37,215 nt of DNA, from positions 1 through 37,215 of the forward strand of contig ONIL01000039.1 in the NCBI GenBank assembly GCA_900317835.1, written 5' to 3'. The translations under genes were made by a program, and so were the position numbers. Each line of letters starts with the position of its first letter. Position 1 is the first letter of the stretch. Below, one piece after another: positions 1 to 37,215 of the stretch. Origin of the DNA: an uncultured Prevotellaceae bacterium (GTDB lineage Bacteria > Bacteroidota > Bacteroidia > Bacteroidales > Muribaculaceae). Under the pieces are notes generated by a model. It did not search any database. It was not told the origin of the DNA and saw only the letters and a list, made by a program, of their open reading frames with translations.

Positions 1-48
1 CTTGATTTGTGGGGAGATGACAGATGAAGTAAGGTTTTGGAGTTCATT

Positions 49-80
49 TTTGGTGGAGTCGTTATAATTCCTTATTTTTG
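49..80 (+). promoter_or_regulatory. Bacteroidota-type promoter before the GH109 gene
   Basis: A -33 box TTTG at 49-52 is followed, after a 20-base spacer, by a -7 box TATTTTTG at 73-80 that matches the TAnnTTTG consensus of the Bacteroidota primary sigma factor. Transcription would begin near 87, about 30 bases before the chosen start codon. The ATG at 78 lies inside the -7 box and is therefore an unlikely translation start. Nothing else is recognisable in bases 1-48. Confidence 0.7.
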
Positions 81-119
81 TGCTCAATAACTGAGAATTT
101 ATTATCAATTTTCTCCATC

Positions 120-1673
120 ATGAGACAGCGATACATCATTGCACTTGTTTTAACAGTTACGACACTACTGCCTATTTTCTCATGGGCGCAGTTCAATTGG
201 CCTTATAGTATCCAAGACGGGACCATCGTCACCGAAGTGCCTGATCGGCCTGAAGGCCAACAGTCGGCGTTGGGACTCACAGTGGAAAAGATTCCCGTTG
301 TGAGGGTGGCATTTGTCGGCCTGGGCATGCGCGGACCCGATGCTGTGGAGCGTTGGACTCATATCCCTGGCATTGAGGTGAAAGCCTTGTGTGACCATGA
401 GCGTGACCGCGCTGAGGCTTGCCAGGACATCCTGCGCAAGGCGTCAATGCCCGCTGCCGACATCTATTTCGGTGAGGATGGTTATAAGGATTTATGTAAA
501 CGCACCGACATCGATCTGGTTTATATCGCCACCGATTGGCTCCACCACTATCTGGTGGCACGCGAAGCACTTGAGCATGGCCATCACGTCGCCATCGAGG
601 TGCCCTCGGCGATGAACATGGCCGAAATATGGTCGCTCATCAACCTGAGTGAGAGCAAGCGCCTGCACGTGATGATGCTCGAGAACTGCTGCTATGACTT
701 CTTTGAACTCAACTCGCTCTACATGGCTCAGAGGGGTCTGTTGGGCGAAGTCATCTATGTTCAAGGAGCCTATCGTCACGAGTTGTCTCCCTATTGGGAC
801 GAATATTGGAAACGCGGTGACGATGACAAATTGGGGTGGCGCCTGGACTACAACAGCAAGTTCCGTGGTGACGTCTATCCCACCCATGGTTTGGGGCCCA
901 TTGCGCAAGTGCTTAACCTTCACCGTGGCGACCGCATGAGAACGCTAGTGGCGATGGATACCCGCTCCTTTAATGGCCAGGAACTGTTCAAGGCCCGCAC
1001 AGGCGAATATTGCCCCAACTTCAAGAACGGTGACCACACGACTACACTCATCTCAACCGAAAAGGGCAAGGTCATCGAGATCCACCACAACGTGATGACG
1101 CCGCAACCTTATAACCGCATGTACCAGCTCACCGGCACCAAGGGCTTTGTCAACAAATATCCCGTTGAAGGGTTCGCGCTCGCCAAGGACGTGATGACCC
1201 GAGCCGGTGTCAATGTCAGCAAGGACTATACGGGCCATTCTTACCTGAACAAAGAGGATACCGAGGCACTACTGCAGAAGTTCACCTCGCCGCTCGTGAC
1301 CCGCTATGGCGAGGAGGCCAAGGAAGTGGGTGGCCATGGTGGCATGGACTTCATTATGGACTCGCGACTTGTCTATTGCCTGCAGAACGGATTGCCGCTT
1401 GATATCGACGTGTATGACCTAGCCGAATGGTGCTGCCTGGCAGAGCTAGGCAGCCTCTCGATGAATAACGGCAACAAGCCTGTACAGGTGCCCGATTTCA
1501 CCCGAGGCGAGTGGAGCAGGTTCCGTAGATACCACCATGCCTGGGCCAAGCCCGAGGACGAGGCCGCTGTACGCGCCACAGCCGAAGCTTTCACAAAGCA
1601 ATTGAAGGCCAAGGGAGCAAAGTATTGGGAGAAAGTCGCCAAGCAGGAAGCTAAATCAGCGAAGAAAAAATAA
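120..1673 (+). CDS. GH109-type NAD-dependent glycosidase, Gfo/Idh/MocA fold, secreted
   Basis: This 517-residue protein resembles family GH109 alpha-N-acetylgalactosaminidases, which use tightly bound NAD+ in an oxidation-elimination mechanism. The start at 120 gives a typical signal peptide (basic MRQR, hydrophobic core, cleavage after FSWAQ); the in-frame ATG at 78 overlaps the promoter. After a short linker comes a Rossmann dinucleotide-binding motif VGLGMRG at residues 66-72, then EVP near 160, MLENCCY with Glu188, and YPTHGLGP with His256, which corresponds by recall to the catalytic histidine region of the family. The export signal fits a periplasmic or surface enzyme acting on GalNAc-bearing glycans such as mucin. 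A kinase of the N-acetylhexosamine type follows 142 bases downstream on the same strand. A plain secreted oxidoreductase is the alternative, as many Gfo/Idh/MocA proteins lack a proven glycosidase role. Confidence 0.8.
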   Translation: MRQRYIIALVLTVTTLLPIFSWAQFNWPYSIQDGTIVTEVPDRPEGQQSALGLTVEKIPVVRVAFVGLGMRGPDAVERWTHIPGIEVKALCDHERDRAEACQDILRKASMPAADIYFGEDGYKDLCKRTDIDLVYIATDWLHHYLVAREALEHGHHVAIEVPSAMNMAEIWSLINLSESKRLHVMMLENCCYDFFELNSLYMAQRGLLGEVIYVQGAYRHELSPYWDEYWKRGDDDKLGWRLDYNSKFRGDVYPTHGLGPIAQVLNLHRGDRMRTLVAMDTRSFNGQELFKARTGEYCPNFKNGDHTTTLISTEKGKVIEIHHNVMTPQPYNRMYQLTGTKGFVNKYPVEGFALAKDVMTRAGVNVSKDYTGHSYLNKEDTEALLQKFTSPLVTRYGEEAKEVGGHGGMDFIMDSRLVYCLQNGLPLDIDVYDLAEWCCLAELGSLSMNNGNKPVQVPDFTRGEWSRFRRYHHAWAKPEDEAAVRATAEAFTKQLKAKGAKYWEKVAKQEAKSAKKK

Positions 1674-1725
1674 CCAATGGCCTATGCCCTGCGGGGCTAA
1701 TGCTAATTACGCCAATAAGGCAAAT

Positions 1726-1778
1726 TTTCACGAAATCATGAATTATTTCATTTAGTGACATTAGTTGAATTCGTGAAA
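1726..1778. repeat. 9-bp inverted repeat between the GH109 and kinase genes
   Basis: TTTCACGAA at 1726-1734 and TTCGTGAAA at 1770-1778 are perfect inverted copies separated by 35 bases of AT-rich DNA. The pair lies 38 bases before the kinase start codon. It could be a stem in the transcript or a binding site for a dimeric regulator. Phrases of the AATTCGTGAAATT kind also recur between genes in many Bacteroidales genomes, so it may be only an interspersed repeat remnant. Confidence 0.4.
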
Positions 1779-1815
1779 TTCGCATTAAAGAATAATAGGC
1801 AGTAATACTATTTTT

Positions 1816-2907
1816 ATGGAAGCTATCGATACCGCCAGCATTCTGGCACGATTTGAAGTAATAGGCAAAATCAAGGAAGTCAAGCCATTAGGTAACGGAC
1901 TCATCAACGATACCTATCACGTCATTACCGATGGCGTTGAGACACCCGACTATGTGCTGCAGCGCATCAACAACGCCATTTTCCAGGACGTCGATTTGCT
2001 GCAACACAACATCGAGGTAGTGACTGCCCACATCCGCAGCAAGCTGGAAGCCTGCGGCACCGATGACATCGACCGCAAAGTCCTTCAATTCATCAAGGCC
2101 CGCGATGGCAAGACCTATTATCGTGACGATACTGAACGCTACTGGCGCGTGATGGTGTACATCCCAGACTCGTTTACCCATGAAGCCGTCACGCCTCAAA
2201 GTGCACATGATGCTGGAAAGGCATTCGGCCAATTTGAGCAAATGCTGGTGGATGTTCCCGAGCAACTGGGTGAGACCATCCCTGACTTTCACAATATGGA
2301 ATTGCGCATGAGACAACTGCGTGAGGCTGTAAGCAATGATGCCATGGGCCGACTTGACGAGGTGCGCGGCATTGTTGATGAACTTGAATGCGATGCCGAC
2401 GAAATGTGCCAGGCCGAACGGCTCTACCGCGAGGGCAAACTGCCTAAACGCATCTGCCATTGCGATACCAAGGTCAATAATATGCTGTTTGACCGCAATG
2501 GTCAGGTGCTGTGTGTCATCGACCTCGACACCGTGATGCCGTCATTCATTTTCTCGGACTACGGCGACTTCCTGCGCACTGGAGCCAATTTCACCAGCGA
2601 GGACGACCCCGACCTGTCACGAGTAGGCTTCAACGAGGCTATTTTCAAATCCTTCACCACGGGTTACCTGCAATCGGCAGGCAACTTCCTCACGCCCATC
2701 GAAATCGAGCACCTGCCCTATGCCGTAGCCTTGTTCCCGTTCATGCAATGCGTGCGTTTTCTGGCCGACTACATCAACGGCGACACCTATTACAAGATAA
2801 AGTATCCAACGCACAATCTGGACCGCGCCCGCAATCAGTTAGCCCTCTATCGCGACGTGCGCAAACACGATGCCATGATGGCCGCCTTCATCCAAGAGCA
2901 GCTATAA
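1816..2907 (+). CDS. N-acetylhexosamine 1-kinase-like phosphotransferase (APH/choline kinase fold)
   Basis: This 363-residue cytoplasmic protein has the aminoglycoside phosphotransferase/choline kinase fold and resembles NahK-type kinases that phosphorylate GlcNAc or GalNAc at C1. An N-terminal beta-rich lobe carries GNGLINDTYHV (about residues 26-36) and the Brenner motif HCDTKVNN starts at His215, with Asp217 the expected catalytic base. IDLDTVMP follows at 235-242, whose first Asp (236) should bind metal. No signal peptide is present. The gene follows the secreted GH109-type enzyme on the same strand, so GalNAc or GlcNAc released outside could be imported and activated here; no transporter or epimerase is in the window. 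Its stop codon directly abuts the stop of the convergent next gene with no base between them. Exact sugar specificity cannot be read from the sequence. Confidence 0.72.
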   Translation: MEAIDTASILARFEVIGKIKEVKPLGNGLINDTYHVITDGVETPDYVLQRINNAIFQDVDLLQHNIEVVTAHIRSKLEACGTDDIDRKVLQFIKARDGKTYYRDDTERYWRVMVYIPDSFTHEAVTPQSAHDAGKAFGQFEQMLVDVPEQLGETIPDFHNMELRMRQLREAVSNDAMGRLDEVRGIVDELECDADEMCQAERLYREGKLPKRICHCDTKVNNMLFDRNGQVLCVIDLDTVMPSFIFSDYGDFLRTGANFTSEDDPDLSRVGFNEAIFKSFTTGYLQSAGNFLTPIEIEHLPYAVALFPFMQCVRFLADYINGDTYYKIKYPTHNLDRARNQLALYRDVRKHDAMMAAFIQEQL

Positions 2908-4122
2908 TTACTGAAGGATAAAATCGATGACGGTATTGACATCGCTGATGTTGATTTCGCTATCGTTGGTAACATCAGCGTTCTTGATGAATATATTCTT
3001 GAGGATGCAATCAATCACTGAATTGGCATCACTGATGTTCACTTCACCGTCGCTATTCACATCACCTTTAGGCTGTTGGGGCAGTGGCGCATCGGGGTGG
3101 AAGTCAATGCCTGCAGCAACCTCGGTCGAGGTTTCGCCCGTCCAGCCGCAATACTGGTTCATGGCGTTATAGACCTTGATAAAGTCGATGTGTGTGAGAT
3201 TGACATGTCTGCCTTGCTCGTCCACAGCCCAGTCTATCTTGAAACCCGGATTATAGTTGCCGTCGTCTTGAGAGACGCGGGCGGGGTTGTTGGGCAGGTT
3301 ATCGACATAGCCCCAGTCAAAGAAGTATTGCACGAAATAGGAGTTGCCATCGTTACCACCCAGGTCAACGGCGTTACAACGCAGTTTTGTACCATCAAAG
3401 GTCAAAGTCTCCTCGTCTTGCAGCCACAGGGGCCAATAGGGCTGGTTGTGATAGGTGTTGCGGCTCATGTAACCGCTGGTGCTGTCTGGATTGACATCAT
3501 TACTTGACCAGCGGATATAGGTGGTGTCGCTCAAGAACGGATCAACACTGCTGGGCGTGCGCGGCTTGTTCTCGTCGGGACGGTAATAGGTAATGGAGTA
3601 GTCATGCTGCGTCTTGGGATGGCTGTACTCGCTACCGGCCAGCTCATACCAACGGTCGCCATCGCTGGGAACACCGTCGCCGTCCATGTCCACACCCACC
3701 ATGACAATGCCAGGCTCACTGCTGCCACCATGCGACTCACGGTCGCTGACAAAGGCATTGCCCTGAATCTCGAAATCATAGGTGTGCATATTGACGACTG
3801 GATGGTCAAAACCCACAATCACATAACCGCCGTAGCCACCCAAGGAAATCATGCTCTCAGCCCAGACGGTATCGATACTTGTGATGGTCTGGCCATGGAA
3901 CGTAATGGTCACTGTGTCGATGCGACCACAGATGCTGGCTTGACAACGCGCCAGCACGCTGTCCACGGGTTCACCAACACGGCACAGAGGCAAGGTGTTG
4001 ATGAACTGCCCTGGAGCTGGACGGTATTCAAATACGCGGGTCAGCCACGGGTGGTTGCCCCAAATGGTCAATGCCGTCATCATCGACAGCAGTATCACGG
4101 TGAAATTCCTTGTAGTCTTCAT
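2908..4122 (-). CDS. Secreted surface protein with C-terminal dockerin-like repeats, third gene of the B12 operon
   Basis: This 404-residue protein starts with a signal peptide (MKTTRNF, hydrophobic stretch, possible cleavage near residue 22). The central part, rich in Trp, Tyr and Asp and containing phrases such as VGVDMDGDGVPSDGDRWYEL, recalls poorly characterised Bacteroidota cell surface proteins found next to TonB-dependent cobalamin receptors. Residues 352-404 hold two EF-hand-like dockerin repeats, DVNSDGEVNISD and DVTNDSEINISD, each followed by a short helix. The gene lies 27 bases after the BtuG-like gene and should be co-transcribed under the riboswitch. A role in cobalamin or cobamide capture at the cell surface is inferred from position only; I do not recognise a characterised homologue. 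It has no type IX sorting domain that I can see, and no lipobox. Confidence 0.65.
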   Translation of the reverse strand: MKTTRNFTVILLSMMTALTIWGNHPWLTRVFEYRPAPGQFINTLPLCRVGEPVDSVLARCQASICGRIDTVTITFHGQTITSIDTVWAESMISLGGYGGYVIVGFDHPVVNMHTYDFEIQGNAFVSDRESHGGSSEPGIVMVGVDMDGDGVPSDGDRWYELAGSEYSHPKTQHDYSITYYRPDENKPRTPSSVDPFLSDTTYIRWSSNDVNPDSTSGYMSRNTYHNQPYWPLWLQDEETLTFDGTKLRCNAVDLGGNDGNSYFVQYFFDWGYVDNLPNNPARVSQDDGNYNPGFKIDWAVDEQGRHVNLTHIDFIKVYNAMNQYCGWTGETSTEVAAGIDFHPDAPLPQQPKGDVNSDGEVNISDANSVIDCILKNIFIKNADVTNDSEINISDVNTVIDFILQ

Positions 4123-4149
4123 AATATGCTATTGGTATTTTTATGAATA

Positions 4150-5295
4150 TTAATGTTCGTTGATGTTGTGGCCTAGGAAGGCAAAATGGGCAGGAATGTC
4201 GCCTGTGCGCACATCCCACTTCTTGACGCCATAACGGTCAAAGCAGTAGAGACGGCCTGGTGAGACATAATCCTTAGCATCAGTTACATAGATATCCTTA
4301 GTGATGGGGTTGACGGCAACTGCATAGGGGATAACGATCTCCTTGTCGGTTCCGTCGGTGATGAAGTTGTCACACACCTTCTCGCGCGTGCGGGTATTGA
4401 TGATGGCATAGGAGAAGGCGTTGCCCATCGACACATAACTCCACTCGGTGCTCACCACGTAGAGCGAGTCGCCGTTGAGCCACATGTTGCTCACGCGGCA
4501 GTCGATGCTGTCCACGAGCTGCTGTTTGCGCGTGTCGTAGGCGTAAATCTTGCTGGGGCGGGTGTAGTAATCGCCACGCGAGGCAATCCACAGCATGCCG
4601 TGGGTGTCACCCTTGACCCATGACAGGTTGATGGCAATGGGGATGCGGCGCTCCTCTTTGAAGGTGGCCACATCAATAACCGACACGGTGTTCTCGTAGT
4701 TGGGCACCATGTATCCGCCCGAGTTGGCGACATATATCTTGCCCTCGACAATCTCAAGTTCATCGGGCTGGAAGCCCACCAGGCAGGTGTCCACAACCTG
4801 CATGGTCACGGTATCAACCTTGGCGACATAACCTCGCTGCTCGTAGTTTGGGTTAATCTGAACAGGACCAGCATAACTGGTCACATAGGCATAACCGCCG
4901 TAAAAACGGATGAAGCGACAGTTGGGGATATTGATTTGAGCCTTCTTTTGGCAGGTGTACTTGTCGAGCACGTCAATCTTGTTAGAACAGTTGATGACGC
5001 AATACATGTTGCAGCCGTAGATGCCGATGTCATTTCCCACATCGCCCATCTCCTTGGGCACCGTTGGATTGGCATAGGAGAAGATGTTGCGGATGTACTC
5101 GCCCTCGGCATAGTCGTAGTAGTCGAGCGTGGCCTTGTTCCATCCCATATTGCCCTCGCACAACAGGTAGAAGCCCTCGATATCGGTAAACTCGGGCTGA
5201 GCCACCGACACATGCTCGGGCAGGAATATGGTCACCTCCTCACGGCAACCCGCAAGCACCAACAACAGGAACAATATAGGGAGTAACTTCTTCAT
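4150..5295 (-). CDS. btuG: BtuG-like surface lipoprotein with beta-propeller (YncE/DUF5074 type)
   Basis: This 381-residue protein has a lipoprotein signal peptide ending in LVLAGC, with Cys17 the lipidation site. The following REE resembles the charged export signal that sends Bacteroidota lipoproteins to the outer surface. The rest consists of repeating beta-strand units typical of YncE-like seven-bladed propellers (for example VDVLDKYTCQKKAQI, VYVANSGG and DIYVTDAKDYVSPGRLY-like phrases). BtuG proteins of Bacteroides have this architecture, bind cobalamin with extreme affinity and sit on BtuB as a lid. Here the gene begins 2 bases after the BtuB-like receptor and lies under a cobalamin riboswitch, which supports the assignment. 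It could be a generic DUF5074 protein, but the context makes that less likely. Confidence 0.78.
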   Translation of the reverse strand: MKKLLPILFLLLVLAGCREEVTIFLPEHVSVAQPEFTDIEGFYLLCEGNMGWNKATLDYYDYAEGEYIRNIFSYANPTVPKEMGDVGNDIGIYGCNMYCVINCSNKIDVLDKYTCQKKAQINIPNCRFIRFYGGYAYVTSYAGPVQINPNYEQRGYVAKVDTVTMQVVDTCLVGFQPDELEIVEGKIYVANSGGYMVPNYENTVSVIDVATFKEERRIPIAINLSWVKGDTHGMLWIASRGDYYTRPSKIYAYDTRKQQLVDSIDCRVSNMWLNGDSLYVVSTEWSYVSMGNAFSYAIINTRTREKVCDNFITDGTDKEIVIPYAVAVNPITKDIYVTDAKDYVSPGRLYCFDRYGVKKWDVRTGDIPAHFAFLGHNINEH

Positions 5296-5297
5296 TA

Positions 5298-7382
5298 TCA
5301 GATGTCAAATTTCAGGATAAGTTTGTAATTGCGTCCTGGCATGGGGTAATTGAGGATGACGTCATAATACTGGTTGAACAGGTTGTTCACCTCGCCCGAT
5401 ACTTTGAGTGTCGTCTTACCCAAGTGGAACAAGTAGCCTGCCGAGAGGTCGTGGGTATACCAAGGCTGCTCATGATTCTCACGGGTATTGGCACTGGTGT
5501 GATATCTCTCCCCCACGTAGATGAAACTGTAGTTCACGTCAAGATCATGCCATCCCAAGTGACCAACAACCGAGCCGCTGTGCCACGGGATATAGGCCAA
5601 CTGGCCCTTGTAGGTGCCGCCATCGCCATTATCGGCAGGATTGGTGTAGTCTTGCGCCTTCTGGTAGGTATAACTCAAGTTGATGTCAAGGATGACATCG
5701 GCGGGCAAGCGCAATGTGGTGCGTGCGCTTACATCTACACCCTTAATCTTGACAATACCCACATTCATCATCATCCAGCGGTACTGGCCTGTGCCCTTGG
5801 GTACCGCGATAATCTTGTCAGTAATGTAATTGTAGTAGGCATCGGCACTGAGTTTGACACCGGCCAACAGGCCACGTTCGGCAAGCAGCCTGTAGAGGAA
5901 GCCCACGTTGTACTGGGTGGCATACTCGGGTTTGAGCGTGATGTTGCCCATGTCGGTGTAATACAGGTCGTTGAACGTGGGCATACGGAAGATGCGCTTG
6001 TAGTAGGCACGCACGTTGAATTCACGCTCCTGCCAGGGTTGCCAACTGAAGAACACGGCTGGCGTGACCTTATTCATATATTCACTCCTCTTGCCAACTA
6101 CCTGACCATTGAAGCGGGCCGAGGAGCGGTCGTTGACCATCGTGTAGAGCAAGCTTCCCTGTAACTTGAAACCATGCAAGGAATAAGCCGTCGCCAGGGC
6201 AGTGAGCACCGTGTGCCGGATAGGATAAACAAAGCCTGTCAACGTGGCGTCAAGGCTATTCCACTGGTAGTCCACCGATAGATTGACATCCCAATCGGTG
6301 AGAATGGTATATTTGTTGGCGGTAGAGAGATATATCTCATCCTGCCAGAACTTGTTGTCGATATACATCAATGTCGTGTCAGGATTCAGATAATGGAGAT
6401 AGTCACGTGAGTACTTGGCATTAAACATCATCTCGTAGCGGTCACTAAACTTGCGCTGGTACGCCCCCTGAAGGAAGAAATTGCTGTCCCACTGCTTTTG
6501 GGCATGCTTCCACACGTTATTGACAATGGCGCCGGGAATGCCCTTGCTGCTGTCATACCAATAGGCCTTGGCATGCCACTTTCCACTGCTCATCACGCCA
6601 AACAGACCTCCTTCAAGACGATAGGAGCGGACCTCGCCATTCCGGCGCACGGCAGTCGTGTCCCATGCCAGCGAACCGTCGCTATAGTGACGCATATAGC
6701 GGAAGCGGTACTTGCCAGTGGCATAAGTATACTCGCTGTTGAACGAAAGGCTCACCGATCGGCTCAATTTATGCTCCCATCGGATGCTGGGATTGATGAG
6801 CCCGAAAGACCCCGTCTTTAACGTCACGTTGAAGTTGTCGCGTTTGCCGTCCATGAATTTTGGACGACGAGTGCGCAGGTAAATAGTACCTGCCGAGCCA
6901 TAGTCACGGGCACTTTGGAAAATGTTACTGCGTTGGCCGTTATAAAGCGAGATGGCTTCGATGTTGTCAAGCGAGAATTTGCCCAAATCAACCTGCCCGT
7001 TTTGTGCATTGCCCACTTGAATGCCGTCATAGAAGACGCCCATGTGGTTAGTGCCCATCGAGCGGATATCGACGGTCTTCAATCCGCCCACGCCGCCGTA
7101 ATCCTTGAGCTGAACACCTGCGAAATAGCGAACGGCATCGGCCACCGAGTGGCTGTTGAGACCCTCGAGTTGCTTGCCTGTGAGTTCCTGAGCGGGGATG
7201 ACGTCCTCAAAGGGACGCCGGCCATAGATGATGACATTCTGGATATATTGCATTGAGTCCAGTCGCCCGTGACCCACTGGAGCCATGACCGAGTCGGCCT
7301 GGTGCGCAAGCACACCTTCCTGTGCTTTGACACACAAGACACACAGCAAGGTCAAGAATGATGTAATTACAAATGTTCGCAT
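5298..7382 (-). CDS. btuB: TonB-dependent outer membrane cobalamin receptor, BtuB-like
   Basis: This 694-residue protein has a signal peptide (MRTFVITSFLTLLCVLCVKAQ) followed by a TonB-dependent receptor plug domain at about residues 50-165. Characteristic plug motifs are VADAVRYFAGVQLKDYGG, VDIRSMG and the IEAISLYNG segment. The remainder is a 22-strand type beta-barrel with alternating aromatic strands, ending in the hydrophobic strand NYKLILKFDI. It lacks the SusC-type N-terminal CarboxypepD-like extension, which fits the smaller BtuB/siderophore class. A cobalamin riboswitch fills its 5' leader and a BtuG-like lipoprotein follows 2 bases downstream, so the substrate is very probably a cobamide. 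The inner-membrane BtuCDF transporter is not in this window. Confidence 0.88.
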   Translation of the reverse strand: MRTFVITSFLTLLCVLCVKAQEGVLAHQADSVMAPVGHGRLDSMQYIQNVIIYGRRPFEDVIPAQELTGKQLEGLNSHSVADAVRYFAGVQLKDYGGVGGLKTVDIRSMGTNHMGVFYDGIQVGNAQNGQVDLGKFSLDNIEAISLYNGQRSNIFQSARDYGSAGTIYLRTRRPKFMDGKRDNFNVTLKTGSFGLINPSIRWEHKLSRSVSLSFNSEYTYATGKYRFRYMRHYSDGSLAWDTTAVRRNGEVRSYRLEGGLFGVMSSGKWHAKAYWYDSSKGIPGAIVNNVWKHAQKQWDSNFFLQGAYQRKFSDRYEMMFNAKYSRDYLHYLNPDTTLMYIDNKFWQDEIYLSTANKYTILTDWDVNLSVDYQWNSLDATLTGFVYPIRHTVLTALATAYSLHGFKLQGSLLYTMVNDRSSARFNGQVVGKRSEYMNKVTPAVFFSWQPWQEREFNVRAYYKRIFRMPTFNDLYYTDMGNITLKPEYATQYNVGFLYRLLAERGLLAGVKLSADAYYNYITDKIIAVPKGTGQYRWMMMNVGIVKIKGVDVSARTTLRLPADVILDINLSYTYQKAQDYTNPADNGDGGTYKGQLAYIPWHSGSVVGHLGWHDLDVNYSFIYVGERYHTSANTRENHEQPWYTHDLSAGYLFHLGKTTLKVSGEVNNLFNQYYDVILNYPMPGRNYKLILKFDI

Positions 7383-7410
7383 TACACAAGTTACGGGTTT
7401 CTATGTTTGC

Positions 7411-7590
7411 GACTTGGCAGGTCTTCTGACTCGCCCCACCCCATTGTTGACACTTGACCTTCCCACGTCGTGGCGCAGTGGTCAAGTGCGGGAATTTCGT
7501 TAGGAGGCACACAGCAGCACCGTCTGTCCAGGATTCCCACCTGGTTCCCTTTTCACCCGAGGCCTAAGCCTCCAGGCACCAAATCTCGCC
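7411..7590 (-). promoter_or_regulatory. Cobalamin (adenosylcobalamin-type) riboswitch
   Basis: Read on the minus strand, the leader begins with GGTGCCTGGAGG, continues with GGTGAAAAGGGAACCAGGTG, GAATCCTGGACAGACGG and GCTGCTGTGTGCCTCCTAACG, then ACCACTGCGCC (B12-box region) and closes with the hallmark GAGTCAGAAGACCTGCC at about 7416-7431. This order and wording match the cobalamin riboswitch family closely. The 3' end lies about 30 bases before the receptor start codon, so ligand binding probably blocks translation initiation or promotes early termination. It should repress the three-gene uptake operon when B12 is plentiful. Confidence 0.95.
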
Positions 7591-7591
7591 A

Positions 7592-7599
7592 CAAAGATA
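7592..7599 (-). promoter_or_regulatory. Promoter -7 box of the B12 uptake operon
   Basis: On the minus strand this reads TATCTTTG, a full match to TAnnTTTG. It would start transcription near 7585, at the very 5' edge of the riboswitch fold, which is the expected arrangement. No clear TTTG is seen at the -33 position, so the assignment rests on the -7 box and its position. Confidence 0.55.
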
Positions 7600-7658
7600 C
7601 AATAAAAACTTGTTCCTTAATACTTGATTGGTATAATTTTAGCGATTCTCATGCCTGC

Positions 7659-7697
7659 AAAAAAAACTCCGGTGCGCATCGCTGCGGGCCGGAGTTT
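7659..7697 (-). terminator. Intrinsic terminator after rpoC
   Basis: On the minus strand AACTCCGG (7697-7689 side) pairs with CCGGAGTT (7672-7665 side) around a GC-rich loop and is followed by a run of eight T. It begins 86 bases after the rpoC stop codon and separates the ribosomal/RNA polymerase operon from the B12 operon, which is read in the same direction. Confidence 0.88.
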
Positions 7698-7782
7698 CAA
7701 TAAACAAATTAACTATGGAAAATATACGATTATTTCAATCTCTATTTATTATCATTCAATGTCTAATTGGCCTTTGGCGGGG

Positions 7783-10700
7783 TCAATCTTCCATTTCAGC
7801 GAGTTCACGCTCACGGCGAGCCTGATCGGCAAGCGCCATCTCGTTCTTGTCACCCACGACAAGCGTCTGGTATTCACGCAGGCCAGTACCAGCGGGAATC
7901 AGGTGACCGCAGATGACGTTCTCCTTCATACCCTCAAGATAGTCCACGCGACCATTGATAGCGGCCTCGTTGAGCACCTTAGTGGTCTCCTGGAAGGAAG
8001 CTGCCGACATGAAGCTGCTGGTCTGCAGTGCGGCGCGGGTAATACCCAGCAGAATCTGCTCACTGGTTGCGGGAACAGCATCACGCACGACAACCAGTTT
8101 CATGTCACGGCGCTTGAGCGACGAGTTGATGTCGCGCAGCTTGCGAGCTGTGAGAATCTGACCATTCTGGACCTCTTCACTGTCACCACAGTTGGTAACA
8201 ATCTTCTTACCCCAGATGCGGTCGTTCTCCTCCATGAAGTCACGCTTGTCAACTGTCTGCTCCTCAAGGAAGCGGGTGTCGCCCGGATCGATAATGCGCA
8301 CTTTGCGCATCATCTGGCGCACGATTACCTCGAAGTGCTTATCGTTGATCTTCACACCCTGGGTGCGGTATACGTCCTGAACCTCATTAACGATGTAGTC
8401 CTGAACAGCCGTGGGACCCTTGATGCGCAGGATGTCGGCAGGCGTTACAGCGCCGTCGGACAACGGAGTACCGGCACGCACGAAGTCGTTCTCCTGAACG
8501 AGAATCTGCTTGGACAGGGGCACGAGGTACTTCTTCTCCTCACCGATGCGATTCTTGACCGTAATCTCACGGTTACCACGCTTGATGCGACCGAAGGTCA
8601 CCTCACCGTCAATCTCGCTGACGATAGCGGGGTTGGACGGGTTGCGTGCCTCAAACAGCTCGGTTACACGAGGCAGACCACCGGTGATATCACCAGCACC
8701 GCCCGAGAACGAACGCGGAATCTTCACGAAGACCTCACCTGCGGTGATTTCCTCGCCATCCTTCTTCATCAAGTGGGCACGAACAGGCAGCGAGTAGGAC
8801 TTCACCACATTGCCCTCGGTATCAATCACCTCGGCCTCGGGAATGCGGTTGTGGTCCTTGGTCTCGATGATGAAGATTTCAGCATTGCCCGAAATCTCAT
8901 CATACTCCTCGCGGTAGGTCACGCCCTCGATGAGGTTCTTGAAGCGCAAAGTACCCTCAACCTCACTGACGATAACAGCGTTAAATGCGTCCCATTCACA
9001 GATCTTGTCGCCACTGGAAACCATGTCACCAGGCTTGAAGAACAGTTTGGAACCGTACTCGATGGGAGCATGAGTGAGCACCATATTGGTGTTGGGATCC
9101 TTGATCTGCATCTCGGCCATACGACCAACAACGATGTCCACACCATCCTTATCCTTAACAGTGCGCAGATCTTCAATCTCGATGCGACCGTTATACTTTG
9201 AAGTAATATTGGAAACAGCCGAAGCGTTGCTAGCCACACCACCAGCGTGGAAGGTACGCAGGGTCAGCTGTGTACCCGGCTCACCGATTGACTGGGCGGC
9301 AATCACGCCGACAGCCTCACCCTTCTGCACCATGCGGTGAGAAGCGAGGTTGCGGCCGTAGCACTTGGCGCAAACACCATGCTTGGCCTCGCAAGTGAGG
9401 ACGGAACGGATTTCCACCGACTCGATGGGCGACTCGTCGATGCGCTTGGCAGCGGCATCGGTGATTTCCTCACCGCTCTCGACAATCACCTCACCAGTGG
9501 TGGGATCGATAACGTCATGTACTGAAACGCGGCCCAAGATGCGCTCGCCCAGCGAGGCAACCACGCGGTCACCGTTGCGCACCTCGCGGCAAACGAGGCC
9601 ACGCAGCGTGCCGCAATCCTCCTCGTTGATGATCACGTCATGAGCAACGTCCACCAGACGACGGGTCAAATAACCGGCGTCGGCGGTCTTCAATGCGGTA
9701 TCGGCAAGACCCTTGCGGGCACCGTGGGTCGAGATGAAGTACTCCAGCACCGACAGACCCTCCTTGAAGTTCGCAAGGATGGGGTTCTCGATAATCTGGT
9801 GTCCACCTTCAACACCTGACTTCTGGGGCTTGGCCATCAGACCACGCATACCCGACAGCTGACGGATCTGGTCCTTAGAACCACGAGCACCCGAGTCAAG
9901 CATCATGAATACCGAGTTGAAGCCCTGCTTGTCGGCAGTAATCTGCTTCATCAGCTCGTTGGTGAGCTCGGTATTGACGTTGGTCCAGATATCGATAACC
10001 TGGTTGTAACGCTCGTTATCGGTGATGGCACCCATGTCATAGTCCATCTTGATCTGCTCGGCCCTAGCGTCACCATCGGCGATAATCTCGGCCTTGCGGT
10101 CGGGAATCAGCACGTCATTCAGGTTGAACGACAGACCGCCCTTGAATGCCATGTAGTAGCCCATGTTCTTGACATCGTCAAGGAACTTGGCCGAACGGGG
10201 CACACCGCAGTTGCGGATAACGCGGGTAATGATATTGCGGAGCGACTTCTTGGAAATGAGCTCATTGACATATCCAATCTCGTAGGGCACAGTCTCGTTG
10301 AAGATGATACGGCCGACCGAAGTCTCCTCAATCATCCTCTGCTCATGCTCACCATTCTCGTTAACGACATCAGCCATTACGCTGATGATGGCGTGCATGG
10401 CCACCTTACCCTCGTTATAGGCGATGAGAGCCTCCTCGGGTCCGTAGAACTTGAGTCCCTCGCCCTTATCGCCCTTGCGCAGCTTGGTGATATAATAGAG
10501 ACCGAGTACCATATCCTGTGACGGAACGGTAACGGGGTCGCCATTGGCGGGATTCAAGATGTTGTGAGGCTCGAGCATGAGCATCTGGGCCTCGACAACA
10601 GCCTCGTTGCCCAACGGCAAGTGAACTGCCATCTGGTCACCGTCAAAGTCGGCGTTGAATGCCGTACAAGCCAGCGGGTGCAACTGAATGGCCTTGCCCT

Positions 10701-12081
10701 CGATGAGCTTGGGCTGGAACGCCTGGATACCCAGACGGTGCAGTGTCGGTGCACGGTTCAACAACACGGGATGACCCTTCATGACGTTCTCAAGGATGTC
10801 CCAAACAACGGGTTCCTTGCGGTCAACAATTTTCTTTGCGCTCTTCACGGTCTTAACAATTCCGCGCTCAATGAGCTTGCGGATGACAAAAGGCTTGTAG
10901 AGCTCGGCTGCCATATCCTTGGGGATACCGCACTCGCCCATCTTCAGCTCGGGACCTACAACGATAACCGAACGGGCTGAATAGTCCACACGCTTACCGA
11001 GCAGGTTCTGACGGAAACGTCCTTGCTTACCCTTGAGGCTATCGCTCAGCGACTTCAAGGGACGATTGGCGTCACTCTTGACCGCACTCGACTTGCGTGA
11101 GTTGTCAAGCAGTGAGTCAACGGCTTCCTGGAGCATACGCTTCTCGTTGCGCATGATCACCTCGGGGGCCTTGATCTCGATGAGTCGTTTCAGACGCGTG
11201 TTGCGGATGATGACTCGACGATACAGGTCATTCACATCGCTGGTAGCAAAACGGCCACCATCGAGCGGAATGAGGGGACGCAACTCGGGCGGAATCACGG
11301 GGATGACCTTGAGGATCATCCACTCGGGACGGTTCATGCTCTTGCTGGCACGGAAGGACTCAACCACCTGGAGGCGCTTGAGGGCCTCGGTCTTGCGCTG
11401 CTGGGAATTCTCCTTATAGGCGCGGTCACGCAGGGTGTTGGCCAGCGAATCCAGGTCAAGCTCGGCAAGGAGGTCATAGATAGCCTCGGCGCCCATCTTG
11501 GCGATGAACTTCTCGGGGTTATCGTTGTCCAGGGACTGGTTGTCCTTGGGCAGTTTCTCCATAATGGCTACGTACTCGTCCTCGGTGAGGAGATCGTACT
11601 TCTCCAGCTCGCGGCTCTCGGTACCGTTCTCGTACTTCACACCAGCAGGATTGATGACGACATAACGCTCATAATAGATAATCATGTCGAGCTTCTTGGT
11701 GGGAATACCCAGCAGATAACCAATCTTGTTAGGCAATGAACGGAAATACCAGATATGAGCCACGGGAACGACCAGCTCAATGTGACCGCTGCGCTCACGG
11801 CGAACCTTCTTCTCGGTCACCTCAACGCCGCAGTGGTCGCACACGATACCCTTGTAGCGGATGCGCTTGTACTTACCGCAATGGCACTCATAATCCTTTA
11901 CAGGACCGAAGATGCGCTCGCAGAACAGGCCGTCGCGCTCGGGCTTGTAAGTGCGGTAGTTGATGGTCTCGGGCTTGAGAACCTCACCATGTGAATTCTC
12001 CAAAATCTCATCGGGCGAAGCCAGACTGATTGAAATCTTGGTGAAGTTGTTCTTTATCTTATTATCTTTCTTAAAAGCCAT
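7783..12081 (-). CDS. rpoC: DNA-directed RNA polymerase subunit beta'
   Basis: This 1432-residue protein is the largest catalytic subunit of RNA polymerase. Cysteines 66, 68, 81 and 84 form the N-terminal zinc-binding site. The absolutely conserved [12 protein letters not shown] at 476-487 carries the magnesium-binding aspartates 478, 480 and 482. A second zinc site uses Cys823 and Cys897, 904 and 907. The length is usual for Bacteroidota. Translation starts 14 bases after the rpoB stop, with no Shine-Dalgarno, and the operon ends at the terminator downstream. Confidence 0.99.
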
Positions 12082-12095
12082 AGTAGAAAGCGTTA

Positions 12096-15000
12096 TTAAT
12101 CAAGTTTCACATTGAGACACAGTCCACGCAACTCGTGCAGCAGCACGTTGAGCGATTCGGGAATGCCCGGGGTGGGCATGGGATCACCCTTGACAATGGA
12201 TTCATAGGCCTTGCTGCGGCCCACCACATCGTCACTCTTGACAGTGAGAATCTCTTGGAGCACATGGCTGGCGCCGAAGGCCTCCAGTGCCCAAACCTCC
12301 ATCTCACCGAAGCGCTGGCCACCAAACTGAGCCTTACCGCCGAGCGGCTGCTGGGTGATGAGGCTGTACGGGCCAATCGAGCGGGCGTGCATCTTGTCCT
12401 CGACCATGTGACCAAGCTTGAGGAAGTAGGTCACACCGACAGTTGCCTTCTGGTCGAAGGGCTCACCGGTAGCGCCGTCATAGAGCTGAGTCGTGCCTGC
12501 GCGAGGCAGACCAGCCTTGTCGGTCCAAGCGTTGAGGTCATCGAGGCTGCAACCGTCGAAGATGGGCGTTGCAAACTTCACATCGAGCTCGCGACCAGCC
12601 CAACCGAGAACGGCCTCAAAAATCTGGCCCAAGTTCATACGCGAGGGCACACCCAGCGGGTTCAGCACCAGGTCAACGGGAGTACCGTCGGCAAGGAACG
12701 GCATGTCTTCTTGACGGACGATGCGCGACACGATACCCTTGTTACCGTGACGACCTGCCATCTTGTCGCCGACGCTGATTTTACGTTTCTTGGCAATATA
12801 TACCTTTGCCAGCTGCATGATACCTGAGGGAAGCTCGTCACCAATGCTGATGTCCAGCTTCTTGCGCTTGAGTTCGGCCTCAAATGCCTTGCTCTTGTGC
12901 AGGTAATTCATGACGGTGGCACGGATGAGTTCATTGCGGTGGCTGTCGGCAGTCCAACGGCTCAGGTTGATGCTGTCAAAGTTCTCAATGCCCATGATGA
13001 TCTCACGGGTGAACTTCTCGCCCTTGGGAACAATTTCCTCATCCATATAGTTCTTCACACCCTGTGAGATGCGACCCTCGGTGAGTGTGTTCAGTTTCTC
13101 AATGAGGATACCGCGCAGTTCTTCCTGACGTGCGCTATACTCCTTGTCCAGAGCCTCGATCTCGGGATCGACGCCACGGATGCGCTTCTTCACGGCACGG
13201 GCAAACAAGCGGGTGCCGATGACAACGCCCTTGAGTGACGGGTTGGCCTTCAACGAAGCGTCCTTGACATCACCAGCCTTGTCACCGAAGATGGCACGCA
13301 GCAGTTTCTCCTCGGGGGTGGGATCACTTTCTCCCTTGGGCGTAATCTTACCGATCAGGATATCGCCAGGGATAACATGTGCACCCACACGGATGATACC
13401 GCGCTCGTCCAGGTCCTTGGTAGCGTCCTCGCTCACGTTGGGGATATCATTGGTGAGTTCCTCCATACCACGCTTGGTTTCGCGCACCTCGAGGGTGTAC
13501 TCGTCAACGTGGACACTGGTCAGGATATCCTCGCGCACAAGGCGCTCGTTGATCACGATAGCATCCTCATAGTTATAACCCTTCCAGGGCATGTAAGCCA
13601 CCTTGAGGTTACGGCCCAAGGCGAGCTCGCCGTTCTGGGTCGAGTAGCCTTCGGTCAGGATCTGACCTTTGGTCACACGGTCACCAGCGTTGCAAATGGG
13701 GCGCAAGTCGATGGTCGTGCTCTGGTTGGTCTTGCGGAACTTGGGCAACTTGTATTCCTTGACAGCGCTGTCAAATGATACAAACTCCTCGTCCTCGGTG
13801 CGGTCATAGCGGATGCGGATCACGCTAGCGTCAACAAACTCGACGAGACCGTCGCCTTCGGCTTGCAGCTGGGTGCGGCTATCGTAAGCCATGCGCTGCT
13901 CGATGCCGGTGCCGACGATAGGAGCCTCGCTGCGCAGCAGGGGCACAGCCTGACGCATCATGTTCGCACCCATCAGCGCGCGGTTAGCGTCGTCATGCTC
14001 CAGGAACGGGATGAGGGCAGCAGCGATCGAAGCGATCTGTTGCGGCGACACGTCCATGAGTTCCACCTCATCGGGCGAAACAACGGGGAAGTCGGCGTTC
14101 TTGCGGGCTTTTACCCTGTCACGCACGAAGGTGCCGTCCTCGTTCAGGGGCGCATTGCCCTGAGCGATGATGCGGTCCTCTTCCTCCTCGGCCGTGAGGT
14201 AAACGATCTCGTTATTATCCAGGTTGACCTGGCTGTCGGCCACCTTGCGGTAAGGTGTCTCGATGAAGCCCAGGTTATTGATCTTGGCATACACGCACAA
14301 TGACGAGATCAGACCGATGTTGGGACCCTCAGGGGTCTCGATGGGGCACAGACGGCCATAGTGGGTGTAGTGAACGTCACGCACCTCAAAGCCGGCACGC
14401 TCACGTGACAGACCGCCAGGACCCAGGGCGCTCATACGGCGCTTGTGGGTAATCTCGGCCAGCGGGTTCGTCTGATCCATGAACTGCGACAACGCGTTAG
14501 TGCCAAAGAACGTGTTGATCACGCTCGAGATGGTCTTGGCATTGATCAAGTCGATGGGAGCGAACTGCTCGGTGTCACGCACATTCATGCGCTCGCGAAT
14601 AGTGCGGGCCATGCGTGCCAAACCGACGCCGAACTGGTTGTACAACTGCTCACCGACGGTGCGCACGCGACGGTTGCTCAAGTGGTCGATATCATCCACA
14701 TCCTGCTTGCTGTTGATCAAGCCGATGAGGTACTTGATAATCTCAATGATATCCTCCTTGGTCAAGACGCGCTTGTCGGGATCGGTATCAAGGCCCAACT
14801 TGGCGTTGATGCGGAAACGTCCCACCTCACCCAGGTCGTAACGCTTCTCGCTGAAGAACAAGTTAGTAATCACCTCGCGTGCACTGTTGTCATCGGGCGG
14901 CTCGGCGTTGCGCAACTGGCGGTAGATGAAGTTCACAGCCTCCTTGCCGCTGTTACAGGTATCCTTGTTCAGAGTGTTGAAGATGATCTGGTAGTCGCTG

Positions 15001-15905
15001 GTGTTCACATCCTCGCGATGGAGCAGGATGGTGGATACACCCGATTCCAGGATCTCGGCGATATTCTCCTCTTGCAACTCGGTGTCACGGTCGATAATCA
15101 CATCATTGCGCTCGATGCTTACTACCTCGCCGGTATCCTCGTCAACAAAGTCCTCGCTCCATGAGCGCAGCACTCGCGCAGCGAGTTTGCGGCCCACGGC
15201 CTTCTTGAGGTTGTTCTTGTTGACTTTTATCTCCTCGGCAAGTCCAAACACTTGAATAATGTCATTGTCCGATTCCAGTCCGATGGCGCGCAACAGCGTG
15301 GTCACCGGTAATTTCTTCTTGCGGTCGATGTAAGCGTACATCACATTATTGATGTCGGTCGCAAACTCAATCCACGAACCACGGAACGGGATGATTCGGG
15401 CCGAGTACAGCTTCGTGCCGTTGGCATGCAGGCTCTGGCCGAAGAACACACCCGGCGAACGGTGCAACTGTGAAACCACAACGCGCTCGGCACCATTGAT
15501 GACAAAGGTGCCCTTCTCAGTCATGTAAGGGATAGAACCCAGATACACGTCCTGTACCTCAGTGGGGAAATTGTGGTCGGGGTCAGTGCAATAGAGCTTG
15601 AGTTTAGCCTTGAGCGGAACGCTGTAAGTCAGGCCGATGTCCAAACACTCGTCGATGGTGTAACGAGGCGGGTCGATGTAATAGTCAAGGAATTCGAGCT
15701 TAAAGTTATTGCGCGTGTCCTCGATGGGGAAATTCTCGGCAAAAACTTTATAGAGTCCCTCGTTTTTTCTTTTTTCAGTCGGTGTATCCAGTTGCAGGAA
15801 ATCACGGAATGACTGTAACTGCACGTCCAGGAAGTCGGGATAGGGATAAGGATTCCTTACTCGTGCAAAATTGACTCGTTCATTTTTTGAAACTGACATT
15901 GACAA
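12096..15905 (-). CDS. rpoB: DNA-directed RNA polymerase subunit beta
   Basis: This 1269-residue protein is the beta subunit of RNA polymerase. Conserved landmarks include [13 protein letters not shown] near the N terminus, [20 protein letters not shown], the rifampicin-pocket region [38 protein letters not shown] and the C-terminal [18 protein letters not shown]. The rifampicin region reads as the usual wild-type pattern. The start could be the first or third residue (MSMSVSK). The gene lies 268 bases after rplL, a gap that contains strong hairpins and may serve for differential control of RNA polymerase and ribosomal protein genes. Confidence 0.99.
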
Positions 15906-16036
15906 AGAAGTTTTGTGAACTCAAATGTGATTGTTGAAATTTGAAATAATCGTCCGTTTAGTACCGACTCTTTTAGATAGTGGAGCCGTTCGAGTCTTGG
16001 GGCACAAACGCTTGAGGGTCAACTTCATCGGCGAGT

Positions 16037-16073
16037 TTGCCGGCGGCTTGTGGAGTACACCAGCCGCCGGCAA
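16037..16073 (-). promoter_or_regulatory. GC-rich hairpin in the rpoB leader
   Basis: TTGCCGGCGGCT at 16037-16048 and AGCCGCCGGCAA at 16062-16073 form a perfect 12-bp stem that can extend by three more pairs after one mismatch. No T-run follows on either strand, so it is not a standard terminator. It lies between the rplL terminator-like hairpin and rpoB and may be an RNase cleavage site or part of RpoB/C autoregulation. Confidence 0.6.
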
Positions 16074-16109
16074 CTCCGATGAATCATGTTGTGCAGGTCA
16101 AATTTGACA

Positions 16110-16151
16110 CAAAAAGGTTAAGAACCCACTCGTGGTGGCGGTTCTTAACCT
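16110..16151 (-). terminator. Terminator or attenuator between rplL and rpoB
   Basis: A perfect 12-bp inverted repeat, AGGTTAAGAACC at 16115-16126 and GGTTCTTAACCT at 16140-16151, is followed on the minus strand by a short T-run. It lies 23 bases after the rplL stop. In many bacteria a partial terminator at this point lowers rpoBC expression relative to the ribosomal protein genes, and no promoter matching TAnnTTTG is seen before rpoB, so read-through is expected. Confidence 0.7.
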
Positions 16152-16154
16152 ACA

Positions 16155-16170
16155 CACCTGTTAACAGGTG
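16155..16170. repeat. 16-bp perfect palindrome just after rplL
   Basis: CACCTGTTAACAGGTG is a perfect palindrome that begins three bases after the rplL stop codon. As RNA it could only fold with a minimal loop, and its role is unknown. It adds to the dense secondary structure of the rplL-rpoB gap. Confidence 0.5.
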
Positions 16171-16173
16171 CTA

Positions 16174-16551
16174 TTATTTCAGTTCAACCTCGGCACCCAG
16201 GCCCTCGAGCTCTGCCTTGAGAGCGTCGGCCTCGTCCTTGGTAGCACCCTCCTTGAGGGTAGCGGGAGCCTTGTCGACCATGTCCTTAGCATCCTTCAGA
16301 CCGAGGCTCAGGAGTTCCTTCACCTTCTTGATCACCTGGAGCTTCTGGGCACCAGCGGCCTTGAGGACAACGTCAAAAGAGGTCTTCTCCTCAGCCTCAG
16401 CGGCTGCACCAGCAGCGGGACCAGCAGCAACAGCAACAGCTGCAGCAGCGGGTTCGATGCCATATTCGTCTTTCAAAATCTGAGCGAGCTCGTTAACTTC
16501 CTTTACGGTAAGGTTCACTAACTGTTCTGCAAAAGCTTTCAAATCTGCCAT
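16174..16551 (-). CDS. rplL: Large ribosomal subunit protein bL12 (L7/L12)
   Basis: This 125-residue acidic protein forms the ribosomal stalk that recruits translation factors. It has the N-terminal dimerisation helix pair ([26 protein letters not shown]), an alanine-rich hinge at about residues 35-53, and the C-terminal factor-binding domain with KTSFDVVL and the conserved [10 protein letters not shown] segment. It follows rplJ by 38 bases. Confidence 0.98.
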
Positions 16552-16589
16552 AATAGTATGGATTTAAATAGTTGTTGTTTGTTTTTTGA

Positions 16590-17114
16590 TTAATTTTCTT
16601 TTTTGGATAAGGTTTCCAGGACTCCGTGGAGCTTATTGCCGCCCGACTGGAGAGCACTGATGACACTCTTGGCCGGCGATTGCAGCAATGCCACAACATC
16701 GGCGATGAGTTCGTTCTTGCTCTTGATGGCAACGAGGGCATCGAGGTTCTGCTCGCCTACATAGACGGTCTCCTCGACATACGCAGCCTTGAATGCGGGA
16801 ATGGTCTCCTTCTTACCGCGGAATTCCTTGATGAGTTTAGCAGGTGCATTGCCCGTGTCGCTGAGCAACAGGGTCGTGGGACCAGCCAGGGAGTCATAGA
16901 GGCCACTATAATCGATGTCACAAGCATCCATGGCCTTCTTCAACAGGGTGTTCTTGACAACCATCATCTTGATACCGGCCTTGAAGGCAGCGCGGCGCAA
17001 GTCCACGGTCTTCTCAGCGTTCAACGATGTGGTGTTAGCCAGATAAACTACACTATACTGGTCAAGAGTCTCCTTGATCTTATCGATCATTAAGGTCTTA
17101 TCTTCCTTCTTCAT
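16590..17114 (-). CDS. rplJ: Large ribosomal subunit protein uL10
   Basis: This 174-residue protein anchors the L12 dimers to the 23S rRNA stalk base. The N-terminal RNA-binding domain shows YSVVYLANTTSLNAEKTVDLRRAAFKAG-like spacing followed by VVKNTLLKKA, and the C-terminal helix that binds L12 is present. It lies 25 bases after rplA in the ribosomal operon. Confidence 0.97.
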   Translation of the reverse strand: MKKEDKTLMIDKIKETLDQYSVVYLANTTSLNAEKTVDLRRAAFKAGIKMMVVKNTLLKKAMDACDIDYSGLYDSLAGPTTLLLSDTGNAPAKLIKEFRGKKETIPAFKAAYVEETVYVGEQNLDALVAIKSKNELIADVVALLQSPAKSVISALQSGGNKLHGVLETLSKKEN

Positions 17115-17139
17115 TTCAGTAATCTAAATTTTAAAATGT

Positions 17140-17835
17140 TTAAGCCTCAATCGACTTGGGATCAACCTTGATACCCTTGCTCATGGTGCTCGAAAGATAA
17201 ATGCTCTTGATGTACGTACCCTTGGCAGCAGCGGGTTTCAGCTTGATGAGCGTGTTGACGAACGCAGCAGCGTTGTCGCGGATCTGCTCGGGGCTGAACG
17301 ATACCTTACCAATCGAGGTGTGTACAATACCACCCTTATCGACCTTGAAGTCGATCTTACCTTGTTTCACTTCTTTCACAGCCTTTGCCACGTCAGGAGT
17401 AACAGTGCCACTCTTGGGATTCGGCATCAAGCCACGGGGACCCAGGATGCGGCCCAAGGGACCCACCTTGCCCATGATTTGGGGCTGAGTGATGATCACA
17501 TCAATGTCGGTCCAACCGCCTTTAATCTTGTCGATATACTCGTCAAGACCGACATATTCTGCTCCGGCTTCCTTAGCGGCAGCCTCGGCCTCCGGTCCAC
17601 ACAGAACCAGGACGCGAACCTGCTTGCCAGTGCCATGAGGCAGCGATACAACGCCACGAACCATCTGGTTGGCCTTACGGGGATCCACACCAAGACGCAC
17701 GTCGATATCGGTGGAAGCATCAAACTTGGTGAAAGTGATTTCCTTAACCAATGCTGCAGCTTCCTCAAGGGTGTAAGCCTTCCCCGTTTCAACCTTCGCG
17801 TTGTACAACTTCTGATTTTTCGTTAATTTACTCAT
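17140..17835 (-). CDS. rplA: Large ribosomal subunit protein uL1
   Basis: This 231-residue protein forms the L1 stalk of the large subunit. Conserved parts include [32 protein letters not shown] and [17 protein letters not shown] chose the start at MSKLTKNQ (17835), two codons after the first in-frame ATG at 17841, because homologues begin there. It follows rplK closely. Confidence 0.97.
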
Positions 17836-17849
17836 AATCAATAAAGTTT

Positions 17850-18293
17850 TTAAACGTTCTCAGGGAATTGACCCTTTACAGTGATACCCATACTTCTTGC
17901 TGTTCCGGCCACCATACGCATAGCCGAGGCTAATGTAAAACAGTTCAAATCAGGCATTTTGTCTTCGGCAATTTCTTTCACCTGATCCCAGGTTACCGAT
18001 GCCACCTTAACGCGGTTGGGTTCACCTGAACCACCTTTCACCTTGGCAGCCTCCAGCAACTGAACGGGCACGGGAGAAGTCTTGACAACGAAGTCAAAAC
18101 TCTTGTCGGCGTAGTAAGAGATCACTACGGGCAACACCTTGCCAGCCTTAGCCTGGGTACGGGCGTTGAATTGCTTGCAAAAATCCATGATGTTGATACC
18201 CTTAGAACCCAGAGCGGGGCCTACGGGAGGAGAGGGGTTTGCTGCCCCACCCTTAATCTGCAATTTGATCTGTCCAGCAATTTCTTTAGCCAT
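17850..18293 (-). CDS. rplK: Large ribosomal subunit protein uL11
   Basis: This 147-residue protein belongs to the GTPase-associated centre of the ribosome. It contains the characteristic proline-rich [20 protein letters not shown] followed by FCKQFNART and the C-terminal rRNA-binding domain ending near MGITVKG. Gene order nusG-rplK-rplA is the usual one. Confidence 0.98.
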
Positions 18294-18368
18294 TGTACAA
18301 ATTCAATTTAATATGGTGTTAAAAAAACAGTGTGAGAGCGCTGCGATTGCGTAACATCGACCGCCGCA

Positions 18369-18923
18369 TCACTCACGTTCGACTTGCGAATGATCCAACT
18401 TGAGCGGGGTCTCTCGTCCGAATACCTTAACCATCACCGTCAACTCGCGCTTCTCCTGGTTGATCTCCTTGATCTCACCAATAAAGCCACTGAAGGGGCC
18501 AAAGTTGACCTTCACCGACTCGCCAACGACATAGTCGTTAACGGCATCGGCAGCCTCCATCTCACGCGCCTCGGCCTGGCCCAGCATCGTCAAGATCTGA
18601 TGCTCAGGGACCGGCTCGGGACGACGTTCGCCCTCGCGCGAGCGTACGAAGTTCACAACATTGGTCGTGTCCTGCAAAGTCACCTCAATATCAGGAGTAA
18701 GCTCGAGCTTAACAAACACATAACCAGAGAACATGACCTTCTCTTTGAGGACCTTCTTGCCGGCACGTGTAGTATAAACTTTCTCGGTGGGGACGAGAAT
18801 CTGAGAAATGTTCTCGGCATACACAGGATTATTCTTCCTGTAACCCTCAATCATCTCCTTCACCTTCATCTCCTTGCCCGAGATGGTACGCAGGATGTAC
18901 CACTGATGCTTACCTTGAGACAT
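18369..18923 (-). CDS. nusG: Transcription termination/antitermination factor NusG
   Basis: This 184-residue protein has an N-terminal NGN domain (QWYILRTISGKEMKVKEMI, binding RNA polymerase) and a C-terminal KOW domain (VKVNFGPFSGFIGEIKEI), linked by a flexible stretch. It couples transcription to translation or to Rho. It sits between secE and rplK, as in most bacteria. Confidence 0.98.
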   Translation of the reverse strand: MSQGKHQWYILRTISGKEMKVKEMIEGYRKNNPVYAENISQILVPTEKVYTTRAGKKVLKEKVMFSGYVFVKLELTPDIEVTLQDTTNVVNFVRSREGERRPEPVPEHQILTMLGQAEAREMEAADAVNDYVVGESVKVNFGPFSGFIGEIKEINQEKRELTVMVKVFGRETPLKLDHSQVERE

Positions 18924-19011
18924 AGTTGTGACTAGTGCTGTGACAGTTTGAATTAATAATTGAACGTGAAACTACCGCACACAAAAGTGTGCTGATGGTG
19001 CTGTCGCCTTA

Positions 19012-19218
19012 TCAGGCAGCCACACCGTAAACGAGGTGCATCACTTCGTTGATGCAGAGGTCGATTACCCAAATCACCAACGACGCAATGATGGAAGCAA
19101 CCATTACAACGATGGTACTGTTGGCCAGTTCACTCTTAGTAGGCCAAGAAACCTTATGAACGAGTTCGTTATAAGATTCCTTGATATCCGTAAGCCTGTT
19201 ATTAAAAAACTTTTTCAT
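19012..19218 (-). CDS. secE: Preprotein translocase subunit SecE
   Basis: This 68-residue protein is the short single-span SecE of the SecYEG channel. An amphipathic helix with the conserved HKVSWPTKSEL is followed by one membrane helix (about residues 36-57). I chose the start MKKFFNN at 19218; the longer in-frame extension to 19266 runs into tRNA-Trp and is not credible. Confidence 0.95.
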   Translation of the reverse strand: MKKFFNNRLTDIKESYNELVHKVSWPTKSELANSTIVVMVASIIASLVIWVIDLCINEVMHLVYGVAA

Positions 19219-19241
19219 TTGTTTATTCTTCTTTCTTCTAG

Positions 19242-19314
19242 CACGGGAAGTAAGGCTCGAACTCACGACCTACGGTTTTGGAGACCGTCGCTCTACCAAC
19301 TGAGCTATTCCCGT
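19242..19314 (-). tRNA. tRNA-Trp (anticodon CCA)
   Basis: The 73-base minus-strand sequence folds into a standard cloverleaf with acceptor ACGGGAA/TTCCCGT, D-arm AGCTCAGTTGGTAGAGC, anticodon loop CTCCAAA and T-arm GTTCGAG. The 3' CCA is not encoded. Its place between tuf and secE is a widespread arrangement. Confidence 0.97.
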
Positions 19315-19320
19315 ATTTTA

Positions 19321-19351
19321 AAAGGTCTGGCTGGCGTGCAGCCAGACCTTT
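19321..19351 (-). terminator. Strong hairpin after tuf
   Basis: AAAGGTCTGGCTG at 19321-19333 pairs perfectly with CAGCCAGACCTTT at 19339-19351 around a five-base loop. The T-run is short and interrupted on the minus strand. It lies 60 bases after the tuf stop and only 6 bases before tRNA-Trp, so it may be a partial terminator or a processing and stability element rather than a full stop. Confidence 0.65.
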
Positions 19352-19411
19352 ATCTTTTGCCATTCAGGTTTCACAGGCGAAACCCTCTTGACAGTTTTGA
19401 TGACTATTAGA

Positions 19412-20503
19412 TTAGTCCTCGATGATACCGGTGATCTGACCAGAACCTACGGTGCGGCCACCCTCACGGATAGCGAAGCGCAGACCTTCACTGCAAGCAA
19501 CCGGAGTGATCAGCTTGACGTCGATCTCAACGTTGTCACCAGGCATTACCATCTCGACACCAGCGGGGAGCATGATCTCACCGGTTACATCCAGGGTGCG
19601 GATGTAGAACTGGGGACGATAGTGGTTGTGGAACGGAGTGTGGCGACCACCCTCTTCCTTCTTCAGGACGTAGATCGAAGCCTTGAAGTGATCGTGGGGT
19701 TTGATAACGCCCGGGTGGCAGATTACCATACCACGCTTGATAGTCTTGTAGTCAATACCGCGGAGCAGCAGACCAACGTTGTCACCAGCCTCACCCTCAT
19801 CGAGGATCTTGCGGAACATCTCAACGCCGGTAACTACCGACTTCATCTCGGCACCCAGACCCATGATCTGAACCTCGTCGCTCACCTTAACGACACCAGT
19901 CTCGATACGACCGGTAGCAACGGTGCCACGGCCAGTAATTGAGAAGACGTCCTCGATGGGCATCAGGAAGGGCTTGTCACGGTCACGCGGGGGCAGGGGA
20001 ATCCACTCGTCAACAGCGTTCATCAGCTCACGAACGGTATCCTCCCACTTGGGCTCACCCTGCAGGGCACCCAGTGCAGAACCACGGATGATGGGGGTGT
20101 TGTCACCATCAAACTCATACTCGCTGAGCAGGTCGCGAACGTCCATCTCTACGAGCTCGATCATCTCGTCGTCAACGTCGGGAGAGTCACACTTGTTCAG
20201 GAAAATAACCAGACGGGGAACGTTCACCTGACGGGCGAGCAGGATGTGCTCACGGGTCTGAGGCATAACGCCGTCAGTAGCAGCAACAACTACGATAGCA
20301 CCGTCCATCTGAGCGGCACCAGTAACCATGTTCTTTACATAGTCAGCGTGGCCCGGGCAGTCAACGTGAGCATAGGAAATGTCACCGTCCTTAGCCAGCA
20401 CGGTGGTGATAGCGGCGGTCAGGGTAGTTTTACCGTGGTCAACGTGACCAATAGTACCGATGTTAACATGCGGTTTTGTTCTTTCAAAATGCTCTTTTGC
20501 CAT
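19412..20503 (-). CDS. tuf: Elongation factor Tu with in-frame loss of switch I
   Basis: EF-Tu delivers aminoacyl-tRNA to the ribosome as a GTPase. This copy encodes 363 residues where about 394-396 are normal. The P-loop GHVDHGKT (19-26), DCPGH (48-52), NKCD and domains 2 and 3 (for example [37 protein letters not shown]) are intact. Between Lys38 and Tyr44, however, only DGDIS is found where about 38 residues are expected, including NAPEEKERGITIN with the G2 threonine. The frame is kept on both sides. Without switch I the protein should not hydrolyse GTP or bind tRNA correctly, so this is an assembly artefact, a degenerate copy or a real mutant. It is read from the tRNA-Tyr promoter. Confidence 0.93.
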
Positions 20504-20624
20504 AACTGTTTGTTGTTATTGAAATTGAATGATAATATTACTCTACTTTATTGCGTAATACACTCCACCTCTTGTGATAACTTTAACCCGCAATCAGTGA
20601 GAGGCGAAGCGTCTTACATCGTTG

Positions 20625-20696
<72 letters not shown>

Positions 20697-20714
20697 AATA
20701 AGTTTTGTTTCTTG

Positions 20715-20787
20715 AGCGGAAGACGGGGCTCAAACCCGCGGCCCTCAGCTTGGAAGGCTGATGCTCTATCAACTGAGCTACTTCCGC
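20715..20787 (-). tRNA. tRNA-Gly (anticodon TCC)
   Basis: The 73-base minus-strand sequence forms a complete cloverleaf with acceptor GCGGAAG/CTTCCGC, anticodon loop CTTCCAA with anticodon TCC, and T-arm GCGGGTTTGAGCCCCGT. CCA is not encoded. It is the second gene of the tRNA-tuf transcript. Confidence 0.96.
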
Positions 20788-20795
20788 AAAACATG

Positions 20796-20878
20796 TGGGT
20801 AGAGATGGATTCGAACCACCGAAGCGATGACGCAGCAGATTTACAGTCTGCCCCATTTGGCCACTCTGGAATCTACCC
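20796..20878 (-). tRNA. tRNA-Tyr (anticodon GTA)
   Basis: The 83-base minus-strand sequence has acceptor GGGTAGA/TCTACCC, anticodon loop CTGTAAA with anticodon GTA, and the long variable arm (GCGTCATCGCTTC region) expected of a class II tyrosine tRNA. CCA is not encoded. It is the first gene after the promoter, about 14 bases from the likely transcription start. Confidence 0.96.
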
Positions 20879-20898
20879 ATTGTGTTATGTTCTGGATG

Positions 20899-20929
20899 CA
20901 AAGGTACAACCATTTTCGAAACTGGCAAA
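20899..20929 (-). promoter_or_regulatory. Strong Bacteroidota promoter of the tRNA-tuf-ribosomal operon
   Basis: On the minus strand TTTG (20929-20926) is followed after exactly 19 bases by TACCTTTG (20906-20899), both perfect consensus boxes. Transcription would start near 20892. No other full promoter match was seen between the downstream genes, so it may drive a very long transcript. Bases 20930-21083 upstream hold no gene or signal that I can recognise. Confidence 0.85.
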
Positions 20930-21083
20930 CTTTTTCTTACTTTTTTTTCAAAAAACTTTTCATCATCCTCTCATAAGACCCACTCAACACACTATATATC
21001 AGCACGTTGTTGCATCGAAAAAATACTGCTGACAATACTCCATTTCGGGCTTCACAACCTCGAGGCCAGGCAGTATCAAGGGG

Positions 21084-21123
21084 AAAAACAGGCCCGCGGC
21101 ATCGATTGATGCAACGCGGGCCC
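21084..21123 (-). terminator. Intrinsic terminator of the rpsU-xerC-hpf operon
   Basis: On the minus strand GGCCCGCG-type arms (21123-21113 with 21098-21091) enclose a nested small hairpin GCATC/GATGC and are followed by TGTTTTT. The structure is GC-rich and well placed, 75 bases after the hpf stop codon. Confidence 0.85.
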
Positions 21124-21198
21124 TTAGTCATTTGTTCACATGCACGCTTTCTATAGCCAGTGCATTCTATTTATATAATAATATGTGTTGGCCTGGTA

Positions 21199-21492
21199 TC
21201 ACCTGTCACGGCGTCCTTTCTCGAGCTGACGCTTGAGCGCATCGGCACAATTATCAATGGCTTCCTCAAAGGTGTCGGCCACCTTGTTGGCAAACAGGTC
21301 TTCGCTGCGAGGCACATTCAATCGCACCGACGCCTCCTTATTCATGGCGGTCTCAGGTTTTACCACCTTCAAGATCACCTCGGCTGTGGTGATTTCCTCA
21401 TTGTACTTAGCCAATTTCTCGACTTTCTTGTTGATAAAGTCATTCAGTTTCTCGGTTGCTTCAAAATGGATGGCATTGATTTTAATTTCCAT
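21199..21492 (-). CDS. hpf: Ribosome hibernation-promoting factor, short HPF/RaiA type
   Basis: This 97-residue protein has the single beta-alpha-beta-beta-beta-alpha domain of short HPF/YfiA, which sits in the mRNA/tRNA channel of the 30S subunit and silences ribosomes in slow growth. It lacks the long C-terminal dimerisation domain. The start MEIKINAIHFEATEKL at 21492 is set by homology and by a perfect Shine-Dalgarno AAGGAGGT at 21504-21497, five bases after which the ATG begins. The gene overlaps the end of xerC by 11 bases in another frame, so the two are translationally linked. Such a Shine-Dalgarno is unusual in this phylum. Confidence 0.93.
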   Translation of the reverse strand: MEIKINAIHFEATEKLNDFINKKVEKLAKYNEEITTAEVILKVVKPETAMNKEASVRLNVPRSEDLFANKVADTFEEAIDNCADALKRQLEKGRRDR

Positions 21493-22393
21493 AATAACCT
21501 CCTTTTTTAAGTGCCCGTGGATGGGCGAGTTCATAATTGTGTTGTAATTCACTGAGTGTCACATGAGTGTAAACCTGTGTCGCCGCGAGGCTTTCATGCC
21601 CCAGCAGCTCCTTGACGCTGTTGATTTGAGCCCCGCTGTTGAGCATAACGCTGGCAAAGGTGTGACGCAGCACGTGAGGACTCAACTTGCCGGTCCCGCC
21701 AGCCGTGGCGAGGGAATCGTGAACGACGTGATAGACCAGAGAGGGATACAGGGGCTTCCCCTTGGCCGTGACCAGCAGGTTGCCGCACTCGGGACGCACC
21801 GCAGCACGCAGTGCACGGTACTGCTCGATTGCGGTGGCCAGCTCGTCGCCGAAGGGGACCACTCGATCCTTGTCACGTTTGCCACGCACCCTGAGTTCTT
21901 GTTTTGCGGTATCAACGTGGGCATCCTGAAGACCGATGAGTTCCGATAGGCGGATACCAGTCTCATAAAAGAGCATCACGATCAGGCGGTCGCGCACCTG
22001 GGTGAAATCGGCATCATCGAAGTCATCATCGAGAATAGCATCCACAGTCGCTGCACGCACAAACGTTGGCAGTGGCTTGGGCAGCTTGGCGAGTTCAACC
22101 ATAGTGGCGGGGTTAATGCGAATCGCACCCTGACGCAGCAAGTAGCGGTACAGGGCTCTGATAGATTGCAGATGAAGGCGCAACGTTGCGGGACTGTCAC
22201 CGCATGATGATCGTGAGAGAAGCCACGCGCGGATGTCGTTGGCGGTAACCGACGTCAAGTCAGGCTCACCGTTGCCGCCTGTCATGTAGTCGATCCACTG
22301 CCGCAGGTCACGACCGTAACGGTCAACCGTCATCGGGGACAGGTTGCGCTCCAGTCGCAGGTATTGCAGGAAACGTTCAATCGTCGCGTTCAT
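21482..22393 (-). CDS. xerC: Tyrosine recombinase XerC/XerD family
   Basis: This 303-residue protein has an N-terminal SAM-like core-binding domain (about 1-90) and a C-terminal catalytic domain with Arg148 (ETGIRLSEL), a lysine in the RGKRDKDR hairpin, His240 and Arg243 (HVLRHTF), His266 (LGHES) and the nucleophile Tyr275 (VYTH). The set is complete. I chose MNATIERFLQYL at 22393; an ATG two codons upstream is also possible, while the extension to 22471 is unlike homologues. Its place between rpsU and hpf is conserved in Bacteroidota, which argues for chromosome dimer resolution rather than a mobile element. Whether it is XerC or XerD proper cannot be told. Confidence 0.9.
   Translation of the reverse strand: MNATIERFLQYLRLERNLSPMTVDRYGRDLRQWIDYMTGGNGEPDLTSVTANDIRAWLLSRSSCGDSPATLRLHLQSIRALYRYLLRQGAIRINPATMVELAKLPKPLPTFVRAATVDAILDDDFDDADFTQVRDRLIVMLFYETGIRLSELIGLQDAHVDTAKQELRVRGKRDKDRVVPFGDELATAIEQYRALRAAVRPECGNLLVTAKGKPLYPSLVYHVVHDSLATAGGTGKLSPHVLRHTFASVMLNSGAQINSVKELLGHESLAATQVYTHVTLSELQHNYELAHPRALKKGGYYGN
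21497..21504 (-). promoter_or_regulatory. Perfect Shine-Dalgarno of hpf
   Basis: The minus strand reads AAGGAGGT, an eight-base complement to the 16S rRNA 3' end, with five bases between GGAGG and the ATG if the final T is counted in the spacer. It lies inside the last codons of xerC. It decides the hpf start and stands out because the neighbouring genes lack such a sequence. Confidence 0.85.
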
Positions 22394-22569
22394 AGGCATA
22401 CAGTCAACGTGTGACTCGGCAGCACTGCCCCAATGGAGGCAAGGACTGCTTTGCGGTGCTAAAATTAGCAACTATTTTCATGAATTGCAAATTTTGGGCC
22501 AAAAAAATGACGGAAACCGATATTTTTCTTCGGTTTCCGTCTTTTATCGCAATGAAAAGTAAAACGGTA

Positions 22570-22761
22570 TTACTCCTCACGAGCACGGAGCTGCTGTACG
22601 TAGACAGCCTTCATCATCTTCTTGCGGTTGGTGATTGAGGGCTTCTCAAATGCCTGACGGCCACGCAATTCCTTAATAATACCGGTCTTTTCAGTTTTTC
22701 TCTTGAATTTCTTGAGGGCGCGTTCGATGTTGTCGCCTTCCTTTACGGGAACAATGATCAT
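22570..22761 (-). CDS. rpsU: Small ribosomal subunit protein bS21
   Basis: This 63-residue basic protein matches bS21 (MIIVPVKEGDNIERALKKFKRK, then the long basic helix). bS21 sits next to the 16S rRNA 3' tail; in Bacteroidota it helps hide the anti-Shine-Dalgarno. The gene has no Shine-Dalgarno of its own but a leader of about 180 bases with inverted repeats. It heads the rpsU-xerC-hpf operon. Confidence 0.97.
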   Translation of the reverse strand: MIIVPVKEGDNIERALKKFKRKTEKTGIIKELRGRQAFEKPSITNRKKMMKAVYVQQLRAREE

Positions 22762-22823
22762 AATTGAGTTTGTTTTGTTTAATGTTTATTGATTTGTTAA
22801 TTGTTTGAATTTCTTGTTTTGTT

Positions 22824-22868
22824 GTGGCTTGACATTGATAACACACCGCCGACAAGCCACGTGTCAAG
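22824..22868 (-). promoter_or_regulatory. Alternative hairpins in the rpsU leader
   Basis: GTGGCTTG at 22824-22831 can pair with CAAGCCAC at 22853-22860 (8 bp), while the overlapping CTTGACA at 22828-22834 can pair with TGTCAAG at 22862-22868 (7 bp). The two stems exclude each other. The region lies in the transcribed leader, about 65 bases before the rpsU start, and may be a control element; no known riboswitch was recognised. Confidence 0.45.
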
Positions 22869-22948
22869 CGATGATTATTCGGGTTATATGTGTTGACTGT
22901 CAATCTGTTAAATCGGGTTCAACAACCTCCTTTCGATTTTTTGCGCCG

Positions 22949-22980
22949 CAAAGTTACACATTCTTTCCCCAACTGGCAAG
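22949..22980 (-). promoter_or_regulatory. Promoter of the rpsU operon
   Basis: On the minus strand TAACTTTG (22956-22949) is a perfect TAnnTTTG box. Twenty bases upstream lies CTTG (22980-22977), one base off TTTG. Transcription would start near 22942 and give a leader of about 180 bases. Confidence 0.75.
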
Positions 22981-23020
22981 CATTTTTTAGATATTTTTTC
23001 AACTCATTTTCATGAAACAT

Positions 23021-23059
23021 CAACAAAACGCCACGTGGAACTATATCCATGTGGCGTTT
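23021..23059 (-). terminator. Intrinsic terminator after gldN
   Basis: On the minus strand AAACGCCACATGG and CCACGTGGCGTTT (23059-23047 with 23038-23026) form a 13-bp stem with one G-U type pair and an eight-base loop, followed by TTTTGTTG. It begins 24 bases after the gldN stop codon and closes the type IX secretion operon. Confidence 0.82.
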
Positions 23060-23083
23060 CAAGCAGTTAACAGTAACTTATTC

Positions 23084-24268
23084 TTATCTCTTGCGGTTGC
23101 GCACCGAGCGCACACCGGTGTTGACCGTCTGGGTGCTCGTTTTGGGCTTGCGCTCCTTGATCTTGGTTTTCTTTTCTTTTCCCTTAGACTTGGTTTTAGC
23201 CGATTTGTTTGACTTGCTGGAGGATTTGGAGCCGCGCTTGGTGGTGCGCGTCACGCTCTTTTCCTCGGTGGCGGCAGCCTCGCCTTCAACCTGCTCGGTG
23301 CCTTCCTCGCCCTCGACAAGTTCACCTTCGGCAGCCTCACGAGCTTTCTCCTCGGCCTCGGCACGTGCCTGCAGCACATCCAGCGGGGGCACCCACAAGT
23401 CCTGATTGAAGCTGCGCAGGCGCTGCTCGATGCTGTCTTGGGCGTGCTTGTAGGCCTCGTCCTCGGGATACATCTGGCGCAAGGACTGGTTGCGCAGGTT
23501 CTTGGTCTTGTAGATCTCGCCTGTGTACATGTTCAGCTTGAAGAAGTCGTCGATGCTATAGCGGGCCAGGTTGTTGTCGTCATCGGTGAAGACATATTGC
23601 TGAGCCATATAGGGACGGATGTCATTGAGCTTGATCCAGAACATAGGATACTTCACCGGTTCCCCACCCCACTCGTCCATGCGGTGCAACACGGGGCACA
23701 GGGCCTCAACACGGGCCTTCATCTGATTGCTGCGGGTGTCAAACTCCCACTTCTCGATGATCAGGTAGCTGAGGACCTCATTGCTGGGGATATCAGCGTT
23801 CTCAAAATCATAGATGGGATTCTTTGGAGTGCTGCCCTTGGCCTCGGTATAATAGATGTGGAATCGATCAAATTGCTCGGCCACTTTTATCTTGAACTCA
23901 TCGGTGAACATCTCGCGGCCATCCAGATACTCATAGGCCGAAATCTGGTTCTTGGCCAGCAGACGCATGATGATAAAGAACAGGTTCTCGCCATCAGCAT
24001 TGGGTTCCTCGGGATAATACAGGGCGGCATTCTTTCCCTGGGTCAAGTCAATCTGGCGGTAGATGACTTTCATCCACTGCAGGTCGGCATCACTGGGTTC
24101 CCTCACCTCGTAGAATGATTGCTGGCGGTCGGTAATGACTGCGGCACCTTCTTTCTTATTCTTGTCCTTATTGCGGGAATCGTTACCTGAACGCCTCGTC
24201 ACTTGGGCATTGCCCTGCAACGCCAGGCCAAAAAGCAGGAAAGCGATGATCAATCTAAGACTTTTCAT
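23084..24268 (-). CDS. gldN: Type IX secretion protein GldN/PorN
   Basis: This 394-residue protein has a signal peptide (cleavage near GNAQ, residue 22) and the GldN family core with IYRQIDLTQGKNAALYYPEEP, NQISAYEYLDGREMFTDEF and FKLNMYTGEIYKTKN. GldN/PorN forms periplasmic rings with the GldK/PorK lipoprotein under the outer membrane. After about residue 302 the sequence changes: an acidic stretch (about 303-336, many Glu) is followed by a basic one (337-394, many Lys, Arg and Ser). That tail looks longer than in the GldN proteins I recall. The gene follows gldM by 28 bases and is last in the operon. Confidence 0.93.
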   Translation of the reverse strand: MKSLRLIIAFLLFGLALQGNAQVTRRSGNDSRNKDKNKKEGAAVITDRQQSFYEVREPSDADLQWMKVIYRQIDLTQGKNAALYYPEEPNADGENLFFIIMRLLAKNQISAYEYLDGREMFTDEFKIKVAEQFDRFHIYYTEAKGSTPKNPIYDFENADIPSNEVLSYLIIEKWEFDTRSNQMKARVEALCPVLHRMDEWGGEPVKYPMFWIKLNDIRPYMAQQYVFTDDDNNLARYSIDDFFKLNMYTGEIYKTKNLRNQSLRQMYPEDEAYKHAQDSIEQRLRSFNQDLWVPPLDVLQARAEAEEKAREAAEGELVEGEEGTEQVEGEAAATEEKSVTRTTKRGSKSSSKSNKSAKTKSKGKEKKTKIKERKPKTSTQTVNTGVRSVRNRKR

Positions 24269-24296
24269 ATTCTTATTTTTGTGATTTGTTACTGTT

Positions 24297-25838
24297 TTAA
24301 TTGACGATCACCTCGATGGTCGATATATCGCGGGTGATACCATCAGGACCAGTTGCCTTGACATGCGAGATATAGAATCGCTTGCCATGCTGCAGGCGGC
24401 GCATAGCCGTCTTCTGTCGTTCCGAGAATTGCGAGCCATTGCTCAGCTCAGGGATAGCGTTACCCATCGAGTCGAAGAACACGCACTCAAACGAGACGAC
24501 CTTGTAATCAATATTCAGAATCTCGTCATCGATAGCGGCATCCAGACCTGGCGCTGCCAGCAGCAGGGCCTTGGAGAAGGGTTTGCCTCCCTTGTAACGG
24601 TTCGTCTGGCCATTGGCATCCTTGTAAGTGATAAAGGGTGTTGGGTCAGGCAACTTGCGCACCCTGAAGGTGGTGCTGCCCACGTTGGTACGCTGGCCTT
24701 CCATCTCGGCAGTGACCGAGATGACACACTCGGCACCCACCTTGGTGGGATGGGCCACCCAACCGTCACCGCTCCTGGTGAGCGTTCCGTTGGTCATCGT
24801 GGCGCTGATACTGCCCTGGGGCACACCGGGCACGGCAATGCTGATGGGGTTGTTGATACCCGCGTAGAGCACGTTCATCATCGTGGCACTGATAGTTGCC
24901 AACGGGTCGATGACGGTGTAGCTCGACTTGAAGTCGCGACGCGTCACAGTGCCGTCACGTCCCAGCACCTCAATCCAGCCGCTATAGTCATAGTTACCGG
25001 CCTTACTGGTTCCCACTTCATAGATACCGTTGCTGTTTCCCAAACGGCCACCGTTAACATAGACGATGGGGCGTTGCGTGGTGTCGATAGCCGCAAGAAC
25101 GATTTGGGCCTTGTACTTGGTGCCTCGCATGACAATGCGCGAGTCAGGCACGACGAAGGCGTTAACCAGGTTCACACGCAGGTCACCCAGGTCCACGTTA
25201 GTCAGCATCTGGTTGAGGACCTCACCCTCGGCATAGCGCACATCGTTCTGCAACTTGGTGAGCAGGGTGACAGCTGCGATACAGGGCATATTGTCAAACA
25301 TGGTCTCTTCCCATGATTTCTTGCTCATTTCCTCGCCACGGGCTTTGGGAGGCACGGTCGAGAGGGCGGTTTCCAGGTTCTTGCGTTTCTCAGGATCCTC
25401 GAGGAATGAGGTCACGAACTGGCGATAACGGTCGATGTTGGCTCTCAGTTCCTTGCCCTTGCCACTCTGGCGCGAGCCCTGGGGAGCCAGCATAACGACG
25501 CTGGCTGCCTCGGTATTGTCGCGGCTGCGGATGTTGTTCACATCACCATCCTCGCCGTCGGCGGTCTTGACGATCTGGAGTTTGAGCGAATCGATATAAT
25601 TGTAGAGTTTGTCGGTCTCTCCCACCACCTGGGTCGCCTTGTCAAGCCACACCTTGCCTTTCTCAGGGTTCTTCTCGTTGAAGGCCTGAAGTTGGGCATA
25701 GAGGGCTTGGTTACGTGCCGTGATGGTGCGGTTGGAGCGGGTCAAACCGTCTTGCACCTGACTGAAGCCGTTGAGCACGTCGCTCGACACGTTCAGGGCA
25801 AGCATGGCCGTCAAGACGATATACATGAGGTTAATCAT
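24297..25838 (-). CDS. gldM: Type IX secretion motor protein GldM/PorM
   Basis: This 513-residue protein has one N-terminal membrane helix (residues 2-20, MINLMYIVLTAMLALNVSSDVL) and a long periplasmic region of four domains that reaches from the inner membrane to the GldKN ring. With GldL it forms the proton-driven rotary motor. Homologues usually begin with about ten cytoplasmic residues ending in PRQKMINLMY; here the equivalent codons read RETK and are preceded in frame by a TAG stop, so translation must start at the methionine of MINLMY. No other start is available. The gene lies 69 bases after gldL. Confidence 0.93.
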   Translation of the reverse strand: MINLMYIVLTAMLALNVSSDVLNGFSQVQDGLTRSNRTITARNQALYAQLQAFNEKNPEKGKVWLDKATQVVGETDKLYNYIDSLKLQIVKTADGEDGDVNNIRSRDNTEAASVVMLAPQGSRQSGKGKELRANIDRYRQFVTSFLEDPEKRKNLETALSTVPPKARGEEMSKKSWEETMFDNMPCIAAVTLLTKLQNDVRYAEGEVLNQMLTNVDLGDLRVNLVNAFVVPDSRIVMRGTKYKAQIVLAAIDTTQRPIVYVNGGRLGNSNGIYEVGTSKAGNYDYSGWIEVLGRDGTVTRRDFKSSYTVIDPLATISATMMNVLYAGINNPISIAVPGVPQGSISATMTNGTLTRSGDGWVAHPTKVGAECVISVTAEMEGQRTNVGSTTFRVRKLPDPTPFITYKDANGQTNRYKGGKPFSKALLLAAPGLDAAIDDEILNIDYKVVSFECVFFDSMGNAIPELSNGSQFSERQKTAMRRLQHGKRFYISHVKATGPDGITRDISTIEVIVN

Positions 25839-25907
25839 CTTAGTTTCTCTCTATCGGTTAGAATAGAATGATGTCAAATTAAATCGGTTAATCGTCAGGA
25901 AGCGGGA

Positions 25908-26888
25908 TTATGCATCCTGGTCATTATCTTCAGGAGACATGCCGGGCATTCCAGGCATGGGACGGTACATGTTGACGGTCATCGCCTTGATCATCTTCTC
26001 ATAGACGCTGTTCAACTGCTTCATGTAGCGTGCCATCTTCTCGGTCTCATCACAATAGTGGGCACTCTCGGCGGCACTCTTCTCATACATGTCGCGGATG
26101 TCCTTCAGACCACGGTTCACGCGGTCGATGTTCTCGAGCTGTGACGAGATGCTCTTGAGCTGGATTTCATAGATGGTGTTCAAGCCGCTGATGTTGTGGT
26201 TCAAAGCCTGCATCTGGTCCACATAGCCTGTGGAACTCTCAGTGATGTTCTGGCTGTTGTCGGTAATAGCACGATAGCTGCCCAACAGCGTCTCGCTCAC
26301 CTCGTTCAAGGCGGTTGTGGTGGCTTGCAGCTTCTGCATCTGCTCGCTGATGCCGGCCATCTGGCTCAGGTACTGCTGGGTGGCATCGGTCAGCTCGGCC
26401 ATGCGCGAAAGCTGGTCGCTGGCAGCTGCCATCTTGGCGATGCTCTCGCTCAGCGACAGGGTATCCTCCTCGCTCAGATTCACACCCTGGGGCAAGCCCA
26501 CGGCATTTTTGGCATCGGAAACGCTGACGTTGATTTCGCCGCCTTCATAGCCCTCGCCGTTGTCGCCGGATCCGCCAATGAAAATTCCACCGCCGGAATT
26601 GAAGTCGGGACGATCCTCGGGATTCTGGCTGGCCAACACGGGGAAGACTTCCTCCCAGTGATATTCCTTCTCGGGTTTGTCAAATGCCGTGAGCACGAAC
26701 ATCAACACCTCGGTACCCATACCGATGGTCAGAATCGTGTTACCCCAAGGCAGGTGCAGGATCTTGAACAAGGCACCCAAGATAACGACTGCGGCACCGA
26801 TACTATAGGCAAAGTTGAAAAAACGCTGTCCGCTGTCACTCTTCAGGAAGCGGCCTGCTTTCTTTTTATATCTCTTGATTTTACCCAT
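25908..26888 (-). CDS. gldL: Type IX secretion motor protein GldL/PorL
   Basis: This 326-residue inner membrane protein has two membrane helices (about residues 24-42 and 50-68), with GAAVVILGALFKILHLPWGN containing the lysine and the second helix containing a glutamate (GTEVLMF), the residues thought to carry protons. A long cytoplasmic coiled-coil region follows from about 140 to 310. GldL pentamers surround the GldM dimer. The gene lies between gldK and gldM as in other Bacteroidota. Confidence 0.95.
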   Translation of the reverse strand: MGKIKRYKKKAGRFLKSDSGQRFFNFAYSIGAAVVILGALFKILHLPWGNTILTIGMGTEVLMFVLTAFDKPEKEYHWEEVFPVLASQNPEDRPDFNSGGGIFIGGSGDNGEGYEGGEINVSVSDAKNAVGLPQGVNLSEEDTLSLSESIAKMAAASDQLSRMAELTDATQQYLSQMAGISEQMQKLQATTTALNEVSETLLGSYRAITDNSQNITESSTGYVDQMQALNHNISGLNTIYEIQLKSISSQLENIDRVNRGLKDIRDMYEKSAAESAHYCDETEKMARYMKQLNSVYEKMIKAMTVNMYRPMPGMPGMSPEDNDQDA

Positions 26889-26951
26889 TTTTACTTGAAC
26901 TATAAAAAATTGAGTGTGATGATTATCTTAGTTGAATCGTAATGTAATGGT

Positions 26952-28394
26952 TTAGTCCTTGCAGCAGTTCTTGCGTTTACCCTTGACAAGACCCACCTTG
27001 GAGCGCACGCAACGGAAGCCGATATAGCTCCTCTGCTCATTCTGGTACTCCCACATGCGCAAGTCGGCGCGGATGTTGTGCACCACGTCCTTCCACGAGC
27101 CGCCGCGGACAATCTTGCGTGACATCTTATAGGGATCTTCCTGAGCCACATAGTAGCGATACTCGGGATTGATGTCGTCGGTCATGCGGTCAATGCTCTC
27201 GGTGTAGGCCGTCGAAGTCCACTCGCTCACATTACCAGCCATGTCATACAGGCCATAGTCGTTGGGTTCATAGGTGCCGACGGGCGCCGAGATAATGTAA
27301 CCGTCCTTGACATAGTTACCCTCATCGGGCTTGAAATTGGCATAGAAACAGCCCTCATCAACCGTCAGGGGCAGGTCTCCGTCCCACGGGTACTTGTTCT
27401 TGTTCTTACCGGCGCGGGCGGCAAACTCCCACTCGGCCTCGGTGGGCAGGCGGAACGGCTCGACATACATACTCTGCTCACCCATCGACTTCTTCAGGAA
27501 TTCGGTGCGCCAGTGGCAGAAGGCATTGGCCTGCTCCCAGCTCACACCCACAACGGGATAGTTGTTGTAGTTACCATTTGCAAAGTACATGCGCACGTAG
27601 GGCTCCTGGTAAGCGTTCTCAAAGTCATTCACCCAGCACGTTGTGTCGGGGTATATATTAACAATGTAAGTGTTCACGAAGTCATAGTCACTCTGCAAGG
27701 CGCGTGTGATCGTCTGACGCACGATGCGGCCCTCATCATCGATAAAGGCGGTATCTTTACTGATGGTGGGCGCAGTGTAATCCACCTCGTGATCGGTATT
27801 GTAGTCACGACGAGTGGGATCAAAGCGGTGACGACGCTTGGCAGCCTCAGTCAGGTTATAAATCTCATAACGGTAGTTCATCTTGGAAGCATCCAGTTCC
27901 TTCACTCCCGTGATGGGATTGATGCGATAAACGTAGTCGATGGCACGCTCCTCATCCTCGCTCGGGTTCTTCCAGGGTATAGGTCTGCTCCAGTCCAAGT
28001 GTGGCTTGACGGGGTTGCCTTCCTTGTCCTCCTCGATCTTGAACTCCTCGTTACCGCCATACTGGGGGTCAGCAAGACGTTCACGGATAATCGAGTCACG
28101 AACCCAATAGACGAACTGCTTGTACTTGGAGTTGCTCACCTCCATCTCGTCCATCCAGAAGGCGTCAACCGATATGCCATGGGCTGTGGAATCAATACCC
28201 CAGATTGAATCTCGCTCGTTGGGGCCCTCACGCATCGAGCCCACCTCCACCAGGACCATGCCATAGGGGGTAGTCTCGTTAAACACGGTAGCGCCAACGC
28301 CGGTCACTTCACCTCCCGAGGTTCCGCCCCTGCGCATTGAGCCGCAGGACACGGTCGCCACGGCGACCAACAGTATCAAAAATAGTTTCTTCAT
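26952..28394 (-). CDS. gldK: Type IX secretion lipoprotein GldK/PorK
   Basis: This 480-residue protein has a lipoprotein signal peptide ending VATVSC with Cys17 lipidated. It contains a formylglycine-generating-enzyme-like (sulfatase-modifying factor) domain, seen in GMVLVEVGSM, FWMDEMEVSNSKYKQFV, RLPTEAEWEFAARAG, YDMAGNVSEW and GGSWKD...GFRCV. In this family the fold is structural, forming the ring with GldN, and not enzymatic. It begins 4 bases after the porP stop, which indicates tight coupling. Confidence 0.95.
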   Translation of the reverse strand: MKKLFLILLVAVATVSCGSMRRGGTSGGEVTGVGATVFNETTPYGMVLVEVGSMREGPNERDSIWGIDSTAHGISVDAFWMDEMEVSNSKYKQFVYWVRDSIIRERLADPQYGGNEEFKIEEDKEGNPVKPHLDWSRPIPWKNPSEDEERAIDYVYRINPITGVKELDASKMNYRYEIYNLTEAAKRRHRFDPTRRDYNTDHEVDYTAPTISKDTAFIDDEGRIVRQTITRALQSDYDFVNTYIVNIYPDTTCWVNDFENAYQEPYVRMYFANGNYNNYPVVGVSWEQANAFCHWRTEFLKKSMGEQSMYVEPFRLPTEAEWEFAARAGKNKNKYPWDGDLPLTVDEGCFYANFKPDEGNYVKDGYIISAPVGTYEPNDYGLYDMAGNVSEWTSTAYTESIDRMTDDINPEYRYYVAQEDPYKMSRKIVRGGSWKDVVHNIRADLRMWEYQNEQRSYIGFRCVRSKVGLVKGKRKNCCKD

Positions 28395-28398
28395 ATTT

Positions 28399-29382
28399 CT
28401 ACATTAAGCGTACGCTTTTTTGTTTGTTCTTGTTCTTGTCGTGATTATTCAATTTCACGTTATAGGTCACGAACACCTCATGGCTGCCGGTGCTCACCTT
28501 GCTGATAGCCGTGATGGGATAGTCATAGGCATAACCAATATAGGCATCCTTGAGATTCACCCCGATGAAGGCCGATACAGCATCCTTCCAGCGGTAGCCC
28601 ACACCGACATTGAGCATGCGGTTATAACGTAACATGGTGGCTACCTGGGCAGTCCACAACTTCTGATAGTAGGCAAACATTGCCGAGGGCTGTATTTCAA
28701 ATAACGTATTATTAATTGGAATATTGCCGCCACCCATAAAATAATAGCCGCGGCTCACCTTAAACTCGTAATACTCTGGCGACTCGCGCGACACCTTCAA
28801 CTCAATACTTGGAGCCGTGAGGTGGGTTACCGAGAAGCCGGCCCAGAACCTGGGATGGGAGAAATAGATGCCGGCATTGGCATCAAACGATGTTCCCGAA
28901 ACGTCGGAAGTGGGAATTTCCCTGGAGTCTTGGGAACCGCTGGTATTATCGGGCGAGATGGCTTCCCCGCCACGGAAGGTCTGAGAGAAAATGCCCGGCT
29001 GCACACCGATGCTGATGGTGCTCTTGCCGATTTTTCGCTTGTAGGCCAGTTGCGCACCAATACGGGTGCTGGTGAACAAACCGATGCGTTCAAACTCGGC
29101 TTTCACGCCCACACCCATGCGTTGCTCCAGCAGCTTGTAAGGCATATCGGCGGTAAGAAAGAACGTCATCGGCGCGCGCTTGAATTCCACCCACTGCATA
29201 CGACTACCCAACGTCAAGTGGATAGCATTGAGATTTCCAGCAGCGGCAGGATTGTAATAGGTAGGGCCAAGCCAGAAGTGGGAAAACGCGACATCGGACT
29301 GTGCCATTACCGCAATCGCCACGACGGCATTCAAGGTCATCGCGGCAAGCAGGCGTTTTATGTCATGCAGCTTTATTCTCAT
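28399..29382 (-). CDS. porP: Type IX secretion outer membrane protein, PorP/SprF family
   Basis: This 327-residue protein has an N-terminal signal sequence (cleavage near AVMAQ, residue 28) and the PorP/SprF signature HFWLGPTYYNPAAAGN, followed by an outer membrane beta-barrel of alternating strands (for example IGVGVKAEFERIGLF-like and RIGAQLAYKRKIG). PorP links the machinery to the outer membrane. The gene starts 8 bases after porT and lies before gldK, as in the porPKLMN operon of Porphyromonas. Confidence 0.93.
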   Translation of the reverse strand: MRIKLHDIKRLLAAMTLNAVVAIAVMAQSDVAFSHFWLGPTYYNPAAAGNLNAIHLTLGSRMQWVEFKRAPMTFFLTADMPYKLLEQRMGVGVKAEFERIGLFTSTRIGAQLAYKRKIGKSTISIGVQPGIFSQTFRGGEAISPDNTSGSQDSREIPTSDVSGTSFDANAGIYFSHPRFWAGFSVTHLTAPSIELKVSRESPEYYEFKVSRGYYFMGGGNIPINNTLFEIQPSAMFAYYQKLWTAQVATMLRYNRMLNVGVGYRWKDAVSAFIGVNLKDAYIGYAYDYPITAISKVSTGSHEVFVTYNVKLNNHDKNKNKQKSVRLM

Positions 29383-29390
29383 TCGGTCGT

Positions 29391-30140
29391 TTATTCAAAG
29401 AAGAAGGTAACCACAACCATGTTGCTCTTTATCTTGCTGACGCTCTCGGTAAAAGGCTTCATCTCGATATTGTCTTCCAAGTCGGGACGGTTACTGTCCA
29501 GCAGGTTCTTCAAGCCGAAGCAGAACTTCACCTCAGGACACAATTTGAAGAACGGCATGTAGAAATCGCATCCCATGCCGACGGTGAGCATCACATCGCT
29601 GTTCTTGAGTTTGAGTTGCTCGCTGCGGTCCTTGGACAGGTCGCCTGCGTACATCGCTCCTGCCGTGAAGTAGGGACGCATATTGTGGTAACGCTTGGCG
29701 CTCATCTTCAAGTCAAAGGGCACAACGATATAAGTGGACTTGATGTTTTGGCTCTGCTTGTATTGGGTCTGATCGGGCAAATCGGGGTTGCCCTGGTGGT
29801 TGAGAAAACGCACCACCTTGTTGCCGAAGTACAGTCCTGGCGACACCCTTAGGTTAAAATGTTCGGCGATTCGATAGTCGGCCAGCACATTCACACTGAA
29901 GCCCGGCGAGTTAGCATTCACGTCAGCATACCACTCCTCACCGTCAGCATAGACATAGCCGTTGTTGGTAATGGCCAGATTCTGGAAATTCATGCCCACC
30001 GAGAAACCGAAGTGGATAGGCTTGGTGTCGGCGTACGGGCGGTTCAGAATCATGTCATTATCCTGGGCATGCACACTAGCGGCGCATCCCATCACCAAGA
30101 GCATTATCAATGCAATATGTCTCAGCTTAGTCAGGTCCAT
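29391..30140 (-). CDS. porT: PorT-family outer membrane beta-barrel protein
   Basis: This 249-residue protein has a signal peptide (cleavage near SVHAQ, residue 26) and the pattern of the PorT family: FGFSVGMNFQNLAI, YRIAEHFNLRVSPGLYFGNK, YIVVPFDLKMSAKRYHNMRPYFTAGAMY and a C-terminal strand MVVVTFFFE typical of barrel insertion. PorT is needed for type IX secretion in Porphyromonas. It heads the operon here. No perfect TAnnTTTG promoter was found in the 108 bases upstream. Confidence 0.88.
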   Translation of the reverse strand: MDLTKLRHIALIMLLVMGCAASVHAQDNDMILNRPYADTKPIHFGFSVGMNFQNLAITNNGYVYADGEEWYADVNANSPGFSVNVLADYRIAEHFNLRVSPGLYFGNKVVRFLNHQGNPDLPDQTQYKQSQNIKSTYIVVPFDLKMSAKRYHNMRPYFTAGAMYAGDLSKDRSEQLKLKNSDVMLTVGMGCDFYMPFFKLCPEVKFCFGLKNLLDSNRPDLEDNIEMKPFTESVSKIKSNMVVVTFFFE

Positions 30141-30248
30141 TTAACCTTTATAACGCAATTTAAACCCCATTATTGCTCAAATTGCAAAAAAGTCTTTATT
30201 GACGAGCCTTCACATCAATCAAATTACCCTTTCTAACCTAAAGCGCGT

Positions 30249-31346
30249 TCAATTTCCATTAGAGGCCAACAGGCGGTGCAAAGGACGGGTGAACAGGCGG
30301 TTTACAAGCCAGGCGATAAGGATATCGATGGGGAGAATGAAGACATGGAGCAGGTAAATGTCGGAGCCGCACAGGTCGTTGCTCACCATGTTGGCAAAGT
30401 CGATGATTCCGAAGTGCCATAACACGGGTTCCACGAGATAATTATAGATGATGGGGCCCAAGGATTGCAGGATAAACAGTTCGAAACTAATGCCGCCAAG
30501 CCACTGCAATGGTCTAGAAACCAACAGTTTGCCAATAAAGCCCTCACGGCCGTTATACAGCCAGCATGTGAGCAGAATAATCATCACCGGCAACCACCAG
30601 ATGACAGCATCACTCCATGGAGTGATAAAAGGATAGGCGCGATAGGTCATCACCATCACCGAGAGTGCTGCGATGGCTATCAATTCCAGATCAGTTCCGT
30701 TATTACTCTTTCCAATTACCCGGAACTGTTTTGCACCACTCAAAGCATCGGCCAGCGTCATTCCTATCATGAAGTCGATGAGACGCACCAGCGGGAAAAC
30801 GTATAACGCGGTCCTTCCATAAAAATCGGTAAATCCCAGTACAACTATGTCGATAATGGCCAGAACGATCAATATGATGCCTTTTGTGTGCAAGCGCATG
30901 GGCGAGAACCATTTGGCCAACAACGGATAGCACAGGTAGCAGAAAAGCAACGTGCTCAGGAACCAGGCAAAAGGATTATAGGAATAGTAAACCGAGAGTT
31001 GCATTGACCAGCTCTGCAGCAACGCCACGTCAAGGGCCAGGACCCCGGGCTTGATGACCAACGTGCCGACAAGTGCCATGGCCAACAGCAGCAAGGCCAA
31101 TGCAAGCCAGTGCAAGGGATACAACTTGAGGGCATGATGCCAAGCAAAGCGGGAGTATTCCCCACGGCTAAACTGTGTGAAAGGATACTTCAGCCTGAGC
31201 AGGAAACCGCTAGCCATGAAGAAGAACGCCACACCAGCCCATGTGAGTTCCTCCAGGCCTGATATGCCAACATGGAATAACACTATTATCAGCGCGAAAA
31301 TGGCGCGCCAACCATTCACCGACTTTATCATTGGTTGATTCATCAT
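30249..31346 (-). CDS. Membrane acyltransferase, acyltransferase-3 (OafA-like) family, copy 2
   Basis: This 365-residue protein has about ten membrane helices and the family features NGWRAIFALIIVLFHVG (with the His of the active-site region), FFFMASGFLLRLKY, YPLHWLALAL and WLGGISFELFILQ. Such enzymes O-acylate (often acetylate) surface sugars in the membrane. It is clearly paralogous to the preceding gene; the two overlap by four bases (ATGA), so they are co-translated. The start could be residue 1, 2 or 6 (MIKSVNGWRA). The substrate is unknown; the adjacent divergent exopolysaccharide locus is suggestive. Confidence 0.85.
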   Translation of the reverse strand: MMNQPMIKSVNGWRAIFALIIVLFHVGISGLEELTWAGVAFFFMASGFLLRLKYPFTQFSRGEYSRFAWHHALKLYPLHWLALALLLLAMALVGTLVIKPGVLALDVALLQSWSMQLSVYYSYNPFAWFLSTLLFCYLCYPLLAKWFSPMRLHTKGIILIVLAIIDIVVLGFTDFYGRTALYVFPLVRLIDFMIGMTLADALSGAKQFRVIGKSNNGTDLELIAIAALSVMVMTYRAYPFITPWSDAVIWWLPVMIILLTCWLYNGREGFIGKLLVSRPLQWLGGISFELFILQSLGPIIYNYLVEPVLWHFGIIDFANMVSNDLCGSDIYLLHVFILPIDILIAWLVNRLFTRPLHRLLASNGN

Positions 31347-32389
31347 TGTACTCTATTATTTAAAAAAGCCGTTACAGGACGGGTAAAGAAACGGTTCACG
31401 GCCCAAGCCAGCGGCAGCAACACGAGCCATACGCACCACCCCTTGTAGTCATAGATGAGCAGCCCGTAGTGCCCTGCTATTGGAGAAATCACATAATTAA
31501 ACAGGAGAAATGCAACAAACTGTAACATAAACACTTCAAAACTGATGTCTCCCAACCACTGCAGCGGACGGCACAGCAGTAATCGGCCCAAGAGACCTTC
31601 CTGACCATCCAACCAAGCCATGGCCAACAGGATACCTCCCTGGGGCAACATCCACAGGAGCACATCCTCCCAGGGCTTGAACCACGTGGTTTTGACACTG
31701 ACGACAATAGCCAGAATCAGCAGCAGGAGTAATGCCACCTCAATGGCCGAAGCTGCCACAAAACCGACCCTTGGGTATCGATCCTTCACAACATGATACA
31801 AATGCAGCAACATCATGCCAAAAGTGAAGTCAACCACATGAGCCAGCGGGTTAACAAACACCGCCTCACGTCCCTCAAGGCTCAACGGGACCAGGATAAT
31901 GGCCAGCAAAGCCATCAAGATGGCCGCCAACAGGACCTTATAGCGCAGCCTCATTCTCCCGATCAAACGGGCCAACAGCGGATATATCAGATAACAGAAG
32001 ATCAACACACTCATGAACCATGCTACAGGGTTCAGACCATAATGCATGTCATGAACGGGCGACCATGACTGGACAAGCAATCCCGTCAAGGTGACATTTG
32101 TCCAGTCAATAATACCGGCATGGAACACGCAGGTCAACAACACCAGCAGTGCCAGCGCCAGCCAGTTTAACGGGTAAAGCCTGGAGGCATGTTGAAGCAC
32201 AAAGGCACGATAACCCTGCATTGTGAGCCGGTCAAACGGATGCCGCATAGCTAGCAGGAATGCGCTTGCCAAGAAAAAGAATTCCACACCCGAATAGGTC
32301 CAGTTCCACAAGCACCCGATGCCGCTGTGGAATGTCACTACCACAACAGCCATGAGTCCACGCCATGCATTAATCGTTTTAATCTTCAT
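31343..32389 (-). CDS. Membrane acyltransferase, acyltransferase-3 (OafA-like) family, copy 1
   Basis: This 348-residue protein has about ten membrane helices and matches copy 2 along its length: NAWRGLMAVVVVTFHSGIG, EFFFLASAFLLAM, YPLNWLALALL, NPVAWFMSVLIFCYLIYPLLA, RPLQWLGDISFEVFMLQ and NRFFTRP. The conserved Arg and His of the first helix are present. It is divergent from the flippase gene, with 144 bases between. In that gap the minus strand has TAATTTCG (32438-32431), a near match to the -7 box, with only a weak -33 element. Confidence 0.85.
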   Translation of the reverse strand: MKIKTINAWRGLMAVVVVTFHSGIGCLWNWTYSGVEFFFLASAFLLAMRHPFDRLTMQGYRAFVLQHASRLYPLNWLALALLVLLTCVFHAGIIDWTNVTLTGLLVQSWSPVHDMHYGLNPVAWFMSVLIFCYLIYPLLARLIGRMRLRYKVLLAAILMALLAIILVPLSLEGREAVFVNPLAHVVDFTFGMMLLHLYHVVKDRYPRVGFVAASAIEVALLLLLILAIVVSVKTTWFKPWEDVLLWMLPQGGILLAMAWLDGQEGLLGRLLLCRPLQWLGDISFEVFMLQFVAFLLFNYVISPIAGHYGLLIYDYKGWCVWLVLLPLAWAVNRFFTRPVTAFLNNRVQ

Positions 32390-32515
32390 TTCAAAGCCAC
32401 ATTACATACCTCCATTGCGTAATTAAGGTGCGAAATTACAAACAATTGACGAAAGAATGCCAAGCCAACACCTACTTTTTTATCAGTGTGCGATAAAAAT
32501 TCTATGTTTTTTATG

Positions 32516-32523
32516 TACTTTTG
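32516..32523 (+). promoter_or_regulatory. Promoter -7 box of the exopolysaccharide genes
   Basis: TACTTTTG is a perfect TAnnTTTG box. A start of transcription about seven bases on would leave only a few bases before the ATG at 32534, so the message would be almost leaderless. No clear -33 TTTG lies at the right distance. Confidence 0.6.
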
Positions 32524-32533
32524 CAGCCGCTAA

Positions 32534-33955
32534 ATGAGTGACAACACCAATAGAGTGGGCAGCCGAGTCTCAAAATTCATCAAGGACATCGGCATTTATG
32601 CCATTGGTAACATCGGCTCCAAGATCATCACTTTCTTGATGGTGCCGATGTATACTCATTATGTCGAAAAGTCAGATTTCGGCTATTATGACTTGTGCTT
32701 CACCTGGTGCCTGCTGCTCATGCCTTTTGTGACCCTGCAGTTGCGCGATGGTGCTTTCAGGTTCCTCCTAGACTGTGATAACGACACCCGGCGACAGCGC
32801 ATCGTCACCTTTGTGTCGCGCACCATGATCTCGACAACTGTGCTCTCGTGTATCATCACGGCGGCAATGGCCATGTTCACCAATATCCAGTATTTGGGTT
32901 ATGCCCTAGGCATGTTGCTGGCCATGTCATTCCAGGAGGTCTATTCCCAAGTCTTTAGGGGTCTGGGCAATAACCGCGCGTTTGTCACGGTGGGCATCTT
33001 GTCAGCACTCGGCATCGGCCTGTTCAGCATCTTTTTTGTCGTTGGTTTGGGTTGGGGCATCAAGGGCATCTTCTTGGCCAATATCCTGGCGCGCGTGCTG
33101 GCGTTAATCATCGTCGAGGCACGAGTGAGGTTGATTAGCCGCAACACTCGCTGGAGCATCAGTTCTCGTGAAGTGGCACGCGATATCCTGCGCTACACGT
33201 TGCCCCTGCTGCCGGGTTCATTGTGCTGGTGGCTCACGGGAAGCAGCGACCGCCTGTTCATCTCCCACTTCCTGGGGCTTGACGTGAACGGTGTGTATGC
33301 CGTGGCGACTCGCTTCACGGGCATCATCTACACGCTGGCCATCATCTTCTATCAAGCCTGGCAAGAGACGGCTATCCTTCAATACAACAGCCCCGATCGC
33401 AACCGCTTCTTCTCGAGGATGTTCAATAGCTACATTTTGTTGTTGGGATTAATCCTTGTAGGATATGCGTTCCTCCTCAAAGTCAATTACGGCTGGCTTG
33501 TGGCCTTTGAATATCAGCAAAGTCTCAATTTCATCTATCCGTTGGGATTGTCGGCGGTCATCTTTGCAATCGCAGCCTTCTTTGACATGGGTTATCAATG
33601 TGCCAAGGACACCAAACGCACCTTACCGGCCATCGTGCTTGCAGCAATTGTCAACCTGATATTCAATTTCCTGTTAATCAAGCCACTGGGTGTGTACGGA
33701 GTCATCACCACCCAATTGATCACCTATCTGGTACTGGTCGTTTACCGCTGGTTTGACATGCGTCGCTACTTCGTGCTCAAGTTCGAGCTACGCACCTTGG
33801 TGCCTATCGTCCTCATGGTGGCTTGTGCCATTCCTTTCTATTACAACAAGTCGGCATGGCTGGATATCGCCTGCATGGCGGTTGCCATCGCCTGTATGGC
33901 TTGGCCCTACCACGAGGAGCTGCTCTCAAAACTGTCGAAAAGGCTAAAAACATAA
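32534..33955 (+). CDS. Polysaccharide flippase, Wzx-like (MATE/MOP superfamily)
   Basis: This 473-residue protein has 12-14 predicted membrane helices and the usual start of the polysaccharide transporter family, VSKFIKDIGIYAIGNIGSKIITFLMVPMYTHYVEKSDFGYYDL. Members flip lipid-linked sugar repeat units from the inner to the outer side of the cytoplasmic membrane. The C-terminal half (VNLIFNFLLIKPLGVYGVI) is also typical. It is followed by Wza- and Wzc-like genes, which supports a role in Wzy-type capsule or exopolysaccharide assembly. Glycosyltransferases and a polymerase are not in the window and may lie further right. Confidence 0.9.
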   Translation: MSDNTNRVGSRVSKFIKDIGIYAIGNIGSKIITFLMVPMYTHYVEKSDFGYYDLCFTWCLLLMPFVTLQLRDGAFRFLLDCDNDTRRQRIVTFVSRTMISTTVLSCIITAAMAMFTNIQYLGYALGMLLAMSFQEVYSQVFRGLGNNRAFVTVGILSALGIGLFSIFFVVGLGWGIKGIFLANILARVLALIIVEARVRLISRNTRWSISSREVARDILRYTLPLLPGSLCWWLTGSSDRLFISHFLGLDVNGVYAVATRFTGIIYTLAIIFYQAWQETAILQYNSPDRNRFFSRMFNSYILLLGLILVGYAFLLKVNYGWLVAFEYQQSLNFIYPLGLSAVIFAIAAFFDMGYQCAKDTKRTLPAIVLAAIVNLIFNFLLIKPLGVYGVITTQLITYLVLVVYRWFDMRRYFVLKFELRTLVPIVLMVACAIPFYYNKSAWLDIACMAVAIACMAWPYHEELLSKLSKRLKT

Positions 33956-34019
33956 GCAGATAAAATAATTGGCTACAATCTGCGTTTATATGATAAATAA
34001 GACAAATTACATTAATCGT

Positions 34020-34826
34020 ATGAAATCAAGACTACTTATAATGATGATTGCAGCAGCCTCGTTGCTGTCATGTAATCCATCAAAGGATAATACCTTAGCC
34101 TATTTCAAGGATTTGGAAGTCAGCAATCACGGATCTTTGCCCAACCCACAGGGCAATTATCCCATCCGCATCCAACCCGACGACGAGCTCGTCATCACCA
34201 TCACCTCATCGGTGCCCGAAGCCACTGCCGCCTACAACTTGCCCATGGACAATCCTGCCATCCGCGGCAATTTGCGTCAAGCGACCCAGCCCCGCACCCA
34301 GACTTATGTGGTAGATGATGCCGGTTACATCATGATGCCGATACTGGGTCGTATCCTGGTCAACGGCAAGACCCTGAGCGAGATTTCCAATGAAATCCTG
34401 GCAATGGTGTCGCAAAACGTCAAGGACCCGCATGTGCGTGTGGATATCGTTAACTTCTCGGTCGATGTGATGGGCGAGGTCAAGGTGCCACAACGCGTTT
34501 ATTCCGGCCATCAGCACTTTACAGTGCTTGATGCCCTTGTGCAGTGCGGCGACCTCACCGAGTTTGGCAAGCGCGACCAGATTTATGTCATCCGCACCGA
34601 GAATAACCAGCGAGCCTATCACCGCCTGGATCTCACCAGCAGTGACGTGTTCAACTCGCCTTACTTCTACCTGAAGCAGAACGATGTTATCTACGTTGAA
34701 CCTAACGAGATTCGCATCGCCAATTCCAAGTATAATCAGAACAACGCCTTTAAATTGTCGGTTGTTTCAACGATTGTGAGCGGCGTGTCGGTCATTGCAT
34801 CGCTCATTATCGCACTCACCCGTTAA
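34020..34826 (+). CDS. Polysaccharide export lipoprotein, Wza-like
   Basis: This 268-residue protein has a lipoprotein signal peptide MKSRLLIMMIAAASLLSC with Cys18, a polysaccharide export domain (about residues 43-135, IRIQPDDELVITI, DDAGYIMMPILGRILVNGKTL) and an SLBB domain (about 140-215, VDVMGEVKVPQRVYSG, TVLDALVQCGDL). A C-terminal hydrophobic helix (about 240-265) is common in the Bacteroidota form. The start at 34020 was chosen because it yields the lipobox; the in-frame ATGs from 33969 would add a non-signal extension. It lies 64 bases after the flippase and 21 before the kinase. Confidence 0.93.
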   Translation: MKSRLLIMMIAAASLLSCNPSKDNTLAYFKDLEVSNHGSLPNPQGNYPIRIQPDDELVITITSSVPEATAAYNLPMDNPAIRGNLRQATQPRTQTYVVDDAGYIMMPILGRILVNGKTLSEISNEILAMVSQNVKDPHVRVDIVNFSVDVMGEVKVPQRVYSGHQHFTVLDALVQCGDLTEFGKRDQIYVIRTENNQRAYHRLDLTSSDVFNSPYFYLKQNDVIYVEPNEIRIANSKYNQNNAFKLSVVSTIVSGVSVIASLIIALTR

Positions 34827-34847
34827 TATCCAAGAATCATCTCCAAT

Positions 34848-37175
34848 ATGGCAAAATTAAATACACCTCCCACCGCCCAACAAGAGGAGCAGATTATTGA
34901 TTTCAGTGCTTTTGTCCGCAAATACAAGCGTTACTGGTGGCTATTCCTGTTGTCACTGATTGCCTGTATAGCGCTGGCATTTGCCTATCTCAAACTTGCC
35001 AAGCGCGTCTATCAGGTCAAGGCAGTCGTGCTTGTCGCACAGGACGACAACGGCGCCGGCGCTGGTGCCAACCTGCTCAAGAGCATGAAGCTCATGGGAC
35101 AGGGCAGCAAGGTTGATGACGAGATGATTGTATTCTCTTCCCAGGAATTGTGCACTCAGGTAGCCAAGGACCTTGGGCTCAACCACAGCTACATTGAGGA
35201 CCGTGGCTGGTTCAAGCGTGAGAAAGATCACTACAACAGCACGCCCATCGAGGTGATCGCCCCCGAGGAGATGTTTGACACGCTGTCAACGGTCAAGTTC
35301 AAGATTGACCTTGACAAGACCGGACATGCCAACATCAAGGTCACCAGTGGCAGTGATAAACTTGCCAATGTCAAGAACGTCACCTTGCCGGCCTCTATAA
35401 AGACCACCTACGGCACATTTGCCATCCGGACGACCGACGAGCTCAAGAAAGGCAAGCCCTGCCACATTACTGCTCGACTCACGGGCAACCAATTGCTGGG
35501 TGAACGCCTGAACAAGCGCATCAAGGTCAAACTGGCGACCAAGAAGTCTAATGGTATCAACCTCTCGATCGCCGAGAACAGCAAATCGCGAGGTAAGGAC
35601 ATCCTCAACAAGCTCATGCATCTCTATAACGAGCGCGGACAGCACGAGAAGGATGAGCAAGCCATCAACACAGCCAAGTTTATCGACGAGCGTCTGGCAC
35701 TCATCTACAAGGGGCTGACCAGCAGCGAGGCCGACATCGAGTCCTACAAGCGTGCTAACAAGATTGTTGACCCCGAGCTTCAAGTCAAGTCGGCTGTCGC
35801 CAAGCAGGAGCTCTCGGAGCGCGCCATTGTCAAGCTGGAGACCAACAAACAACTGCTGGGCATGGTCAAGGACTTCGTGAGCAACCCGGCCAACAAGAAC
35901 AGCTATATCCCCTTTGAGGTGGACTCAAGTGCTGCTTCGGCTTCAATCAGGGCCTACAACAACCTGCTGGCAAAACGACAAGAGCTCCAGCAGTCGGCCA
36001 AGGGTGACAATATCGCCCTCAAACAGATTGAAGAGCAGATTGAGACCATGCACGCCAACGTGCTGCAAGGCGTCAACAGCTCCATCAAGGGCGTTGACCT
36101 GCAGTTGAGCAAGGTTCGCAGTCAGGCCAATGCCACGGCCAACGACCTGGGTCAAGTGCCCACACAGGAACGCGAAGCTCGTGAGCTGTTGCGTCAACAG
36201 GGCATCCAGAATGCCTTGTACACCTTCCTGCTCGAGAAACGCGAGGAAAATGCGCTCGTGCTGGCAGCCACTACCCCCAAGGGAAAGATTGTGGACCACG
36301 CTTATTCCGAGACGAACCCCATCAGCCCCAACAAGATGGTTGTCCTGGCCATGGCGTTGCTGGCAAGCTTCCTGCTGCCTCTCTTCTTGCTCTACTTGAA
36401 AGACATGTTCACCACCAAGTTCTCCAATCAGGAAGAACTCGAGGAGATATCCCAAGTGCCTTTCATCGGCCACATCCATCACAACCGCCACAACACCCAG
36501 CTTGTGGTCAAAGAAGGCAAGACGTCATCGATTGTCGAGCTGTTCCGCTATGTGCGCAACAACCTGCAGTTCATCCTCAACAAGGACGACGACAAGGTCA
36601 TCCTGGTCACCAGCAGCATCAGCGGCGAGGGCAAATCGTTCATCAGCACCAATATCGCGTCATCCTTTGCCCTGCTGGGCAAGCGTGTGGCCCTGGTGGG
36701 TATGGACATTCGCTCGCCCAAATTGGCGACCATGCTCGACCTCAACGAGGTGCCGGGCGTGACCTCCTACCTGTCGCGTGGCGATGTCACTCTCGACCAG
36801 ATTGCACAGCCGTGCAAGGAGGTCAACGGCATGGACGTGTTTGTCGGTGGTGCCATTCCGCCCAACCCGTCAGAACTCTTGCTGGGTGACCGCGTCAAGG
36901 ACCTGTTCCGCGACCTGCGCGAGCAATACGACGTCATCATCGTCGATTCGGCTCCCGTAGCCATGGTGAGCGACAGCTTCGCGCTGGACAAGTACAGCAA
37001 CGCTACCGTCTATGTCACCCGCGCCAACTATACCAAGCGCAACCTCATCAAGTTCATGAACCGCATTGCCGCCAACAAGCAGCTCAAGAACATGTGCGTT
37101 GTCCTCAACGACACCAAGCCGTCGGGCGACAACACCTACGGCTACGGTTACGGCAAGGTCAAGGACGAGGAATAA
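34848..37175 (+). CDS. Wzc-like polysaccharide co-polymerase and tyrosine autokinase
   Basis: This 775-residue protein joins a Wzz domain (first membrane helix about residues 30-50, second about 497-519, with a long coiled-coil periplasmic part and the GNVR-type region before helix 2) to a cytoplasmic bacterial tyrosine kinase domain. The kinase has Walker A SISGEGKS (590-597), Walker A' ALVGMDIRSP (615-624) and Walker B VIIVDSAP (696-703). The tail holds a tyrosine cluster at 764, 766 and 768 as likely autophosphorylation sites. It controls chain length and export together with the Wza-like lipoprotein. The gene is complete; the 40 bases after it contain only a palindrome CCCTGCAGGG (37188-37197). 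Confidence 0.95.
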   Translation: MAKLNTPPTAQQEEQIIDFSAFVRKYKRYWWLFLLSLIACIALAFAYLKLAKRVYQVKAVVLVAQDDNGAGAGANLLKSMKLMGQGSKVDDEMIVFSSQELCTQVAKDLGLNHSYIEDRGWFKREKDHYNSTPIEVIAPEEMFDTLSTVKFKIDLDKTGHANIKVTSGSDKLANVKNVTLPASIKTTYGTFAIRTTDELKKGKPCHITARLTGNQLLGERLNKRIKVKLATKKSNGINLSIAENSKSRGKDILNKLMHLYNERGQHEKDEQAINTAKFIDERLALIYKGLTSSEADIESYKRANKIVDPELQVKSAVAKQELSERAIVKLETNKQLLGMVKDFVSNPANKNSYIPFEVDSSAASASIRAYNNLLAKRQELQQSAKGDNIALKQIEEQIETMHANVLQGVNSSIKGVDLQLSKVRSQANATANDLGQVPTQEREARELLRQQGIQNALYTFLLEKREENALVLAATTPKGKIVDHAYSETNPISPNKMVVLAMALLASFLLPLFLLYLKDMFTTKFSNQEELEEISQVPFIGHIHHNRHNTQLVVKEGKTSSIVELFRYVRNNLQFILNKDDDKVILVTSSISGEGKSFISTNIASSFALLGKRVALVGMDIRSPKLATMLDLNEVPGVTSYLSRGDVTLDQIAQPCKEVNGMDVFVGGAIPPNPSELLLGDRVKDLFRDLREQYDVIIVDSAPVAMVSDSFALDKYSNATVYVTRANYTKRNLIKFMNRIAANKQLKNMCVVLNDTKPSGDNTYGYGYGKVKDEE

Positions 37176-37215
37176 TCACCAGCTGAACCCTGCAGGGATG
37201 GACAGAGCGCTCATA

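Follow-up and report, generated by a model that had tools for sequence, protein, structure and literature searches.

EF-Tu is essential, and the threonine of its G2 motif coordinates magnesium. In a study of archaeal SelB-like proteins (aSelBL), the G2 threonine is described as binding the γ-phosphate, and the aSelBL appear as members of the EF-Tu family with deletions in the GTPase domain, making up an old, broadly distributed family with recognisable G2 and G3 regions (PMC3037878). The tuf gene analysed here likewise encodes an EF-Tu-family member with a GTPase-domain deletion, but its deletion is peculiar to one genome and the gene is in other respects an ordinary tuf. With bacterial EF-Tu (TIGR00485; Pfam GTP_EFTU, D2 and D3) its product shares a score above the equivalog cut-off as well as domains II and III, whereas 36 residues with switch I and G2 are absent and the GTP_EFTU match is split.

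The window, that is, the whole stretch of 37,215 nucleotides that was analysed, belongs to an assembly (G000) of 3.07 Mb in 65 contigs, 96.37% complete and 0.44% contaminated. The features relevant to the deletion were the following:

19412..20503, minus strand: tuf, 363 amino acids, without switch I, and the sole EF-Tu gene that the assembly yielded (open frame; the only EF-Tu-level match in G000; TIGR00485 profile match in two stretches).
20374..20375, minus strand: deletion junction between codon 43 and codon 44, where the closest congeners have a further 108 bp (36 codons).
20426..20449, minus strand: P-loop (G1), residues 19–26, intact in the sequence.
20348..20362, minus strand: G3 motif DCPGH, residues 48–52, intact in the sequence.
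20186..20197, minus strand: G4 motif NKCD, residues 103–106, intact in the sequence.
20624..20878, minus strand: tRNA-Tyr, tRNA-Gly and tRNA-Thr, lying upstream of tuf and sharing 69% and 83% of 31-mers with the congeners G009 and G024.

Alignment with three close congeners, each with an EF-Tu of 399 residues, placed the deletion in a single block of 36 residues that follows residue 43 in the G009 reference. Reference residues 1–43 aligned to 20375–20503 and residues 80–399 to 19415–20374; codon 43 (20377–20375) abuts codon 44 (20374–20372), the junction fuses codon 43 with codon 80 of the intact gene, and the frame stays open without a stop. The last base of codon 43 fits either flank, and the position of the break is known to about 1 base. 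In this loop, many other congeners fall short of the reference by 1 or 3 residues. The missing part comprises switch I, the G2 motif RGITI and the sequence up to YAHVDCPGH. The preliminary description had claimed an in-frame loss of about 33 residues including switch I; the loss and its frame were confirmed, and its size was corrected to 36 residues, the estimate having been three codons low.

The P-loop, DCPGH and NKCD of the window protein are among the invariant columns of the alignment, and the protein scored 620.8 bits against the TIGR00485 equivalog cut-off of 522.4. Domain II (PF03144) was found at residues 193–262 and domain III (PF03143) at residues 267–360, and the two-part GTP_EFTU match gave 154.6 bits versus 213.1 for an intact congener. 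Outside the gap the protein is 99% identical to that of G009, and the codons differ from those of G009, G024 and G019 by 1, 3 and 6 replacements and by 48, 47 and 43 synonymous changes, respectively. So few replacements beside so many synonymous changes speak against a copy that has decayed or been repurposed.

The tuf gene sits between the tRNA cluster and tRNA-Trp and is followed by frames that we take, by their resemblance, to be nusG, rplK, rplA, rplJ, rplL, rpoB and rpoC; the stretch is collinear with the tuf loci of G009, G024 and G019. When the window flanks were compared with G009, G024, G019, G020, G002 and G007, the nearest relative differed by stretch, with no clear switch at the junction. 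Elsewhere in the window, a cobalamin riboswitch (RF00174, 89.7 bits) was found at 7399–7598 on the minus strand, just upstream of a 694-residue frame (5298–7382) which we assume to resemble a TonB-dependent receptor.

The genus was represented by 101 genomes including G000, of which 69 gave an EF-Tu match at an E-value of 1e-16 and 32 gave none; the tuf stretches of all 69 were compared with the G009 protein. The gene was uninterrupted in 45 of the 69, the one-contig genome G043 among these, and cut or malformed in the other 24 with G000 counted (23/68 without it). A contig end lay inside tuf in 21 genomes, one of which (G079) also has an internal deletion, and three genomes (G000, G083 and G094) have a tuf that is uncut yet malformed. 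A nine-residue insertion in the G005 tuf was taken by eye as natural variation. The malformed tuf loci of the congeners (L078, L079, L084 and L015) are of several kinds: in G079 residue 89 is joined to 129, with 39 residues (90–128) lost; in G083 residue 97 is joined to 118, with 20 residues (98–117) lost plus six more near its end; G094 has a foreign-looking C-terminus; and G011, scored as uninterrupted, has a duplicated 5′ piece before the start and one repeated codon. Altogether, 24 contig ends fell inside tuf when the second or split genes of G005, G092 and G096 are counted, and 10 of these ends were in codons 67–110 (p 1.2e-4 versus an even spread, for an interval picked post hoc). The right edge of the window junction, codon 80, lies inside this interval. 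Comparison of the junction in related genomes, as had been proposed earlier, revealed no instance of the window's deletion among the 68 matched congeners, 55 of which span the whole stretch.

Two further observations concern tuf copies in the genus. G096 has two tuf–nusG stretches on two contigs (L090 and L092), one of them cut inside tuf, a sign that this bin may mix two related strains. Full-length but divergent, a second tuf of G103 lies on contig C9 (L081:1090-2937); its product matches the G009 protein at 88% identity and continues into a C-terminal extension of some 215 residues, in which repeats of about 50 residues can be made out by eye. A Pfam search of this extension returned no family at its cut-off. 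Parts of it match the ends of 500–660-residue frames in G024, G019, G112, G053 and G006 (6/101 genomes including G103), and to judge from these matches it looks like a swappable tail.

Control genes in the same 101 genomes, whose assemblies appear from contig numbers and completeness to be metagenomic, were broken less often. For rplA, matched in 68 genomes, two were clearly cut or split (G047 and G071) and three more had odd ends (G007, G094 and G096); the comparison of 24/69 cut or malformed for tuf with 2/68 clearly cut for rplA gave a Fisher p of 1.3e-6. At most one of the 65 nusG matches was broken (G004, two pieces within one frame), and rpoB, a gene about three times longer, was partial or split in 13/82 by reading of the rows. 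Breakage per length is several times higher at tuf than at the control genes. At E-value limits that differed between the searches, no match was obtained in 32 genomes for tuf, 33 for rplA, 36 for nusG and 19 for rpoB. Outright absence is no commoner for tuf than for the neighbouring genes.

The 31-mers shared with three congeners amounted to 25–27% in tuf, 4–11% in rpoB/rpoC and 25–46% in rplA/rplK. Shared words as the sole cause of tuf breakage were rejected, since rplA and rplK equal tuf in this respect and yet rplA seldom breaks. The adjoining tRNA cluster, with its 69% and 83% of shared 31-mers in the two congeners covering it, may contribute.

Similar lesions were sought in a scan of genome_contigs (84,980 species genomes) with a pattern that placed the EF-Tu P-loop and DCPGH 45–75 bases apart, the distance in intact congeners being 162–171 bases. 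On 46 loci used to check the pattern, 29 matched at 150–180 bases and the window locus alone at 45–75. Nine short-spaced tuf loci (L047–L055) were found, a number that is a lower bound because the pattern starts with an obligatory CAC codon; the scan may omit entries from the genome that holds the window or from genomes close to it, and its count is of short-spaced loci. All nine are titled as metagenome assemblies or uncultured bins, and they come from Gammaproteobacteria, Acidobacteria, Parabacteroides, Caldiserica, Prevotellaceae, Betaproteobacteria, Brevundimonas, Novosphingobium and Bacteroidetes, with spacings of 49, 58, 46, 61, 63, 75, 66, 61 and 73 bases. The frame is kept in three and shifted in six, and the joined sequences and breakpoints differ among them. 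Like the window tuf, these genes have lost a piece of similar size between P-loop and DCPGH in metagenome-derived contigs; unlike it, they have other breakpoints, belong to several phyla and are out of frame in six of nine cases. All six frameshifted loci have a spacing of 1 mod 3 and none of 2 mod 3.

The window deletion is very probably an error of the assembled sequence and the feature not real. This most likely reading is drawn from the comparison of assembled sequences. It is favoured because congener lesions concentrate around this site (10 of the 24 contig ends; the 90–128 and 98–117 deletions), because the nine short-spaced genes, all metagenomic by title, have varied breakpoints and mostly shifted frames, and because tuf is intact in most of the genus genomes with a match and the remaining codons of the window gene hold few replacements. 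The preliminary description had already put forward a misassembly or a variant collapsed from a mixed sample, and both readings gain support from tuf breakage across the genus and from the nine other metagenomic genes with similar but different deletions. We infer G000 to be a metagenome assembly from a sample that also contained congeners, and we would expect the junction to lack read support. The living cell would then have one ordinary full-length tuf. The gene and its adjoining tRNA cluster are highly similar in DNA among congeners; with several congeners in one sample, assembly paths would break or mis-join in this region, and the window contig would bridge one such break with 108 bp omitted. 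Conserved regions shared between strains are described as acting as inter-genome repeats that fragment assemblies (DESMAN, PMC5607848), and chimeric contigs are reported with short-read assemblers (PMC11261854). A literature search on tuf misassembly in metagenomic assembly found no paper.

Some of the data point the other way, among them the lack of a clear switch between congeners at the junction, the rarity of breaks in rplA at a similar level of 31-mer sharing, and a proportion of missing tuf no higher than for the genes beside it. Five odd indels were counted in the tuf genes of the genus (−108, −117, −60, −18 and +3 bp), two of them in one gene (G083) and with the duplicated piece before the start in G011 left out. 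All five are in frame, against an expectation of one in three (probability about 0.004 if treated as independent); pooled with the nine loci of the scan, 8/14 are in frame (one-sided p 0.058). Microhomology at the window junction, judged from congeners, amounts to at most about 1 base, and a simple mis-join at a shared word therefore does not explain the junction. The in-frame bias and the low microhomology would fit real non-homologous deletions better than such a mis-join. Together with the single-phase frameshifts, they keep a real minority allele in consideration, either a dead or dying haplotype or a mutation in part of the cells, chosen as the consensus by the assembler. Such an allele would account for the in-frame losses in the window genome and two other congeners and for a junction almost free of microhomology, as a real non-homologous event might leave it. 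We nevertheless regard it as unlikely: the gene is the sole copy found of an essential factor and should not reach the consensus, each of three species would have had to acquire a different deletion, and similar deletions occur in nine other metagenomic genomes, six of them frameshifted. Less probable still is a genus-wide version of the same thought, in which in-frame tuf loss alleles (36, 39 and 20+6 residues in three species) circulate and some of the cells keep an EF-Tu without switch I, no longer cycling GTP, beside a full-length copy that assemblers collapse.

A degenerate second tuf, its working copy absent from the 96% complete assembly, has in its favour the incompleteness of G000, the second divergent full-length gene of G103 and the second partial copies in G005 and G096. 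The search for a second tuf that had been proposed earlier was run on the whole G000 assembly and found none; the remaining matches to EF-Tu were 30–36% identical and lay in frames of 552–943 residues, as would be expected of related GTPases. The lost stretch, sought on the other G000 contigs, gave chance-level matches only (best E 0.007 over 34 bases). The window gene is also the one that stands beside the tRNA cluster, collinear with the tuf loci of three congeners, its other codons hold few replacements, and the one-contig genome G043 has a single, full-length tuf. The idea of a degenerate copy, raised in the preliminary description, is not supported and is very unlikely. Least credible is that the window protein functions, without switch I, as a relative of EF-Tu in some role other than the GTP-switched delivery of aminoacyl-tRNA. 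The open frame and the retained motifs and domains would agree with it, and the aSelBL show that the family can tolerate damage to the GTPase domain. Those proteins, however, retain a modified G2 and form an inherited family of their own (PMC3037878). The window protein would have to replace the sole EF-Tu found in its genome and its deletion recurs in no congener with a match.

An assembly error at this gene, the preferred explanation, has consequences beyond the window. With tuf cut or malformed in about one third of the genus assemblies that hold it (24/69), the gene is a practical hazard. G000 scores as nearly complete and clean, yet its in-frame error passes the EF-Tu family cut-off, and readings of novelty from single assemblies need checking against reads.
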